NCBI GenBank assembly: GCA_028820935.1 | Contig: JAPPHZ010000045.1 | Location: 62,001-126,000, forward strand | Length of the DNA stretch: 64,000 bases | Origin: a bacterium | GTDB taxonomy: Bacteria > Actinomycetota > Acidimicrobiia > Spongiisociales > Spongiisociaceae | Direction: 5' to 3' | Shown: piece by piece, positions 1 through 64,000 of the stretch | Layout: every line of letters begins with the position of its first letter | Numbering within the stretch: position 1 is the stretch's first letter | Notes under the pieces: model-generated | What the model saw: only the letters and a program-made list of their open reading frames with translations | Told to the model about the DNA's origin: nothing | Databases searched by the model: none | Made by a program: the position numbers and the translations under genes

Positions 1-87
1 CCCCTCCAGTGCTGGCGCGACACCCCCGCCAACGTCATCCGCCATGTCGGAAAGCGCTACTGGACCAACCGCCGCAACCCGCAGTAA
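1..87 (+). CDS. C-terminal fragment of an unidentified protein
   Basis: An open frame enters from the left edge and ends at TAA (85-87), giving 28 residues rich in Arg and aromatic residues and ending NRRNPQ. It faces guaA, with a 31-bp gap between the two convergent stops. I do not recognise the family, and 28 residues are too few to assign one. It is listed because a gene on the plus strand would have to end near here and codon use is GC-rich like its neighbours. A chance open frame is possible. Confidence 0.35.
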   Translation, partial: PLQCWRDTPANVIRHVGKRYWTNRRNPQ

Positions 88-118
88 CACGGTGTTAAGG
101 CTCTGCCGGTAGGCCGGG

Positions 119-1681
119 CTACTCCCACTCGATGGTGGCGGGTGGCTTGGAGGAAATGTCGTAGGCCACCCGGTTGATTCCCGGAACCTCGTTCATCACC
201 CGGCGGGAGATCCGCTCGAGGACCGGATACGGGATCCGGGCGAAGTCCGCCGTCATGGCATCCTCGGAGGTGACCGCTCGCACCACGAGGGCGTGGGCGT
301 AGGTCCGCCCATCGCCCTGCACCCCCACTGTCCTGACGTCGGGCAGCACCGCGAACGACTGCCATATCTCCCGGTAGAGCCCGGCGCGGTGGATCTCCGC
401 GGTGACGATGGCGTCGGCCGCCCGGAGGAGTTCCAGCCGTTCCCGGGTGATTCCTCCGATCACGCGTACCGCCAGGCCGGGACCGGGGAAGGGCTGGCGC
501 CAGACGATCTCCTCGGGAAGCCCCAACTCCTCCCCCACCGCCCGGACCTCGTCCTTGAATAGATCTCGAAGCGGCTCGATGAGCTCGAAATCGAGGTTGT
601 CGGGGAGCCCGCCCACGTTGTGGTGGGTCTTGATGGTGGCGGCGGAGGCGCCGCCGGACTCGATGACATCCGGATAGAGGGTGCCCTGGACCAGGAACCG
701 AGCATCAGGGATGCCCGCGGTGGCCTCCTCGAAGGTGCGGATGAAGAGCTCACCGATGATCCGGCGCTTACGCTCGGGATCGGCCACTCCTGCCAGCGCG
801 TCCAGGAACCGATCGGCGGCGTCGACCCGTACCAGGTCGACCTCGAAGTTCCGGCGGAAGGTCTCATCGACCTGCTCGGCCTCGCCGGCGCGCAGCAGCC
901 CATGATCCACGAACACGCAGGTGAGGCGGTCCCCGACCGCCCGATGGACCAGGGCGGCGGCCACCGCCGAGTCCACCCCGCCGGAGAGGCCGCACACGAC
1001 CCTGGCGTCTCCCACCCTGGCCCGGATGGCGCTGACCTGCTCGGTGATGATCGACCCGCCGGTCCAATCCTGCGCTGCCCCGCACGCGTCCCTCACGAAC
1101 CGCTCCATCACTTCGAACCCGTGGTCTGTGTGGACCACCTCGGGGTGGAACTGGACGCCGTAGTAACCGCGCTCCGGCTGCTCCATGGCCGCCACCGGCG
1201 AGCCCGGCGTAGTGGCTACGCCGGCAAACCCCTGCGGCGGTTCCGTGACGGCATCCATGTGGCTCATCCAGACATCCTGGCGCGCCGGGGTTCCGGCCAG
1301 CAGCAGCGAGTCGCCGGTCACGTCGAGCGAGGTACGTCCGTACTCGGCCTCGCCGGTGCGCTCCACCGTGCCGCCAAGCAGGTGCGCCAGCAGCTGGTGG
1401 CCGTAGCAGATGCCGAGCACGGGGACACCCATCTCCAGGAGGCCGGGGTCGATCAGGTAGGCGTCATCGGAGTAGACGGACAGCGGGCCGCCGGACAGCA
1501 CGAGACCGAGCGGGTGGTGGCGCCGGACCTCCTCAACGCTGATATCGCGGGACACGATCAGGGAGAAGACCCCGGCCTGGCGGATCCTGCGGGCGATCAG
1601 TTGGGCGTACTGGGCGCCCAGATCGACCACCAGCACCGGACGATGGCAGGCATCCCCGCCGGTAGGCGGAACAGGATTCAA
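119..1681 (-). CDS. guaA: GMP synthase (glutamine-hydrolysing)
   Basis: Converts XMP to GMP with ATP and glutamine-derived ammonia, a cytoplasmic step of purine synthesis. The 520-residue protein has the whole two-domain layout. The class I glutamine amidotransferase has nucleophile Cys92 in GICYGHQLL and the His179/Glu181 pair in GVQFHPEVV. The ATP pyrophosphatase P-loop LSGGVDS lies near residue 231. The dimerisation domain ends with KPPATIEWE, as is usual for the family. The start is a TTG inside a TTGA overlap with the stop of guaB3 upstream. It lies about 15 residues before [10 protein letters not shown], where GuaA proteins normally begin, so translation is probably coupled. Function is secure from motifs and length. 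Confidence 0.97.
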
Positions 1682-2838
1682 GAACCCATCCCGACTCGCT
1701 GGCTCCGCTGCAGGGCCTTCCCCTCGGTCCGGACCGACGGCGCCACCACCAACTCCGCCTTGTGGAACTCCTTGAGGTCGGCATATCCCGTGCTTGCCAT
1801 GGCCAGCCGCAGCGCCCCGAACAGGTTCTGGCGGCCGTCGTTCTCGCGGGCCGGACCCACCAGGATCTGCTCCAGGGTGCCCAGTTGCCCGGTCATCACC
1901 CTCGTGCCCCTTGGAACCGACGGATGGAAGGTGGCCATTCCCCAGTGGGCGCCTCGACCCGGCGCCTCGATCGCCGAGGCCAGCGGCGAGCCGATCATCA
2001 CCGCGTCCGCCCCGCAGGCGATCGCCTTGGCGATGTCACCACCGGTGCTCATACCGCCGTCCGCTATCACGTGGACATACCGCCCGGCCTCGGCCAGGTA
2101 CCGGATCCGGGCGCCGGCGGCGTCGGCGATGGCGGTGGCTTGCGGCACCCCCATCCCCAGCACCCGGCGGGTGGTACACGCCGCGCCGGGACCCACCCCG
2201 ACCAGGATTCCTGCGGCGCCGGTGCGCATCAGGTGGATCGCTCCGGCGTAGGAAGCGCACCCACCCACGATCACGGGGAGGTCCAGGCCGGCGATGAAGG
2301 ATGAAAGGTCGAGGGGATCGTCGCGGCTGGAGACGTGCTCGGCCGATACCACAGTGCCCTGGATCACCAGGACGTCGAGCCCGGCCTCCACCACCCCGTC
2401 GATGTAACGCTCCACGCTCTGTGGGGTCAGCGATGCGGCGGCCACCACCCCCGCCGACTTGATGTCGGAGATGCGCTCTCGCATGAGGTCAGGGTCGATG
2501 GGCGCCTGGTACAACTCCTGGAGGCGGGCGGTGGCGTGGTCTGCGGGTAGCTCCGCCACCTCCTCGAACACCGGTTCGGGATCCTGGTAGCGGGCCCACA
2601 AGCCCTCGAGGTTCAGCACACCCAGACCTCCGAGCCGGCCGATGGCCACCGCGGTCGATGGGGACACGGCCGAGTCCATGGCCGACCCGAGCATCGGCAG
2701 CCCGAACCGGTAGCCGTCCAACTCCCAGGTGAGGTTGACGTCGTCGGGATCACGGGTGCGGCGGCTGGGGACTATGGATATGTCGTCGAAGCCGAAACCG
2801 CGCCGACCCGCCTTACCCAAGCCTATCGAAATATCCAC
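1678..2838 (-). CDS. guaB3: GuaB3-family IMP dehydrogenase-like protein
   Basis: A 386-residue TIM-barrel protein of the IMP dehydrogenase/GMP reductase superfamily. It matches the actinobacterial GuaB3 subgroup: about 380 residues, no CBS-domain insertion, and an opening like [15 protein letters not shown]. The catalytic loop is visible as GPGAACTTR, with Cys221. Phosphate-binding glycine motifs follow ([12 protein letters not shown], then a second Gly-rich loop). It is the first gene of a two-gene unit with guaA and overlaps it by 4 bases, so a guanine-nucleotide role is very likely. Whether this subgroup works as IMP dehydrogenase or GMP reductase cannot be read from the sequence. Confidence 0.92.
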
Positions 2839-2912
2839 CTGTCAACCTTCCGAGTGCGCTCCAAGAAAATACCAGACCCTCCACCGGCGCCCGGCACTAG
2901 CCTGGCGGGTCA

Positions 2913-3641
2913 GTGCTGGAAGCTCGCTGGCGTTGGCACGACGCCCTTACGGTCCTGGGAGCAGGAGTCCTTGGGGCGGTGGTCGCAGGACTGCTCGCCG
3001 GCGCACTCGGCGCGGATACCGCCGACCCGCACTTCTACTTCTGGGTCCTGATTCCCCTCCAGAACCTAGGCCACATCGGCGCGCTCGCCCTGATCGGAAG
3101 GGTTCGAGGGTTCCCGGACCTGGCCAACGCTCTGTCGTTCGAGGTCGAGCCGCACCACGCCCGTTGGGTAGTGGCCGGCGCGGCCATGTCGATAGTGCTC
3201 GCCTGGCTCGCGGCCGGTCTGCGTTTCCTTTTGGGCGTCGAGGACGCGACCCCCCAGGGGATCGTGGAAGCGGTCACCGAGACCCGCGGAACCGGCACGA
3301 TGGCGGCGGTGGTGGTGAGCGTGGCGGTGCTGGGACCGGTCGTGGAGGAGATGATCCACCGCGGGCTGGTCTTCCGCATGCTCGGGGGAGACAACCGCAA
3401 GCCGGTCACGGCCGTGATCGTCACCTCTGTCCTGTTCAGCGCCATCCATCTGGTGGATCCGTCGCTGTACAGCGCGGCCGGCGCCGTCACCCTCGTGGTC
3501 CTCTTCGCGTTCGGGTTGTTCCTGGGAACGCTCCGGGCACGAACCGGTACCCTCGGACCCCCCATCTTCGCCCACAGCGGCTTCAACCTGACGACGCTGG
3601 TCGTGCTGTACTTCTTCCCGACCCCCTTGTCTAGTCTCTAG
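2913..3641 (+). CDS. CPBP-family intramembrane metalloprotease
   Basis: A 242-residue polytopic membrane protein of the CPBP (CaaX protease and bacteriocin-processing, Abi) family. The three family signatures are present: EEMIHR near 145-150 (glutamates and arginine), a histidine in FSAIHL near 179, and a late FAHSGFN motif. Hydrophobic segments lie near residues 12-34, 42-62, 84-103, 129-145, 162-180 and 190-210. The start is GTG (2913). No substrate can be inferred. Its last codons (SSL and stop) are written by the first CTAG heptads of the repeat that follows. Confidence 0.85.
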   Translation: MLEARWRWHDALTVLGAGVLGAVVAGLLAGALGADTADPHFYFWVLIPLQNLGHIGALALIGRVRGFPDLANALSFEVEPHHARWVVAGAAMSIVLAWLAAGLRFLLGVEDATPQGIVEAVTETRGTGTMAAVVVSVAVLGPVVEEMIHRGLVFRMLGGDNRKPVTAVIVTSVLFSAIHLVDPSLYSAAGAVTLVVLFAFGLFLGTLRARTGTLGPPIFAHSGFNLTTLVVLYFFPTPLSSL

Positions 3642-3714
3642 TTGTTAGTTTATAGTTTCTAGTTGATCGCTATCAATCAATTCTAGCGACTAGCGACTAG
3701 CGACTAGCGACTAG
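3631..3714. repeat. CTAG heptad arrays at a convergent gene junction
   Basis: The left array (3631-3665) reads CTAGTCT, CTAGTTG, TTAGTTT, ATAGTTT, CTAGTTG. After a 17-base AT-rich spacer, the right array (3683-3714) has four perfect CTAGCGA copies plus CTAG. Left heptads written CTAGTTG can pair with right heptads apart from one position per unit, so the whole could fold as a long imperfect hairpin. The arrays contain the stop codon of the CPBP gene (3639-3641) and that of trpS (3704-3706). They may act as a bidirectional terminator. Confidence 0.8.
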
Positions 3715-4687
3715 ATATTCCGATCAGGCGGCGCACGCCGATCATGGTCTCCTCGGCCCTGGTTCGGGCCTCTTCCGCGCCCTCTGACATGATCCGCTCC
3801 ACATCGTGGTCGTCCAGGTCGAGATAGGCTCGGCGCACCGGCGACAGCCCCGAGATCACCGCCTCGGCAACGGTTTGCTTGAACCGTCCGTAGCCGGCGG
3901 AGCGGTGCTCCTCCGCCAGTTGGCGGACGCTGCGGCCCGTGAACGCGGACAGGATGTCCAGCAGGTTGCTGATCCCCGGCTTGCGCTCCACGTCGTAGGC
4001 GACCAGGTTGCCGGAGTCGGTGACCGCCCGCCGGACCTTGGTGACGATGGTGTCGGCGTCGTCGGTCACGATTATCCGCGAGCCCGGATCCGGATCGGAC
4101 TTGGCCATCTTGGATGTGGGGTCCTTCAGCGACATCACCCGTGCTCCCACCGGGGGGGTTATCTGTTCGGGAACCGGGAAGAAGTCGCCGTATCGGGAAT
4201 TGAACCGATCAACGAGATCCCGGGTGAACTCGAGATGCTGGGTCTGGTCGTTGCCGACCGGCACGGCATGCACGCGGTGGACCAGGATGTCGGCTGCCAT
4301 CAGGACCGGATAGGAGAACAGACCCAGGTTCTGCCCGCCCTTGTCCTCCTTCTCCTTGTACTGGGTCATCCGGCCCAGGTGGCCCATCGAGGCGAAGGTT
4401 CCCATGATCCAGGACAACTCGGCGTGCTGCGGAACCTGGCTCTGGTAATACACCAGGGAGCGGCCGGGGTCGATCCCCGCCGCCAGCAGGATCTTGGCGG
4501 TCCGCAGCCGGGCCCGCGCCAGTTCGGCCGGGTCTTGAGGGAGGGTCAGGGCATGGAGATCGACAACGCAGTAGACCGTGGCGTACTCGTCCTGCATGGC
4601 CACCCAGTTGCGGAGCGCTCCCATGTAGTTGCCGATGTGGATGTCACCGCTGGGCTGGATCCCCGAAAACACCCTTTTCGTGGTCAC
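3704..4687 (-). CDS. trpS: tryptophanyl-tRNA synthetase
   Basis: Class I aminoacyl-tRNA synthetase that charges tRNA-Trp. It has 327 residues, the normal bacterial length. The HIGH-type motif is in PSGDIHIGN (residues 12-20) and the KMSKS motif is KMAKS in the last third. The TrpRS-typical strings GIQPSGDIHIGNY and LMAADILVHR support the specificity. The start is the ATG at 4687, with a purine-rich stretch upstream. The C-terminal residues SSR and the stop are encoded by the right CTAG heptad array, so the repeat has extended into, or grown from, the end of the gene. Confidence 0.96.
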   Translation of the reverse strand: MTTKRVFSGIQPSGDIHIGNYMGALRNWVAMQDEYATVYCVVDLHALTLPQDPAELARARLRTAKILLAAGIDPGRSLVYYQSQVPQHAELSWIMGTFASMGHLGRMTQYKEKEDKGGQNLGLFSYPVLMAADILVHRVHAVPVGNDQTQHLEFTRDLVDRFNSRYGDFFPVPEQITPPVGARVMSLKDPTSKMAKSDPDPGSRIIVTDDADTIVTKVRRAVTDSGNLVAYDVERKPGISNLLDILSAFTGRSVRQLAEEHRSAGYGRFKQTVAEAVISGLSPVRRAYLDLDDHDVERIMSEGAEEARTRAEETMIGVRRLIGISSR

Positions 4688-4792
4688 CTCATCACCTCCG
4701 CTCAGTCATCCAGAGGTTACGCGGACCGGCCGATGACCGCTAAATGGTCCGCGTCGCGGTCTAGCGATCAACCGGCGGTCCCGGAATGGGTG

Positions 4793-4821
4793 TTGACATA
4801 CCGGATCGGATCAGCGACACT
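4793..4821 (+). promoter_or_regulatory. candidate promoter of the cimA leader transcript
   Basis: A perfect TTGACA (4793-4798) is followed after 17 bases by GACACT (4816-4821), a weak -10 element. The expected transcription start falls at about 4828-4831, at or just before the leader-peptide ATG (4831), so the leader peptide could be translated from a leaderless or nearly leaderless RNA, as is common in actinobacteria. The -10 assignment is tentative. Confidence 0.5.
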
Positions 4822-4830
4822 CGGGGCGAG

Positions 4831-4863
4831 ATGAGTATCCACACCGGGATCATTATCGACTAG
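4831..4863 (+). CDS. isoleucine-rich leader peptide (MSIHTGIIID) of the cimA attenuator
   Basis: A 10-codon open frame from ATG to TAG in which four of ten residues are isoleucine, three of them consecutive (ATC ATT ATC). The stop codon abuts a pause hairpin and is followed 28 bases later by a strong intrinsic terminator. The next gene on the strand makes citramalate, the first intermediate of threonine-independent isoleucine synthesis. This matches the architecture of ribosome-mediated amino-acid attenuators. Recognition rests on composition, position and downstream gene. No homolog search was done. Confidence 0.75.
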   Translation: MSIHTGIIID

Positions 4864-4888
4864 GGCATAGGGAAACGACCCTGTGCCC
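4863..4888 (+). promoter_or_regulatory. pause/anti-antiterminator-type hairpin of the leader
   Basis: GGGCATAGGG (4863-4872) pairs with CCCTGTGCCC (4879-4888) around the loop AAACGA, with one G-U wobble in ten pairs. Its 5' arm starts on the last base of the leader-peptide stop. The same 5' arm can alternatively pair with CCCTGCGCTC (4893-4902) with one mismatch, which would disrupt the terminator. Confidence 0.6.
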
Positions 4889-4890
4889 GC

Positions 4891-4922
4891 AACCCTGCGC
4901 TCCGGCGCAGGGTTCTTTATTT
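4891..4922 (+). terminator. intrinsic terminator (attenuator) upstream of cimA
   Basis: A perfect 10-bp stem AACCCTGCGC / GCGCAGGGTT with a four-base TCCG loop (4891-4914) is followed by CTTTATTT. This is a textbook Rho-independent terminator. It sits between a promoter and the structural gene rather than after a gene, which is why it is read as an attenuator. Confidence 0.85.
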
Positions 4923-4951
4923 GGCAAGAACGTTCCGCCGGCCGTTACGAG

Positions 4952-5052
4952 GGAGGGTACTGAAAAATGTCCGGTTGGTCGAGAGTCGGCCTATGAAGCC
5001 CCAGGTCAAGGGATCGCAGGCCAACCTATCCCCGTCCTTTTCAGCACCCTCC
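4952..5052 (+). promoter_or_regulatory. long-range inverted repeat between attenuator and cimA
   Basis: GGAGGGTACTGAAAA (4952-4966) is complementary at 14 of 15 positions to TTTTCAGCACCCTCC (5038-5052), 71 bases away and ending 13 bases before the cimA ATG. The left arm contains a Shine-Dalgarno-like GGGAGGG that precedes a nine-codon open frame (4967-4996). Pairing could hide that site or present the cimA start. Role unknown. The 4688-5056 gap otherwise holds only the trpS upstream region. Confidence 0.5.
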
Positions 5053-5065
5053 TAGGGTGGCTCGC

Positions 5066-6667
5066 ATGGCACATCCCCGACTCGAAATCTACGACACGAC
5101 CCTGCGCGACGGGGCGCAGCAGGAGGGCATCTCGCTGACCGTCTCCGACAAGTTGCGGATCGCCGCCTTGCTGGACGACCTCGGCGTCGGCTACATCGAG
5201 GGCGGATGGCCCGGGGCCAACCCGAAGGACAGCGAGTTCTTCAAGCGGGCACGTTCCGAACTCAACCTCCGCACCGCGTCGTTGACTGCGTTCGGCGCCA
5301 CGCGCCGGCCCCGCCGCTCTGTCGAGGGCGATCCGCAGATGCTCAACCTGCTCGAAGCGGAGACGGACGTGGTCTGCATCGTCGGGAAGGCGTGGGACTA
5401 CCACGTCCGGGAAGCCCTCCTGACGGACCTCGACGACGGCGTCGCCATGGTGGCGGAGTCGGTGGCCTACCTGAGACGCCACGGCCGGCGCGTCTTCTTC
5501 GACGCGGAGCACTTCTTCGACGGCTACCGGTCGAACCCGGACTTCTCCATCAGAGTGCTCCGCGCCGCACTCGAGGAGGGCGCCGAGCGTCTGGTCCTGT
5601 GCGATACCAACGGTGGGCGCCTGCTGCCGGACATCGCCGGCGCCATCGACCACGTCCAGGAGGCCCTTCCGGACGCCGAACTGGGCGTGCATTTCCACAA
5701 CGACGCCGGCTGTGCGGTGGCCTCGTCGCTGACGGCCGTCGAGATGGGCATCCGCCAGGTGCAGGGGTGCATCAACGGCTACGGAGAGCGCACGGGTAAC
5801 GCCGACCTCTCCACCATCCTCCCCGACCTCGTGCTCAAGATGGGAGTCCCGGTACTCGAACCGGGCCGACTCAAGATCCTGTCGCCCATCGCCCACCACA
5901 TCGCCGAGATCGTGAACGTCAGCCTCGAACCCCAAAGCCCGTTCGTCGGCGCGTCGGCCTTCACCCACAAGGCCGGCCTGCACACCTCGGCGCTGGCCCG
6001 GCGTCCCGACGCCTACGAGCACCAGGACCCGGCTCAGGTAGGCAACCGGACCCGCACCGTGGTCTCGGAACTGTCGGGACGCTCGACCATCCTCGCCAAG
6101 GCCCGGGACCTTGGTATCGCGCTCACCAGCGGCCAGGCCGCCGATGTGCTGGACGAGATCAAGCACATGGAGAACCGCGGCTATCACTTCGAGGCCGCCG
6201 ACGGATCGTTCGAGCTGATGCTGAGGCAGGCCGGCGGCTGGTCGCACGACTTCTTCGAGTTGGAGTCGTTCCGGGTCTCGACCGAGCATCGGTCCGATGC
6301 GCTGGTCATGGCGGAGGCCACGGTCAAGATCGTCATCCGGGGCGAGCGGGTGATAAGGACCGGCGAAGGCAACGGTCCGGTCAACGCACTCGACCAGGCG
6401 CTGAGGGAAGCGCTCAGGCACCACTATCCCCACCTGGACACGCTGCGCCTCACCAACTACAACGTGCGCGTCCTGGACGCCACCGCCTCGACGGCCGCGG
6501 TGGTGAGGGTCTTCATCGAGATGAGCGATGGCCCGTCGACCTGGGGATCCATCGGGGTGCACGAGAACGTTATCGAAGCCACGTGGGAGGCGATGGCGGA
6601 CGGGATCGTCATCGGCCTGCTCCGGGCCGGAGCGGAACCGATCGGCGCGCTCGCCATGGGATTGTGA
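5066..6667 (+). CDS. cimA: (R)-citramalate synthase
   Basis: Condenses pyruvate and acetyl-CoA to citramalate, a route to 2-oxobutyrate and isoleucine that bypasses threonine. The 533-residue protein starts with the HMGL/DRE-TIM barrel signature YDTTLRDGAQQEGIS, has metal-ligand histidines in GVHFHNDAG, and ends with a LeuA-type allosteric dimer domain. Length and the string EGGWPGANPKD are typical of the CimA subgroup rather than 2-isopropylmalate synthase. I prefer ATG 5066 because GGTGG lies five bases upstream; GTG 5057 is in frame. The upstream leader peptide and terminator suggest isoleucine control. The stop overlaps hisN by 4 bases (GTGA), so the two are probably co-translated. Confidence 0.93.
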   Translation: MAHPRLEIYDTTLRDGAQQEGISLTVSDKLRIAALLDDLGVGYIEGGWPGANPKDSEFFKRARSELNLRTASLTAFGATRRPRRSVEGDPQMLNLLEAETDVVCIVGKAWDYHVREALLTDLDDGVAMVAESVAYLRRHGRRVFFDAEHFFDGYRSNPDFSIRVLRAALEEGAERLVLCDTNGGRLLPDIAGAIDHVQEALPDAELGVHFHNDAGCAVASSLTAVEMGIRQVQGCINGYGERTGNADLSTILPDLVLKMGVPVLEPGRLKILSPIAHHIAEIVNVSLEPQSPFVGASAFTHKAGLHTSALARRPDAYEHQDPAQVGNRTRTVVSELSGRSTILAKARDLGIALTSGQAADVLDEIKHMENRGYHFEAADGSFELMLRQAGGWSHDFFELESFRVSTEHRSDALVMAEATVKIVIRGERVIRTGEGNGPVNALDQALREALRHHYPHLDTLRLTNYNVRVLDATASTAAVVRVFIEMSDGPSTWGSIGVHENVIEATWEAMADGIVIGLLRAGAEPIGALAMGL

Positions 6668-7455
6668 GCAGCGGCGTACCCCCCGTCGACGAGTCGTTGC
6701 TCAGCCAGGCCGTCCACCTGGCCAGGCTGGCCGGACAACTCACCCTGCGTTGGTATGACGGATCCACGGAGGTGATGGTCAAGGGGGACGGAAGCCCGGT
6801 TACGGAGGCGGACCGGGAGGCGGAGCGGCTCCTCCGCACCGAAATCGCCCGGCTATTCCCCGACGACGGCATCGTGGGGGAAGAATTCGCCGACACCGCC
6901 GGGTCGTCAGGACGCACCTGGTTCATCGACCCCATCGACGGCACGCAGTCCTTCATCCGGAGCGTCCCGTTGTTCGCGACACTGCTCGCTCTCGAGGATG
7001 AGCACGGCGTGGCTGTGGGGGTCATAGACCTCCCCGCCCTGGGCGAGACCATGGCGGCCGGCCGGGGCCTCGGCTGTTACCTGAACGAACGCACCGTATC
7101 GGTGCGCCGCCGGTCCGACCTGGAGGGCGCGGCACTATGCACCAGCGGCTTCGACCTGCTTCCCCAGGACATGGCCGAACGCCTCCAGGCCGGGCCGATG
7201 ATGCTGCGGGGATGGGGCGACGCCTACGGTTACAGCCTGGTGGCTTCGGGGCGGGTGGACGTCATGCTCGACCCGATCGTCAACCCGTGGGACGTGGCGC
7301 CGATGGTTGTCATCCTCTCGGAGGCCGGCGGCAGGTTCACAGACCTGTCCGGAGAACCATCGTTCCGGTCCGGAACCGGCCTGGCGACCAACGGGGACAT
7401 CCATGATGCCGTCCTCGACCTCGTCACCGGTCGCTCAGCCGCCGGTCGCGCCTAA
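6664..7455 (+). CDS. hisN: inositol monophosphatase-family phosphatase, probable histidinol-phosphatase
   Basis: A 263-residue Mg-dependent sugar/histidinol phosphate phosphatase. The IMPase signatures are visible: VTEADREAE, the metal site GEEF then DPIDGTQSF, and WDVAP in the C-terminal half. The wording around these motifs (TPVTEAD-like, FIRSVP, ATLLALE) is closest to actinobacterial HisN. The start is GTG 6664 in a GTGA overlap with the cimA stop; open frame exists further upstream but lies inside cimA. Location in an amino-acid biosynthetic unit supports HisN over inositol phosphatase, but substrate is inferred. Confidence 0.8.
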   Translation: MSSGVPPVDESLLSQAVHLARLAGQLTLRWYDGSTEVMVKGDGSPVTEADREAERLLRTEIARLFPDDGIVGEEFADTAGSSGRTWFIDPIDGTQSFIRSVPLFATLLALEDEHGVAVGVIDLPALGETMAAGRGLGCYLNERTVSVRRRSDLEGAALCTSGFDLLPQDMAERLQAGPMMLRGWGDAYGYSLVASGRVDVMLDPIVNPWDVAPMVVILSEAGGRFTDLSGEPSFRSGTGLATNGDIHDAVLDLVTGRSAAGRA

Positions 7456-7468
7456 CCGAGCAGCACCT

Positions 7469-8008
7469 CTACCAGTACGGCTCCAGGCCGATCAGCCGGC
7501 GAACCATGCGAGCCGTCGCTCCCCACAGGGTGTCGCCGTCGAGGTCGAACATGAACACCTGGTGGCCCTTCCACGACTTGCTGCGCCAGCGGGTCTCGTC
7601 AAGGAGGGAACCTACGGTCGGAGTGTGGATCCGATCCACCTCGTTCGGATCGGGTCGCAGGCTGGGCACTCCGGCGAGTCGTCCGACCACGGGCACGACC
7701 AGGAGCGGATAGCTCACGGTGTGGATGGCGGGCAGGTAGCCGAGCACTTCGACCGTGGCCGGCTCGATGCCGACCTCTTCGCGGGCTTCGCGAAGGGCGG
7801 TGTCGAGGGGCCTCTCCCCCGGCTCCGGCTTGCCGCCGGGAAAGGCGACATCCCCACCGTGAGTGGGCATGTGGAGCGGACGACGGATCAGGACCAGCCG
7901 GAGGTCGTCTCCGTCCTCGTACAGGGGGGCCAGTACCGCCGCCTGCCGGGTTCCGTATTCGATCGGCGGCTCGGGTAGCAGGCGGGCGGGACTCCAGGGA
8001 TGGTCCAT
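7469..8008 (-). CDS. Nudix hydrolase, CoA pyrophosphatase type
   Basis: A 179-residue Nudix hydrolase that probably cleaves coenzyme A or related diphosphates. The Nudix box begins GKPEPGE, continues through REAREEVGI, and matches the consensus fully. The preceding HGGDVAFPGG is the extra signature of the CoA-specific (YeaB/NudL) subgroup. I chose the ATG at 8008; the frame stays open to 8191, but a start there would overlap the divergent acetyltransferase start. No strong Shine-Dalgarno is visible. It faces hisN, with 13 bases between the stops. Confidence 0.85.
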   Translation of the reverse strand: MDHPWSPARLLPEPPIEYGTRQAAVLAPLYEDGDDLRLVLIRRPLHMPTHGGDVAFPGGKPEPGERPLDTALREAREEVGIEPATVEVLGYLPAIHTVSYPLLVVPVVGRLAGVPSLRPDPNEVDRIHTPTVGSLLDETRWRSKSWKGHQVFMFDLDGDTLWGATARMVRRLIGLEPYW

Positions 8009-8189
8009 CAGCGAAAGCTCGGAAAATGCCGGGAGCCCCGGGCAAGGGGATGCGAGTAGTAGCCGGGAACCGTCATCGCGGACAGTTTGCCACGGGCGAA
8101 ACCGACCCGAGTTCGCTTCGTGGTACTCCCAGCCATGCTGTGCACCGAATAGCGGTTCGTTGTTCCGGCCGGATAGGCTCGCGATTGCC

Positions 8190-8825
8190 ATGCGAATCCC
8201 GGCCCGAGACCTGTTACCCCCGGTGGCGCGCTATACGGAACGTTTACTGCTCCGGCCCTTCAGGCGGCGTGACATCGAAGCCCTCTACGCCGCGGTTCGC
8301 GACTCCCAGGCGGAGTTGGCCGAATACCTGCCCTGGGCCACCAAGGCCTTCACGCGTGCGGGAGCGGCCGGCTTCGTCAGGGAGAGCATTCGCTCGTGGC
8401 GCGAGGGCAAGGCCTACGACTTCTCGATCCGGCTCCAGGAGAGGCCCGAGCGCCACGTCGGCAACATCAGCATCTGGCATGTCTCCCGAAGCTCGCGATC
8501 CGGCGAGATCGGCTACTGGATCCGTACGGAGGACACGGGCCGGGGCATCGCCACCGAAGCCACCCATGAGGCACTCCGGATCGGGTTCGGAGAACTGTCC
8601 ATGCACCGCATGGTCCTGCGGGTAGCGGTCGGCAACAAGGCCAGCGAGAGGGTGGCCACCAAACTCGGGTTCGTGCGCGAAGGGGTCCTACGAGAAGATA
8701 TTCAGGTGGGCGGTCGCTGGATGGACCACTCGGTCTGGGGCCTCCTCGACCACGAGTACCGGCGCCTGGCCCGAACCGACCTCAGGGGGGAGAACCCGGA
8801 CTCCGGCGACCCGGATCGTCGATAG
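8190..8825 (+). CDS. GNAT acetyltransferase, RimJ/RimL-like
   Basis: A 211-residue GCN5-related N-acetyltransferase. It has the typical RimJ/RimL order: ERLLLRPFRRRDIEAL near the N terminus, GEIGYWIRTEDTGRGIATEA as the acetyl-CoA loop region, then NKASERVATKLGFVREG. This family acetylates ribosomal-protein N termini or small molecules, and the substrate cannot be told here. The ATG at 8190 is divergent from the Nudix gene. The stop codon TAG lies inside the left arm of the hairpin at 8821-8854. Confidence 0.85.
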   Translation: MRIPARDLLPPVARYTERLLLRPFRRRDIEALYAAVRDSQAELAEYLPWATKAFTRAGAAGFVRESIRSWREGKAYDFSIRLQERPERHVGNISIWHVSRSSRSGEIGYWIRTEDTGRGIATEATHEALRIGFGELSMHRMVLRVAVGNKASERVATKLGFVREGVLREDIQVGGRWMDHSVWGLLDHEYRRLARTDLRGENPDSGDPDRR

Positions 8826-8854
8826 GCCAGGACACGATGACTGCCTGGCCTATC
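8821..8854. terminator. perfect 11-bp hairpin between convergent genes
   Basis: GATAGGCCAGG (8821-8831) and CCTGGCCTATC (8844-8854) are exact reverse complements around a 12-base loop. It sits between the acetyltransferase stop and the end of the convergent regulator gene. There is no T-tract on either side, so it may act as a bidirectional barrier or a Rho-assisted end rather than a classical intrinsic terminator. Confidence 0.6.
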
Positions 8855-8869
8855 CACTAACGAGCTTTA

Positions 8870-9067
8870 TCAGCTGCCTTCGGTGCTCGCCGGATGAGCC
8901 CGGACGAAGTCCAGCACCTCGCTACGGAAGAACTTGAAGGTCCTACCGCCCGGAAGGCGGTAAGCGGGAAGGCGGCCTTCCCTCGCGTACTTCCGGATCA
9001 TCTGGACATCCATGCCCAGAAGGTCGGCCACCTCGTTGGCGCCGAGAATCTTGTCTTCGCTTTGCAT
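8870..9067 (-). CDS. MerR/excisionase-type HTH DNA-binding protein (BldC-like)
   Basis: A 65-residue protein that is almost entirely one winged helix-turn-helix: LGANEVADLLGMDVQMIRKY is the helix pair, followed by the EGRLPAYRLPGG turn and wing, and RSEVLDFVRAH. Size and layout are those of the BldC/AlpA/excisionase-like family of small regulators. The start at 9067 is preceded by AAGGAAG at correct spacing; an ATG at 9094 is an alternative. No integrase is nearby, so a transcriptional role is more likely than excision. It is divergent from an MFS gene, with an inverted repeat in between. Confidence 0.85.
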   Translation of the reverse strand: MQSEDKILGANEVADLLGMDVQMIRKYAREGRLPAYRLPGGRTFKFFRSEVLDFVRAHPASTEGS

Positions 9068-9188
9068 CTGCCCGCTTCCTTGGTCGGATACCATGACGGT
9101 TGCCTGTCGTGACCCGAGACGCCTCTGACCCCTTCGGTCAAAGCCCGCCTCTCGTGGGTAACTAGGGTAGTTTAGCGTAATTCTATGA

Positions 9189-9204
9189 CTATTGCCAACA
9201 ATAG
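9189..9204. promoter_or_regulatory. inverted repeat CTATTG-CCAA-CAATAG in a divergent promoter region
   Basis: A perfect 6-bp inverted repeat with a 4-base spacer lies in an unusually AT-rich stretch (about 9155-9255) between the BldC-like regulator and the MFS transporter. It lies 48 bases before the MFS start. It is a candidate operator for the small HTH protein, or part of overlapping promoters. Confidence 0.45.
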
Positions 9205-9251
9205 GCTCGAAGAGGCACGCCAAGGAGCACAACCATACCGAAAATGTACGA

Positions 9252-10697
9252 ATGACCAGGCTCTTTAGGGCTTACGACCGGGCTCGTGTCGTCTATACGA
9301 TAACGGTTTTCGTACTTCTGGCGTCACTGGATAACGCTGCAATCGCGCTCTATCCGGTACTCACGAACGTAATAGCCGCCGACCTCGGAGAGAGCCGGGC
9401 CCGCGTGGCGCTGGTCACCGCCCTGGTCATCCTCGTAACCGCTCTGACGGCGGTGGGCTGGGGATACATAGGTGATCGGTCGCGACGCAAGCCCCTCCTC
9501 TTCTGGGCCACGCTGGCATGGAGCGGCGGGTTGGTGCTGGTCGCAAGATCGGGCTCCCTCACCGAACTGGCGCTGTGGTCGGTCCTGGTCGGTGCCGGCC
9601 TGGGCGCCATCGCCTCGGTCGGTTTCTCGGTGATCTCCGACTTCATCCCTCCGAGGCGTCGAGGTCTGGCAATGAGCTTCTGGGGCCTGTCCCAGGGCGC
9701 CGGGGGCTTCTTCGGCATCCTGGTGGGCGGTGTCCTGGGGGCGTCCGACTGGAGGCGCCCGTTCGTCGGGCTGGCATTGGTCGGCGCCGCGGTCGCCCTC
9801 CTGTACCTGACCACGGCCGAAGCACACCGGGGCCGGGCGGAGCCGGAGCTGGCCGAGGCACTGGCCGCCGGAGGCACCTACGACTACCGCATCGAACGAT
9901 CCGACTTAAAGAAGCTCTGGAAGATCCGCACCAACCCTTGGCTCGTGCTCCAGGGCCTGACCGCCCAACTCGCGTACGGATCCTTGGTCTGGGTGCCTCT
10001 CCTGTACCAGAGCAAGGTCGAGGCTGACGGGTACGACCTCGCCACCGCCACGGCGGTCGGAGCTGTCTTCGGCGCCATATTCCAACTGGGCGGGGTTGCC
10101 TCCATCCTGGCGGGGCATCTGGGGGACCGCCTGCAGCTCAGGACCGCCCGGGCCCGAGCCGCGATCTCAGCAACCGGCATCCTGGGCGCCATCCCCTTCT
10201 TCGTCGCGTTCTTCTTCATCCCGTTGCGCGGCCTCGAAATCCCCACGGATCAGGGAAGCATGGCCATCGTCCTGGCCACTCTCGGCAGCGTGGTCACCAA
10301 CCCGTACGCGGCCAGCGCCTTCCTGCTGATCCTGGTGGCCGTCATCCTCAGCTCGGCCGACTCCCCCAACTGGTTCGCCCTCATCTCCGACGTGAACCTG
10401 CCCGAGCATCGGGGGACCGTGTTCGGGATCGCCAACCTTTCCAACGGGGTGTCGCGGGCGGCGGGGAACGGACTCACCGTTCCGGTGGCCGCGGCGCTCG
10501 CTGCCAGCTTCGCGGCGCCGCTGAACTACGCCATCGGCCTGGCCCTCTTCCAAGTCTTCTTCATCCCGACGGGCCTGTGCTACTGGATGGCGTCCCGGAC
10601 GTGCCCCGGCGACATCGCCCGGGCGCGGGCCGTGCTGGCCGAGCGGGGGCGCCGGGCTCGACCGGATACCCGACCGATTGATGAGACATCCGGCTAG
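9252..10697 (+). CDS. MFS transporter
   Basis: A 481-residue major facilitator superfamily protein with about 12 predicted membrane segments in two halves, separated by a charged cytoplasmic loop (near residues 205-225, [15 protein letters not shown]). The motif [13 protein letters not shown] between TM2 and TM3 is the MFS motif A. The late [15 protein letters not shown] resembles members annotated as general sugar or organic-anion porters. The start ATG 9252 (MTRLFRAYD) gives the natural N terminus; a frame upstream is open but not conserved in character. Substrate unknown. Likely controlled from the intergenic palindrome by the divergent regulator. Confidence 0.85.
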
Positions 10698-10798
10698 CCA
10701 CGCCCTCCAGCACCACACGCCATGCGTTAGCCTTGGTCGGTCAGGGCCTCAGCACCGCCCGGAGCCCGGCCACATTTCCGCTACAGAAAGGACCCTTC

Positions 10799-11020
10799 TT
10801 GCCCAAGGATGATGTGCTACGGGTTCAAGGCAGCGTCGTCGAGACCCTGCCCAATGCCATGTTCAACGTAAAGATCGATGGTGGCCTCGAGGTGCTCGCC
10901 CGAGCCTCGGGCAAGATGCGACGGGGACGGTTCATCCGTATTCTGCCCGGTGACCGAGTCGACGTGGAGCTGTCCGCCTACGACCCCAGCCGCGGGCGCA
11001 TCGTCTGGAGATACAAGTAG
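10799..11020 (+). CDS. infA: translation initiation factor IF-1
   Basis: A 73-residue S1/OB-fold protein that binds the ribosomal A site during initiation. The body [20 protein letters not shown], then [18 protein letters not shown] and [12 protein letters not shown] at the end, is diagnostic. The start is TTG (10799) preceded by GAAAGGA. Beginning there gives LPKDD, matching the MPK- or MAK-type N terminus of the family. It stands alone, away from the rpmJ-rpsM-rpsK ribosomal cluster where infA usually sits in actinobacteria, so a second infA may exist elsewhere in this genome. Confidence 0.93.
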
Positions 11021-11034
11021 CAGCCGGTTGCTGA

Positions 11035-11059
11035 GGTAGCCCGCAAGACAACGGCTACC
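11035..11059. terminator. hairpin at the infA / permease convergent junction
   Basis: GGTAGCC (11035-11041) and GGCTACC (11053-11059) are exact complements around an 11-base loop. It overlaps the last codons of the minus-strand permease. There is no T-tract. A bidirectional terminator is the simplest reading. Confidence 0.45.
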
Positions 11060-11789
11060 AGAACATCATCCTGATAGCCGCCCCGACCGCCGCGACCACC
11101 AGCACCCACCTCGCCCAAGCCGATCCCTTGCGTACCGCCAGCCGCGCGGCCAGGTAGGCGCCCGACGAGAACCCGAAGGCCAGGATCACGCCGAGCCACA
11201 GATCCACATGCCCGGCCCAGAAGTAGAAAGGCAGGCTGACCACCGAGTAGGCGGCGATGATCACGACCTTGGCGCCGTTCCCCCGCAGCATGCTGAACCC
11301 GGAGCCGAGCACCAGGGCGGTCAGCAGGAGGATCCCCACCCCGATCTGGACGAACCCTCCGTAGAAACCGATGAAGAAGAAGGCGACGGTCCGACCGACG
11401 GGACCAAGCCGGGAGGGCGCCTCCTCCAACCACTGCTTGGTGTTGACCACCGCCGAGACCGCCACCAACAAGAGCACGACCGCGAAGACCCGTTGCATCC
11501 CGTCCGGCGGGATCAGGGTGGCGATCCACGCTCCCAGGCCGGCGCCGGCCAGGACAGGCGGTATCAGCACCGATATCCGGTTCCAGGGGACCGAGTCTCC
11601 CCGCTGGTACGCGGCGATGCCGGCCAGGTTGGCGAACAGGACCGGCACCCGGTTGGTGCCGTTGGCGATGTTGGCGTCGGACATGAGCGTGAGCAGCGGG
11701 ATGGTCAGGGCCGATCCCCCACCGGCAACCGCGTTGATGAAGCCGGTGCCGAACCCTGCAACCAGCAGTAGGACGAGTTCCAGGGTCAC
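11055..11789 (-). CDS. TauE/SafE-family sulfite/sulfoacetate-type exporter
   Basis: A 244-residue integral membrane protein of the TauE/SafE (DUF81) family, which exports small anions such as sulfite or sulfoacetate. The family-typical openings are present in both halves: GFINAVAGGGSALTIPLL near residue 16 and FIGFYGGFVQIGVGILLL near 135. Seven to eight membrane helices are apparent. It starts 7 bases after bpa ends on the same strand, so it is probably the second gene of that transcript. No sulfur-metabolism gene is nearby, so the substrate is open. Confidence 0.85.
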   Translation of the reverse strand: MTLELVLLLVAGFGTGFINAVAGGGSALTIPLLTLMSDANIANGTNRVPVLFANLAGIAAYQRGDSVPWNRISVLIPPVLAGAGLGAWIATLIPPDGMQRVFAVVLLLVAVSAVVNTKQWLEEAPSRLGPVGRTVAFFFIGFYGGFVQIGVGILLLTALVLGSGFSMLRGNGAKVVIIAAYSVVSLPFYFWAGHVDLWLGVILAFGFSSGAYLAARLAVRKGSAWARWVLVVAAVGAAIRMMFW

Positions 11790-11795
11790 GTACGG

Positions 11796-12275
11796 CTACA
11801 GATAGAGGCCGCCTCCGCCGTGGTCCTCATCGGGGGGAGAGCCGCCCCTGATCTGCTTCAGCTGGGCGCGAGCAGCCATCTGCTGGGTCATGATGGCCGC
11901 CTGGATGCCGTTGAACAGGCCCTCCAGCCAGCCGATCAACTGGGCCTGAGCCACCCTGATCTCCGCCTGGGTCGGAACTCCCTCATCCAGAGGGACGAAC
12001 ACCTCGGCCAACTCCTCCCGCAGGTCATCGGTCAGCACCGTATGGAGTTGCTCCAGGGTGGCGTCGAAGACCGCCTTCAACCTGGCTCGCCCTTCCTCGT
12101 CGAGCGTGGCGGTCCTGACCTCTTCCAGCATGGAGCGGGTCATGGACGCGATCCTGAGAAGCTTGGCGGGCTCCTCGATCCGGTCCGGAATGTCCTCCTC
12201 TTCGGTGGAGGTCTCCACCACCATGAGGCCGCCGGCCGATGCCCGAGCGTCGGTGTCCTTGCGGTCGTCGGTCAT
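11796..12275 (-). CDS. bpa: bacterial proteasome activator (Bpa/PafE-like)
   Basis: A 159-residue homolog of the ATP-independent ring activator that opens the 20S proteasome gate in actinobacteria. The middle (EEPAKLLRIASMTRSMLEEV) and the helix AQLIGWLEGLFNGIQAAIM are characteristic of the family. The C terminus GGGGLYL carries the hydrophobic-Tyr-X (HbYX) gate-opening motif. The start ATG 12275 has GGAGAAG upstream. It implies that the host has a 20S proteasome, although prcBA is not in this window. Confidence 0.93.
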   Translation of the reverse strand: MTDDRKDTDARASAGGLMVVETSTEEEDIPDRIEEPAKLLRIASMTRSMLEEVRTATLDEEGRARLKAVFDATLEQLHTVLTDDLREELAEVFVPLDEGVPTQAEIRVAQAQLIGWLEGLFNGIQAAIMTQQMAARAQLKQIRGGSPPDEDHGGGGLYL

Positions 12276-12384
12276 GGGGTCTTCTCCATATCGATCGGTA
12301 AATGGTACGGAGCGGGAACTCCTGGGGAGATCGGATTCGAGACTATCACGATTCCGGACCTTCCCTCCGCTCGCCGCGGATCCT

Positions 12385-12978
12385 TCACTCCGCCCAGTCG
12401 TCAAGGACCAGGCGACGATCCCGGCCGCGCCCCGACACCAGGCCGGCAAGGCCCGCCCAGAAAGCGGGCAATACCACACCCCAGAATCTCTTCCAGCCTG
12501 CCACCAGGAAAACGAGCACATGCAGGACGCCCAACCACCACAGATCAGCCCAGAGGTAAATCGCCATGAGGAACATCCCGTACTGGACAGCGACGCCCGC
12601 CATGACCGCGGCGGGATTGGACAGCAGAACCGACATGACCAGAACGCCGACGGCAACCGGCGCGGCCACCCACCACGAGAAGTAGCCCCCCAATCCGAGA
12701 CCGAGACCCACAGCACTCGCCAACCAAGCGTCAGCGCGCAAGTCCCAGTCCTTCAAGCGGGTTTCACGACCGGCCCTGCGGGCCAGGCGGCCATCCAGAA
12801 AATCCGTCCACCACGCGACAACAACCAGCAGAACCGCGGCGTCCAGGCTGCGATTCGACACCAGCCAGAGCAGGATCGGGGCGCTCAACAAGCGCGCCAG
12901 CGTGAGCAGGTCGGCGACATCGGCCCGATCGAGTCCGGCCCCGACCCCGGATACGTCGCGGTCCATGGCTGCTTCCAT
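12385..12978 (-). CDS. CDP-alcohol phosphatidyltransferase-like membrane protein
   Basis: A 197-residue membrane protein with the CDP-alcohol phosphotransferase core. DFLDGRLARR supplies the first aspartate pair and AR, and DLRAD supplies the final D-x3-D. The motif is degenerate: the usual Gly before the last aspartates is Lys and the spacing from AR is one residue short of consensus. Five to six hydrophobic helices follow the usual family plan. It may make a phospholipid head group, or be a diverged member with altered activity. It lies 109 bases upstream of bpa on the same strand. Confidence 0.7.
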   Translation of the reverse strand: MEAAMDRDVSGVGAGLDRADVADLLTLARLLSAPILLWLVSNRSLDAAVLLVVVAWWTDFLDGRLARRAGRETRLKDWDLRADAWLASAVGLGLGLGGYFSWWVAAPVAVGVLVMSVLLSNPAAVMAGVAVQYGMFLMAIYLWADLWWLGVLHVLVFLVAGWKRFWGVVLPAFWAGLAGLVSGRGRDRRLVLDDWAE

Positions 12979-13094
12979 CCGCTAACGGTGCCACCGAATC
13001 ATATAAACAAGCACTGGCCTACGGGAGCTCTGCCGGGCCCGGTCAAGGGGGGCCGCTACCATCTGCGGTCCTCATCCGGCCCGTCACCTATCCA

Positions 13095-13167
13095 GCCCGC
13101 GTAGCTCAGGGGATAGAGCAACCGCCTCCTAAGCGGTAGGTCGCAGGTTCGAATCCTGCCGCGGGCG
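13095..13167 (+). tRNA. tRNA-Arg (anticodon CCT)
   Basis: A 73-base cloverleaf. The acceptor stem GCCCGCG pairs with CGCGGGC, the D-arm is GCTC...GAGC, and the anticodon stem ACCGC/GCGGT encloses loop CTCCTAA with anticodon CCT (reads AGG). The T-arm CAGGTTCGAATCCTG is followed by discriminator G. CCA is not encoded. Confidence 0.95.
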
Positions 13168-13219
13168 CGGCGTTCCGTATCGGTTCACACCGCCCTTTAG
13201 CTGGAGTCTGAGCTGTGGG

Positions 13220-14485
13220 TTATCCGCCGGGGTGGGGTTGTTGGGGGTGGTATTTGTCGAGGAAGGACTGGTAGGCCCGCTGTTGCTGCTGGTATGGGCT
13301 GAGGTACTCGACGTTGGTGGGATGCCGGTAGTGGGCCCAGGTCCGGGGTGGTAGAAGGCGGCGGCGGTGTGGTGGTGTGTGGGGGTCGATGCGGTGTCCC
13401 CTTCGGTGGATGGCGATGTGGTGGTGGTACCAGCACAGGGTCGCCAGGTTGTCGGCCGTTTCGGGACCACCGTCGTGTTTGGGGATGATGTGGTGGGTTT
13501 GGAGCCGGTAGCCGCTTTGGCAGGAGTCGATGACGCATTTGCGGTCCCTTGCGAGAACGGCTCTGCGGAGCCGTTTGGGGGTCTGCCGCTTGGGTGGACC
13601 GGTGTCCACGACCTGGCCGTCTTGGATGGTGATGGGTTCGATCCGTCCTTCGCACTCCACCGTCTCGACGGCTTGGGGTCCGACGCGTGGACCTCCGAAC
13701 AGTTCGACGCCTTGGGTGTTGTCTGATCCCTCGGCGAGGATTTGGTCTTTGACCAACATGATGACGGGTTCTCGTCCGGCGGGGTCTCCTGGTTGGAGGT
13801 GTTGGTCGAGGTCGTCTTGGGCCATGGTGGTGAGGCCGATGGCTTGTTTCTGAGCGGGCGTGAGCTCGGGGTCAGAATCGGATGCGAGGGATGGGATCCG
13901 ATCGGCGCGCCGGTCCAGGGCCTTGCGCACCACTTGTCCGTCGGTGGCCGTGAGCCGTCCTGAGAGGTGCCATACCGCGCCGTCGTCGGACACGCGCAGG
14001 TTGACGTACTGGCGTTCGAAGGCGTTGCGTTCGTCACCTCGGCTGAGTTTGCGGAACCTGGTGGCCAGCTTCGTGATCCCTGCCAGGTCCAAGTCCTCTG
14101 ACGCGGCGACATCGGATCGGCTGGCTCCGGCCTGCAATAGGCGTTGTTGGGAGACGGTGCGGTCGAACGGTAGATGCCCTCTTTGTATGAGGTCGATGTG
14201 ATCGTCGTCGAGGCGGCGGGCGAGGTAAGCGAGGTCGCGGGCGACGCTGTTGGGTATGTCGAGTCTAGATGCTGTCCAGTCGATGAGGGATCGGTATCCG
14301 TCGCGTACGATCCCCCGGTGGCGGATCACCATCTTGAGCCAGGCGAGTTGGCGGCCGCGTAGCCGGTCGATCTCCCCCTGCGCCTCCTTGAGGTTGTTCT
14401 CGGCGACCAGGATGGAGTCGGCTTCGTGGAACGCTGTTGCTTCATACATATCAATCAACATAACGAGACGCTGTGACAAAAACAT
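13220..14485 (-). CDS. DUF222 / HNH endonuclease (13E12-repeat type)
   Basis: A 421-residue protein of the actinobacterial 13E12 family. An N-terminal DUF222 helical region (about residues 10-290) is followed by an HNH nuclease fold (about 310-365) with paired cysteines in CVIDSCQSG, the HH pair in QTHHIIPKHDGG, then the Asn and the HHH histidines in LCWYHHHIAIH. The family is abundant and repetitive in actinobacterial genomes and behaves like a semi-mobile gene, but its biology is not established. The ATG at 14485 gives the longest form; MLIDMYEA about 8 residues in is an alternative. It lies beside tRNA-Arg, a common insertion site. Confidence 0.85.
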   Translation of the reverse strand: MFLSQRLVMLIDMYEATAFHEADSILVAENNLKEAQGEIDRLRGRQLAWLKMVIRHRGIVRDGYRSLIDWTASRLDIPNSVARDLAYLARRLDDDHIDLIQRGHLPFDRTVSQQRLLQAGASRSDVAASEDLDLAGITKLATRFRKLSRGDERNAFERQYVNLRVSDDGAVWHLSGRLTATDGQVVRKALDRRADRIPSLASDSDPELTPAQKQAIGLTTMAQDDLDQHLQPGDPAGREPVIMLVKDQILAEGSDNTQGVELFGGPRVGPQAVETVECEGRIEPITIQDGQVVDTGPPKRQTPKRLRRAVLARDRKCVIDSCQSGYRLQTHHIIPKHDGGPETADNLATLCWYHHHIAIHRRGHRIDPHTPPHRRRLLPPRTWAHYRHPTNVEYLSPYQQQQRAYQSFLDKYHPQQPHPGG

Positions 14486-14672
14486 CCTCTAATCATGAGT
14501 ATGAGGGCAAAATATGGTAAAGGCAGTGTGTCCCGGTTGATCCAGCAAACCCCGAATCACGACCGTTGAAGCCCTGGCCATGACCGCTAGGCACGGCCTC
14601 TGGGTTTTCGCCTGGCGGTGGTATGGACATTGCCCTGGCATTGCGGGCAGATGATCTACGATCATGGGAGCT

Positions 14673-15445
14673 ATGTCCCAGGGGACCTGCATCCAGGGTG
14701 GTGCGTCGTCGTGCGATTGGTATCACGGCACTTGGAAGCATCTTCGGATGCTCGACCTCGTTTCGACCCCGTCGTGGCATGCTCCCTTCTTTCGCAGGTC
14801 GATAGCCGAAATGGGCGCCGGACGAGGCGACCTCCGAGTACTCATTAGTGGCTGTGCAGATGACGCGATGTATGCGTTGATCTACAGCCAACTGGCCGAT
14901 GCTGCCAAGGTAACCGCGATTGACCTCTGTCCGACACCACTTGTCGATACTGCCGAGTACGCAGAGCACATCGAGGCGGCAGCACCGGAGTTGTTGGTAG
15001 GCGACGCCATCGACCACCTGAGGCCGGGCTTCTATGACATCATCGTGAGCGATTCGTTCTTGCCCCGGTTTTCCACCCACGAACTGAGGAAGCTTCTGGC
15101 TTCATGGCGTGTGTCGCTGTCGCCGAAGGGGATCGCACTCACCACGGTCCGCTTACCCAGGACGAAACGGGACTCGAGGTCGGAGCAAACCGGAAGACTG
15201 GACCGCTGGATACAGATAGCCAACGATGCTCGACCGTGGTGGCCCGACTTGTCCGACTTGCCGTTCGAGGAGTTGGTCCGCCGTATCTCGGTGTTTGTCG
15301 CGAACCAAGAGAGAAACACGGCGCTCAATCTGTCGAAACTGCACTCCCTCCTCGTCGAGGCGGATTCCAGTGGCCCACAATTGCGACGCGCAGTTATCGG
15401 GGCAGGGAGTTCGCACTCGTCGAAGCGCGCAAGGTACCCGCCTAG
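14673..15445 (+). CDS. class I SAM-dependent methyltransferase, probably frameshifted near its 3' end
   Basis: A methyltransferase-like protein with a Rossmann glycine loop (LRVLISGCADDAMYALI), an acidic strand end (KVTAIDLCP), and DAIDHLRPGFYDIIVSDSF as motifs III-IV. From 14673 the frame continues to 15971 and would overlap the minus-strand gene by 500 bases. At about 15390 the reading that looks protein-like moves to another frame, ending ATRSYRGREFALVEARKVPA at TAG 15443-15445. A one-base indel is therefore likely, either a true mutation or a sequence error. Codon use is less GC-biased than in the neighbours, which may mean acquisition. Substrate unknown. Confidence 0.55.
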
Positions 15446-15464
15446 ACCCGCCTCAAGAGGGTCT
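15444..15464. terminator. short hairpin at the methyltransferase / minus-strand junction
   Basis: AGACCC (15444-15449) pairs exactly with GGGTCT (15459-15464) around a nine-base loop, beginning at the last two bases of the frame-shifted methyltransferase stop codon. Its placement agrees with the gene truly ending at 15445 rather than 15971. Confidence 0.35.
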
Positions 15465-15875
15465 CGTCATCGCGGCCGCCTTGGAGGCTCCCCATGCCAG
15501 GTGGGCTCTCCAGGCTGTCTCTCCGAGGTCGTTCGACGATGCGGGCGCCAGGTCGTACAGGTCGCCGGGCAGGGCGTTGGCCACCAGTTTGTCGCGGGGC
15601 ACGGGCTGATGTCCGGCCTGCTCCAGAGCCGCGGTCGGGAACCTGAGGGCCTCCTGGAACAGCTCCAGAGGGCCTCGATCCTGGCTCGCGAAGGGTCGTC
15701 CGAGCAGGTCGGGAAGAGCCGTCTCCAGCCATCGACGGCCTTCCTCGATGGCGCCGTCCATACCGGGCGGAACATCCAGGCCGAGGCGGGCGACCCTGTC
15801 CCGGACGTATGGCGCGTAGGCGGTCACGAGGACAGCGGCCAGTTCGGCGGCGATGGGGGTCAGCCCGCTGGTCAC
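15453..15875 (-). CDS. conserved-looking hypothetical protein
   Basis: A 140-residue soluble protein with no membrane segment and no catalytic motif that I recognise. It is rich in Ala, Leu and acidic residues; the C-terminal half contains ALPGDLYDLAPASSNDLGE and AWRAHLAWGASKA. It starts in a 4-base overlap with the CvpA-CAP gene upstream (15872-15875), so co-translation is likely and it may serve the same envelope function. It is accepted as a real gene on codon use and coupling, not on family recognition. Confidence 0.65.
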   Translation of the reverse strand: MTSGLTPIAAELAAVLVTAYAPYVRDRVARLGLDVPPGMDGAIEEGRRWLETALPDLLGRPFASQDRGPLELFQEALRFPTAALEQAGHQPVPRDKLVANALPGDLYDLAPASSNDLGETAWRAHLAWGASKAAAMTRPS

Positions 15876-16957
15876 CCTGTGAACACCTGCACCACCATCA
15901 ACCCGAGGGGACCGTCATGCACGGAGATTCCCACGCGGGTGAAACGTGGCTCCAGCATGGTGGCGCGATGACTCGGGGATGTGGCCAGGCCGCCGTGGAC
16001 GCCGTCCACGGTCGGGTTGAGGGCCAGGTTCTCGCCGGCGACCCGGAACGGTATCCCCTGCACGGCAAGCCGGTCCGCAACCGATCCGGTGACCGGCGAG
16101 ACGTGGGAGAAGTAGCCCTCGGCGTACATCTCGACTCCGTGTCCGCCGGCGATCTCGGCCAGAGCCGCCGACCAGGCGAGCGGCTCCTCCCCCTCCTCGA
16201 TCCGCAACAGGTTGAGCATGTCCAGCAGCTCGATGGCCAGATCGGCGCGATCCTCCACCGGCTCGCCGACCGGGGGGATCTCCACCCGCTCGTCGCCCTC
16301 GATTACTACCAGCCTGTCGAGCAGCTGGATTACCGGAACGGCAAGGTCCTCCACCACCTCCTCGACCGGGGATGTATCGACCCCGCCGCTGCCTCCAACG
16401 TCAACGACATCGCCAACGCCGTCGAGAAGCGCCGGACTTCCCTCCGACAGCCTCTGGAGATTCAAGTAGGACTCCAGGATGCGGTCGCCCAGAAGCCGGC
16501 TGATGCCCGGGGTGAAGCGCGGCCCCTCCGATGTGACCAGGGCGACGGTCCTCGACTGATCGAGCACCTGCCCGACCCCAGCCGGGAGGTAGGGCGCGCT
16601 CGCAACGGCCAGGATAAGCAGACCGGCCATCACCGCGAACGCTGCCGCCGAGACGAGCGCTCCTCCGATCTGATCAAGCAACCGCGCCGGTCCCGACAGG
16701 GCGAGGAGCCGGCTGATCAGGAGCCGGGCCCCCACGAACACCACCAGGAACACCACCGCTGATGCGATGAACCGCGAGGTCAGCGGGCTGGCGCCTGTCC
16801 ACGACTCGGCCACGCCCTGCCCGATGGGCCCGGCCCGGTACGCCACCACGATTCCGACCACAAGAACCACCAGGCCGGCGACCGCACGCAGCACTCCCCG
16901 CCGGTACCCGCGCAGGACAGCCAAGCCCAGGCCGGACAGCACCAGGATGTCAAGCAT
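15872..16957 (-). CDS. CvpA-family membrane protein fused to a CAP (SCP/PR1) domain
   Basis: A 361-residue fusion. Residues about 1-125 are a CvpA-like unit with four hydrophobic helices, starting with the typical LVLSGLGLAVLRGYRRG. A linker of about 100 residues rich in Val, Asp and Glu follows. Residues about 240-361 form a CAP domain with the cavity residues in place: His in GGHGVEM, GYFSHVSP, Glu in GENLA, and SPSHRATML. The CAP domain should lie outside the membrane. CAP domains often act in the cell wall, but no activity is known for this combination. It overlaps the downstream hypothetical gene and follows the AI-2E permease by four bases. Confidence 0.82.
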   Translation of the reverse strand: MLDILVLSGLGLAVLRGYRRGVLRAVAGLVVLVVGIVVAYRAGPIGQGVAESWTGASPLTSRFIASAVVFLVVFVGARLLISRLLALSGPARLLDQIGGALVSAAAFAVMAGLLILAVASAPYLPAGVGQVLDQSRTVALVTSEGPRFTPGISRLLGDRILESYLNLQRLSEGSPALLDGVGDVVDVGGSGGVDTSPVEEVVEDLAVPVIQLLDRLVVIEGDERVEIPPVGEPVEDRADLAIELLDMLNLLRIEEGEEPLAWSAALAEIAGGHGVEMYAEGYFSHVSPVTGSVADRLAVQGIPFRVAGENLALNPTVDGVHGGLATSPSHRATMLEPRFTRVGISVHDGPLGLMVVQVFTG

Positions 16958-16961
16958 GGGG

Positions 16962-18251
16962 TCAGTTGTCCGTCAAGGAGGCGGTTTCGCCCGATCCTGT
17001 CCGGTCCGGGTCGGCGGTGTCGCCGACGGCGGCGTCCGGTGCTGCCTCATCGTCCTCCCGCGCCCGGCCCGCCTCCGCCCCGCCGCGACGGAAACGCTCG
17101 CGCAACGGCTCCACCTCGTACTCCACCACCACGGCCGAAGCAGCCTGCTCCCAGGATTCTCCGAGCACGCGGGTGCGCCAGAGATGGCCGATGATGATCT
17201 TGAAGACCGCGGTGGTCGGCACGGCGATGAGCACGCCCAGCAGGCCCCCGATGGATCCACCGGCCAGCAGCGCCAGGATGATGGTGACCGGACTCAGGTG
17301 GACGGCCACCCGCAGCACCATGGGGCTCACGAGATGGTTGTCGAACTGCTGGATGATGAGGAAGGCGATGACGACCCAGACCGCCCGGATCGGATCCCCC
17401 ACGATCAGCGCGGTCGCCACCCCGAGCGCCCCGCCCACCCAGGGACCGATGAAGGGCACTACGTTGAGCAGCCCGGCCAGCAGGCCGACTATCAACCAGA
17501 ACGGCAGGTCGAGGATCCACAGCACCGTGCTGGACAGGACTCCGACGATGGCCGCCACCACCAGCTGGCCCCGGACGAAGCCGCCCAAGGCCTTGCCCAC
17601 CTGCCGGGCCAGATGGACCACCTCGGCCCGATCGGCCGCCGGAATCAGCCGCTCCGCCGCCCTCCGTAGGTTGTGGGCATCCACGACGATGTAGAAGGCC
17701 AGCACGGGGGCGAGCAGTACGACCACCACCCCCTCCACCAGCCCTCTTGCCAGCTCGCCCGCCCGGGAGAGTCCCTCGAGGATCACCTCGCGGTTGGAAG
17801 GATCCGAGAACCAGCCCACCAACTCGTCGGATATCGAGTCGACGCCCGCTAGCTCGATCGGCAGGTTGAGAGACGCGGCCAGATCGGCCACCAGGTTGAA
17901 CGTGCTGTCGATCACCTCGGGGACCCGATCCACCAGCTCGACGGTCTGGCGGCTGATGATCGGAACGATCAACACGCCGATCAGCACCAGTACGCCGCCG
18001 AGCACCAGGTAGACGAGACATCCTCCCGCCACCCGCGGGATCCTGTAACGCTCGAGGAAGTCGATGAGCGGTTTCACCAGGTAGACGAGAAGTACCGCGA
18101 ATATCAGCGGCGCCCAGATGATCCGGACCTGGTAGACGGCCCACGCCACGACGGCGATCACCACGAAGATGCCCACGATGCTCCAGGCCGCGACGCCTAC
18201 GCCGCGCAGCCAGTCGTGCCTGGTAAGCCTTTCCTGATCCTGCTTATTCAC
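16962..18251 (-). CDS. AI-2E family (PerM-like) membrane transporter
   Basis: A 429-residue protein of the AI-2 exporter/PerM family. It has a leading pair of helices (near 20-65), a long extracytoplasmic region, then clustered C-terminal helices with FGxWxGG-like signatures (VPFIGPWVGGALGVA, LLGVLIAVPTTAVFKI). The last 50 residues form a charged, Ala/Asp-rich cytoplasmic tail. The family exports solutes or Na+/H+ exchange substrates, and the name does not imply quorum sensing here. It starts the group with CvpA-CAP. A second paralog lies at 56067-57209. Confidence 0.85.
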   Translation of the reverse strand: MNKQDQERLTRHDWLRGVGVAAWSIVGIFVVIAVVAWAVYQVRIIWAPLIFAVLLVYLVKPLIDFLERYRIPRVAGGCLVYLVLGGVLVLIGVLIVPIISRQTVELVDRVPEVIDSTFNLVADLAASLNLPIELAGVDSISDELVGWFSDPSNREVILEGLSRAGELARGLVEGVVVVLLAPVLAFYIVVDAHNLRRAAERLIPAADRAEVVHLARQVGKALGGFVRGQLVVAAIVGVLSSTVLWILDLPFWLIVGLLAGLLNVVPFIGPWVGGALGVATALIVGDPIRAVWVVIAFLIIQQFDNHLVSPMVLRVAVHLSPVTIILALLAGGSIGGLLGVLIAVPTTAVFKIIIGHLWRTRVLGESWEQAASAVVVEYEVEPLRERFRRGGAEAGRAREDDEAAPDAAVGDTADPDRTGSGETASLTDN

Positions 18252-18302
18252 CGCTCGCCTGATCCCTCGCCGGTCAGGTTACCGGCCCGTGTCCCGGGTT
18301 CG

Positions 18303-19229
18303 TCATACCTGGTTCACCACCACATCCGAGTCGGGATCGACCTCGATCACGTAACGGCCCGCACCACCACCCTGGTAACTCCTGCCATCGGCGCCGTCCT
18401 CCCACCCCGGCCCGACCGTCGCCGGTCCGGAGAGTTCGACGGATACCTCCGCGGGAATCTCGACCACCAGGTCGCCGGCCAACAACGCCGGCACGTCGCC
18501 CCGTGCCGGGCCGAGCCGGATCGCACCCTCTGCCTCTACTCGAAGGGACCTGAGCGACAGATGCCTGAGATCCGCATCCACCTCCGCGGCCGAAACGGCC
18601 ACAGCCCAGTCGCGGCCGGGGTTGAGGGCCAGGTTCCATCCGGCGGATCCGAACCATCCCGCCTCCGGTCCCTCCCGCAGGCGGACCTCCAGGTCATCCC
18701 CCGTCAGAAGCTCCTCACCCCTGGGAGGAGCGACAGCGCCTGCGGAAGCCAGGCTGGACACCTCGTAGAGGAGCTCTGCGCCCGCCTCAACGACCACCGC
18801 ACCGTCAAGGCGGACGTCGATCGCGGTCGTGGCGATCCGATCGGTGACCGCCGGACCCTCCAGCCGGTCTGCGGCCGACGGCAGCAACTCCCAACCGGCC
18901 AAATGAAGGACCAGCACGACAACCAGCCATCCCGTCAGCGAGTACGGCAAGGCCGGGCCGAGGCCGTAACCGGGAAAACGCTGCCCGACTCCCGACACCC
19001 TCCGGTGGACGAGGAACACGGCAGCCGTGACGATCCAGCCCGGCCAGAACGAGACCAGGTCCAGGACCAACGAGCGCCTCAGCAGTCCCCCGGCCGCCAC
19101 CACCGCCCCGAGAAGCACGATCGCGGCTGCCAGGACGAGCCATGCGACCCGAGCCCGCCGCCGCCGGGCTCGAACGTGAGGACCCCTCATTGACGGGTGG
19201 AAGCCCGGCGCCCCCCCGCCGCTGCTCAC
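18303..19229 (-). CDS. membrane protein with C-terminal beta-rich adhesin-like region
   Basis: A 308-residue protein. The Arg-rich N terminus is followed by three or four hydrophobic helices (near residues 28-48, 55-75, 95-112). A beta-strand-rich extracytoplasmic half of about 190 residues follows, with alternating DVRLDGAVVVEAGAELL-type strands resembling DUF4097/LiaF-like toast-rack domains. That resemblance is by pattern only. GTG 19229 overlaps the stop of the LytR_C gene (GTGA), and the pair is probably one transcript. No enzymatic motif is seen. Confidence 0.7.
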   Translation of the reverse strand: MSSGGGAPGFHPSMRGPHVRARRRRARVAWLVLAAAIVLLGAVVAAGGLLRRSLVLDLVSFWPGWIVTAAVFLVHRRVSGVGQRFPGYGLGPALPYSLTGWLVVVLVLHLAGWELLPSAADRLEGPAVTDRIATTAIDVRLDGAVVVEAGAELLYEVSSLASAGAVAPPRGEELLTGDDLEVRLREGPEAGWFGSAGWNLALNPGRDWAVAVSAAEVDADLRHLSLRSLRVEAEGAIRLGPARGDVPALLAGDLVVEIPAEVSVELSGPATVGPGWEDGADGRSYQGGGAGRYVIEVDPDSDVVVNQV

Positions 19230-19807
19230 TCTCGGTAGCTCGCGCCCAGCACTACGGTGATCGGCGCCCGGGGCGCGTCGCCGGGGAACAGCACCAACTC
19301 AGCATCCGGTACCTGTTCGGACAGGACGGCAGCCTCACGGTCGTATCCCTCCACGTACCAGATGACGGAGGAGTCGAGATTCTCCGGATGGTTGTCCGGA
19401 GGAACGGTCCGGTAGCCCAGGTCGGCGAACTCATCGGTGAGACGGCCCGCCAATCCGGCGGAGGAGGTGGCGTTGAGCACGAGCACTCCCACCTGCGAGG
19501 GCGGCCGCACGGGCGGGCGCGGGGCCTCGGTGGTCGTGGAGGCCGGAACGGCGGTGGTCGTGGTGGCCGGAACGGTGGTCGTGGGAGCGTCCGTGGCGGG
19601 AGGGGCTCCGGTTGTGGCCACGGGCTGGGTGGCCGCGGCGGTACCGTCCTCCGCAGGATCGCCGTCCGTAGAACCTCCGATCAGCGTCCGAGCCGCGAAG
19701 CCGACGCCGATCAGGACCACCAGAACGCCTAGGGCGAGCAGGCCGAAGCGGCGCAGATCGCGCTGGAGACGGCGCCTATCGTCGGAAGCGTGGCGGCCTG
19801 GCATCAA
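19226..19807 (-). CDS. LytR C-terminal-domain protein, membrane anchored
   Basis: A 193-residue protein. It has a short basic N terminus, one membrane helix (about residues 22-42), and a low-complexity Thr/Ala/Pro linker (about 48-95) typical of wall-spanning segments. It ends in a LytR_C domain of about 90 residues, opening QVGVLVLNATSSAGLAGRLTD. This domain accompanies cell-wall glycopolymer ligases but here stands without a catalytic LCP domain. It may bind wall polymer or a partner. The first two codons are both ATG, and either may start. Confidence 0.8.
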   Translation of the reverse strand: MMPGRHASDDRRRLQRDLRRFGLLALGVLVVLIGVGFAARTLIGGSTDGDPAEDGTAAATQPVATTGAPPATDAPTTTVPATTTTAVPASTTTEAPRPPVRPPSQVGVLVLNATSSAGLAGRLTDEFADLGYRTVPPDNHPENLDSSVIWYVEGYDREAAVLSEQVPDAELVLFPGDAPRAPITVVLGASYRE

Positions 19808-19867
19808 TCCGTCCAGCCGGTCCCTGCCCGGGGACGCGGGGGTACATCCGAGGGGCTCTACGACCGG

Positions 19868-20152
19868 TCACACCGTACCCACCCGGTATCCGGTCGCGTC
19901 CATGGCGCGGGCCCGGATGCGGCGGAGCCGGTGCACGGTCAGCGGGTCGTACGCCAGCGCAGCCGGATCGTCCATCAGAGCCTTCAGCAATCGGTAGTAA
20001 CGGGCCGGACCGAACCCGAAGGCGACCCGAATATCGCGGTCCTTGGGACCGGGCAGTTGCCACCAGCAACGCTCGAAATCGAGGAGGTTCCTCTCCAGGG
20101 ACGTGAGCATTTCGCGCCCAGCGTATCGGCCAAGCGGTACATATTGGTGCAT
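19868..20152 (-). CDS. DUF3263 protein
   Basis: A small helical protein with the DUF3263 core: LLDFERCWWQLPGPKDRDI, then FGFGPARYYRLLKALMDDP and VHRLRRIRARAM. In this actinobacterial family the segment RYYQVLNALVDRP is nearly invariant, and it is matched here. The helix pattern suggests DNA or protein binding, but function is unknown. ATG 20152 (94 aa) gives the whole frame. ATG 20110 (80 aa, MLTSLERN) fits the family N terminus better. It lies 26 bases after tRNA-Thr on the same strand. Confidence 0.8.
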   Translation of the reverse strand: MHQYVPLGRYAGREMLTSLERNLLDFERCWWQLPGPKDRDIRVAFGFGPARYYRLLKALMDDPAALAYDPLTVHRLRRIRARAMDATGYRVGTV

Positions 20153-20178
20153 TTCGTCCAGCCGCCGCCGTGGAGCGG

Positions 20179-20251
20179 AGCCGGGTACCGGAATCGAACC
20201 GGTGACATCTTCTTTACAAGAGAAGTGCTCTACCGACTGAGCTAACCCGGC
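20179..20251 (-). tRNA. tRNA-Thr (anticodon TGT)
   Basis: A 73-base cloverleaf on the minus strand. The acceptor GCCGGGT pairs with ACCCGGC, the D-arm is GCTC...GAGC, and anticodon stem CTTCT/AGAAG encloses loop CTTGTAA with anticodon TGT. The T-arm is CCGGTTCGATTCCGG and the discriminator is T. CCA is not encoded. Confidence 0.95.
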
Positions 20252-20268
20252 CGAGATTACGCGGAATC

Positions 20269-20988
20269 CTACCCGACTTCCCCCAGGTAGGCCTGTCGCA
20301 TCTCGGGGTTGGCCAGCAGGTTGCGGGCGGTGTCGGCCAGGACGATCTTTCCCGTCTGGAGGACGTAGCCGTAGTCGGCGATCGACAGGGCCATGTTGGC
20401 GTTCTGCTCCACCATGAACACCGTCGTGCCGGCCTCGTTTATCCGACGGATGATGTCGAAGTTCTGGGCCACGAGCACCGGGGCCAGACCCATCGACGGC
20501 TCATCCATGAGCAGCACCCTGGGGCGAGCCATCAGCGCCCGGCCCACGGCGACCATCTGCTGCTCGCCGCCTGAGAGAGTGCCGGCTCTCTGACCCAGGC
20601 GCTCCTTCAGCCTCGGAAACATGTCGAGTATCCGCTCGTAGTCGGCCGACGTGTCGTCGGTACGGAGGTAGGCGCCGATCTCGAGGTTCTCCCTGACCGT
20701 CATGCGCTTGAAGAGCCGCCGGTTCTCGGGGACCATCGACACACCCCGCGCCACGATCTGGGCGGTGCGCCATCCATTGACCACCTCCCCTTCGACCAGG
20801 ACCTCTCCCGCCGTCGGCACCACCATGCCGAGGACGGTCTTGAGCGTCGTCGTCTTGCCGGAGGCGTTGCCTCCCAGCAGGCAGACGATCTGTCCCTCGT
20901 GAATCGACAGGCTGACGTCCTTCAGGATGTGGACCGGCCCGTAGTGGGTGTGGACGTTGCGAAACTCGAGCACCGGCCGGCCGGCCAT
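20269..20988 (-). CDS. livF: branched-chain amino acid type ABC transporter ATPase (LivF)
   Basis: A 239-residue ABC ATPase that pairs with LivG to power a hydrophobic amino-acid type importer. The Walker A is GGNASGKTT (an unusual GGNAS in place of GPNGAG), the Q-loop is VPENRRLF, the signature is LSGGEQQMV, and the Walker B is VLLMDEPSMGLAP, the LivF hallmark. The C terminus EMRQAYLGE is typical. It is the last gene of the seven-gene operon and overlaps livG by a TGATG junction. Confidence 0.93.
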   Translation of the reverse strand: MAGRPVLEFRNVHTHYGPVHILKDVSLSIHEGQIVCLLGGNASGKTTTLKTVLGMVVPTAGEVLVEGEVVNGWRTAQIVARGVSMVPENRRLFKRMTVRENLEIGAYLRTDDTSADYERILDMFPRLKERLGQRAGTLSGGEQQMVAVGRALMARPRVLLMDEPSMGLAPVLVAQNFDIIRRINEAGTTVFMVEQNANMALSIADYGYVLQTGKIVLADTARNLLANPEMRQAYLGEVG

Positions 20989-21764
20989 CAGCCGACCTCA
21001 GCCGGTCGACCCAGGTAAGCCTCGATCACCGCCTCGTTGCTCGACACTTCACCGTAGGAGCCCTCGGCGATCTTCACACCATGGTCGAGCACGATCACCC
21101 GGTCGCTCACATCCCGGACCACTCGCATGTCGTGCTCGATCACGACCACGGTCAAACCCCGCTCGTCGCGTAGCTTGCGGATCAACCCTGTCAGCTCGGC
21201 GGTCTCGCGGGGGTTCATGCCGGCCACCGGCTCGTCGAGCAGCAGGAGCTTGGGTCGGGTCGCCATGGCGCGCGCTATCTCCAGACGTCTCCGGTTGGCG
21301 TAGGAGAGCGACAGGGCGGGCTGGTCGAAGCGGTACCCCACCAACCTGGTCCCGAAGAAGGAGAGTGTCTCCTTGGCGCGGGCCTCGATCTCCGCCTCCT
21401 CCCTTCGCAGGAAAGGGGTACGCAACACCGCACGGAAGGCGCCCGCCGTGGTCCGGCAGTGCTGGGCCACCATGACGTTCTCCAGCACCGTCATGTTGAG
21501 GAAGAGCCGGACGTTCTGGAACGTGCGGGCGATCCCCGCCTCGGTGATCTCACTCGGCTCGAGGCCGACGATGCTCCGCCCCTCGAACATGATGTCTCCC
21601 CCGTCGGGCGGGTAGAGACCGGTGACGACGTTGAAGAACGAGGTCTTGCCGGCCCCGTTCGGACCGATCACCGACACGATCTCACCCTCGTCAACCCGCA
21701 GGTCCACTCCGGCCAGGGCATGCACCCCGCCGAAGGACTTGTGCAAGCCCCCGATCTCCAGCAT
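20988..21764 (-). CDS. livG: branched-chain amino acid type ABC transporter ATPase (LivG)
   Basis: A 258-residue ATPase partner of LivF. The Walker A is GPNGAGKTS, the Walker B is LLLLDEPVAGMNP, and the insert and C terminus VIEAYLGR are LivG-like. The signature reads LSYANRRRLE rather than the usual LSYGxQRRLE. The start ATG 21764 is four bases after the livM stop with GGAG between. The frame is open to 21875, but the extra residues overlap livM and look unlike LivG. Confidence 0.92.
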   Translation of the reverse strand: MLEIGGLHKSFGGVHALAGVDLRVDEGEIVSVIGPNGAGKTSFFNVVTGLYPPDGGDIMFEGRSIVGLEPSEITEAGIARTFQNVRLFLNMTVLENVMVAQHCRTTAGAFRAVLRTPFLRREEAEIEARAKETLSFFGTRLVGYRFDQPALSLSYANRRRLEIARAMATRPKLLLLDEPVAGMNPRETAELTGLIRKLRDERGLTVVVIEHDMRVVRDVSDRVIVLDHGVKIAEGSYGEVSSNEAVIEAYLGRPAEVG

Positions 21765-21768
21765 CTCC

Positions 21769-23526
21769 TCAGCCCCCCACCGGCCGGGCGCCCACCTCAT
21801 CGCTCCCACCCGGACGGTCCAGCCAGGCGTCCTGCGACATCTCCTCGCCGCGGAGCTCACGGGACCGCCTGACACTGGGCAGGAGACCCTCGGGCTTGCG
21901 CAGCATCATGAAGACCAGCAGGGCCCCGTAGATGAGGAGCTTGAACTCGGCGAACTCCGCCAGCAGCCCCGGCTGGGTGGGACCTCCCAGGACCCCTATC
22001 AGCAGAACCGCTCCCACCGCCACCCCGGGAATGTTGCCCATGCCTCCGACGATCACGACCACTAGCACGATGATCGAGACCAGTAACTCGAACGAACTCG
22101 GGAATATCGACCCCACCTTGGCGGCGAACAGCGCACCACCCAGGCCGGCCAGGATGGCGCCGACGATGAAGGCGTTCAGCTTGGCCCTCACCACGTTGAT
22201 ACCCATCGCCGCCGCAACGGTCTCATCCTCCCGTATCGCGGTCCAGGCCCGGCCGAGGCGCGACTCCTGGAGGGCCCACGAGACCCACGCCGCCACCAGC
22301 ACGAGCCCGAACGCGAAGTAGAGCACCCCTACCGGCTGGCTGCCCCGTATCTCCGCCAGGCCCACGGGGATACCAGGCACGTTGCGGACTCCCTGGGCGC
22401 CGCCGAAGGTGGGCGCCAGCCAGTCGGAGAGGAACAGGATGCGGACGATCTCCCCGAAGCCGAGGGTGACGATGGCCAGATAGTCGCCCCGCATGCGGAT
22501 GACCGGCGTGCCGACCAGGACCCCGGCCACGACCGACATGAGGATGGCCACCGGCAGGGCCGCCCACCAGGACCATTCCAGGTCGAAGCGGGGCGAGATG
22601 GGCGAGGTGAGCACGCCGACCGTGTAGGCGCCCACCGCGAAGAAGGCCACGTAACCCAGGTCCAGCATCCCGGCCAGACCCACCACGATGTTCAGACCGA
22701 GGCCCATCAGCAGGAACAAGCCCACGTTGGCCAGCAGCTCCGACAGCAGGCTGCCCAGCAGCTGGGGTAGGACGATAAGGAAAGCCAGGACAGCCAGAGC
22801 CGACCAGATCGAATTGCGGGTACGCCGCACCGCGTCGGCCGCGAACAGGTACCCCCTGATCCTTCCCACCCCTCCGCGGGCTCGCTCGGCCAGGAGGGCA
22901 ACCAGCACCGCCACCACCAGCGCGGCCCACCATTCGAGCGCCCGGCGGGTGAAGATGATGTTCCCCACCGCACCCAACCGGAGCTGCCTGAGCACCTGAG
23001 AGAACACCTGCTCGAGAAGAGCCACCACCAACGCCCATTCGAGCGCCAGGATCATCCGGCGCCGGACAGACGCGGACACGAGGTGCAACATTCCCCCCGC
23101 CATCCCCAGCAGCGCAGGCACCGCCACAATCAACACCAAGCCTCCGGGAACGCCCCATCCGTGGGTGAGAAGGTCGACCAGACGGACAGAGAGGCGGACG
23201 AACACGTCGCGCACGTCGAAGGCATCGATGACGACGGTGAACACCCCCATCAAGATCCCGCCGGCGAGTCCGGCGACCAGCCCGGCCATGACGTTGTGGA
23301 GGCCCTTCGACGGTGCCTCCACACCCTCGAGCACGGGCTCGTTGGTCGCCTGGTAGCCGGCCAGAGGAAGGAACCAGAGCAACAGGACGTGACCGAGGCT
23401 GAGGAACGGGTGTACGAGCAGGCGATCCTCGAACACCTCGAACAAGCCGACCGCGCAGGTGAACACCATGACGGCCCCGGCTATCGAACCCCACCGCAAC
23501 GTCCGGCGGAGGTCGATCCCGGTCAC
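21769..23526 (-). CDS. livM: branched-chain amino acid type ABC permease LivM with long N-terminal membrane extension
   Basis: A 585-residue permease, where LivM is normally 300-420. The C-terminal part (about residues 245-560) is canonical: LGLNIVVGLAGMLDLGYVAFFAVGAY, then GFGEIVRILF, then AAAMGINVVRAKLNAF. The first 235 residues hold about five extra hydrophobic segments, with charged loops such as TNEPVLEGVEAPSKG. The start GTG 23526 overlaps the livH stop (GTGA), so the extension is part of the gene and not read-through. It could be a regulatory or partner-binding membrane domain; unknown. Confidence 0.9.
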   Translation of the reverse strand: MTGIDLRRTLRWGSIAGAVMVFTCAVGLFEVFEDRLLVHPFLSLGHVLLLWFLPLAGYQATNEPVLEGVEAPSKGLHNVMAGLVAGLAGGILMGVFTVVIDAFDVRDVFVRLSVRLVDLLTHGWGVPGGLVLIVAVPALLGMAGGMLHLVSASVRRRMILALEWALVVALLEQVFSQVLRQLRLGAVGNIIFTRRALEWWAALVVAVLVALLAERARGGVGRIRGYLFAADAVRRTRNSIWSALAVLAFLIVLPQLLGSLLSELLANVGLFLLMGLGLNIVVGLAGMLDLGYVAFFAVGAYTVGVLTSPISPRFDLEWSWWAALPVAILMSVVAGVLVGTPVIRMRGDYLAIVTLGFGEIVRILFLSDWLAPTFGGAQGVRNVPGIPVGLAEIRGSQPVGVLYFAFGLVLVAAWVSWALQESRLGRAWTAIREDETVAAAMGINVVRAKLNAFIVGAILAGLGGALFAAKVGSIFPSSFELLVSIIVLVVVIVGGMGNIPGVAVGAVLLIGVLGGPTQPGLLAEFAEFKLLIYGALLVFMMLRKPEGLLPSVRRSRELRGEEMSQDAWLDRPGGSDEVGARPVGG

Positions 23527-24653
23527 GCCCGATCCTCGGCCGAGAGACGCTCGCCGAACAATCCCGTCGGCTTGAAGATCAATACCAGCACCAGGGCGGT
23601 GAAGGCCACCACGTCCTTGAGTTGCGACACCCCCGGGATGCCGAAACCGGCCAGCACCAGCTGCGGGCCCACCCCTTCGAACAGACCCAGCAGGACGCCG
23701 CCCGCCATCGCCCCCGGGAGATTGCCGATCCCACCTAGCACCGCGGCGGTGAATGCCTTGATACCCGGAAGGAACCCGGTGATGAAGGACACCCCGCGGA
23801 ACAGGAGGGCCCACAGCGTGCCCGCCACCCCCGCCATCGCTCCCCCGACGGCGAACGTAGCCACGATGGTGCGGTTCACGTCGATTCCCATCAGAGCCGC
23901 AATCTCCTTGTCCTCGGCCACCGCCCGGATGGAGCGTCCGGTCCGGGTCTTCTCCACGAACAGGTACAGGCCGACCATCGTGGCGACCGCCACCACGATG
24001 ACCAGCAGCTTGGAACCCTCGATCTCGAGGCCGAGCAGGCTGATCCGGGACCGGAGGGAATCAGGGGGCGGTGGATAGTTCTTGACGGCCACCCCGAACA
24101 GGCCGGCGAACGTGTACTGGAGGAAGAAGGAGATGCCGATGGACGTGATCAGGGGAATGAGGCGGGGTGAGGCGCGCAGCGGCCGGTAGGCGATCCGCTC
24201 CACTATCACGGCCACCAGGGTCGAGGTGAGGATGGACGACAGGAGCACCAGCAGGATCGCCAGGACGAAGTTGTTCTCCCAGAGGCGCACTTCCCACAGG
24301 TAGTTGGCGACGAAGAACCCGACCATGCCCCCCGACATGAACACTTCGCCGTGGGCGAAGTTGATGAATCCCAGGACGCCGTAGACCATCGAGTATCCGA
24401 GGGCGATCAGACCGTACATGGCGCCCTGGGCGATGCCGGCCACCACCAGGTCGCGCCACGCCTCGCCGGTCGGGCCCTGTCCGCTCAAGCCCTGGACCAC
24501 GGTCCCCGTCACACCCCAGATGAGCAGGATGATGGCCCCGACCCGGACAACCCAGAGGAAGCTGTCCACCCATCCCGGCCTTCGCCGCCGCGAGGAGGAT
24601 GCTGTGGACGCCGCTGAGGTCACGGGTTCCGACTCTAGCTGTTCGTCACCCAT
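23523..24653 (-). CDS. livH: branched-chain amino acid type ABC permease LivH
   Basis: A 376-residue inner-membrane permease that forms the translocation pore with LivM. It is recognisable from the GYSMVYGVLGFINFAHGEVF segment and the EAA-type loop AVAEDKEIAALMGID. The N terminus carries a 25-residue Ser/Arg-rich cytoplasmic stretch (SSSRRRRPGW) before the first helix. It follows the third-encoded binding protein by 26 bases and overlaps livM by 4 bases. Confidence 0.93.
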   Translation of the reverse strand: MGDEQLESEPVTSAASTASSSRRRRPGWVDSFLWVVRVGAIILLIWGVTGTVVQGLSGQGPTGEAWRDLVVAGIAQGAMYGLIALGYSMVYGVLGFINFAHGEVFMSGGMVGFFVANYLWEVRLWENNFVLAILLVLLSSILTSTLVAVIVERIAYRPLRASPRLIPLITSIGISFFLQYTFAGLFGVAVKNYPPPPDSLRSRISLLGLEIEGSKLLVIVVAVATMVGLYLFVEKTRTGRSIRAVAEDKEIAALMGIDVNRTIVATFAVGGAMAGVAGTLWALLFRGVSFITGFLPGIKAFTAAVLGGIGNLPGAMAGGVLLGLFEGVGPQLVLAGFGIPGVSQLKDVVAFTALVLVLIFKPTGLFGERLSAEDRA

Positions 24654-24679
24654 CCCAGCGTAAAGACAATCCTCTCAGT

Positions 24680-26017
24680 TCACGGCGCGTATTCGAAGAC
24701 GACGTTGTTCTTGCCCGCCTCGACGTCCCGTGGGTCGGAATGCTCGACCACCGCAATCCGTTGCGACCCGCAGTCGCCGTACTCGTCGCACGTGATCGGA
24801 CCGATGATGCCGTCGAAGCCGGTCCTGTGGAGCTCCTCGCGCAAGGCCTGACGATCGATGTGAAGCGTGCCGTCGACCTCGATCGCCACTCGATCGATAG
24901 CCCGGAGCAACATGATGGTGGCGTCGTACGCATACGCCCAGAAGCCCGTCGAGGGCGTCTCCCCGTACGCCGTTTCGTACGCCGCCAGGAAGTCATCCGC
25001 CGATGCGCCCGTGATGCTGTTCCGGTTGGATCCGTATCGAAGATCAGGACCGGACAGGAACACACCCTCCGACTCCGGCAGTTCCATGAAGTCATCCACC
25101 AACAGTGGCGCGGCGCCCACCAGTGTGACGCTCTCGAGGCCCGACACACCACCGATCTGCTGGGCGATGAAACCGCCCTCCGGCATGAAGATGGGCAAGA
25201 ACACCGCCTGGGGCGACCCCGGTACCACTCCGGTCAGCACCCCGATCATGTCCGTGTCGCCCTTGTTCACCGCCGCTACCGCAGTTACCACACCTCCCAA
25301 TTCCTCGAACGCGTCCGCGAACGACTGCGCCAGACCCTGGGTGAACGCATCGCCGTCGTGGATCGTCGCCGCCCGGTCGAAGCCGAGATAGTCACGGACG
25401 AAGGAGGCCACCGCCCTCCCCTGCACCAAGCCGTTGTAGCAAGTGCGGTAGTAGCCCGGCAGGTAGGCGCTCCCCACATTTCCCGCCAAATCCGAGGTCA
25501 ACCACGGGGACGCATTCGACGGCGAGATCATCACCATCCCCGCGGCCGAGATCAACGGCATCGCTGCCGCCGCCGCTGAGGAGCATGTGGTCCCGATCAC
25601 CCCCACCACGCTCGGGTCGGCCACGATCGTCTGCGCTGCTGCCTGACCCCCGTCGGGCGAGCAGAAGTCGTCGAGCGGCGTACCCAACGACACCGAACGA
25701 CCCGCGATCGGTCCGTAGTCGGCGATCGCCAACTGCGCACCACGCTGATTCGGGATGCCCGCAAAGGCCGTTACACCGGTGATCGTATTGAGTGAGCGGA
25801 TCTGGATCTCCTGACCCGGCGCCACCTCGACCGCCCCCAGAGGGCCCGGCACGAACTCGGAGGCTTCCGGCACAACCCGGTCAGTCTCGACAGAGTCCAC
25901 CGCGGAAGTAGCGGAAGGCCGATCGTCCGATCCCGGCTGCGGCTGTTCCTCGCCGCAGCCGACGGCGACCAGGAACAGGCACAACGAGACGAGACCAATC
26001 CTACGCATGCCAATCAT
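24680..26017 (-). CDS. ABC transporter substrate-binding lipoprotein, Liv type (copy closest to livH)
   Basis: About 445 residues of a type I periplasmic-binding fold (Peripla_BP_6). A short hydrophobic signal ends in AVGC, so the mature protein is probably a lipoprotein. A Ser/Pro/Asp-rich tether of about 40 residues follows, then the binding domain. Shared with the two upstream paralogs are EIQIRSLNTITG, GTTCSSAAAA, PESEGVFLSGPDLRYG and the ending AGKNNVVFEYAP. ATG 26017 has AGG upstream; ATG 26008 (MRRIGL) is an alternative that aligns with the third paralog. The ligand is probably an amino acid or small peptide-like compound. Confidence 0.88.
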   Translation of the reverse strand: MIGMRRIGLVSLCLFLVAVGCGEEQPQPGSDDRPSATSAVDSVETDRVVPEASEFVPGPLGAVEVAPGQEIQIRSLNTITGVTAFAGIPNQRGAQLAIADYGPIAGRSVSLGTPLDDFCSPDGGQAAAQTIVADPSVVGVIGTTCSSAAAAAMPLISAAGMVMISPSNASPWLTSDLAGNVGSAYLPGYYRTCYNGLVQGRAVASFVRDYLGFDRAATIHDGDAFTQGLAQSFADAFEELGGVVTAVAAVNKGDTDMIGVLTGVVPGSPQAVFLPIFMPEGGFIAQQIGGVSGLESVTLVGAAPLLVDDFMELPESEGVFLSGPDLRYGSNRNSITGASADDFLAAYETAYGETPSTGFWAYAYDATIMLLRAIDRVAIEVDGTLHIDRQALREELHRTGFDGIIGPITCDEYGDCGSQRIAVVEHSDPRDVEAGKNNVVFEYAP

Positions 26018-26027
26018 CGAAGACCTA

Positions 26028-26065
26028 CTAGTAACTACCAACTGGCGACTAGTAACTAAACCTAG
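26028..26065. repeat. degenerate CTAG heptad array
   Basis: CTAGTAA, CTACCAA, CTGGCGA, CTAGTAA, CTAAAC, CTAG read in register between two tandem binding-protein genes. The last CTAG supplies the TAG stop of the upstream minus-strand gene (26062-26064). Unlike the other three sites, this junction is not convergent. Confidence 0.6.
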
Positions 26066-27342
26066 GGCGCGTATTCAAAGACGACGTTGTTCTTGCCGGC
26101 CTCTATGTTGCTGGGGTCGGTGTTGTACAGCACGGTCAGGCGCTGGGTGCCGCAGTCGCCGAACTGGTCGCAATCGATCGGGCCGATTATCCCGTCCATG
26201 TTCGTGCGGGTCAGTTGGTCACGCACCTGCGCGCGGTCGATGTGGAGCGTCCCGTCTATTTCCACTGCCACCTGGTCGATCGCCCTGAGCAGCATGGTCG
26301 TGGCGTCGTACGCATGCGCCAGGTACCCGCCCGACGGCGCCTCGCCGTAGGCAGACTCGTAGGCATCCAGTAGTTCGGCCGCCGAGCGGCCCGTGATGCT
26401 GTTTCGGTTGTCCCCGAACCGTAGATCCGGTCCGGAGATGTAGACACCTTCGGACTCGGGCAACTCCATGAAGTTGTCCACGAGCAACGCCGCCGACACG
26501 ATCAGGGTCACCCCCTCGAGACCGGTCACGCCGTCCACCTGCTGGACGATGAACGCTCCCTCCGGCATGAAGACCGGAAAGAACAAGGTCTGGGGGCGGC
26601 CTGCCGCCACCTCGGTGAGCACCGCGATCATGTCGGTGTCGCCCTTGTTCACCGCTGTGAAGGCCGTCACCACACCACCCAGTTCCTCGAACGCATCCTT
26701 GAAGGCCTCCGCAAGGCCCTGCGTGTACGGGTCGCCGTCATGGATGGCGGCCGCAGTGTCGAACCCGAGATGGTCGCGCACGAAGAGGGCCACGGCCTTG
26801 CCTTGGAACAGGTCGTTGTGCGCGGTCCGGTAGTAGCCGGGATGGTGGGAAGGACTGGGATTTCCGGCCAGGTCCGACGTCAGCGCCGGCGAGGTGTTGG
26901 AAGGGGCGATCATCACCATCCCGGCATCGGAGATCAGCGGTGACGCCGCCACCGCGGCGGACGAGCAGGTGGTCCCGATCAAGCCGACCACGCTCGGGTC
27001 GGCGACCGTCGCCTGCGCGCCCGACTGACCGCCATCCGGTGAGCACAGATCGTCCAGCGGCGTGCCCATCGACACCTCCCGGCCAGCGACCGGGCCGTAG
27101 TCCTCGATCGCCATCTCCACCCCGCGCTGGTTCGGGATACCGAGGAAGGCGTTGTCGCCCGAGATCGTGTTCAGTGACCGGATCTGTATCTGCTCGCCGG
27201 GCCGGACCACCACGGCGCCCAGCGGACCGGCCTCGAACTCGACCTCGGTCTGGCCGGAGTCTGTCGAGACGGACCCGCCGCATGCGGCCACCAGCAGGAC
27301 TGCGACCGCGAGCATCCGCCGCGCCCGCAAGAGCCGCTTCAT
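26062..27342 (-). CDS. ABC transporter substrate-binding lipoprotein, Liv type (middle copy)
   Basis: A 426-residue paralog of its two neighbours. The basic N terminus MKRLLRARR, a hydrophobic core and lipobox LVAACG predict a lipoprotein. The binding domain begins at GPLGAVVVRPGEQIQIRS and ends AGKNNVVFEYAP. The sequence has diverged from the copies on either side at many positions, so it is an old tandem duplication, not an assembly repeat. The end of the gene coincides with the degenerate CTAG heptads. Confidence 0.88.
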   Translation of the reverse strand: MKRLLRARRMLAVAVLLVAACGGSVSTDSGQTEVEFEAGPLGAVVVRPGEQIQIRSLNTISGDNAFLGIPNQRGVEMAIEDYGPVAGREVSMGTPLDDLCSPDGGQSGAQATVADPSVVGLIGTTCSSAAVAASPLISDAGMVMIAPSNTSPALTSDLAGNPSPSHHPGYYRTAHNDLFQGKAVALFVRDHLGFDTAAAIHDGDPYTQGLAEAFKDAFEELGGVVTAFTAVNKGDTDMIAVLTEVAAGRPQTLFFPVFMPEGAFIVQQVDGVTGLEGVTLIVSAALLVDNFMELPESEGVYISGPDLRFGDNRNSITGRSAAELLDAYESAYGEAPSGGYLAHAYDATTMLLRAIDQVAVEIDGTLHIDRAQVRDQLTRTNMDGIIGPIDCDQFGDCGTQRLTVLYNTDPSNIEAGKNNVVFEYAP

Positions 27343-27379
27343 CCAGTCACCGGTGACCGCGGTCCGGCGGCGTTCACAC

Positions 27380-28624
27380 TCAAGGCGCGAAGCTGAATAC
27401 CACGTTGCTCTTGCCGGCCTCGATGTCCGAGGAGTTCGTGTGGTGCACCAGCGTCACCAACCCCGGACTGCAATCACCGAACTCGTCGCATCCTACGGAG
27501 CCGATCAGCCCGTCGAACTCGAGGGCATTCAGGTCATCCCGGAGGGCTTGGCGGTCGATGTAGATGGTGTCACCGTCCACGACGGCCACGTTCGCGATCG
27601 CCTGCAGCAACATGGCCGTGGCGTCGTAGGAGTGCGCCCAGAAAGCAGCCGACGGCTCCTCCCCGTACCTCTGGCTGTAGGCCGCCAGGACGTCGCTGGC
27701 CGACCGGCCGGTGAGCGAGTTCGTGTTGTCACCGTACCGTACGTCCGGGCCTGACAGGTATATCCCCTCCGACTCCGGCAACTCCATGAAGTTGTCCACC
27801 AACAGGGCGTCGGCCGAGAGCAGGACTACGTCCTCCAACCCGGCGATGCCGCCGATCTGCTGGACCACGAACCCTCCCTCCGGCATGAAGATCGGGAAGA
27901 AGATCGCCTGCGGGTTGCCAGCCGCCACCTCGGTCAGCACCGCCGACATATCCGTGTCACCCTTGTTGACGGCGGTGAAGACCGGCACGGTACCGCCGAG
28001 TTCCTCGAAGGCGTCCTTGAAGGCCGTGGCGAGCCCGTTCGTGTAGGGGTCGCCGTCATGGATGGCCGCCGCCACGTCCAGACCCAGTTCGTTGCGAACG
28101 AACAGGGCTACCGCTCTGCCCTGGATGAGGTCGTTGTGGGCCGTCCGGTAGTAACCCACGTGGTAGTCGGTGCCCGCGGTGCCTGCCATGTCAGAAGTGA
28201 GTGCCGGCGAGGTGTTGGACGGGGAAATCATCACCATCCCGGCGTCGGAGATGAGCGGGGAAGCCGCCACCGCCTCGCCGGAACAGGCCGTACCGATCAC
28301 CCCGACCACCTGCGGGTCGGCCACGATGGCTTGTCCGGCCGCCTGGCCACCGTCCGGCGAGCACAGGCCGTCCATCGGCGTACCGATGCTGACGTTCCAG
28401 CCCTCGATGGGTCCGTAGTCGGCCACCGCCATCTCGACCCCCCGCAGGTTGGGAACGCCGAGGAACGCCACGTCACCCGTGATCGGGCCGATCGACCGTA
28501 TCTGAATCTCCTCGCCCTCCGCGACTTCCACGGCGCCCAGCTCGCCCGCTTCGAAGGACTCACCGCACGCCGCCACCAGCGCCAAAACTGCCAGTAGGAC
28601 CGCCAAAGTACCTGCTCTACGCAT
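27380..28624 (-). CDS. ABC transporter substrate-binding lipoprotein, Liv type (first copy of operon)
   Basis: A 414-residue first gene of the Liv operon. The lipobox is LVAACG after a 17-residue signal, and the binding domain starts GELGAVEVAEGEEIQIRS. It shares with its paralogs the twin-lobe markers GVIGTACSGEA, SPSNTSPALTSDMAG and PESEGIYLSGPDVRYG. The start ATG 28624 is preceded by GGAGAGGGGG; the frame stays open upstream, but that part is antisense-like and overlaps rlmB. Confidence 0.9.
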   Translation of the reverse strand: MRRAGTLAVLLAVLALVAACGESFEAGELGAVEVAEGEEIQIRSIGPITGDVAFLGVPNLRGVEMAVADYGPIEGWNVSIGTPMDGLCSPDGGQAAGQAIVADPQVVGVIGTACSGEAVAASPLISDAGMVMISPSNTSPALTSDMAGTAGTDYHVGYYRTAHNDLIQGRAVALFVRNELGLDVAAAIHDGDPYTNGLATAFKDAFEELGGTVPVFTAVNKGDTDMSAVLTEVAAGNPQAIFFPIFMPEGGFVVQQIGGIAGLEDVVLLSADALLVDNFMELPESEGIYLSGPDVRYGDNTNSLTGRSASDVLAAYSQRYGEEPSAAFWAHSYDATAMLLQAIANVAVVDGDTIYIDRQALRDDLNALEFDGLIGSVGCDEFGDCSPGLVTLVHHTNSSDIEAGKSNVVFSFAP

Positions 28625-28715
28625 TGCTGCCCCCTCTCCGTTCTTAATCCTCATGATCCGGAACCCGGCCGGCGCAACCGGCCGTGCCTCTCCCCCGCCT
28701 GCACCCGGCGAGGCA

Positions 28716-29465
28716 TCAGTGCAGACTACCACCGGAGGCCCGCAGTCGACTGGTCTCGAAGCAGGCCAGAGCGGATGCCGTGGCGGCGTTGAGGCTGTCG
28801 ACCCGGCCGTCCATGGGAATGAACACCGTGATGTCCAGGCGGGCCCTGACCAGACGAGACAAACCCGATCTCTCGGAACCCACGAACAGGGCAACGGGCT
28901 CGGCCAAGAGCTCCAGCCCGAAGAGCGACCGCTCGCTGCGGGCATGCAAACCCACCGACCAAACACCCGCCCGGCCCGCCCGGGCTGCACAGTCGGCTAC
29001 CGAGGACACCGAGGCCACGGGCAGGTGCTCGAACGCACCGGCAGCCGCCTTGAAGGCGAGGGCCGATAGCGGGGCGGCGCGGCGGCGCGGGACAACCATC
29101 CCCGTCATCCCGGCGGCCAGGGCCGACCGGGCGATAGCGCCCACGTTGCGAGGATCCTCCAGATGGTCGAGCACCACCAGCGCGGGGACCACGAGATCTC
29201 CCGGAGGCTCCAGGAGAATCTCCAAGGGCGCGAAGGGGATAGGACGAGCCCTGGCCACCACCCCCTGCGGGGACTCGGTCTGCGCTAGGGGGCGGACATC
29301 GTCGACCAGCTCCACCGCCGCTCCCGCGGCGCGAGCCTCCGCCACCAGATCATCGAGATCGCGGCGGGAACGCTCGACAGTGAGAGCCCTGACACGGCCG
29401 GCGGCCAGGGCCGCCCGAACCGGATGGAGGCCCTCGACCCTACCGCCGATACCAGCGGACGCCAT
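28716..29465 (-). CDS. rlmB: 23S rRNA 2'-O-methyltransferase RlmB / TrmH (SpoU) family
   Basis: A 249-residue SpoU-family methyltransferase. It has an N-terminal substrate-binding domain (GRVEGLHPVRAAL start) and the knotted SPOUT domain, with the three motifs VLDHLEDPRNVGAIARSA, FVGSERSGLSRLV and IPMDGRVDSLNAATASAL. This arrangement next to cysS is the usual actinobacterial RlmB context (Gm2251 of 23S rRNA). It overlaps the end of cysS by 26 bases. Confidence 0.92.
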   Translation of the reverse strand: MASAGIGGRVEGLHPVRAALAAGRVRALTVERSRRDLDDLVAEARAAGAAVELVDDVRPLAQTESPQGVVARARPIPFAPLEILLEPPGDLVVPALVVLDHLEDPRNVGAIARSALAAGMTGMVVPRRRAAPLSALAFKAAAGAFEHLPVASVSSVADCAARAGRAGVWSVGLHARSERSLFGLELLAEPVALFVGSERSGLSRLVRARLDITVFIPMDGRVDSLNAATASALACFETSRLRASGGSLH

Positions 29466-30840
29466 CGGCCGCGTCTTCGATCACGATCCCCGCTCCGGCC
29501 ATGTCATCGCGGATGGCATCGGCGCGGGACCAATCACGCGACTGCCGAGCCGCCGTGCGGGCGGCCACCAGCCGGCGCACCATATCCTCGGCACTCCCGG
29601 CCTCCACCTCGTAACGGGCCGCCAACTTGGTGAGCGGTCCCTCCAGGCTCTCCAACCCGCCGCCCTCGAGGTCGATCCCGAGCACGCCGGCGATCTCCCT
29701 CACCGCGCCGATGAGCGAGCCGGCATCGTCGCCTCGATCCAACCGGGCGTTGCCTCGGCGTACCGTCTCGAATAGCGCCCCGAGCGCCTCCGGCGTGTTG
29801 AAGTCGTCCTCCATGGAGGCGGCGAACCGATCGAGGGTGGCCGCGTCCGGCTCGCTCGACGCCGGCGCCCGCCTGACGAAGGAGCGCAACCGATCCAGGC
29901 CGGCCCGCGCATCGCCGAGTGAGTCATCGGAGTATTCGATCGGCGACCGGTACGCAGCCCGGAGGAGGAAGAGCCTGACCACAGGACCACCGTAGGTCTC
30001 GATCGCCTCGGCCAGGTCCACGATGTGCCCGGTGGACTTGGAGAGCTTCTCCCCGCCGAGGTTCACCATGCCGTTGTGGAGCCAGTACCGGGCGAACGGC
30101 CCATCCGTGGCACCCTCGGACTGGGCGATCTCGTTCTCATGGTGGGGAAAGATCAGGTCGGCCCCCCCTGCGTGGATATCGAACGGCAGGCCCAGATACT
30201 TGGCGGACATGGCGGAGCACTCGATATGCCATCCGGGCCTTCCATCTCCCCACGGTGACGGCCACGACGGCTCCCCCGGTTTGGCGCCCTTCCACAATGC
30301 GAAGTCCAGCGGGTCCTCCTTGTCGACCCCCGGCTCAACCCGGGCCCCGATCCGGAGCTCATCCACGTTGCGGCCTGACAGCTTCCCGTAGCCCTCCAGG
30401 GATCGCACCCTGAAGTAGACATCGCCCCCGCTCGCGTAAGCCAGACCGCGGCTCACCAGCCGGCCTATTAGCTCGATCATCTCCGGGATGTGGCGCGTGG
30501 CGGCCGGCGTTACATCCGGATCAAGCACCCCGAGCCGGCGGTATGAGGAGAGGAACCGCTCCGTCATGTCCGCCACCAGTGCTTCGGTGGTCACGCCCAG
30601 GTCAACCGCCCGGTTGATGATCTTGTCGTCCACATCGGTGATGTTCTGGACGAAGAGGACGTCCCATCCCCTCCACACCAGGTAGCGGCGGATGACGTCG
30701 AAGGCGACCGCGCACCTTCCGTGGCCGATGTGGGGCGCCGACTGCACCGTCGGGCCACAGACGTACATGCGAACGCGGCCCTCTTCCAGCGGCTCGAAGC
30801 TCTGGTGCACCCTGCCGAGGGTGTTGTAGACCGTTATCAC
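29440..30840 (-). CDS. cysS: cysteinyl-tRNA synthetase
   Basis: A 466-residue class I synthetase. It has the N-terminal zinc/HIGH region (YVCGPTVQSAPHIGHGRCAV), KLSKS near residue 268, the Zn-ligand region with WHIECSAM, and the all-alpha C-terminal domain, so the full CysRS length. The mycothiol ligase MshC is a shorter relative without this C-terminal domain, so CysS is preferred. It follows ispF after a 120-base gap and precedes rlmB with overlap. Confidence 0.95.
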   Translation of the reverse strand: MITVYNTLGRVHQSFEPLEEGRVRMYVCGPTVQSAPHIGHGRCAVAFDVIRRYLVWRGWDVLFVQNITDVDDKIINRAVDLGVTTEALVADMTERFLSSYRRLGVLDPDVTPAATRHIPEMIELIGRLVSRGLAYASGGDVYFRVRSLEGYGKLSGRNVDELRIGARVEPGVDKEDPLDFALWKGAKPGEPSWPSPWGDGRPGWHIECSAMSAKYLGLPFDIHAGGADLIFPHHENEIAQSEGATDGPFARYWLHNGMVNLGGEKLSKSTGHIVDLAEAIETYGGPVVRLFLLRAAYRSPIEYSDDSLGDARAGLDRLRSFVRRAPASSEPDAATLDRFAASMEDDFNTPEALGALFETVRRGNARLDRGDDAGSLIGAVREIAGVLGIDLEGGGLESLEGPLTKLAARYEVEAGSAEDMVRRLVAARTAARQSRDWSRADAIRDDMAGAGIVIEDAADGVRWYRR

Positions 30841-30960
30841 CCGAGACTCCTACCCGAGAACGTGTTGCTTGCCGGCCTGTCCGGAACCTTCACGCTCCTG
30901 CCGAGGAGCCGTGAGCGGCCGGTCACCACAGGGCCGGGAACTGCGGGCAAGAGTACCCGT

Positions 30961-31470
30961 TCAGGTCGAGCCACCGGAAGATGCGGGCTCGACCAGGAGC
31001 ACCGACGCCAACGCAGCCACGCCCTCGTCCCGACCCGTGAAGCCCATCCCGTCAGTGGTAGTGGCCTTGACGGATACCCTCTCCCGGGCGAGGCCCAGTG
31101 CCGCCGCAAGCCGGTTTTCCATCTCGTCACGATGGGGACCGACCCGCACCGTCTCCGCCACGATGGTGATGTCGAGGTTCGATGCGGCCAGTCCGCCCGA
31201 CGCCACCGACCGCACCACCGAGCGCAGCATCTCCATGCTGTCGGCATCCTGCCAGCGCGGATCCGAGGAGGGGAAGTGGGTACCTATGTCCCCCTTCCCT
31301 GCCGCACCGAGGAGGGCGTCGATCACGGCGTGGGCGGCCACATCCCCGTCCGACGTGGCCATCAGCCCGCGACGCGAATCGACCACCACCCCGGCCAGCC
31401 TCAGGGGAGGGTTACCGCCGAAGCGGTGGGCATCGAAGCCGAGACCGGAACGGAACGGGCCGGGGGTCAT
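30961..31470 (-). CDS. ispF: 2-C-methyl-D-erythritol 2,4-cyclodiphosphate synthase
   Basis: MEP-pathway enzyme forming the cyclodiphosphate from CDP-ME-2-phosphate. It has 169 residues, the usual length. The signatures are GLGFDAHRF (zinc-binding Asp and His), SDGDVAAHAVIDALLGAAG and GDIGTHFPSSDPRW. Start ATG 31470 overlaps the ispD stop by 4 bases, an arrangement often seen for ispD-ispF. The last residues (VEPASSGGST) are a short non-conserved tail. Confidence 0.95.
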   Translation of the reverse strand: MTPGPFRSGLGFDAHRFGGNPPLRLAGVVVDSRRGLMATSDGDVAAHAVIDALLGAAGKGDIGTHFPSSDPRWQDADSMEMLRSVVRSVASGGLAASNLDITIVAETVRVGPHRDEMENRLAAALGLARERVSVKATTTDGMGFTGRDEGVAALASVLLVEPASSGGST

Positions 31471-32135
31471 GGCGCTCCGGGGCGCGACCCATGCCGGAGA
31501 AGTGCCTCCGCCAGCACCAGATCCTCGGGATAGGTGATCTTCATGGCGGATCGTTCCCCGGTCACGGCCAGTACGCGACCTCCCAGCGCCTCCACCATGC
31601 TGGCATCGTCATGAGGGGCATCCCCCGAGGCATGGTGGGCGTGAGCCCGGCGCAGCACGTCGGCCCGGAACACCTGGGGAGTCTGGGCACACGCGACGTC
31701 ACGGCGGTCGATGGAGTCCAGGATGCGGACCCGATCGGGATCGACCCGCTTCAGAGCATCGGCGATCGGAACCACCGGCACTACACCGTCGGCCCCACTC
31801 TCCGCCAGCCTGCGGTACATCCGCTTCATCAGGGCTGCCGAGGCCAGGGGGCGGGCCGCGTCGTGCACGGCGATGACAGTAGCCCCCGCGTCCACCTCCT
31901 CGATCCCCCTGGCTACCGATAGGTGGCGCTCCGGCCCACCTTCCACACCGCCCGGGACATCCCCGACCACCACCACTTCGCGAGCGCCGCTCTCGAGGAG
32001 CGTGTCCCTCGCCCACTGCCAGAGGGGCTTACCGGCAAGCCGGGTGGTGTGCTTGCGCGCCCCGAATCGAATACCTCGCCCCGCCGCAACCACTACGCCC
32101 GACACGTCCATGCGGTTCGGGGCCAAGTCAGACAC
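31467..32135 (-). CDS. ispD: 2-C-methyl-D-erythritol 4-phosphate cytidylyltransferase
   Basis: MEP-pathway cytidylyltransferase, 222 residues or 214 from ATG 32111. The nucleotide-binding loop is VVVAAGRGIRFGARKHTTRL, the CTP and substrate segment is VIAVHDAARPL, and TPQVFRADVLRRAH and KITYPEDLVLAE complete the family pattern. The usual loop Lys is preserved. Start 32111 (MDVSGVVVAAGRG) resembles most IspD N termini. Confidence 0.93.
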   Translation of the reverse strand: MSDLAPNRMDVSGVVVAAGRGIRFGARKHTTRLAGKPLWQWARDTLLESGAREVVVVGDVPGGVEGGPERHLSVARGIEEVDAGATVIAVHDAARPLASAALMKRMYRRLAESGADGVVPVVPIADALKRVDPDRVRILDSIDRRDVACAQTPQVFRADVLRRAHAHHASGDAPHDDASMVEALGGRVLAVTGERSAMKITYPEDLVLAEALLRHGSRPGAP

Positions 32136-32189
32136 CGGTACCCGGATAGCGCCCGGATCGGCGGTAGGCCCCGGCGAGTCTGGCCCCGC

Positions 32190-32984
32190 TCACTCCTCCG
32201 GCGTCTCCGGCTTCGGAAGGGCGTGGTCGATCCGCTCGAGGGCCTGATCCGGGTCGATGCGCAGCGCGAAGGCCAACTCGCTGGAGAGCGTGGTCCGGGC
32301 CTTGGACAGCATCCGCTTCAGGGCAGGCGATATCCCCTTGGCATGCTGAGCGTGGGTCAGATCACGAACCACCTCCGCCACCTGGAAAATGTCGCCGGAG
32401 GTCATCTTCTCGTTGAGCACCTTGTACCACCGGCTCCAGTTGGCGCCGGAGTCCTGGGGATCCTCCTTGAACTTGAGCAGCACCTTTGCGGCTGCCGTCT
32501 TCGTGATCACCGGACGGATGGTCTCGTCAATGGTGTCCACCGGAATCAGAACCTTGAGCGAGGACTCCGTCGCGATCTCGAGCTCGAAGTAGTGGCGAGG
32601 TTCGCCTGCCAGGTCCAGCTTGGAACGTTTGATGATCTCAGCCGCGCCGTGATGGGGATGGACCACCTTGTCCCCGACCCGGAAGGAAGTCTGCTTCTTC
32701 TTCCCTCCTGACGACTTGGTGGCGCCGGCACGCCGGCGCGCCCGCACCCGCTTGGCGGGAACCTTACGGCTCCTCGGCCTGGCCGGGGCCTTCTTGGTGG
32801 GCGCCTTCTTCGGCTTCGCCTCGACCTTCGTCTCCTTGCGAGCCGGGGTCTTATCCGAGTCGGCCGCCTCCTTGCCGGGCGACGGGTCGGTGCGCTCCCC
32901 GGTGGCCGGAGAATTCTCCGCGGCACCGTCCGCCGGCGGGACGGCCTCGGACGGAGTGCCGGATCCGGTCTCGGCCATCTGCAC
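32190..32984 (-). CDS. carD: CarD-family RNA-polymerase-binding regulator with Lys/Ala/Pro-rich N-terminal tail
   Basis: CarD binds the RNA polymerase beta subunit and stabilises open complexes at actinobacterial promoters. The C-terminal 165 residues are a complete CarD: Tudor-like domain from FRVGDKVVHPHHGAAEI, helical DNA-binding part with NWSRWYKVLNEKMTSGD and a tryptophan near the promoter wedge position. The first 100 residues are an extension not found in the roughly 160-residue mycobacterial protein: acidic for 45 residues, then KKAPTKKAPARPRSRKVPAK-type repeats like a histone H1 tail. It starts four bases from the disA end, so the two are probably co-transcribed. Confidence 0.92.
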   Translation of the reverse strand: MQMAETGSGTPSEAVPPADGAAENSPATGERTDPSPGKEAADSDKTPARKETKVEAKPKKAPTKKAPARPRSRKVPAKRVRARRRAGATKSSGGKKKQTSFRVGDKVVHPHHGAAEIIKRSKLDLAGEPRHYFELEIATESSLKVLIPVDTIDETIRPVITKTAAAKVLLKFKEDPQDSGANWSRWYKVLNEKMTSGDIFQVAEVVRDLTHAQHAKGISPALKRMLSKARTTLSSELAFALRIDPDQALERIDHALPKPETPEE

Positions 32985-32987
32985 CTA

Positions 32988-33896
32988 TCAACCCGCCAGG
33001 CGCTGCCCGGCCGGGTTGACCCTCGTGTCTGCCGAACCCAAGCCGAGGATGAGGCATAACCGTTCGGTGTCGTAGAGATCCTGAAGGGGTCGGTTCTGGA
33101 GGACCTCCATCCCTTCGGAGGCCAGATCACCCCGGTCCCAGAAGTAGTCGCGGCTGACCTTCGCGCCGAGCTCCTGAACCCCTTCCATAATGTCGGAGAG
33201 CTGCAGCTCCACCATGTGCCGTTCATCGCCCAGTCCGACCGCGAGGTTCTCCGCCCTCATACCGATCCGTCGCAGCAACTCGGCCCGTTGCAGCACCGTG
33301 AGCGCGGCCCCGAGAGTGACCCGGCCCGACGCCTCGAGCCTGTCCAGAAACGTCTCCGCCTCGGCCAAGCGGCCCCTGAACCGCTCCAACGTCTGGATCT
33401 CCTGGTTGATACGCACCATGAGTTCGGTGGCGCTCCGGAGCGGCTGCTTCCGGTGACCGTAGAAGACGAAACCCTGCCTCCGCTCCTCGCTGATGGCGAT
33501 CACGGGGCACCCCGTGGACCGGGCCAGGCGCTCGGCCGTGCGGAACCGGGCACCTGTCTCCTCCGTCGCGATGGCGGGATCGGGAAGCATGTGGACGTTG
33601 GCTCGCAGTATCTGCTTCACGTCTGAATCCACGATGATCGCCCCGTCCATCTTGGCGAGCTCGGCGAGCATCGCAGGCGTGAAGTCGGCGTCCCGGAGAG
33701 CGATTCCTCCGGCGGCGATCTTCTCGATGTGCGGACCCGACCCGACCACCACGAGCGCGCCGTTGCCCTGCTGGATTATCCGTTCCACCGCGGTGCGGAT
33801 GCCCGTTCCGGGCGCCATACGCGACAGCACATCGAGGAATTCCTGGTCCTCGGTCTCCCACCTCCTGGGGGATCGGCGGTCAAGCATTGAAACCAT
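32988..33896 (-). CDS. disA: DisA-like diadenylate cyclase lacking the HhH domain
   Basis: Makes c-di-AMP from two ATP. Residues about 20-150 are the DAC domain, with DGA in KMDGAIIVDS and the following GARFRTAERLA, where the family motif is GTRHRTAER, so the histidine of RHR is Phe here. A helical linker follows (about 155-270), including ELMVRINQEIQTLERFRGRL. The protein stops at 302 residues at NPAGQRLAG, where other DisA proteins have PRGYRLL and then a helix-hairpin-helix DNA-binding domain of about 60 residues. The start is GTG/ATG near 33896 (MLDRR at 33887 is also possible). It is first in the disA-carD-ispD-ispF run. Confidence 0.85.
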   Translation of the reverse strand: MVSMLDRRSPRRWETEDQEFLDVLSRMAPGTGIRTAVERIIQQGNGALVVVGSGPHIEKIAAGGIALRDADFTPAMLAELAKMDGAIIVDSDVKQILRANVHMLPDPAIATEETGARFRTAERLARSTGCPVIAISEERRQGFVFYGHRKQPLRSATELMVRINQEIQTLERFRGRLAEAETFLDRLEASGRVTLGAALTVLQRAELLRRIGMRAENLAVGLGDERHMVELQLSDIMEGVQELGAKVSRDYFWDRGDLASEGMEVLQNRPLQDLYDTERLCLILGLGSADTRVNPAGQRLAG

Positions 33897-34141
33897 CCAC
33901 GCGCAGGTTACAGGGATACGACGCGGTGTGGCACGTCCAAGCAGTGAAGTTCGGGATCACCGGCGATCTCCGGTACGGAAAATCCTCCAGAGTCCGATCG
34001 CAACCAGACCCGCCAGTACGGATCCGGCCAGTTCCGAACCGATCGTCCATGGCTCGACCTCGCGGATGGCAAACTGGACCAGAGTCCCGCGCGCGGCAAC
34101 TAACATCGTGCGGGAGTGTAGTTACATAACCAGAAAGGTCC
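33897..34141. promoter_or_regulatory. divergent intergenic region between disA and the zinc-ribbon gene
   Basis: A 245-bp gap with no open frame that I can support. The right end is relatively AT-rich (TAGTTACATAACC, 34119-34131) and is followed by AGAAAGG, the ribosome binding site of the plus-strand gene. Promoters for both directions should lie here, but I see no convincing -35/-10 pair. Confidence 0.3.
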
Positions 34142-35059
34142 GTGTTGAGCGACCGCGACCGGAACGGATCCAGGGGATTTCCACCTGACGAGGGCGACCC
34201 GCTCGGCAACATCAGCTTCGAGGAGTTCCAGCTGAGGGAGCCATCGAGTTGGGAAGAGGCCGAGTACCGGCCGAGCATGGAAGCCGAGTCGCACCTGACC
34301 TGCCCCTCCTGCTTCTCCCAGCAGTCCCCGACCAACCGTCACTGCCAGGAGTGCGGCGCACGCCTGGGTAGGCGGAGAATCGCGGTGGCGCCCATGCCGA
34401 TACGGTCGGTGACGGCGGGCAACCGGGCGGTCCGGGTGATCATCACCGGGGTGGCGTTCGTCGTCATTCTCGCCCTGATAATTCAAGCGATGAGGGGTGG
34501 CGATGACGAGCCGGGCGCCGGGCCTGACGAGACCACCGCCGCCACCGAGGCCACCGAACCAACCATGGTCCTGGGACCTCTCGAGGAGATCACCCCCATC
34601 TCCATCACCTGCTCCAGCGAGTACAACGCCGGGCTGGCGTGCGAGAACCTGATCGACGGCGAGGAGACCTATTGGAACGATGCGAGCCGGAGGGGTGAGG
34701 ACGCCCGCATAACCGTGACCTTCGTGAACCCCGTGGCGCTGGAGCAGGTCCAGATCATCAACGTCAACAACCTCGAGAAGTTCCGGCGCAACTACCGGGT
34801 GCGCGACGTGGAGATCTTCGCCGACGACTTCCCCGGGGTGCCGTTCGTGGACGACATACCGGACGCGAACGACCGGCCCCATGGCATCCCCACGACCACC
34901 AACCACACCAGCGTTCTGGAGATCCGCGTCACGTCCACATGGCCTTCGGAGGCCCTGGGCGGGGAAGCCTTCGACGAACTGGCTATCCAGGAGATCAAGT
35001 TCTGGGGCCGGGTACAGGACACCAGTGCCACGGAGCTGGTCGGCGCCACGTCCGGGTGA
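34142..35059 (+). CDS. zinc-ribbon, single-pass membrane protein with discoidin-like (NADase-type glycan-binding) domain
   Basis: A 305-residue protein in three parts. An N-terminal zinc ribbon (CPSCFSQQSPTNRHCQECG, near residues 58-76) lies in the cytoplasm. A membrane helix (about 99-118) follows, then a Thr/Glu/Pro-rich spacer. The extracytoplasmic domain (about 155-300) has galactose-binding-like strand pattern, from CENLIDGEETYWNDASRRGE to EIKFWGRVQD. Such zinc-ribbon plus discoidin proteins occur widely in actinobacteria and may sense envelope glycans. Start GTG 34142 or TTG 34145; the latter has better spacing from AGAAAGG. Its stop overlaps the P450 ATG. Confidence 0.75.
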   Translation: MLSDRDRNGSRGFPPDEGDPLGNISFEEFQLREPSSWEEAEYRPSMEAESHLTCPSCFSQQSPTNRHCQECGARLGRRRIAVAPMPIRSVTAGNRAVRVIITGVAFVVILALIIQAMRGGDDEPGAGPDETTAATEATEPTMVLGPLEEITPISITCSSEYNAGLACENLIDGEETYWNDASRRGEDARITVTFVNPVALEQVQIINVNNLEKFRRNYRVRDVEIFADDFPGVPFVDDIPDANDRPHGIPTTTNHTSVLEIRVTSTWPSEALGGEAFDELAIQEIKFWGRVQDTSATELVGATSG

Positions 35060-36279
35060 TGGCCCGGTTCTTCGACCCGGCCGATCCCGACTTCATCGCT
35101 GATCCCTACCCGACGCTGAACGCACTGCGGGAGCGAGGACCCCTGCACTACGACGACGGGTTCGACATCTGGTTGGTCCCCCGGCACCAGGATGTCCGGA
35201 CGGTCCAGCTCGACCGCCGGTTGGGCCGGGTGAAGGACGGCCATGCCCGCCCGCTCGACCTTCGCCCCATCCGGGAACTTGGCCTGGAGGGATGGGAACC
35301 TTACTACCAGACGGAACGCCACTCGTTGCTGATGCTGGAGCCTCCCGAGCACACGCGTATCCGCGTCCTGATCAACCGCGCCTTCACCCCGCGGCGAGTT
35401 CGGGAGCTTCGCGAGCCGATTTGCTCCATCGCCGATCGCCTGCTGGAGGCCCTACGCGACCGGGACACCATCGATCTGCTGGCCGACTACGCCCAGCCTT
35501 ACTCGGTGCGGGTGATAGCCACGCTCCTGGGAGCACCAGTGGAGGACGCCGACCTGATGCTCGACTGGTCCCACGCCATCGTCAAGATGTACGAGCTCCA
35601 TTGCACCCGTGAGCAGGCGGAAGCCGCCATCGACGCGTCCGTGGAGTTCCTGGCCTGGGCGTCGGCGCTCATCACGTCCCGGCGCGCCGACCCCAAGGAT
35701 GACCTGATCACCGCCATGTGCCTTGCAGAGACGGACGACGGCGGCCTGACCGACGCCGAGATCGCCTCCACCGTGATCCTGCTGCTCAACGCCGGTCACG
35801 AGGCGACGGTAAACACCATGGGCAACGGGATCGTGGCGGCGATGAACCATGGGCGAGCCTGGGAGCGGCTGGCCCGCCGGGAGGTGGCGCCGGTGGTGGC
35901 CATCGAGGAGATGATGCGCTTCGACCCGCCGCTCCAGATGTTCGAGCGCTACGTGCTGGAGGACGGCGTCGAGGTGGCCGGGACCGTGCTGCCCAAGGGC
36001 GAGAAGGTCGCGGTCCTGTTCGGGGCGGCCAATCGTGATCCCCGCCGGTACGAGGACCCGGATACCTTCCGGGTGGACCGGGGTGACGCGGATCACATCA
36101 CGTTCGGGGCCGGCGTCCATCACTGCATCGGGGCGCCGCTGGCGCGCCTGGAACTGGAGATCGCGCTCGATCGCCTGATCGACACGTTCCCCGAGGCCTC
36201 GCTGGTGGATCAGCCGGTCCGGGAGGACGGCTTCGCCATCCGCGGATACCAATCCGTCAATCTGTCAACCGGGAGCTGA
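35059..36279 (+). CDS. cytochrome P450
   Basis: A 406-residue soluble bacterial P450 monooxygenase. The I-helix is NAGHEATVN, the K-helix ExxR is EEMMR, and the heme-ligand loop is FGAGVHHCIGAPLARLELE, with the axial cysteine. The N terminus FFDPADPDFIADPYP is typical of class I P450s that take electrons from a ferredoxin. No ferredoxin or reductase gene is adjacent. ATG 35059 sits in a TGATG overlap with the previous stop. Substrate unknown. Confidence 0.95.
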   Translation: MARFFDPADPDFIADPYPTLNALRERGPLHYDDGFDIWLVPRHQDVRTVQLDRRLGRVKDGHARPLDLRPIRELGLEGWEPYYQTERHSLLMLEPPEHTRIRVLINRAFTPRRVRELREPICSIADRLLEALRDRDTIDLLADYAQPYSVRVIATLLGAPVEDADLMLDWSHAIVKMYELHCTREQAEAAIDASVEFLAWASALITSRRADPKDDLITAMCLAETDDGGLTDAEIASTVILLLNAGHEATVNTMGNGIVAAMNHGRAWERLARREVAPVVAIEEMMRFDPPLQMFERYVLEDGVEVAGTVLPKGEKVAVLFGAANRDPRRYEDPDTFRVDRGDADHITFGAGVHHCIGAPLARLELEIALDRLIDTFPEASLVDQPVREDGFAIRGYQSVNLSTGS

Positions 36280-36282
36280 GCC

Positions 36283-37209
36283 ATGCGGATGATCATCGAC
36301 ACCGATACCGCCTCTGACGACGCGGTCGCCCTGGCGATGGCCCTCAACCACCCCGACGTGGACGTGGTGGCGATGACGACAGTGGCAGGTAACTGCTCGC
36401 TGGAGGACACCACCCGGAACGCCCTCTACACCGCCGAACTGTGCGGATCCTCCGTGCCCGTCTATGCGGGCGCCGACCGTCCCCTGCTGGTGAAGGCTCG
36501 CCCGGCTACCTGGTTCCACGGGATGGACGGGCTCGGCGACCAGGGATACCCGCCCCCGTCCCGCTCCGCCGAGCAGGAGGACGGCGTCAGCGCCCTCATC
36601 AACCACATACGGGGCAATCCCGGCTCCACCCTGGTCACCCTCGGGCCCCTCACCAACGTCGCCCTCGCCCTGGCGCAGGCGCCCGACATCGTGGACCTGG
36701 TGGGCCGCTGCGTGGTCATGGGAGGCACCGCCAACAAGGTCGGCAACGTCACCCCCGCGGCGGAGTTCAACCTGTGGTTCGATCCCCACGCCGCCCGGAT
36801 GGTCTTCGCCTCCGGCCTTCCGATCGAGATGGTCGGCTGGGAGATCTGTCGCGGCGAGGCCGGCCTGGACCCCACCGAGCAGGCCGCGCTCCGAGCGCTG
36901 GACACTCCCCTGGCCCACTTCTTCCTCGACTGCAACTCCACTGCCATCGAGTCCGCCCGCCGGCAGTCGGGCACCGACCGGCTGGAGCTCCCCGACCCGA
37001 CCGCCATGGCGGTGGCGATCGACCAGGGCAGGGTTGTGACCCGAAGCTCCCGCCACTACGTGGAAATCGAGGCGGAGAGCGCGCTGACCAGGGGAATGTC
37101 GGTTGTCGACTCCCTGGACGTAACGGGAAGGCCTGCCAACGTCGAAGTAGTCAGCGCCATCGACAACGACCGCTTCAAGCAGATGATCTTCGAGGCAGCC
37201 GGCGCCTAG
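36283..37209 (+). CDS. inosine/uridine-preferring nucleoside hydrolase
   Basis: A 308-residue N-ribohydrolase that releases the base from ribonucleosides. The calcium-binding signature IDTDTASDDAVAL lies at the very N terminus, and the Ca/ribose residues in VMGGTANKVGNVTPAAEFN and the NLW segment follow. It begins three bases after the P450 stop, but its logical partner is the nucleoside ABC importer at 38929-44976. The TAG stop shares the palindrome CTAG with the stop of the convergent gene. Confidence 0.93.
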   Translation: MRMIIDTDTASDDAVALAMALNHPDVDVVAMTTVAGNCSLEDTTRNALYTAELCGSSVPVYAGADRPLLVKARPATWFHGMDGLGDQGYPPPSRSAEQEDGVSALINHIRGNPGSTLVTLGPLTNVALALAQAPDIVDLVGRCVVMGGTANKVGNVTPAAEFNLWFDPHAARMVFASGLPIEMVGWEICRGEAGLDPTEQAALRALDTPLAHFFLDCNSTAIESARRQSGTDRLELPDPTAMAVAIDQGRVVTRSSRHYVEIEAESALTRGMSVVDSLDVTGRPANVEVVSAIDNDRFKQMIFEAAGA

Positions 37210-37730
37210 CCCTGTTCACATCCAGCGAGCAGGTCTTCCAGCCATCTCCGCTGCCGTTCGCCGAGCCGCTCCTCTGGAAAGACCGACTCCACCAGAGCCT
37301 CCACCTGTCCGGCGTCGGAGAGGCCCGTCCTGGAGAGGAGCTGCCGGACGTCCGTCACATCGCTAGATCGGGCCGCCCTCACCTTCATCGCCAGCAGGTG
37401 CTCGGGTGACGCTGCCATGACCTTCAAGGCTGGATGGTCGAATACCACATTGCTGTGCCGATCCGGTGCCGTGGGTAGGTAGGGCGTGGCTTGCTCCTTG
37501 AGCCAGGTGCTCGGCCATCCTCGGGCGCGGGCTATGTCGCGCACGGCTTCGATCACCGAGCCATGCCCTTCGATGATCGCGGCGTCGATGTCGCGGGTCA
37601 GCTTGTCGCTGTCGTAGGCCAATGCCATCGCAGCCCCGCCGACTATGTAAATGCGCCCTGTCGCTCCTCGGGCTCGAAGCCTTTCGGCCAGTTCGGACAG
37701 GGCGGCGCGGAGTTGGGCCTCGGTGAGCAT
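37206..37730 (-). CDS. nucleotidyltransferase-fold protein (DUF6036/AbiEii-like), possible toxin
   Basis: A 174-residue protein with the minimal nucleotidyltransferase signature IYIVGGAAMALAYDSDKLTRDIDAAI: a Gly-Gly loop, then an Asp-x-Asp pair. A helical region follows (LLAMKVRAARSSDVTDVRQLL), as in DUF6036 and AbiEii/MenT-type proteins. Many relatives are toxins or DNA-linked enzymes encoded beside a small partner gene, and here the partner ends five bases upstream. The ATG at 37730 (MLTEAQL) is used; a GTG-initiated longer form to 37769 overlaps the partner. Confidence 0.75.
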   Translation of the reverse strand: MLTEAQLRAALSELAERLRARGATGRIYIVGGAAMALAYDSDKLTRDIDAAIIEGHGSVIEAVRDIARARGWPSTWLKEQATPYLPTAPDRHSNVVFDHPALKVMAASPEHLLAMKVRAARSSDVTDVRQLLSRTGLSDAGQVEALVESVFPEERLGERQRRWLEDLLAGCEQG

Positions 37731-37735
37731 CCCCG

Positions 37736-38173
37736 CTAGACGACCTCCATCTCCCAGGCGGGGAACCATATGCCATGGGCCTCGAAAGCGGCGGGGGTAG
37801 TGAGGATCGTGGCCGCCCGTTCCCGCGAGAAACGTCGCCCCGCGTACCAGAACGACCGCAAGTGGCGCTCCTTGGCAAACACCCAGTCGGGGGCTGGGAT
37901 GCCGGCGTGGTAGCAGAGGTGCTCGGTGTAGGCGGCGAGAAAGGCGTCCCAGCGGGGGTCGAAGAGCTCCGGCTCGCAGGCCACCAGCAGCTTGCGATCC
38001 TCCGGGCCCGCGTGCTGGAAGACCATCCCGAAGTCGTGCAGCACGATCCGCAACCGGAAGTCGTCATCAGATTCCCGCAGCACCGGCACGTAGCTATCCA
38101 GCGTGTTGGCGGCGATGGTCACGTCCACACTGCTACCCGGATCAGCTGGTACCTGCTCCAAAGCGTCAACCAT
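37736..38173 (-). CDS. hypothetical partner of the nucleotidyltransferase
   Basis: A 145-residue protein of unrecognised fold. No membrane segment. It has a middle rich in aromatics (AFLAAYTEHLCYHAGIPAPDW) and the C-terminal pattern TPAAFEAHGIWFPAWEMEV. It is transcribed first, with five bases to the nucleotidyltransferase, as in two-gene toxin-antitoxin units. A start at ATG 38173 (MVDALEQVPADP) gives the family-like length; the frame is open upstream to 38251. Whether it is an antitoxin or a DNA-binding adaptor cannot be seen. Confidence 0.6.
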   Translation of the reverse strand: MVDALEQVPADPGSSVDVTIAANTLDSYVPVLRESDDDFRLRIVLHDFGMVFQHAGPEDRKLLVACEPELFDPRWDAFLAAYTEHLCYHAGIPAPDWVFAKERHLRSFWYAGRRFSRERAATILTTPAAFEAHGIWFPAWEMEVV

Positions 38174-38308
38174 GGTGTGAGAGTAACGACCCGAACCGCC
38201 TGTTTTGGGCGAAGTACACACACCGGAGGCCATCCCGAACCGAGTCAACACCAGCCGGACGGTCGCCCCGGGAGATGCGGCGAACCGAATAAAGGGACCT
38301 CATTTACC

Positions 38309-38563
38309 ATGTGGCCCATGGCCCGTCGTGAAGTCCTGGTACAGCTCGATGACAGCCTCGTGCACCAGCTGGACCGCTTGGCCAAGGCATCGGGCACCAA
38401 CCGTTCCGAGCTCGTGCGCCGTGGAGCACGGGCGGTCATCGCAGCCGAGGAAGCCGCGGCCGCCGACCGTGAACTGGCCGCGGCCTACCGGCGCCTACCT
38501 CCGGATGGGGCGCTCGTGCGATCAGCAGCCCGGCTCGCAGCCCGAACCATCCCCGAGTGGTAG
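38309..38563 (+). CDS. ribbon-helix-helix antitoxin (MazE/CopG type)
   Basis: An 84-residue protein. The N-terminal RHH fold (REVLVQLDDSLVHQLDRLA, then SGTNRSELVRRGARAVI) binds operator DNA as a dimer. The C-terminal 35 residues (AAADRELAAAYRRLPPDGAL to IPEW) are the toxin-binding tail. ATG 38309 has AAAGGGA about 11 bases upstream; ATG 38318 is a second option. The stop TAG is immediately followed by the GTG of the MazF-like gene. Confidence 0.88.
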   Translation: MWPMARREVLVQLDDSLVHQLDRLAKASGTNRSELVRRGARAVIAAEEAAAADRELAAAYRRLPPDGALVRSAARLAARTIPEW

Positions 38564-38887
38564 GTGGTTTCGAGAAACGAGATCTACTGGGCAGATCTCG
38601 GTCCACCTGCCGGACGGCGACCCGTGTGCGTGGTCACGCGGAATGCAGCGGCCGCGGTGCTCACCTCTGTCAGGTGCGCGCCCATCACCCGTACCGTGCG
38701 GGGTATCAGGTCGGAAGTAGAGGTAGGTCCGGAAGAAGGACTACCCGAACCCTGTGCAGTCAACTGCGACAGCCTCATCACTGTGCCAATCTCGTGTCTC
38801 GACTCCAGTCCGGTGGGACGGCTTGGTGAGTTCAAGAGGGCCGTGTTGGATCGGGCTCTGCGCTACGCCCTCGACATCCAGTATTGA
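38564..38887 (+). CDS. MazF/PemK-family mRNA interferase toxin
   Basis: A 107-residue single-domain RNase toxin. Family landmarks are EIYWADLGPPAGRRPVCVV at the start (substrate-loop Arg-Pro-Val), SVRCAPITRTVR in strand 3, and the final GRLGEFKRAVLDRALRYAL helix. It starts on GTG directly after the antitoxin stop, so expression is coupled. Cleavage specificity cannot be predicted. Confidence 0.9.
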   Translation: MVSRNEIYWADLGPPAGRRPVCVVTRNAAAAVLTSVRCAPITRTVRGIRSEVEVGPEEGLPEPCAVNCDSLITVPISCLDSSPVGRLGEFKRAVLDRALRYALDIQY

Positions 38888-38928
38888 TCGTGGTGGCAAC
38901 GGTCAAGTGGACCGCTGACCACTGAGGC

Positions 38929-40212
38929 CTATGTCTCGCCCTTGCGGAAGGGGAGGCCGTCGGCGGCGGGTGGGCGGAGGCGGGAGGTGGCGAACAGCAG
39001 CACCACGAGGACCGCGATGTGGGGGGTGATGGCCGGTAGCTGGTTGGGCACGCTGGTGGAGTTCATGTACCAGAAGCCGACCGCGATCGCCACGACGGCC
39101 AGCTGCAGAGTCCCGGTGTATCCCTTCCGCTTCAGGATGCGCCACAGCAGCAGCAGGGCGATGGCGAGCACCACCAGCAGCAGCAGTCCGTGGGCGGCGT
39201 TCTCGTCCCGGAGGCGCAGGGTCTCGGTGAAACCGAAGAGCAGCGCCCCGCGGGCCGTTCCGATCGGGTTCCAGTTGCCGAAGATCATGGTCGCCAACCC
39301 GATGTAGCCCTTCCCCTGGGTCTGGCCCTCCTTGTACAGCCCGGACAGCTGGATCGCCAGGAAGCCGCCCCCGAGGCCGGCCAGGAAGCCGCTGATCACC
39401 ACGCCGTAGTACTTGTACTTGTAGACGTTGACGCCCAACGAGTCGGCTGCGTGCGGGTGCTCGCCGCAGCTGCGCAGCCGTAGCCCGAAACTGGTCTTCC
39501 ACAGGACGAGTATGGCTATGGGCAGGGCCAGGTAGGCGATGAGGGTGAGCCATGACATCTGGAACATGAAGCCGCGCAGTATCCCGGCCAGGTCCGAGAT
39601 GAAGAAGATGCTGCCGCTCTCTATCGCCCCTAGGACGTCCGGGCTCTCCCAACCGAAGATCGTGCCGCCCGCCAGGACGGGCAGGGTGAAGTCGCTCACG
39701 CCGGAAATGGTCGGGGACTGGGTGATCGAGCCTCCGCGATCCGAGAAGTGCAGGTCGGACAGGAACCGGGTCAGGCCGGGAGCCATCAGGTTGATGGCGA
39801 CCCCGGCGATTATGTGATCCACGTTGAATCCGACCGCGGCCACCGCCATGACGAGGCCTCCCATGGCGCCCGCCACGGCCGCGAGGAGCATCCCGAACCA
39901 GGGGCCGCCGATCATGGTCCCGAAGGCCCCGAACCAGGTACCCAGGATCAACATCCCCTCCAGGCCGATATTGACCACCCCGGAGCGTTCCGAGAAGATC
40001 CCGCCCAGTCCGGCCATGAGGATCGGAACCGACCAGGCCAGGGCGATGGCCCACGTCCCGCTCGAAGTCAGGTCGTCCGTAGGCAGGGAGGCGAACTGCT
40101 GGGTGGAGGCGAGCAGGAGCACCGCGCCCAACCCGTAGACGATCCAGCGGCGATTGCCGCTCACGAGGTTCGCCCCGAGACTCATCGCTGGTCGCTCGCG
40201 CAGGGCACTCAA
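38929..40212 (-). CDS. nucleoside-type ABC transporter permease (NupQ/YufQ-like)
   Basis: A 427-residue BPD_transp_2 permease with about ten hydrophobic helices. The family motifs are GGIFSERSGVVNIGLEGMLI near residue 70 and SLGVNVYKYKYYGVVISGFLAGLGG in the second half, followed by GYIGLATMIFGNW. It is longer than most NupQ proteins because of an extra segment before the second half and a C-terminal tail with two to three helices. It is last in the importer operon and overlaps the other permease by 4 bases. Confidence 0.9.
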   Translation of the reverse strand: MSALRERPAMSLGANLVSGNRRWIVYGLGAVLLLASTQQFASLPTDDLTSSGTWAIALAWSVPILMAGLGGIFSERSGVVNIGLEGMLILGTWFGAFGTMIGGPWFGMLLAAVAGAMGGLVMAVAAVGFNVDHIIAGVAINLMAPGLTRFLSDLHFSDRGGSITQSPTISGVSDFTLPVLAGGTIFGWESPDVLGAIESGSIFFISDLAGILRGFMFQMSWLTLIAYLALPIAILVLWKTSFGLRLRSCGEHPHAADSLGVNVYKYKYYGVVISGFLAGLGGGFLAIQLSGLYKEGQTQGKGYIGLATMIFGNWNPIGTARGALLFGFTETLRLRDENAAHGLLLLVVLAIALLLLWRILKRKGYTGTLQLAVVAIAVGFWYMNSTSVPNQLPAITPHIAVLVVLLFATSRLRPPAADGLPFRKGET

Positions 40213-41336
40213 GTGTCGGCCTCCTCGGCTCCCGCGACAGCGGGGCTCTCGACCTGTGCGGACGCGGCCGCCGCGGCCTCGATCCTCCTGCGTCGCTGGG
40301 CGAGCGCGTAGGCGATCACGGCGAACAGGATGATCACCGCCACCATGATCGTGACGATCTCGCGCGGGGCGTCACCACGGACCTCCAGCACGCCCGACGC
40401 CCGCTCCAGCCATCCGAACGCCAATGCCGCCACCGCCGCCCCCACCGCGTGGTTGCGCCCCAGCAGCGCCACCGCGATCCCGGCGAAGCCCAGCCCCTGC
40501 GGGAACCGGAGGCTGTAGAAGTGCTGGTCTCCGAGCAGGTCCGCCATACCGACCATCCCGGCCACCGCCCCGCTGAGCAGCATGGCCAGGACGATGGTCC
40601 GCTTGGGCGGCACGCCGCTCGCCTCGGCGGCCCACGGGTTGGCGCCGGTGGCCCGCAGGTCGTATCCGAGCCGGGAGCGGTTGATGATGAGGTGGTACGC
40701 GACGCCCACCAGCGCCGCCACCAGGATGAAGCCGGTCAGTTCGACGCGCTTGATCTCGCGGGTCACCAACTCGACGATCGGGTTGAGGCTGGGGAACCAA
40801 CCGGTGGTGGCGATGTCACCCAGGCGGGTGTCGAGCGACTCCGACTCGATCTTCCACCGGCCCAGCAGGAACGACACCACCCCGGAGACCGCGATGGCGT
40901 TGAGCATGATGGTGGAAATGACCTCATGGACGTTCCGGGTCACCTTCATCCAGCCCGCCAGCCCGGCCCAGGCCGCCCCCACGATCATCGCCGTCAGCAG
41001 GATGATGGCGATGTGGAGCGGCGGGAAGAGCGAGCCCACGCCGGCTCCGACATAGGCGGCGAAGAACGCCGCCAGGATGTACTGGCCCTCCACGCCGATC
41101 TGGAAGAGGTTCATCCGCATGGCGATGGCGAAGGCGATGCCCGATAGGTAGAGCGGGGTCGCCCGGTTGAACGACTCGATGACCGTCTCCAGCCGGCTGC
41201 CGTACTCCCATATGTTGCCGAAGGCCACGAGCGGATCAGCCCCCGACACCAGCAGAACGAGCGCCGCCACCAGGAGCGCCAGCCCCACCGCGGCCAATGG
41301 CGGCCCTACCACACGGCGCACACCGGTCCAGCTCAC
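40209..41336 (-). CDS. nucleoside-type ABC transporter permease (NupP/YufP-like)
   Basis: A 375-residue BPD_transp_2 permease. Typical sequences are LYLSGIAFAIAMRMNLFQIGVEGQ and VISTIMLNAIAVSGVVSFLL; the conserved coupling region is ATGANPWAAEASGVPPKR. The C terminus is a short Ala-rich tail. Start GTG/ATG overlaps the ATPase stop by 4 bases. With the adjacent permease it forms the heterodimeric pore. Confidence 0.9.
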   Translation of the reverse strand: MSWTGVRRVVGPPLAAVGLALLVAALVLLVSGADPLVAFGNIWEYGSRLETVIESFNRATPLYLSGIAFAIAMRMNLFQIGVEGQYILAAFFAAYVGAGVGSLFPPLHIAIILLTAMIVGAAWAGLAGWMKVTRNVHEVISTIMLNAIAVSGVVSFLLGRWKIESESLDTRLGDIATTGWFPSLNPIVELVTREIKRVELTGFILVAALVGVAYHLIINRSRLGYDLRATGANPWAAEASGVPPKRTIVLAMLLSGAVAGMVGMADLLGDQHFYSLRFPQGLGFAGIAVALLGRNHAVGAAVAALAFGWLERASGVLEVRGDAPREIVTIMVAVIILFAVIAYALAQRRRRIEAAAAASAQVESPAVAGAEEADT

Positions 41337-42844
41337 GCGGCCGCCCCCGTCATGTAGGCGCCCAACTCCCTCGGCGTGACCTTGGCCGGGTCCAGCCTGG
41401 CCACGATCTCACCGCGCAGCATCACGAGGAGTGTATCGCTCAGACCGATCAGTTCCTCGAGATCGGCCGAGATCAGCAGCAGTCCCAGACCTTCCGCCCG
41501 GGCCCGGCGCAGGTCCTCCCAGACGGCGGCCTGCGAGCCGACGTCGATACCCCTCGTGGGGTGGGCGGCGATCAGCGGGTTGCATTCGGTGGCCAGCTCC
41601 CGGCCGACCACCAGCTTCTGCTGGTTGCCGCCGGAAAGGGCATGAACCGGTGTGTGGACACCGGGCGTGCGCACGTCGAAGCGTTCGACCACATGAGAGG
41701 CATGGCCCCTGGAAGCGTCCTCGTCGATCCAAACCCGGGAATTCAGGAAACGGCTACGCGTCTGGTGACCCAGGATGCTGTTCTCCCAGACCGGCGCCGG
41801 CAGTAGCAGTCCTCGCCGGTGACGATCCTCGGGGATGTACCCGAGGCCGGCCTCCCGGCGTTGGCGTACCGACCAGCCGGTCACGTCATCACCGTGCAGA
41901 TGGATGGAGCCTCCGGTCACCGGAGCGATTCCCAGGATCGCCTCCACCAACTCGCCCTGGCCGTTGCCCTCCACCCCTGCCACGCCGACTATCTCGCCGC
42001 ACTGCACAGAGAAGCCGACATCCCGCAGCCTCGTCACCCCGGCCTCATCCACCACCGAGATCCCCCTGACCTCGACGGCGGTCCGGTCGGTGACGGTCAC
42101 CTCCCGCGTCTCGGGCGTAGGAAGTTCCGAGCCCACCATCAACTCGGCCAGATCCTGGGCGGTCACGTCCTCCGGCTTGACCCTGGCAACCGACCGGCCC
42201 TGGCGGAGCACGGTGATCGTGTCGGCTATCGCCAGAACCTCGTCCAGCTTGTGATCGATGAAGATGATGGTGTGACCCTCCGCCTTGAGTTCCCTCATGT
42301 TGCGGAACAGCTCCTCCACCTCCTGGGGAACCAGCACCGCGGTGGGTTCGTCCAGGATGAGGATGCGGGCCCCGCGGTAGAGGATCTTGATGATCTCGAT
42401 CCGCTGCCGCTCCCCCACCTCCAAGGTCCCGACCGTATCGTCGAGGTCGAGCTCCAGGCCGTAGGCGTCACCCAGCTCCCGCAGCCGGGACCGGGCGGCC
42501 GGGAAGTCGATCAGCGACCCCCTGGACGGCTCCGCTCCGAGGATCACGTTCTCGATGACCGTCAGGTTGTCGGCCAGCATGAAGTGCTGGTGAACCATCC
42601 CGATCCCCACGTCGATCGCCTCCCTGGGCGAGGAGAACGCGCGCTCCTGATCGAGAACCTCGATGCTTCCCTCATCGGGAGCCTGCATCCCGTAGAGGAT
42701 CTTCATCAGCGTCGACTTGCCGGCGCCGTTCTCGCCGCAGATGGCGTGGATCTCGCCCGCCTCCACGACGAGGTCGATGCGGTCGTTGGCCAGCACACCG
42801 GGGAATCGCTTGGTGATTCCCTGCAACCGCACCGCGACGCTCAT
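41333..42844 (-). CDS. nucleoside/sugar-type ABC transporter ATPase (NupO-like, two ATPase domains)
   Basis: A 503-residue double ABC ATPase. Domain 1 is complete: Walker A GENGAGKST near residue 38, signature LEVGERQRIEI, Walker B LILDEPTAVL. Domain 2 has a degenerate Walker A (GVEGNGQGEL) but an intact LSGGNQQKLVVGREL and AAHPTRGID, as in ribose and nucleoside importers. It is encoded between the binding protein and permeases, with a 59-base gap to the former. Confidence 0.93.
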   Translation of the reverse strand: MSVAVRLQGITKRFPGVLANDRIDLVVEAGEIHAICGENGAGKSTLMKILYGMQAPDEGSIEVLDQERAFSSPREAIDVGIGMVHQHFMLADNLTVIENVILGAEPSRGSLIDFPAARSRLRELGDAYGLELDLDDTVGTLEVGERQRIEIIKILYRGARILILDEPTAVLVPQEVEELFRNMRELKAEGHTIIFIDHKLDEVLAIADTITVLRQGRSVARVKPEDVTAQDLAELMVGSELPTPETREVTVTDRTAVEVRGISVVDEAGVTRLRDVGFSVQCGEIVGVAGVEGNGQGELVEAILGIAPVTGGSIHLHGDDVTGWSVRQRREAGLGYIPEDRHRRGLLLPAPVWENSILGHQTRSRFLNSRVWIDEDASRGHASHVVERFDVRTPGVHTPVHALSGGNQQKLVVGRELATECNPLIAAHPTRGIDVGSQAAVWEDLRRARAEGLGLLLISADLEELIGLSDTLLVMLRGEIVARLDPAKVTPRELGAYMTGAAA

Positions 42845-42903
42845 CGGTTCACCGCTCCTTCATCTGCCGACGCTCGTCACCCTGTCTCCCGATCGGGCTC
42901 CCG

Positions 42904-44838
42904 TCAACCCGCGTAGTCGGCGGGGTCGCGGCTCACCACGATCTCGCCGGAGACGATCTGCTCCTTGAACGCGTCGAGTTGGGCGGTGATGTCATCCACG
43001 TGGCCACCGGAGGTGGAGTAGCCGACCCCGTCCACCGACAGATCGAACACCTGCGGACCGGGCGCGAACGTGCCCGCCTGGACCGCCTGGATGGTGCTGA
43101 ACACCGCCACGTCCACCCGCTTGAGCATCGAAGTGAGGATGTAGGGCTGGAAGTCCGAGCCAGCGGTGAGGTACTGGTCGGAGTCGACGCCGATCGCCCA
43201 CACGTGGGTGTTGTTGGCCTCCGAGTAGTCCTTGGCGGCCTGGAACAGACCACCCCCGGTACCGCCCGCCGCGTGGTACACCACATCGGCGCCCTGCTCG
43301 AACATCGACTGCGCGATCACCCGACCCGCCGCCGGATCGTTGAAACCACTGAAATCGGGCGGCTCCGTCACGTACTGGGAGATCACCTGGATAGACGGAT
43401 CCACCGCCTGCACGCCTGCGAGGAACCCGGCCTCGAAAGCATGGATCAACGGGATGTTCACTCCACCGATGTATCCCACGATCCCGGTCTGGGTCTTCAG
43501 CGCGGCAGCCGCGCCAACCAGGAACGAACCCTGCTCCTCCGAGAAGATCAGACCGGCCACGTTCGGGGCGTCCACCACCGAGTCCACGATCGCGAAGCTG
43601 ATCTCCGGATACTCGGCCGCCACGTTGGCCATCGGCTCGCCGAACAGGAACCCGACCCCGATCACCAGATCGGAGCCTTCCGACGCCTGCAAGGCCAGCA
43701 GTTCCTCACGGTTGGTCCCGTCCTCGTTGGCAGACGCCTCCGAGTTCTGCGTCCCCAATTCCGCGGCCGCCTTGTCGAGGCCCGCCGCAGCCGCGTCGTT
43801 GAACGACTGATCACCCCGACCACCGATGTCATAGACCAGACCGATGTTGACCGGCTCACCTGCCGCGGGAGGCGGCGGAGGCGCCACCCCTAGGTCGGTC
43901 GGGTCGCGGCTGACCACGATCTCGCCCGAGACGATCCGTCCCTTCCAGTTGTCGAGTTGGCCCGCGATGTCGTCCACGTAGCCGCCGGATGTCGAGTAGC
44001 CGACCCCGTCCACCGACAGATCGAACACCTGCGGACCGGGCGCGAACGTGCCCGCCTGGACCGCCTGGATGGTGCTGAACACCGCCACGTCCACCCGCTT
44101 GAGCATCGAAGTGAGGATGTAGGGCTGGAAGTCCGAGCCAGCGGTGAGGTACTGGTCGGAGTCGACGCCGATCGCCCACACGTGGGTGTTGTTGGCCTCC
44201 GAGTAGTCCTTGGCGGCCTGGAACAGACCACCCCCGGTACCGCCCGCCGCGTGGTACACCACATCGGCGCCCTGCTCGAACATCGACTGCGCGATCACCC
44301 GACCCGCCGCCGGATCGTTGAAACCACTGAAGTCAGGCGGCTCCGTCACGTACTGGGAGATCACCTGGATAGAGGGGTCGATGGCTTGCACGCCTGCGAG
44401 GAACCCGGCCTCGAAGGCGTGGATCAACGGGATGTTGACCCCACCGATGTAACCGACCGTACCGGTCTGCGTCTTGAGAGCCGCAATCACGCCCACCAGG
44501 AAGGACCCCTGCTCCTCGGCGAAGACCAACCCCGCCACGTTGGGAGCGTCCACCACGGAGTCCACGATCGCGAAGCTGATCTCCGGATACTCGGCGGCCA
44601 CATTGGCCATCGGCTCGCCGAACAGGAACCCGACCCCGATCACCAGATCGGAGCCTTCCGACGCCTGCAAGGCCAGCAGTTCCTCACGGTTGGTCCCGTC
44701 CTCGTTGGCAGACGCCTCCGAAGTAGAGACTCCCAGTTCCGCGGCGGCCTTGTCGAGGCCCGCCGCAGCCGCGTCGTTGAACGACTGATCGCCCCGACCA
44801 CCGATGTCATAGACCAGACCGATGTTGATGGGCTCACC
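42904..44838. repeat. 978-bp in-frame tandem duplication inside the BMP gene
   Basis: Copy one spans about 42904-43860 and copy two about 43882-44838, with an offset of 978 bp (326 codons). Long blocks are identical, for example 43021-43330 against 43999-44308. Differences cluster at the domain ends and around 43480-43520 against 44458-44498. The duplication is recent, or kept uniform by gene conversion. Confidence 0.9.
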
Positions 44839-44976
44839 CGTCGGAGCCTGGGTGGTCGCGGAGGTCGCGGAGGTCGCCTGGGCTGCGGTCGTCGCGGGCG
44901 TGTCATCGCCACCGCAAGCGGCCGCCAGCAGCCCGAAGGCCGCCAGCAAGATCAACAGCCTGGTCTTAACGCGCAT
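42904..44976 (-). CDS. BMP-family nucleoside-binding lipoprotein with two tandem binding domains
   Basis: A 690-residue protein where a usual BMP lipoprotein has 330-370. Signal and lipobox LLAAACGG are followed by a Thr/Ala-rich tether. Domain A begins GEPINIGLVYDIGGRGDQSF (from about residue 47). After VSRDPTDLGVAPPPPPAA, domain B begins GEPVNIGLVYDIGGRGDQSF (from about 373). Both contain GVGFLFGEPMANVAAEYPE and NDPAAGRVIAQSMFEQ, and ligand-pocket residues are conserved in both. At the DNA level the copies are offset by 978 bp and nearly identical. It should capture purine nucleosides for the adjacent importer. Confidence 0.92.
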   Translation of the reverse strand: MRVKTRLLILLAAFGLLAAACGGDDTPATTAAQATSATSATTQAPTGEPINIGLVYDIGGRGDQSFNDAAAAGLDKAAAELGVSTSEASANEDGTNREELLALQASEGSDLVIGVGFLFGEPMANVAAEYPEISFAIVDSVVDAPNVAGLVFAEEQGSFLVGVIAALKTQTGTVGYIGGVNIPLIHAFEAGFLAGVQAIDPSIQVISQYVTEPPDFSGFNDPAAGRVIAQSMFEQGADVVYHAAGGTGGGLFQAAKDYSEANNTHVWAIGVDSDQYLTAGSDFQPYILTSMLKRVDVAVFSTIQAVQAGTFAPGPQVFDLSVDGVGYSTSGGYVDDIAGQLDNWKGRIVSGEIVVSRDPTDLGVAPPPPPAAGEPVNIGLVYDIGGRGDQSFNDAAAAGLDKAAAELGTQNSEASANEDGTNREELLALQASEGSDLVIGVGFLFGEPMANVAAEYPEISFAIVDSVVDAPNVAGLIFSEEQGSFLVGAAAALKTQTGIVGYIGGVNIPLIHAFEAGFLAGVQAVDPSIQVISQYVTEPPDFSGFNDPAAGRVIAQSMFEQGADVVYHAAGGTGGGLFQAAKDYSEANNTHVWAIGVDSDQYLTAGSDFQPYILTSMLKRVDVAVFSTIQAVQAGTFAPGPQVFDLSVDGVGYSTSGGHVDDITAQLDAFKEQIVSGEIVVSRDPADYAG

Positions 44977-45120
44977 GATTCTGGATCCTTTGCTTCGGGC
45001 CCTGATGTACAGGGACGGGTGGGTTGGACATTCTACGCCGGGTGCCCGGTCGCCGCTAATGGGATCCGAGAGGATGTGACGCCCCGGGCCGGGTGCACGG
45101 GTCGGTGCGATCGCAGATGG

Positions 45121-47613
45121 TCAGGAGCCGGAGTCGACCAGGTCCAGCGGGGGGCTGTCGGGAGTGTCGACCATCTCGAAGATGAGCATGCTGCCATCCG
45201 GATCGGCATCCACCACGATGGTGGTGCCGGGCGTGTACTCGCCCAGCAACACCTGCTCGGCCAACGGATCCTCGAGGTACCGCTGGATGGCCCGGCGCAA
45301 CGGGCGGGCGCCCAGTTCCCGGTCGTAGCCCTTGGAGACCAGGAACGTCTTGGCGGCGTCGCTCAGCACCAGGTCGAGGGACTGGGTAGCCAGTTGCTCC
45401 CGGTCCCGCACCAGCATCAGGTCGACGATCTGCTTGACCTCATCCCCCGTCAACGGATGGAAGACGATCACCTCGTCGATCCGGTTGAGGAACTCGGGCC
45501 GGAAGTGCTTCTTCAGGTTGTCGGTCAGCTTCTCCTTCATCTTCTCGTAGGTGATCTCGTCGCTCTCCTGCTGGAACCCCACCGCCTTCTTGCGCAACGA
45601 CTCGGACCCGAGATTGGAGGTCATGATGATCACGGTGTTCTTGAAGTCCACGGCCCGACCCTGAGCATCGGTAAGGCGACCGTCTTCCAGGATCTGGAGA
45701 AGGGTGTTGAAGACGTCGGAGTGGGCCTTTTCGATCTCGTCGAACAGCACCACCGAGAAGGGCTTGCGGCGCACCGCCTCGGTGAGTTGGCCACCTTCGT
45801 CGTAACCCACGTAACCGGGTGGCGATCCGACCAGGCGGCTCACCGTGTGCTTCTCCATGTACTCCGACATGTCGAGTTGGATGAGTGAGTCCTCGTCGCC
45901 GAACAGGAACTCCGCCAGCGCCTTGGCGGTTTCGGTCTTCCCCACACCGGACGGCCCGAGGAAGATGAACGAACCGCTGGGCCGCTTCGGATCCTTGAGA
46001 CCGGCCCTGGTGCGGCGGATGGCCCGGCTCACCGCCGAGATCCCGTCGTGCTGGCCGATGATCCGCTTGTGGAGCTCCTCCTCCATGTGGACCAACCGGG
46101 CGGTCTCCTCCTCCGTGAGCCGATGCACCGGGATGCCGGTCCACTGGGCCAGCACATCGGCGATCTCGTCCTCGTCGATCAGGGTGTCGTCCACGACGGA
46201 GGACGAATCGGCCGACTCGGCCTTGTACCTGGCCCGGTCGGAGATCAGCGCCCGCTCCTGGTCGCGGAGTTGGGCCGCTCGCTCGAACTGCTGCGCGGAG
46301 ACCGCTTCCATCTTGTCGTTCCGCACCGCGCTCAACTGGTCGTCGATCTGGCGGATCTGCGCGCTGGAGGAGCTGCGGAAGATCCGGTTACGGCTGCCCG
46401 CCTCGTCGATCAGGTCGATGGCCTTGTCGGGGAGGAAACGATCGGAGATGTACCGGTCGGCGAGGGTGGCGGCCGTCTTCAGGGCGCTGTCGGTGAAACG
46501 CACCGAATGGTGGGCCTCGTAGCGGTCCTTGAGCCCATGCAGGATCCGCACCGTTTCGGCGACGGAGGGCTCGTCCACGTGAATGGGCTGGAAGCGGCGC
46601 TCCAGCGCGGAGTCCTTCTCCAGGTACTTGCGGTACTCCTCCAGGGTGGTCGCCCCGACGGTCTGCAGCTCGCCCCGGGCCAGCATGGGCTTCAGGATGC
46701 TGGCGGCGTCGATGGCTCCCTCCGCCGCTCCCGCGCCCACCAGCGTGTGGATCTCATCGATGAATAGGACGATGTCGCCCCGGTTCTTGATCTCCTTCAG
46801 GACCTTCTTCAGACGCTCCTCGAAGTCGCCGCGGTAGCGGGACCCGGCCACCAGGGCGCCCAGGTCGAGGGTGTATATCTGCTTGGTGTTGAGCGTGTCG
46901 GGAACCTCTCCCGCCACGATCCGCTGGGCCAGGCCCTCCACGATCGCCGTCTTGCCCACCCCGGGCTCACCGATCAGAACCGGATTGTTCTTGGAGCGCC
47001 TCGAGAGGATCTGCATGACGCGTTCGATCTCGGGGTAGCGACCGATCACCGGATCGAGCGCATGATCACGGGCCATGTGGGTGAGGTTGCGTCCGAACTG
47101 GTCCAGCACCGTCGAACCCGACTGGGATGAACCCCGTCCGGATGGAGCGGTGCCGGCGCGGGCGGGCTCGTCCCCCGAACCGCCGGAGAGGAGTTGGATG
47201 ATCGTATGCCGCACCCTGGGCAGGTCGGCGCCCAACTTCTCCAGGACCTGGGCGGCCACCCCGTCCCCCTCACGGATCAGGCCGAGGAGGATGTGCTCGG
47301 TACCGATGTAGTTGTGTCCCAGCTGCAGGGCCTCCCGCAGGCTCAACTCCAGTACCTTCTTCGCCCGGGGAGTGAACGGGATGTGGCCGGCCGGGGACTG
47401 GTGCCCCTGCCCAATGGTCTCCACCACCTGGCTACGCACGGAGTCCAGCCGGATACCGAGGTTCAGCAAACCCCGGGCGGCCACCCCCTCGCCTTCGTGG
47501 ATGAGGCCGAGGAGGATGTGCTCGGTGCCGATGTAGTTGTGGTTGAGTAGCCGCGCCTCTTCCTGGGCCAGGACCACCACTCTGCGGGCCCGGTCGGTGA
47601 AGCGTTCGAACAC
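45121..47613 (-). CDS. clpC: ATP-dependent Clp protease ATPase subunit ClpC
   Basis: An 830-residue Hsp100 unfoldase that feeds ClpP. It has two Clp_N repeats (residues 3-70 and 78-145) and AAA1 with P-loop [17 protein letters not shown]-type middle region ([16 protein letters not shown]) is followed by AAA2 with [14 protein letters not shown] and [15 protein letters not shown] ClpP-contact loop of the VGF type is visible as AVGFQQES. The N-terminal [20 protein letters not shown] is diagnostic of ClpC. It is divergent from the polyprenyl synthetase gene. Confidence 0.96.
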
Positions 47614-47778
47614 TGGCGGTCAACCTCCGACTCGGCGGCTTTGGCTCACAGGATACAAGCTTAGAAGTACTCGTCCCGGTAACCGGCGACTATAACGCAA
47701 GGCGGTGACAACCCGATGGGAGAAGAGCGGCGTTATCCGCTTACCATACGGCGCTCTACCGCGCGGCGAACGGATGCC

Positions 47779-48780
47779 ATGTCCACCGACACCATCAGGG
47801 CCCTGATCGAGATTCCCGGGGTCTGGGAGCGAATGGAACGCGTCGAGCAACGGCTGCTCGACGTGTCCCGCGCCGGTGACGACTTTCTCACCGAGATCTC
47901 CCAACACCTGCTGCTCGCGGGAGGCAAGCGCTACCGGCCGGTCCTCACCCAGCTGGCCGGTGAGTTCGGGCCGACCCGCGACCGCCGGCTGATCGAGGCC
48001 GGCGCGGCGGTGGAGCTGATCCATATCGGGTCCATGTACCACGACGACGTGATCGACGGCGCCGACACCCGCCGCGGCACCACGTCGGTCAACGTCAGGT
48101 GGGACAACTCGCTCGCCATCCTGGCCGGTGACTTCCTCATCGCCCGGGCATCGGAGATCGCTGCTACGTACCTGGGCATGGCTTCGGTCGAGCTCCTGGC
48201 GCACACCTACCGGAACCTGGTGACCGGCCAGGCTCTGGAACTCAAGCTGACAGGCGACATCAGCCACGGGCCCGCTGATCATTACCGGGTGATCGGGGGT
48301 AAGACCGCCAGCCTGATCAGGACCGCGGCCCGGCTGGGTGCGCTGGCCGCCGACGCCGCGGACGAGACGGTCGAGGCGGTGTCCACCGCCACCTGGGAAC
48401 TGGGGATCGTGTTCCAGCTCACCGACGACGCCCTCGACCTGGTGTCCACCGGGGAGGAACTGGGTAAGCCGGCCGGGAGCGACATCCGCCAGGGCGTGTA
48501 CACGCTGCCGGTTCTCTACGCCCTGGAAGGGCCGGCCGGAGGCCGGATAGAGGCCTTACTGCAACAGGAGGGACCTCTAACAGAGGACGCGGTCGATGAG
48601 GTGATCGGCCTGGTCACGGAGGGCGGCTACGTGCAACGGGTGCTCGACGAGTGCCGGCACCGGCTCGCCAGGGCCGCCGACGCCACCGCCGGTTTGCCCG
48701 ACATCGAGGCCCGGGAGGTCTTCCGGCGCATGGGCGACTTCCTGGTCGACAGGGTGGGATCCGTCGGAGTTAGTTGCTAG
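47779..48780 (+). CDS. trans-polyprenyl diphosphate synthase
   Basis: A 333-residue all-alpha prenyltransferase that elongates isoprenoid chains, probably for the menaquinone side chain. The first aspartate-rich motif is MYHDDVIDGAD; the second is LTDDALD, in the shorter DDxxD form. GGKRYRPVL and GKTASLIRTAARLGAL are family signatures. ATG 47779 places 48 residues before the GGKRYRP region, as in related enzymes; ATG 47716 is an in-frame alternative. Its stop TAG is the first CTAG of the downstream heptad array. Confidence 0.9.
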   Translation: MSTDTIRALIEIPGVWERMERVEQRLLDVSRAGDDFLTEISQHLLLAGGKRYRPVLTQLAGEFGPTRDRRLIEAGAAVELIHIGSMYHDDVIDGADTRRGTTSVNVRWDNSLAILAGDFLIARASEIAATYLGMASVELLAHTYRNLVTGQALELKLTGDISHGPADHYRVIGGKTASLIRTAARLGALAADAADETVEAVSTATWELGIVFQLTDDALDLVSTGEELGKPAGSDIRQGVYTLPVLYALEGPAGGRIEALLQQEGPLTEDAVDEVIGLVTEGGYVQRVLDECRHRLARAADATAGLPDIEAREVFRRMGDFLVDRVGSVGVSC

Positions 48781-48900
48781 TCGCTAGTTGCTAGTCGCTA
48801 GTTGCTAGTTGTTATTTGCTAGTATTAAAGGTTAAACAAACTAGAAACTAGAAACTAGAAACTAGAAACTAGAAACTAGAAACTAGAAACTAGAAACTAG
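48770..48900. repeat. paired CTAG heptad arrays, longest set (convergent junction)
   Basis: The left array (48770-48822) alternates CTAGTTG and CTAGTCG over about seven units. An AT-rich centre, TATTAAAGGTTAAACAAA (48823-48840), follows. The right array is eight perfect copies of CTAGAAA plus CTAG (48841-48900). The left stop codon lies at 48778-48780 and the lysS stop (minus strand) at 48897-48899, so the arrays fill the whole gap between two convergent genes. Left and right heptads can pair except at one position each, giving a potential stem of about 50 bp. Confidence 0.9.
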
Positions 48901-50420
48901 GCCTCGGGGCGCAGATGGGGGAACAGGACCACCTCGCGGAGATTCCGCTGGCCCGTCAACAGCATCACCAGCCGATCGACGCCGATGCCGAGGCCTCCGG
49001 TGGGGGGCATGCCCAGTTCCAGCGCCTGCAGGAAGCTCTCGTCCACCGGGTGGGCCGTCTCGTCACCGGCCGCGCGGGCTGCCGCCTGAGCCTCGAACCG
49101 AGCCCGCTGGTCGAGCGGATCGTTGAGTTCGGTGAACGCGTCCACGTACTCGGCGCCGGCGATGTAGAGCTCGAAGCGCTCCACCAGGCCTGCGACCGAA
49201 CGGTGCTGCCGGGCCAGCGGGGAGATGTCGATGGGATGGTCGATCACGAAGGTGGGCTCCCACAGATGCTGCTCGACGCGCTGGTCGAACACCTCTTCGA
49301 CCAGCTTCCCGAATCCCCAATCCGGATCGGCCTCCAACCCCGCCACCGTGGCCAGGGCTCGTAGCTCGGCAACGGGAGTTGACGGCGTGATGGCGGCGCC
49401 CAGCGCCTCGGACACCAGCTCGAGCATGGGAACCCGCCGGTAGGGAGGCCGGAGGTTGAGCGCTCGGCCCTGGTAAGTGAGCCGGGTGGCGCCGATCACC
49501 CGCTCCGCCACAGCCGGGATCACCTCCTCCATCAGCCGCATGATGTCGTGGTAGTCGGCCAGCGCCTGGTAAGCCTCGAGGGTGGTGAACTCGGGGTTGT
49601 GCTTGGCGTCGATCCCCTCGTTCCGGAAGACCCGGCCCAGCTCGAACACCCGCTCCATGCCGCCCACGATCAGCCGTTTGAGGTGCAGCTCGGTGGCGAT
49701 TCGCAGGTACATCGGTAGCCCGAGCGCGTTGTGGTAGGTCTCGAAAGGGCGGGCCAGCGCCCCACCCGCCTGGACCTGCAAGACCGGGGTCTCGACCTCC
49801 ACGAACCCGCGTTCCTCGAACTGGCGGCGCAGCTCGGACACCACCCCGGCCCGGACCTCGGCGATGCGCCGGGACTCGGGGTTGACCAGCAGGTCCAGCT
49901 CACGGCGGCGGAATCGGACCTCGGTGTCCTTGAGGCCATGCCACTTGGCCGGCAGGGGCCGCAAGCCCTTGGCCAGCAATGCGAAGTCGGCCAGATGGAC
50001 GCTCAACTCGCCACGGCGGGTGGTCATCACCTCCCCGCGGGCCCAGATCCAATCGCCCTGATCCAGATCCTCGAATCCGGCCAGCCCGTCCTCGCCGAGA
50101 CCCCCGGCCTCCGCGAACAGCTGGATCCGTCCCGAGTAGTCCTGGAGAACGCCGAAGATCAGCCGGCCGAGACGGCGGGTGTTCATGAGGCGTCCGGCCA
50201 CCCGGACCTCCACCCCGGTCCCGGTGTCCTCCGCCAAGCCGCGGAACCGCTCGTGCAGGTCTGCGGCGGCGGCGTCCCGGTCGTATCCCAGCGGGTATGG
50301 CTCCACGCCCCGGGCGCGTAACCGGGTGACCTTGTCGAGGCGGCGCGAGGTGAGAGGGTGCTCGGCCAGACGGGCCCCTTCGGGAACCTCGCTCTCGGGT
50401 GGTGTCTCGGGCTCAGCCAT
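48897..50420 (-). CDS. lysS: lysyl-tRNA synthetase (class II)
   Basis: A 507-residue class II synthetase. The OB-fold anticodon domain lies near residues 65-160 (RVAGRLMNTRRLGRLIFGVL). Motif 2 is in RVFRNEGIDAKHNPEFTTLE and motif 3 is GIGVDRLVMLLTGQ. The KWHGLKDTEVRFRRRELDLL bridge is LysRS-specific. ATG 50420 is chosen; an upstream in-frame start (50465) overlaps coaX and adds nothing conserved. The gene begins the string that ends at the CTAG array and follows coaX, panC and the DUF2520 gene, a common actinobacterial order. Confidence 0.95.
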   Translation of the reverse strand: MAEPETPPESEVPEGARLAEHPLTSRRLDKVTRLRARGVEPYPLGYDRDAAAADLHERFRGLAEDTGTGVEVRVAGRLMNTRRLGRLIFGVLQDYSGRIQLFAEAGGLGEDGLAGFEDLDQGDWIWARGEVMTTRRGELSVHLADFALLAKGLRPLPAKWHGLKDTEVRFRRRELDLLVNPESRRIAEVRAGVVSELRRQFEERGFVEVETPVLQVQAGGALARPFETYHNALGLPMYLRIATELHLKRLIVGGMERVFELGRVFRNEGIDAKHNPEFTTLEAYQALADYHDIMRLMEEVIPAVAERVIGATRLTYQGRALNLRPPYRRVPMLELVSEALGAAITPSTPVAELRALATVAGLEADPDWGFGKLVEEVFDQRVEQHLWEPTFVIDHPIDISPLARQHRSVAGLVERFELYIAGAEYVDAFTELNDPLDQRARFEAQAAARAAGDETAHPVDESFLQALELGMPPTGGLGIGVDRLVMLLTGQRNLREVVLFPHLRPEA

Positions 50421-50446
50421 CGGTCGGCAGGCTACTCGCCCCGCGC

Positions 50447-51223
50447 TCAGAGATTGCGCTCCCACACGAGCCTGAGACCTTCGAGGGTCAGGGTGGGGTC
50501 GACGGTGCTCACCAACCGCGACAAAGGGACGATTACCGAGGCGATCCCGCCGGTGGCAACCGTCGCCACCGGCCCCCCGCCTCTCCCCTCCGCCTCTTCG
50601 AGGATCCGGGCCAGGATTCCGTCGACCAGGCCGGCGTAGCCGTACAGCAGCCCGCTCTGGATGGCTTCCACGGTGCCCCGACCCACCACGGAGCGGGGCT
50701 CCACCAGGTCCACCCGCCGGAGGGCAGCCGTGGCCGACACCAGCGCGTCCATCGAGACTTCGAGCCCGGGAGCTATGGCGCCGCCGATGTAGGCGCCGTC
50801 TCCGTCGACCACATCGAAGGTCGTGGCGGTTCCGAAGTCCACCACCACTGCGGGGGCGCCGTAACGCTCCCGCGCCGCCACGGAGTTGACCACGCGGTCG
50901 GCCCCCACCTCCCGGGGGTTGTCGATCTTGATGGCCATACCGGTCCGGACCCCCGGCCCCACCACCAGGACCCGCGATCCGACCAGCTTCTCCAGTGACG
51001 AGCGCAGAGCGGTTGCCACCGGCGGGACCACCGACGACATGGCCGCTCCCTCGAAGTCGGCGGCGCTGTAGCCGGTCGGGCCCAGCAAGCCCCGTAACAG
51101 GATCGTGAACTCGTCCTCGGTCCTCTCCCGACCGCTCGAGAGGCGCCAGCGGGCGGCAATGTCAGAACCGTCGAACAGGCCGATCACGGTCTGGGTGTTG
51201 CCGATGTCGATCGCCAGGAACAC
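50447..51223 (-). CDS. coaX: type III pantothenate kinase
   Basis: Phosphorylates pantothenate in coenzyme A synthesis. A 258-residue ASKHA-fold enzyme. FLAIDIGNTQTVIGLFDG is the phosphate-1 motif at the N terminus; GADRVVNSVAAR and VVVDFGTATTFDVVDGDG carry the pantothenate and catalytic residues, and GGAIAPGLEVSMDAL completes the pattern. It starts two bases after panC ends and is therefore in the same transcript. Confidence 0.95.
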   Translation of the reverse strand: MFLAIDIGNTQTVIGLFDGSDIAARWRLSSGRERTEDEFTILLRGLLGPTGYSAADFEGAAMSSVVPPVATALRSSLEKLVGSRVLVVGPGVRTGMAIKIDNPREVGADRVVNSVAARERYGAPAVVVDFGTATTFDVVDGDGAYIGGAIAPGLEVSMDALVSATAALRRVDLVEPRSVVGRGTVEAIQSGLLYGYAGLVDGILARILEEAEGRGGGPVATVATGGIASVIVPLSRLVSTVDPTLTLEGLRLVWERNL

Positions 51224-51225
51224 GG

Positions 51226-52161
51226 TCAGGCCACCCCGCCCGGCGGCTCCATGGTCCGTTCACCCGCGGTCATGATTCCCTCCGATCCGTAAAGGAGGCT
51301 GGGCCGTCCCAGCCGGACTCCGCGGTCCGCCGGCGCGCCGCGCCGGTCGGCGACCAGGTACACGTTATCGATGATCCGGACCGGCCCGAAGCGCGCCGCC
51401 GCCACCAGAACCGTCTCGCCCTCGGCGATGGTCGCCGGGGTCATCGTCGCCGCCTCGCACAGCCGGACGTACTCCAATGCATCCTCGGGAACCGCACCCC
51501 GAACGGCCGCCTCCAGCACGGTAGCTGTCCGCTCACCCCGGTCGAACCGGTCGGCCGCCCGCATCAGACCGCTCGACAGGGCCAGAGCCTCGGCTCGGCG
51601 CCCTCCTAACAGCACGTTGCGCGACGACAGGGCCAGGCCGTCGACCTCCCGCACCAGGGGGCAGCCCACCACCTCGACCGGGAAGCCCAGGTCCCGGACG
51701 AGGCGGGTGATCAACGCCAGTTGCTGGGCGTCCTTGCGCCCGAAGTAGGCGCGATCGGGCTGCAGGCCGGCCAGCAGCCTGGTCACCACCGTGGCCACCC
51801 CGGCCATGTGACCGGGACGGAACTCCCCCTCCAGCCGCTCCCCGATACCGGCCACCGTCACTCCGGTCAGGGGTCGGCTCGGAAACATCTCCTCCGGGCC
51901 GGGCACGACCATCAGGTCTGTGCCGCATGCCTCGGCAAGCGCCAGGTCACGGTCCAGATCGGCCGGGTAGCGGGCCAGGTCGGCCGGGTCCTCGAACTGC
52001 AGCGGGTTCACGTAGAGCGTGGCCACGGTCTGATCGCACTCGGCCACGGAACGCTCCATCAGCGAGAGGTGGCCCTCGTGGAGAAAGCCCATGGTCGGCA
52101 CGAGACCTACCACGCCGGCGGCCTGCCCCCTGGCCTCCGCCATCGTGGTCACCACCCTCAC
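51226..52161 (-). CDS. panC: pantoate--beta-alanine ligase
   Basis: Makes pantothenate from pantoate, beta-alanine and ATP. A 311-residue protein with the HxGH motif in VPTMGFLHEGHLSLM and the pantoate-binding VNPLQFEDPADLARYP. YFGRKDAQQL and LALSSRNVLL (KMSKS-like) complete the pattern. Start GTG 52161 lies in a GTGA overlap with the DUF2520 stop; an open frame further upstream runs inside that gene. The C terminus extends about 30 residues beyond the usual end (RRGAPADRGVRLGRPSLLYG). Confidence 0.94.
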   Translation of the reverse strand: MRVVTTMAEARGQAAGVVGLVPTMGFLHEGHLSLMERSVAECDQTVATLYVNPLQFEDPADLARYPADLDRDLALAEACGTDLMVVPGPEEMFPSRPLTGVTVAGIGERLEGEFRPGHMAGVATVVTRLLAGLQPDRAYFGRKDAQQLALITRLVRDLGFPVEVVGCPLVREVDGLALSSRNVLLGGRRAEALALSSGLMRAADRFDRGERTATVLEAAVRGAVPEDALEYVRLCEAATMTPATIAEGETVLVAAARFGPVRIIDNVYLVADRRGAPADRGVRLGRPSLLYGSEGIMTAGERTMEPPGGVA

Positions 52162-53033
52162 GACGGCCCCCCTTCCTCGGTGGCCGGACCCGGCGAACAA
52201 GATCCTCCAGGCGGGCGGGCCGCCAGCCGGAGTATCTCCTCCACCTCGACCCTCCCGGCCAGCTGGGCGGTCAGCCCGGTCAAGACCCGGAAGGCTTCCG
52301 ATGCGTCCGGCGCGTGGCGGTCGACCGCCTCGATCTGGCGCCGGACGGTCCCGAGATCGCCCCGCGAGATAGGCCCGGTCAACGACTCCCGGAATCCCAG
52401 GTCGAAGGCGTTGGCGACCGCCTGCTCCACCATGGGGCGGGCCGCCGCCGGATCCACGCCGGCCTCCGTGAACATGTACTCCGCCACGCAGAGCGCCGCC
52501 GAGACGTAGTTGGCGGCCACGCCGCCCGCTGCGTGGTAGAGGGCCTTGCGGTCATCCGCCACCCGGAACGGTCGGCATCCCAGCGACCGGGCGAAGGATT
52601 CCAGCTCCGCAGCCCAATCGGAGGGGGCGGTTATCCCGACGAACGCGCCCGGTAGGGCACGGGATCCGGCCTCCCAGCCGGGCAAGGTCTGCAGCGGGTG
52701 GAAGCTGCCGGTTACGAGGCCGGCCTCGCGGAGCGGGTCCAGCACCCGGACCGATGTGAGGCCCGAGAGATGGATGGCGCCGCGTACCCGATCCGCTGTG
52801 GGACACAAGCTCGCGGCGACCTCGGGCAGGGCGTCGTCCCGGACCGCCACCACCAGCAGATCGGCCTCGGGCAACGGCTCTCCCATGAGCCGGATCCGGA
52901 CCCCGAGGTGTTCGGCCAGCGCCTGGTTACTGGTCCGGCGACCGAACAGGCCCACCAACTCGTGACCCGCGGTCCGAGCGGCCACCGCCAGCGATCCACC
53001 GGCCCGTCCCGGACCCACGACGACGATCCTCAT
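52158..53033 (-). CDS. Rossmann-fold protein with DUF2520, putative ketopantoate-type reductase
   Basis: A 291-residue protein. The N-terminal NAD(P) fold starts RIVVVGPGRAGGSLA, and the C-terminal DUF2520 helical domain contains ALYHAAGGVAANYVSAAL. The fold and domain order resemble ketopantoate and pyrroline-5-carboxylate reductases. Translational coupling to panC and position before coaX suggest that it supplies pantoate, the one pantothenate step without a gene in this window. This role is inference. Its last 20 residues (PPGGSCSPGPATEEGGPS) are disordered. Confidence 0.8.
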   Translation of the reverse strand: MRIVVVGPGRAGGSLAVAARTAGHELVGLFGRRTSNQALAEHLGVRIRLMGEPLPEADLLVVAVRDDALPEVAASLCPTADRVRGAIHLSGLTSVRVLDPLREAGLVTGSFHPLQTLPGWEAGSRALPGAFVGITAPSDWAAELESFARSLGCRPFRVADDRKALYHAAGGVAANYVSAALCVAEYMFTEAGVDPAAARPMVEQAVANAFDLGFRESLTGPISRGDLGTVRRQIEAVDRHAPDASEAFRVLTGLTAQLAGRVEVEEILRLAARPPGGSCSPGPATEEGGPS

Positions 53034-53145
53034 TCACGCTCCTGGTTGCGGTCCGGATGGTCCGGTACCGATCCGTGGCCCAGATTACAACCTCCGCCGT
53101 GGCTGCCCGCCTTGCCCGCACCGGGCGGCGCGACTGGGTAGACGC

Positions 53146-53940
<795 letters not shown>

Positions 53941-54054
53941 CGCGGGCCGGCGCTGTAAGTCAGAAACACGGGCCAAAGTTAATCAGGCGCGCGGCGGCAA
54001 CCGCGGTATTACCCACCAAGTGATTTCGCGGCCTGATCCGGTCGCGCCGACCCA

Positions 54055-54792
54055 TCAGAACGAGGCCTGGCTCCAGTAGTCCAGCACGTCGCCCCGGCCT
54101 TCCACCCGGACGTCATCGGGCGGGATCCGGTTCCAGAGGTACAGGTACAGGTCGGAGGCCCGACCCGTCACAGTGCAATCCACCGGCCCCTCTCCCCCGG
54201 CGCAGCCGGCCGAGTCGTCCGGGCCGAAGGAGGCCGTCCAGTGACGGCCCGCATCGGTGGCGACCACCCGGAGGGTTCGGACCTCGGGAGCCCTCGGACC
54301 ACGGTCTGGCCGCGAGATGAAGAACACGACCAACTCGTCGATCCCGTCCGCGGCGTGTTCCGTATCGAAGCCGGTAACTGCGCCGGCTACCAGTTCGGAG
54401 TCAACTCGATGGATGGCGGTCTCGTGCGCCTGGCGCCGCGCCCAGAACGCCCGGGAGTCGGGCATCTGCATGAAGGTCCAGCAGTCGAGATCGTCGGGGG
54501 CGGACTCCAGGGCCGATACCAGCCGCGCGTGGCCCTGCCGGAACCAGTCCACCAGCCCTTCGTCGGGGGGCCAGCCGCCGGGGAGCACGTCCTCGCGGTC
54601 CGGAGGCTCCGGCCTGGCATCCCGGACCAATGCGCCCGCCCATCGGTGCACCCATCCGGTGTGGCGCAACAGCTGCCGCACGTTCCACTCGGGACAGGTT
54701 GGCACCGGATCGTCCAAGGACAGGCCGGCTGCAACAGCGGCCATGCGCCGGCCCTCGGCGCGGAGCGATCCGATCCAGGCGCTCACGTCCAT
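54055..54792 (-). CDS. maleylpyruvate isomerase-family, mycothiol-dependent-type enzyme
   Basis: A 245-residue protein of the TIGR03083/DinB-like fold. The N-terminal four-helix bundle has VPTCPEWNVRQLLRHTGWVHRW, with a metal-ligand His, and a later ARRQAHETAIHRVDSEL, the second His pair of the family. The C-terminal domain is SCP2-like, with the strand GEGPVDCTVTGRASDLYLYLW. Relatives use mycothiol for isomerase or transferase reactions. This agrees with an actinobacterial host; the substrate is unknown. Confidence 0.85.
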   Translation of the reverse strand: MDVSAWIGSLRAEGRRMAAVAAGLSLDDPVPTCPEWNVRQLLRHTGWVHRWAGALVRDARPEPPDREDVLPGGWPPDEGLVDWFRQGHARLVSALESAPDDLDCWTFMQMPDSRAFWARRQAHETAIHRVDSELVAGAVTGFDTEHAADGIDELVVFFISRPDRGPRAPEVRTLRVVATDAGRHWTASFGPDDSAGCAGGEGPVDCTVTGRASDLYLYLWNRIPPDDVRVEGRGDVLDYWSQASF

Positions 54793-54795
54793 CGG

Positions 54796-55011
54796 CTAGC
54801 CGCCCGCGAGCGGGATCCTCAGGACCAGGTGATCCTCCTCCACCGACCAGACCGCCCCGCCGACCAGGGCGAAATCGGTGTAGTCCGTCTCGGCCTGCTC
54901 TATGAACGCCCTCCGGCCCTCGCCCGCCACCGGGGGCAGGGGACGCCGGCGCACGGCTTCGGCGCGGTTTCGGAAGCGTTCCAGCATCGCATCGATATCG
55001 AACTGTGCCAC
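54796..55011 (-). CDS. small hypothetical protein
   Basis: A 71-residue acidic and basic mixed protein: AQFDIDAMLERFRNRAEAVR, then the string EQAETDYTDFALVGGAVW, ending VLRIPLAGG. GTG 55011 has an excellent ribosome binding site, GGAGAGGAGGGG. It is followed after three bases by the mycothiol-type enzyme gene, so the two share a transcript. I do not recognise the family. The strong start signal and coupling make it a real gene. Confidence 0.7.
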   Translation of the reverse strand: MAQFDIDAMLERFRNRAEAVRRRPLPPVAGEGRRAFIEQAETDYTDFALVGGAVWSVEEDHLVLRIPLAGG

Positions 55012-55401
55012 TGCCCCTCCTCTCCGGCTACCAGGAACGGTAGACGAGTACCGCGTGCTAGCCCTGATTATTCCTGTTCCCAGCACACCAACGCGGATCG
55101 GGCCACTTCAACCACACAAATTCGCAAGCGGCCACACTTCACCCTGCGGTTGATTCCGCACCGACTGGAAGACGGGACTGTTAGATGGTTGTAACCCCAG
55201 GTCAGGAGTACGAAGCATCCATTCTCGTCACCCGGACAGACCCCCACCATGAATAATCGGGGCTCGGAGCCGGCCACAGCCAGGCTGCAGGCAAGCGGCC
55301 GGGCGATCACAACGCCTGGGCCATCCGACCGAGCCGAAAGGGTCAAATACTTGCTAGAATGACTCCGGTTATCCTTGTATCCTTACTATCGGAGTTCCGA
55401 C
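55012..55401. other. 390-bp gap with candidate antitoxin promoter
   Basis: No open frame here looks real; a short one on the minus strand (55068-55346) has no ribosome binding site and no protein-like composition. GC is lower than in flanking genes. On the plus strand TGCTAGAAT (55352-55360) is a good extended -10 element without a recognisable -35, placing a start near 55367. GGAG (55391-55394) then precedes the AbrB-type ATG by seven bases. The rest shows nothing I can name. Confidence 0.4.
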
Positions 55402-55626
55402 ATGCTCGCCAAACTGACTTCCAAGAACCAGTTGACGCTACCCAAGGCCGTCATTTCGGCCTTCCCGGACGTGGACTACTTCGATGTCAACAGAGAACGT
55501 GGCCGTATCGTGCTTACCCCCGTGCGCCTCACGCGAGCAGGCGCGGTGCGGGACCGTCTCGCCGAACTGGGCCTTTCCGAGGCCGACGTAGCCGACGCAG
55601 TGGCATGGGCGCGCCGGACTGAATGA
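55402..55626 (+). CDS. AbrB/MazE-type antitoxin
   Basis: A 74-residue protein with the swapped-hairpin AbrB motif at the N terminus (LAKLTSKNQLTLPKAVI), followed by a strand pair and a C-terminal helical tail for toxin binding (RDRLAELGLSEADVADAVAWA). ATG 55402 has GGAG at seven bases; the frame opens at 55375 with TTG, which is less likely. It overlaps the PIN-domain gene by ATGA. Confidence 0.85.
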   Translation: MLAKLTSKNQLTLPKAVISAFPDVDYFDVNRERGRIVLTPVRLTRAGAVRDRLAELGLSEADVADAVAWARRTE

Positions 55627-56057
55627 AGCCACGCCGGCTGGTTCTCGATACCAATGTTCTGGTGTCGGCCCTGCTCTTCACAGAAGGGTCGCTGTCATGG
55701 TTGCGCGCATCATGGCAGTCCAAGACGATGATTCCCCTGGCAAGCCGAGACACCACCAACGAGCTACTCCGAGTGCTCTCCTACCCGAAGTTCGAATTGG
55801 GCGCCGACGACATCGAACATCTACTGGCTGACTATCTGCCATGGTGCGAGCCGGTCACCGTGTCGGAACCACCTCGCGTGCCGGAATGCCGCGACCCCTT
55901 CGATCAGCCCTTCCTGGAACTGGCCCTTTGCGGCGAAGCCGACGCACTGGTAACGGGCGACCGGGATCTGCTCACCCTTGCCCCCGAGTTCCCGGTTCCG
56001 ATCGTCACGGCGCAAGCGATTAGACCCCGGGTGGCGGAATTGGAAAGTCCGTCCTGA
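55623..56057 (+). CDS. PIN-domain toxin (VapC-like ribonuclease)
   Basis: A 144-residue PIN domain of the COG1569 type. The first catalytic Asp is in LVLDTNVLVSALLF and the C-terminal acidic cluster is in EADALVTGDRDLLTL, with CRDPFDQPFLELAL between. Mg-dependent cleavage of RNA is expected. It is coupled to the antitoxin by a 4-base overlap. Its stop faces the AI-2E gene with nine bases between. Confidence 0.87.
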   Translation: MKPRRLVLDTNVLVSALLFTEGSLSWLRASWQSKTMIPLASRDTTNELLRVLSYPKFELGADDIEHLLADYLPWCEPVTVSEPPRVPECRDPFDQPFLELALCGEADALVTGDRDLLTLAPEFPVPIVTAQAIRPRVAELESPS

Positions 56058-56059
56058 CC

Positions 56060-56078
56060 GCGGGCGTCAACTGCCCGC
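56060..56078. terminator. short GC hairpin at the PIN / AI-2E convergent junction
   Basis: GCGGGC (56060-56065) pairs with GCCCGC (56073-56078) around GTCAACT. It overlaps the end of the minus-strand AI-2E gene. No T-tract. Confidence 0.35.
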
Positions 56079-57209
56079 CGTGTCTCCGGCGGGCGGCTCG
56101 GCTCCACCCGCGGGCTGCTCAGGCGCCGCGCCGAGGTGGGCCTCGTCCACGTGATGCTGCTCGACGTACGTGGAGATGAACGCCTGGATGATCGCGGTTG
56201 CGGGAAGGGCCACGAGCGCGCCGACCACGCCGAGGAGTGACGTTCCGACCAGCACCGATCCGAACGCCACCGCGGGATGGAGCGACATCGTGCGGGCGGT
56301 GATCCGGGGAGAGAGGACAATGTTCTCGATCTGCTGGTAGACCACCAACCCGACGATCACCACGACCGCGGTGATCGGGCGCACGGTCAGGGCCACCAGC
56401 ACCGGAACCAGCGCCGCCAGGTAGGTGCCGACAGCCGGGATGAACTGGCTGACCACCCCTACCCACACCGCCAGCGCCAGGGCGTATGGAACTCCCACTA
56501 TCAGCAGGAAGACGTAGGTGAATATGGCCGAGACCAGGGCCAGAAGGGCCCGGGAGTAGACGTAGCCCCCGGTCTTGCGGATAGCGATCTCCCAGATGCG
56601 GCTCACCTCGGCCTGGCGCTCGGGACGCACCAGGGACAGCACCCGCCTGCGGAAGCGAGGACCGTCCGCCAGCAGGTAGAAGGTGAACAGCGCCATGGTG
56701 AAGAGCTGCAGCAACAGGTTGACGGCCTGGGCGCCCAGGCCCAGCACGCCGGTCGCCACGGACGCGGCGTAGGTCTGGAAGGAGCCCTGGAGATCGAGCA
56801 TCCCGGCCGACACGTCGGAGAGGTTCAGGTCCAGACCGAACCGGTCGTTCAGGAAGGCGCTCAGGTCGGTCAACCAGCCGGGGACGTTGGATATCAGGGA
56901 GGCGACCTGCACCACCATGGGCGGGAAGGTGACCGCGACGAACACCAGACCGAAGACGACGGCTGCCGCGAACACCACGCTGGTGGCCAACCCCCGGCGC
57001 AATCCCCTCTTGGCCAGGAAGTCGACGCCAGGCTCCAGCGCGAAGGAGGCGAAGAGCGAGAGCAACAAGGCCAGAAGGAAACCCTTCAGCCGGATGACCC
57101 CCCACACCAGGAGGTAGGTGCCTAGGAAAGCCAGCACCACGAGCACGATGACACGAGGTATCCACGGCGGCATGCCGTCGTGCTTCCGGCTCCCGGCGTG
57201 GTGTTGCAT
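56067..57209 (-). CDS. AI-2E family (PerM-like) membrane transporter, second paralog
   Basis: A 380-residue protein with the same overall plan as the gene at 16962-18251: paired N-terminal helices, a long central region, and a C-terminal cluster with FIPAVGTYLAALVPVLVAL and GVVGALVALPATAIIQAFI. It ends in a Pro/Ala/Glu-rich tail. It is divergent from the acyl-CoA ligase gene. Function is known only as membrane export or antiport in the family. Confidence 0.85.
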   Translation of the reverse strand: MQHHAGSRKHDGMPPWIPRVIVLVVLAFLGTYLLVWGVIRLKGFLLALLLSLFASFALEPGVDFLAKRGLRRGLATSVVFAAAVVFGLVFVAVTFPPMVVQVASLISNVPGWLTDLSAFLNDRFGLDLNLSDVSAGMLDLQGSFQTYAASVATGVLGLGAQAVNLLLQLFTMALFTFYLLADGPRFRRRVLSLVRPERQAEVSRIWEIAIRKTGGYVYSRALLALVSAIFTYVFLLIVGVPYALALAVWVGVVSQFIPAVGTYLAALVPVLVALTVRPITAVVVIVGLVVYQQIENIVLSPRITARTMSLHPAVAFGSVLVGTSLLGVVGALVALPATAIIQAFISTYVEQHHVDEAHLGAAPEQPAGGAEPPAGDTAGS

Positions 57210-57316
57210 GCCGGAAAGCCTAACGGGGAGGGAGTATCCGGTTTAGACACCGAACCGGCCCGTGCCGCACTGTGCCGATAAAGTAGACCGCCGCACGAGA
57301 ACAGGAACGCCCGGAG

Positions 57317-59257
57317 ATGGACAGGCAACCGATCGTCTGGAAGGCCTCCGATGCGGAGGTGGCCCGCTCACGCACCGCCGACTTCATGGCCCGCCACGGG
57401 ATCGACACCTACCAAGATCTGGTCGAGCGGTCCATTACCGACCTGGAGTGGTTCTGGGAGGCCGCCATCGCCTATCTGGGCGTCCCCTTCTCGGAGCCCT
57501 ATCACACCCTGGTCGATACCAGCGACGGGATCCAGTTTCCCCGGTGGTTTTCAGGCGGGGAGATCAACCTCTCGGAGGTGTGCGTCGATCGCTGGGTGGC
57601 GCAGGATCCCGAGCGGACCGCGCTGGTGGCGGAGCGGGAGGACGGAACCCAGCGGAGCTACAGCTTCGGCGAGTTGCTGGAGATGGTGGAGCGGGCGGCC
57701 GGCGCCCTGGCGGAGGCCGGCGCCGCCAAGGGCGAAACGGTGGTCGGCTACCTTCCCATGACCCCCGAGGCCGTGGTATCGATGCTGGCAGCCGCCCGGA
57801 TCGGCGCCATCTACGTGCCGATCTTCTCAGGATTCGGCACCGAGGCGGTCGCCTCCCGGCTCGAAGCCTCGCAACCCGCGGTGATGGTGACCGCCGACGG
57901 ATACACCCGCCGGGGCAATCCCATCGGTATGAAGGAGACGGCCGACCGGGCCATCGAGGCGGCGGGCGTAACCCCCAACGTGATCGTGGTCCCGAACCTG
58001 GGACAACCCGACACTCCCTGGACGGCCGGACGAGACCGGTGGTGGGAGGAGTCGCTCGAGACCGCCCCGCGTATGGGCGCGGTTGCCACGGGCAGCGAGG
58101 ATCCGGTACTGCTGGCCTACACCTCCGGCACCACGGGAAAGCCCAAGGGAGTGGTCCACGTTCACGGCGGTCTGGCCGTAAAGCTGGCGGTCGAGGGTGC
58201 CTTCCAGTTCGAAATAGCGCCCGGAGACCGGGTGATGTGGATGACCGACCTGGGCTGGATCATGGGGCCTTGGATGGTGGTGGCCGGCCTGAGCAACGGT
58301 GCCTCCCTCGGCTGCTACGACGGCGCCCCCGACTACCCGACGCCCGGGCGCACCTGGCAGCTGGTCGAGTCGCTCGGTATCACGGTCCTAGGCATTTCCC
58401 CCACCCTGATCCGTGCCCTCCAGCCCCACGGCGCCCACCATGCCGCCGCGTGCAACCTGTCCGCTCTCCGGGCCATCGGTTCGACCGGCGAACCGTGGAA
58501 TCCGGACCCGTGGTGGTGGCTGTTCCGGGAGGTCGGGGGCGAGCGAGTGCCCATCATCAACATCTCGGGCGGGACCGAGATCGGGGCCTGCCTGCTTTCG
58601 GTAAACATGCTCCAAGGCATCAAGCCCACCTCTCTGGGCGGTCCGGCTCTCGGCATGGCTGTCGACGTGTACGACCAGGAGGGACACCCCCTGAGAGGCG
58701 ACGTCGGCGAGTTGGTGTGTTCCAAGGCGTGGCCCGGCATGACCCGGGGTTTCTGGGGCAAGGACGACCGGTACCTCGACACCTACTGGAACCGCTGGCC
58801 GGACATCTGGGTGCACGGCGACTGGGCATCGGTGGACGAGGACGGCTTCTGGTACCTGCACGGACGTTCGGACGACACGCTCAGCATCGCCGGCAAGCGG
58901 ATCGGTCCGGCCGAGATCGAATCGGCCGCGGTTGCCCATCCCGGCGTGTTGATGGCGGCGGCCATCGGGGTGCCGCATCCTGTCAAGGGCGAGGCCATCG
59001 CGGTGTACGCCGTGCCTACGGCGGGGACGGAGCACAGCCCGGAACTGGCAGAAGCCATCTCGGGAAGGGTGGTGGACCATCTGGGCAAGGCCTTCCGGCC
59101 GGTGGCGATCGAACTGGTTGAGGACCTGCCACGAACCCGGTCCGCCAAGATCATGCGCCGGGTGGTGCGGGCCCGCGCCCTGGGTCAGGAACCCGGCGAC
59201 CTGACCAGCCTCGAGAACCCCGCCGCCGTGGATGCCATCAACCGGCTCGAAGTCTAG
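57317..59257 (+). CDS. AMP-forming acyl-CoA synthetase, acetyl-CoA synthetase-like
   Basis: A 646-residue member of the ANL superfamily that activates a carboxylate to acyl-AMP and then to acyl-CoA. The P-loop is YTSGTTGKPKGVVH, the A5 motif is ISGGTEIG, and A8 is LHGRSDDTLSIAGKRIG. The C-terminal catalytic lysine is in RTRSAKIMRR, where acetyl-CoA synthetases have RSGK. The N-terminal ACS-type cap (RHGIDTYQDLVERSITDLEW) points to a short-chain acid such as acetate or propionate, but the exact substrate is open. The stop is the first CTAG of a heptad array. Confidence 0.88.
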   Translation: MDRQPIVWKASDAEVARSRTADFMARHGIDTYQDLVERSITDLEWFWEAAIAYLGVPFSEPYHTLVDTSDGIQFPRWFSGGEINLSEVCVDRWVAQDPERTALVAEREDGTQRSYSFGELLEMVERAAGALAEAGAAKGETVVGYLPMTPEAVVSMLAAARIGAIYVPIFSGFGTEAVASRLEASQPAVMVTADGYTRRGNPIGMKETADRAIEAAGVTPNVIVVPNLGQPDTPWTAGRDRWWEESLETAPRMGAVATGSEDPVLLAYTSGTTGKPKGVVHVHGGLAVKLAVEGAFQFEIAPGDRVMWMTDLGWIMGPWMVVAGLSNGASLGCYDGAPDYPTPGRTWQLVESLGITVLGISPTLIRALQPHGAHHAAACNLSALRAIGSTGEPWNPDPWWWLFREVGGERVPIINISGGTEIGACLLSVNMLQGIKPTSLGGPALGMAVDVYDQEGHPLRGDVGELVCSKAWPGMTRGFWGKDDRYLDTYWNRWPDIWVHGDWASVDEDGFWYLHGRSDDTLSIAGKRIGPAEIESAAVAHPGVLMAAAIGVPHPVKGEAIAVYAVPTAGTEHSPELAEAISGRVVDHLGKAFRPVAIELVEDLPRTRSAKIMRRVVRARALGQEPGDLTSLENPAAVDAINRLEV

Positions 59258-59281
59258 TTTCTAGTTGCTAGTTGCTAGTTG
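59254..59281. repeat. CTAG heptad array after the acyl-CoA ligase gene
   Basis: CTAGTTT, CTAGTTG, CTAGTTG, CTAGTTG in perfect register, beginning on the TAG stop of the ligase gene. Unlike the 3.6 and 48.8 kb sites there is no mirrored right array before the convergent cytochrome gene; 59282-59308 contains only AT-rich sequence and TGACCACTGA. Confidence 0.8.
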
Positions 59282-59308
59282 TTGGTAACTTATACTGACC
59301 ACTGACGG

Positions 59309-59632
59309 CTATCTGCCCTGCTGTCGCATGATGTACTGGGCTACCCGGACGATCTGGTCCTCGGAGAGGGTGCGCCGGAAGGCGGGCATCCTCCCGATCC
59401 CGGCGTAGATCGACTGGACCAGGTAGGACTCGGGCTTGTCGGTCGATCTCGCGGCCTCGCCCACCAGAGCCACACCGGTACCGCCCCGCAGGTCCGAACC
59501 GTGGCAGCGGGCGCACATCTGGACGTATATCTCCTCGCCCGTAGCGTCCTCGGGCAGGTCAGGACCTCCGCATGCCACCATCACCAGAGCCAGGACGACG
59601 GAGGCACCCGCCGTGAGGATGCGCTTTCCCAC
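59309..59632 (-). CDS. class I cytochrome c lipoprotein
   Basis: A 107-residue protein. The signal ends in lipobox MVACG. A single heme-binding site, CARCH, lies near residues 41-45, with the axial methionine in GRMPAFRRTLSE. The size is that of small monoheme electron carriers anchored to the outside of the membrane. It is last of three minus-strand genes after the HTH regulator. It may collect electrons from a dehydrogenase; a link to the divergent xanthine dehydrogenase is only a suggestion from position. Confidence 0.88.
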   Translation of the reverse strand: MGKRILTAGASVVLALVMVACGGPDLPEDATGEEIYVQMCARCHGSDLRGGTGVALVGEAARSTDKPESYLVQSIYAGIGRMPAFRRTLSEDQIVRVAQYIMRQQGR

Positions 59633-59637
59633 CGCGC

Positions 59638-60000
59638 CTACTCGCCTCGGATCGAGTTGAGGTAGTTGTAGATGGTGATGCGGCTCACCCCCATCAGGTC
59701 GGCTACCTCGTTGATGGACTTGCGGAGCCGGAAGGCCCCGCGCTCATCCAGCAGCCGGACCGCCACCTGCTTCTGGACCCGGCCCAGCTCGGCCAGCCTG
59801 CCGCCCAACTCCCCTTCCACCTGGGTGACCAGGTGGTCCAGGGCGTCATGGAGGGTCAGGACGCGTACCGCCGCCACCAACTCCCCCTCCCATTCGAGGA
59901 GTATGCAGTCGCCGTCGGTCCTGTTCGGGTCGATGATCTCGGCCCCCATCGCCTCGACCAGGGGCCGCACCGCCTCCAGCAGGGGATGCTCCTCCCTCAT
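59638..60000 (-). CDS. small HTH transcriptional regulator with N-terminal sensor-like domain
   Basis: A 120-residue protein. Residues 1-45 look like a PAS-like or YheO-like strand pattern (PLVEAMGAEIIDPNRTDGDC, ILLEWEGELVAAVRVL). An amphipathic helix follows, and the C-terminal HTH has LRKSINEVADLMGVSRITIY followed by NYLNSIRGE, similar to the YheO/DprA-type winged helix. The ATG overlaps the upstream stop (ATGA). The nearest palindrome is ATTTTG-A-CAAAAT at 60299-60311, a plausible operator. Confidence 0.75.
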   Translation of the reverse strand: MREEHPLLEAVRPLVEAMGAEIIDPNRTDGDCILLEWEGELVAAVRVLTLHDALDHLVTQVEGELGGRLAELGRVQKQVAVRLLDERGAFRLRKSINEVADLMGVSRITIYNYLNSIRGE

Positions 60001-60236
60001 GGAGTGACCGTCATGGTCACCGCCACCCGGGTGGCGCCGGCCTCCATCGCCGCCCTGATGCCCGCGGCCGCCCTGTCGAGCACCACGTCAAGGTCGCCCT
60101 CGACAGAGGTCCCGAACGGGCCTATGTCAGGCGACAGCGGAGCGAGCGCCTCTATGGCCGCCTGGACGTGGGGCCCCTGCCTGCCTTCGGTAAAAGGCTC
60201 CACTGTGAACTCGGCGCGGGCCAGCACTTTCCACAC
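59997..60236 (-). CDS. thiamine-binding-like (MTH1187/YkoF-type) small protein
   Basis: A 79-residue ferredoxin-like fold protein. IEALAPLSPDIGPFGTSVEGDL corresponds to the MTH1187/YkoF core (PMGTVIEG in others), followed by a helix and the strand GATRVAVTMTVTP. Family members bind thiamine or related pyrimidines, or cobalamin-like ligands; here the ligand is unknown. It is first in the regulator-cytochrome unit. Confidence 0.7.
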   Translation of the reverse strand: MWKVLARAEFTVEPFTEGRQGPHVQAAIEALAPLSPDIGPFGTSVEGDLDVVLDRAAAGIRAAMEAGATRVAVTMTVTP

Positions 60237-60298
60237 TCCTTGATCCGGGCGCCACGAGGTTAAACATGGTTGCCGAAGTTGCTTCCGAGATTGCTAGG

Positions 60299-60311
60299 AT
60301 TTTGACAAAAT
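60299..60311. promoter_or_regulatory. 13-bp perfect palindrome ATTTTG-A-CAAAAT, candidate operator
   Basis: The only AT-rich island in a GC-rich intergenic region, 63 bases from the first minus-strand gene and 68 bases before xanthine dehydrogenase. It contains TTGACA (60302-60307), usable as a -35 for the plus-strand gene, though I see no good -10 at 17 bp. A repressor bound here would cover that element. GGAGGAGG (60366-60373) is the ribosome binding site of the dehydrogenase. Confidence 0.6.
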
Positions 60312-60378
60312 GTAAAAGTAATCCGCAGAGCCGACTGCCACGACCGGCAAGCAGGCCCTTTGGTTGGAGGAGGCGACC

Positions 60379-62964
60379 ATGACCCTGATCGCAGAGAGGA
60401 CTATCGACTTCACTCTCAACGGCCGGGCCGTCTCCGTCCGCGCCGACCATCCCCACCTGCTGTCAGCCCTCCGCGAGGAACTCGACATCACATCGGTCAA
60501 GGACGGCTGCGCGCCGTCGGGCCAGTGCGGGTGCTGCACCGTCCTGGTCAACGGACGCGCCTTCGTAGCCTGCGTCCTGGCGCTGGAGAAGATCGAGGGC
60601 AAGGAAGTGGTCACCCTGGAAGGGTTCGACCCGGCGGAACGGGACCGCCTGGCGTCGGCATTCGCCGCCACCGGCGCCCTCCAGTGCGGGTTCTGCACCC
60701 CCGGGATCGTGGTGCGGGCCAAGGCGTTGATCGATCAGAAGGGTGCGGGTCTGACCAGGAAGGTGGCGGCCGGACGGCTCGGCGCCCACCTGTGCCGGTG
60801 CACCGGCTACACCAAGATCTTCGACGCCATCGACATGCTGGCCCGGGGCGACATCCCCCCGCTCGAGACTCCCTCCGGAATCGGAAAGGCCGGCATCAAG
60901 TACGAGGGCTACGAGCTGGCCCTCGGCGACCGCGACTACATCGACGACATGCGCCTGGACGGGATGCTCCACGCCGCGCTCCGGTTGACCGACCACGCCC
61001 GGGCCGACGTGGTGCGGATCGACACGAGCCGGGCGCTGGCCATACCCGGCGTGGAAGCCGTCTTCACCGCGGCCGACGTTCCGGGCGAGCTGAAGGTGGG
61101 CCTGATCCACAAGGACTGGCCGGTCCTGATCCCCGAGGGCGGTCGCACCTCCTACTACGGCGACGTCCTGGCCGTGGTGGTGGCGGTGGACCGGATGACA
61201 GCCCGTGAGGCCGCCGAGGCGGTTGACGTGGAGTACCGGACGCTCAAGCCCTTCACCGACCCAGCCGAGGCGGTGGCCTCCTCGGAGGACGCGGTCTGGG
61301 GCCTGGAGGGCAACGTCCTGTCCATATCCAAGTACGCCCGGGGCGACTTCGAGTCCGCCTACCAGGGCTCCGCCCACCGGGTACACGAGACCTTCATCAC
61401 CCAGCGGGTCGAGCACGCCTTCCTGGAACCCGAGTCGACGCTCGTGGTACCGGCCGGCAACGGCCGGCTCATGCTCTATTCCGGTGGCCAGGGTGTCTGG
61501 GACGACCGGGACCAGGTGGCCTCGGTGCTCGGCATCGATCCATCCCTGGTAACGGCCGAGTTGGTGTCGAACGGCGGTGCGTTCGGCGGCAAGGAGGACA
61601 TGGCCAACCAGGCGCAGACGGCTCTGGCCGCCCACCTGCTGGGCCGCCCGGTCAAGTGCACCCTGTCGAGGGAGGAGTCGCTCCGGATCCACGCCAAGCG
61701 GCATCCGATCCGGATCGAGCTGTGGGCCGGATGTGACGAGAACGGCAGGCTGACCGCCCTCAAGGCCCGGATGCTGGGCGATTCGGGCGCCTACGCCTCG
61801 GTGGGCATGAAGGTGCTCGAGCGGGCCGCCGGGCACGCCAGCGGCCCCTACATCGTGCCCAACATCGACGTAAAGGCAGTGGCCGCCCGCACCAACAACC
61901 CCATCTGCGGCGCCTTCCGGGGCTTCGGAGCCAACCAGGCCCAGTTCGCCATGGAGGGCGTGATGGATCGTCTGGCGCATTCGGTGGGGATCTCCGGTTG
62001 GGAGATGCGGAGCCGCAACGTCGTGGAACCCGGCGCGCTCTGGGGTCCCGGCCAGATCATGGACGACGGCTGCCGGGGCGCTCGCCAGTCACTGGACGCG
62101 GTCAAGCCCCATTACGACGCCGCTCGCGCCGCGGGTAAGGCCGTGGGAGTGGGCCTCGGGCTCAAGAACAGCGGCCTGGGCAACGGCTTCAAGGAGATCG
62201 CCGGAGCGGTGGTGCGGTTCACCAGGAACGGCGCCGTCGAGGTTCGCCACTGCTGGACCGAGATGGGCCAGGGGATCCATACGGTGGCCCAGCAGGTTGC
62301 GGCGGAGGAACTGGGGATCGATCCGAAGCGGATCCGGGTGATAGTGGACACCAGCCGGGAACTCGGCGCCGGCCAGACCACCGGATCCCGTGGCACCCTC
62401 ATGGGCGCCGGAGCGGTCAGGTCCGCCTGCCGGGCCGCGGACGCCGGCGGACGGCTCCCGGATGTCGACTACCACGGGGAGTACCGGGTGGACTGGACCA
62501 ACTCCCTCAAGGAGAAGGTGGAGAACCCGATCATCCACTCCGCATTCGGTTATGCGGCTCAGCTGGTGATCGCCGACCGCCGCACCGGCAAGATCGAGCG
62601 GGTGGTGGCGGCCCACGACGTCGGTCGGGCCATCAACCCGATCCTGTGCGAGGGCCAGATAGAAGGCTCGGTCCACATGGGCCTCGGCTACGCGCTCAGC
62701 GAGGATTTCCCCGCCGACGAGGAGGCCCGCCCCACCAACATGACGCTGCGGAGCCTGGGCATCATCAGGCCCAAGGACATGCCGGATGTAGACGTGATCC
62801 TGGTAGAGGTCCCGCAGCCGAGGGCGCCGTACGGGATCAAGGGTGTCGGCGAGATCGGCCTGGTGCCGACCGCCGGGGCGGTGGCCGCCGCCTTCCACGA
62901 CATCGACGGGGAGTGGCGGAACCACCTGCCCATGAACATCCACCACCGGGCCGCGAAGACGTGA
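60379..62964 (+). CDS. xanthine dehydrogenase, fused 2Fe-2S and molybdopterin subunits (Se-dependent type)
   Basis: An 861-residue molybdenum hydroxylase. The N-terminal 2Fe-2S part has both clusters (CAPSGQCGCC near residue 51 and GFCTPG ... CRCTG near 120-145). The Mo-cofactor domains follow (AFGGKED, RTNNPICGAFRGFGANQAQ, GVGEIGLVPTAGAV). The fusion without an FAD domain fits the selenium-dependent XDH family, where selenium is a labile ligand, not an in-frame TGA codon. ATG 60379 is placed nine bases after GGAGGAGG. The stop overlaps the amidohydrolase gene (GTGA). It oxidises purines such as xanthine or related N-heterocycles. Confidence 0.88.
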   Translation: MTLIAERTIDFTLNGRAVSVRADHPHLLSALREELDITSVKDGCAPSGQCGCCTVLVNGRAFVACVLALEKIEGKEVVTLEGFDPAERDRLASAFAATGALQCGFCTPGIVVRAKALIDQKGAGLTRKVAAGRLGAHLCRCTGYTKIFDAIDMLARGDIPPLETPSGIGKAGIKYEGYELALGDRDYIDDMRLDGMLHAALRLTDHARADVVRIDTSRALAIPGVEAVFTAADVPGELKVGLIHKDWPVLIPEGGRTSYYGDVLAVVVAVDRMTAREAAEAVDVEYRTLKPFTDPAEAVASSEDAVWGLEGNVLSISKYARGDFESAYQGSAHRVHETFITQRVEHAFLEPESTLVVPAGNGRLMLYSGGQGVWDDRDQVASVLGIDPSLVTAELVSNGGAFGGKEDMANQAQTALAAHLLGRPVKCTLSREESLRIHAKRHPIRIELWAGCDENGRLTALKARMLGDSGAYASVGMKVLERAAGHASGPYIVPNIDVKAVAARTNNPICGAFRGFGANQAQFAMEGVMDRLAHSVGISGWEMRSRNVVEPGALWGPGQIMDDGCRGARQSLDAVKPHYDAARAAGKAVGVGLGLKNSGLGNGFKEIAGAVVRFTRNGAVEVRHCWTEMGQGIHTVAQQVAAEELGIDPKRIRVIVDTSRELGAGQTTGSRGTLMGAGAVRSACRAADAGGRLPDVDYHGEYRVDWTNSLKEKVENPIIHSAFGYAAQLVIADRRTGKIERVVAAHDVGRAINPILCEGQIEGSVHMGLGYALSEDFPADEEARPTNMTLRSLGIIRPKDMPDVDVILVEVPQPRAPYGIKGVGEIGLVPTAGAVAAAFHDIDGEWRNHLPMNIHHRAAKT

Positions 62965-63980
62965 CCACCACGCCCGGGATGGTGTGCGCCCATCACCATC
63001 TGTACTCCACCCTGGCGAGGGGAATGCCTGCCCCCCCGGAGACGCCCACGAGCTTCCTGGGGATCCTCGAACAGATCTGGTGGAGGCTCGACACGGCTCT
63101 GGATCTGGAGATGATCCGGTGGTCGGCCATGCTGGGGGCTCTCGAGGCGCTCGAGTCGGGCACCACCGGGATCGTGGACCATCACGAGTCTCCCAACGCC
63201 ATCGAGGGGAGCCTCTCCGTGATCGAGGAGGCCTGCCGGGAGGTGGGGGTCCGGGTGCGGCCCTGCTACGGAGTGACCGACCGGCACGGCCCGGATGGCG
63301 CCCGGCGCGGCCTCGAGGAGAACCGCCGCTACCTGAACGAGGGCGGTAGCGGGATGGTGGGTATCCACGCCGCGTTCACCTGCGAGCCGGAGACGCTGGA
63401 GGCGGCGGCGGCGCTGGCTCGGGAGTTAGGCGTGGGCGTTCACGTCCATGTTGCGGAGGGTCCGGAGGACGAGGATTGCGTGCGGCACCTGTCGGGGCTG
63501 GCCGAAGACAGCTGGTTGCTGGCCCATTGCGTCTACCTGCCGGACGACCACGGGCTGCGGGGCACGATCCTCCATCAGCCGCGCTCCAACCTGAACAACT
63601 CGGTGGGCTACGCCAACCCGGCCCGGTTCGACAACCCGGTGGCGCTGGGCACTGACGGGATCGGCGCCAACATGATCGACACCTTCCGCCTGGCCTACGT
63701 GATGCACCGCTCGGTGGATGTGACCGCCACCCCGGACACGGCGTGGGGCTGGCTGGAGAACGGATGGGACCTGATCCCCGAGGCCAGGAACGACCGGGTC
63801 ACCTGGAGCTACGACCCTATGGACCCGTGGCACATCGCCTTCACCCCGAGTATCCGACCAATTGAAGTTGAAGTAGAAGGTGAAATCATCTTCAAGGACG
63901 GCACTCCTACCCGAGTGGACGCCGCCGAGATCCGCGCCAAGGCGCGGGAGCAGGCAGCCCGATTGCACGCCCGCCTATGA
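62961..63980 (+). CDS. amidohydrolase / aminohydrolase (SsnA-like), short at the N terminus
   Basis: A 339-residue metal-dependent hydrolase of the ATZ/TRZ-SsnA group. Metal ligands are all there: HHH in CAHHHLYSTLARGM, His in HVHVAEGPED, His in LLAHCVYL, Asp in LGTDGIGANM. SsnA proteins have about 440 residues with an N-terminal beta-sandwich of about 55 residues; this one starts at PGMVCAHHHLYS and lacks that part. The start is GTG 62961 within the XDH stop, and no alternative is available in this frame. It probably deaminates or opens a purine product of the upstream dehydrogenase. This pairing (XDH then ssnA) is known from Se-dependent XDH clusters. Confidence 0.85.
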   Translation: MTTTPGMVCAHHHLYSTLARGMPAPPETPTSFLGILEQIWWRLDTALDLEMIRWSAMLGALEALESGTTGIVDHHESPNAIEGSLSVIEEACREVGVRVRPCYGVTDRHGPDGARRGLEENRRYLNEGGSGMVGIHAAFTCEPETLEAAAALARELGVGVHVHVAEGPEDEDCVRHLSGLAEDSWLLAHCVYLPDDHGLRGTILHQPRSNLNNSVGYANPARFDNPVALGTDGIGANMIDTFRLAYVMHRSVDVTATPDTAWGWLENGWDLIPEARNDRVTWSYDPMDPWHIAFTPSIRPIEVEVEGEIIFKDGTPTRVDAAEIRAKAREQAARLHARL

Positions 63981-64000
63981 CCAAGATGAGGCACGCCATG
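63977..64000 (+). CDS. start of the next gene, cut by the window edge
   Basis: ATG 63977 overlaps the amidohydrolase stop by ATGA and the frame MTKMRHAM stays open to the right edge. Eight residues cannot identify a family. The overlap suggests that the purine operon continues. Confidence 0.45.

Follow-up and report, generated by a model that had tools for sequence, protein, structure and literature searches.

The cimA gene of an uncultured member of Acidimicrobiia, encoding (R)-citramalate synthase, is very probably preceded by an isoleucine-responsive attenuator that senses charged tRNA-Ile through a ribosome translating a short leader peptide. Isoleucine leader-peptide attenuation of cimA had been proposed in an earlier note on the 64,000-nucleotide stretch of DNA analysed here (the window), and comparative genomics strongly supports it: a leader, a first hairpin (P1), and a terminator precede cimA in 103 of the 105 genomes of the order in which the region upstream of cimA could be read, and each of three isoleucine codons near the leader stop is kept in 91-93 of these 103. 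That the ribosome would respond to isoleucine can be regarded as a strong inference from these sequences. The full description, a ribosome-dependent transcription attenuator that senses isoleucine, uses P1 as a foldable spacer, and works with no antiterminator, is probably correct, while the specific role of P1 as a foldable spacer step, argued from spacing and from Escherichia coli data, is plausible and put forward tentatively.

The elements reported in the earlier note, including a promoter, a ten-codon leader with four isoleucine codons, a hairpin abutting the leader stop, and a 10-bp terminator with a T-rich tail, were all found again at unchanged positions (Table 1). The leader reads ATG AGT ATC CAC ACC GGG ATC ATT ATC GAC TAG, with isoleucine codons at 4837, 4849, 4852, and 4855. 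Since the -10 box lies only 9 nt from the ATG, the leader mRNA should, from its predicted transcription start, be leaderless or almost leaderless. P1 begins on the third base (G) of the stop codon TAG, and 2 nt past its end starts the terminator, a perfect 10-bp stem (AACCCTGCGC TCCG GCGCAGGGTT) followed by the tail CTTTATTTGG. The folding energy of the segment is -49.0 kcal/mol, compared with -28.1 +/- 3.3 in dinucleotide shuffles (z -6.3), and the complete architecture of promoter, short ORF, abutting hairpin, and terminator has a single match in the window. Rfam returned tRNAs only and no leader family for the whole window; between 4780 and 5080 its top match was an antisense hit of 14.8 bits against a gathering score of 50, and seven related loci gave no match, T-box included, so that neither the window nor these loci can be assigned to the T-box class by Rfam.

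Table 1. Features of the cimA leader region, with positions in the window.
Feature	Position	Strand	Details and basis
-35 box TTGACA	4793..4798	+	sequence
-10 box GACACT	4816..4821	+	sequence; 17 nt after -35, 9 nt before leader ATG
Leader ORF MSIHTGIIID*, 10 codons	4831..4863	+	sequence
Hairpin P1	4863..4888	+	arms 4863-4872 GGGCATAGGG / 4879-4888 CCCTGTGCCC, 10 bp, loop AAACGA; folding
Intrinsic terminator and T-rich tail	4891..4922	+	arms 4891-4900 / 4905-4914, loop TCCG, tail 4915-4922
Dispersed inverted-repeat element, ~103 bp	4952..5056	+	between terminator and cimA; outside the switch
cimA, (R)-citramalate synthase, regulated gene	5066..6667	+	NCBIfam TIGR00977, 653 bits, cut-off 450

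Within the same genus and family, the arrangement is present in 15 of 15 genomes, with leaders of the genus ending in HTGIIID* or HTGIIIE* apart from one member, whose leader is MNISIGIIIE. Named MAG contigs, mostly labelled Acidimicrobiia, carry the same arrangement with divergent leaders, including MSTATIIIITD, MTTNPTWTIIIIE, MRPYDLGIIIR, MKATSTAIIIID, MTDARNFTIIIT, and others. It extends to an AT-rich order-level group of the same class with genomes of about 1 Mb (L359-L382, a named relative being labelled Candidatus Actinomarina), where leader, P1, and terminator were found in all 24 of 24 genomes; their leaders are of the MINFIIII* or MKKIIIII* type with four or five isoleucine codons, and P1 adjoins the terminator with a linker of 0 nt in 23 of 24 and of one nucleotide in the other. 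A scan for the architecture across 2.0 Mb of a family-level relative gave two matches, both before branched-chain amino-acid genes, while the same 2.0 Mb reversed, serving as a control, gave none. Judged from these genomes, the arrangement is neither a product of chance nor a local accident.

Of the 103 relatives, 96 have a TTGA[CT] motif 35-41 nt upstream of the leader ATG, and the -10 boxes counted include CATACT (52), GACACT (9), and GATACT (8). Isoleucine occupies the second codon before the stop (-2) in 92, position -3 in 91, and position -4 in 93, with a single residue separating the last isoleucine from the stop in 91. The expectation of the earlier note that conserved isoleucine-run leaders would be found before cimA was borne out in this order, and the opposite pattern, in which the isoleucine codons are lost and the terminator is kept, is not the case across about 100 genomes. 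In many other Acidimicrobiia (L044-L101), no such leader stands directly before cimA, which there lies close behind another gene, aminotransferase- or dehydrogenase-like by sequence. Matches to the isoleucine-run pattern outside cimA were also inspected and set aside: in three genomes of genus g29, the two examined proved to mark the beginning of a long RmuC-like ORF, and a fourth stray match (G233) falls within an ABC-transporter gene region.

The second match in the 2.0-Mb relative lies before acetolactate synthase, ilvB followed by ilvN (both named from sequence), with the leader MAHGNPVLVLM*. Comparison of ilvB loci, including that of the window's own genome (L330, G000:C30) together with L329 and L331-L357, revealed the same architecture at 26 of 30 loci of the order: a leaderless ORF, a stop-abutting hairpin, and a terminator, as before cimA. 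In the own genome the ilvB leader is MTGRSLVLVLM*, and elsewhere the leaders end in LVLVLM*, LVLILM*, ILVLT*, IVLR*, or similar strings of leucine and valine, at times with isoleucine. With isoleucine before cimA and leucine or valine before ilvB in one and the same architecture, the control codons, as read from these leaders, track the pathway and the geometry is constant. A constitutive leader, whose terminator would merely fix a basal level and whose isoleucine codons would be incidental, is very unlikely and scarcely credible: isoleucine fills positions -2 to -4 in more than 88% of 103 leaders that are otherwise freely variable, leucine and valine replace it at the equivalent place before ilvB, and the AT-rich relatives have four or five isoleucine codons.

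Codon choice within the run is uneven. ATT accounts for 59 of the 91 isoleucine codons at leader position -3 and for 106 of 348 leader isoleucine codons overall, compared with 28 of 420 (6.7%) within cimA at 21 loci that carry a leader and 0 of 27 in the cimA of the window. This apparent clustering of the rarer ATT codon at the centre of the run is consistent with a tuned ribosome stall. Of all leader residues in the order, 17% are threonine, which stands at position -6, just before the isoleucine run, in 52 of 103 leaders; since threonine is the isoleucine precursor in the other pathway, it is conceivable as a second sensed amino acid.

The earlier note had also envisaged a non-classical competition, in which the 5' arm of P1, and not its 3' arm, pairs with the terminator stem. 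Pairing among the arms of P1 (1 and 2) and of the terminator (3 and 4) was examined by a swap test, which compares pairing energies within one locus with those obtained when parts are exchanged among loci of the same family and is blind to the pairing of invariant bases. Across 71 non-redundant cimA leaders, arm1:arm2 (z -13.9) and arm3:arm4 (z -10.1) were the sole locus-specific arm pairings, and none of the cross-pairings was locus-specific (1:3 z +0.6, 2:3 +1.1, 2:4 +1.6, 1:4 -0.8). The ilvB set, serving as an independent replicate, likewise had P1 and the terminator alone as locus-specific pairings, with all cross-pairings between -0.2 and +0.7. Mean cross-pairing energies were about -3 to -6 kcal/mol, compared with -19 and -17 for P1 and the terminator. 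Pairing of the leader coding region, loops, and tail with P1 or the terminator was rejected as well, the most negative value (z -2.7, lead:linker) being unconvincing over 34 comparisons. Because only P1 and the terminator are locus-specific, a conserved antiterminator is, by this comparison, absent.

These results bear directly on a classical four-arm attenuator, in which one arm of the first hairpin, released by ribosome stalling, forms an antiterminator with a terminator arm, the 5'-arm version included. Known amino-acid attenuators, including Corynebacterium ilvBNC, possess an antiterminator (PMC11857589), and as isolated duplexes in the window's genus, the P1 5' arm with the terminator 5' arm (1:3) reaches -9.0 kcal/mol and the P1 3' arm with the terminator 3' arm (2:4) reaches -15.4 kcal/mol. 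The 3' arm is thus the stronger partner, contrary to the earlier note, and 1:3 pairing is no better than chance in the 71 relatives. The 2:4 duplex was rejected as an antiterminator, since its hairpin ends at the same T tract and should itself terminate, and it is not conserved elsewhere. Moreover, only 0-7 nt separate arms 2 and 3, so that a 2:3 hairpin would have a very small loop at best, and with ribosome front edges placed at +0, +3, and +6 for the isoleucine codons, the equilibrium probability of the terminator stays at 0.96-0.98 across the family. The four-arm scheme is consequently disfavoured, even as a local device, and quite improbable; 2:4 pairing in the window's genus could add a local RNA-level effect. 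"Position sensor" or "foldable spacer" suits P1 better than "competing strand". Equilibrium folding forms the terminator at nearly every ribosome position, so the switch would depend on steric or kinetic effects that are invisible to folding programs.

Spacing offers a candidate for such an effect. Counted from its first base, the last control codon precedes the first P1 pair by 7-9 nt in 89 of 103 cimA leaders, by 7-8 nt in 23 of 26 ilvB leaders, and by 7 nt in 18 of the 24 AT-rich relatives. In the last group, the final isoleucine codon is mostly at -1, nearer the stop, and P1 starts correspondingly later, which points to the codon-to-hairpin distance, rather than the stop-to-hairpin distance, as the fixed quantity. 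A ribosome covers about 15 nt ahead of the first base of its P-site codon. By standard footprints, a ribosome with an isoleucine codon in its A site would touch P1 at the base of its stem or close to it, and one that has reached the stop codon would cover the whole P1 5' arm. The terminator begins 24-37 nt after the stop, at least 24 nt in 103 of 103 leaders. With P1 folded, a ribosome is 2-13 nt from the terminator when on the last isoleucine codon and 9-21 nt when on the first (103 leaders); in the window, the stop-to-terminator distance is 27 nt, and with P1 folded the corresponding distances are 7 nt and 13 nt.

In E. coli, a ribosome a few nucleotides upstream represses a terminator almost fully, the repression requires translation, and it is released beyond about 27-30 nt (PMC4824070). 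Spacers of 24-26 nt between stop and terminator, present in 27 of 103 leaders, fall slightly inside the 27-nt radius, a value that belongs to E. coli and to unstructured spacers and may differ here. Under the proposed mechanism, scarce isoleucine would leave the ribosome waiting on the isoleucine codons, facing a folded P1; this hairpin would place it only about 2-21 nt from the terminator, blocking the terminator hairpin and allowing RNA polymerase to read through into cimA. When isoleucine is plentiful, the ribosome would reach the stop and melt P1, standing 24-37 nt from the terminator, which would then form and stop transcription. In the event of no translation, the terminator would form as well, and the switch would be off. 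P1 would thereby convert a three-codon shift of the ribosome into a large change in the distance between ribosome and terminator.

The folded P1 might instead act mainly as a polymerase pause hairpin. According to this explanation, P1 is merely a pause hairpin or the first part of a two-hairpin terminator, with the ribosome opening P1 or delaying the polymerase and spacing being irrelevant. Pause hairpins are standard in attenuators, and two-hairpin clusters less than 80 nt from stop codons are common intrinsic terminators (PMC8355165). As a terminator helper, however, P1 would have the wrong sign for a biosynthetic gene, since the 7-9 nt between codon and hairpin keep it folded under isoleucine scarcity, and a pure pause hairpin has no need for a 0-7 nt linker or for a sharp 24-nt minimum in the stop-to-terminator distance. 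This explanation is possible, if on the unlikely side. A class-wide, antiterminator-free family of attenuators, in which P1 is the foldable spacer and the ribosome itself serves as the antiterminator, before cimA for isoleucine and before ilvB for leucine and valine, is also possible and is held a shade more tentatively than the spacer role of P1 itself.

The element shares with the trp, his, ilv, and leu attenuators of enterobacteria a leader peptide with control codons, a pause-type hairpin, and an intrinsic terminator. Those attenuators depend on 2:3 and 3:4 pairings that exclude each other and on a leader ORF led by a Shine-Dalgarno sequence, whereas the present leader has only 1:2 and 3:4 pairing and an apparently leaderless ORF. 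It is an attenuator in the broad sense, having an end-product codon run in the leader ORF and a terminator between that ORF and the structural gene, and it is not of the classical four-arm type: an antiterminator sharing a terminator strand was found neither before cimA nor before ilvB, and the control codons lie outside the 5' strand of hairpin 1, which starts at the stop, 7-9 nt from where the last control codon begins. The E. coli pyrBI leader responds to UTP by way of the speed of the polymerase, and it has an ORF that extends through the terminator. In the present leader, by contrast, amino-acid codons would place the ribosome, and the proposed determinant of the distance is a folded hairpin; the two are alike in the proposed antitermination by closeness of the ribosome, with no antiterminator strand, as in the repression of nearby terminators by ribosomes in E. 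coli (PMC4824070).

Within Actinomycetota, one of the closest likenesses is to the Corynebacterium ilvBNC leader and the ilvB-II motif, where an actinobacterial branched-chain gene follows a short Ile/Leu/Val leader peptide, a hairpin, and then a terminator, and where translation of ilvBNC starts 1 nt from the transcription start (PMC10272879, PMC11857589). The ilvBNC leader ORF spans P1, and mutational analysis backs an antiterminator that overlaps the terminator (PMC10272879, PMC11857589); in the leaders described here, unlike the ilvB-II motif, the leader ORF before cimA and that before ilvB each end where P1 begins instead of spanning it, and a conserved antiterminator is lacking. RNA-level control of branched-chain genes in this phylum also includes candidate ilvB leaders, the LEU element, and ileS T-boxes, as described in PMC1262725, in which the codon runs of the ilvB leaders overlap the terminator, the LEU element is a pseudoknot, and several actinobacterial leaders are reported with attenuator parts missing. 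The parts of that source consulted leave cimA unmentioned, and the genomes it lists include no Acidimicrobiia. A full-text literature search, with most subscription journals outside its coverage, turned up neither a cimA attenuator nor anything about leader peptides in Acidimicrobiia.

These findings suggest that ribosome position is what meters the pyruvate route to isoleucine in uncultured Acidimicrobiia. If the spacer model is true, the leader would unite the codon-level sensing of trp and his with the ribosome-proximity antitermination of pyrBI, as a minimal device spanning about 90 nt for which an alternative RNA fold is unnecessary. It could also explain why searches for alternative structures miss attenuators in Actinobacteria, where PMC1262725 reports several leaders with missing parts.

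Around the switch, the left neighbour of cimA is trpS, in divergent orientation, and the gene that follows cimA is HisN-like, scoring below the cut-off of that model. No threonine deaminase exceeded the family cut-off in the own genome, where weaker matches only were obtained. The element at 4952-5056 was considered as a riboswitch or T-box-like structure and rejected, being a multi-copy dispersed repeat with an unexceptional fold (z -0.3) on which Rfam is silent. It is bounded by the terminal inverted repeats GGAGGGTACTGAAAA / TTTTCAGCACCCTCC, recurs elsewhere in the own genome in at least 39 further copies of 75-87% identity, and is missing at the cimA site in sister genomes (L010-L017). Its many copies and its lack in sister genomes identify it, on sequence grounds, as a MITE-like insertion adjoining the cimA ribosome-binding site.
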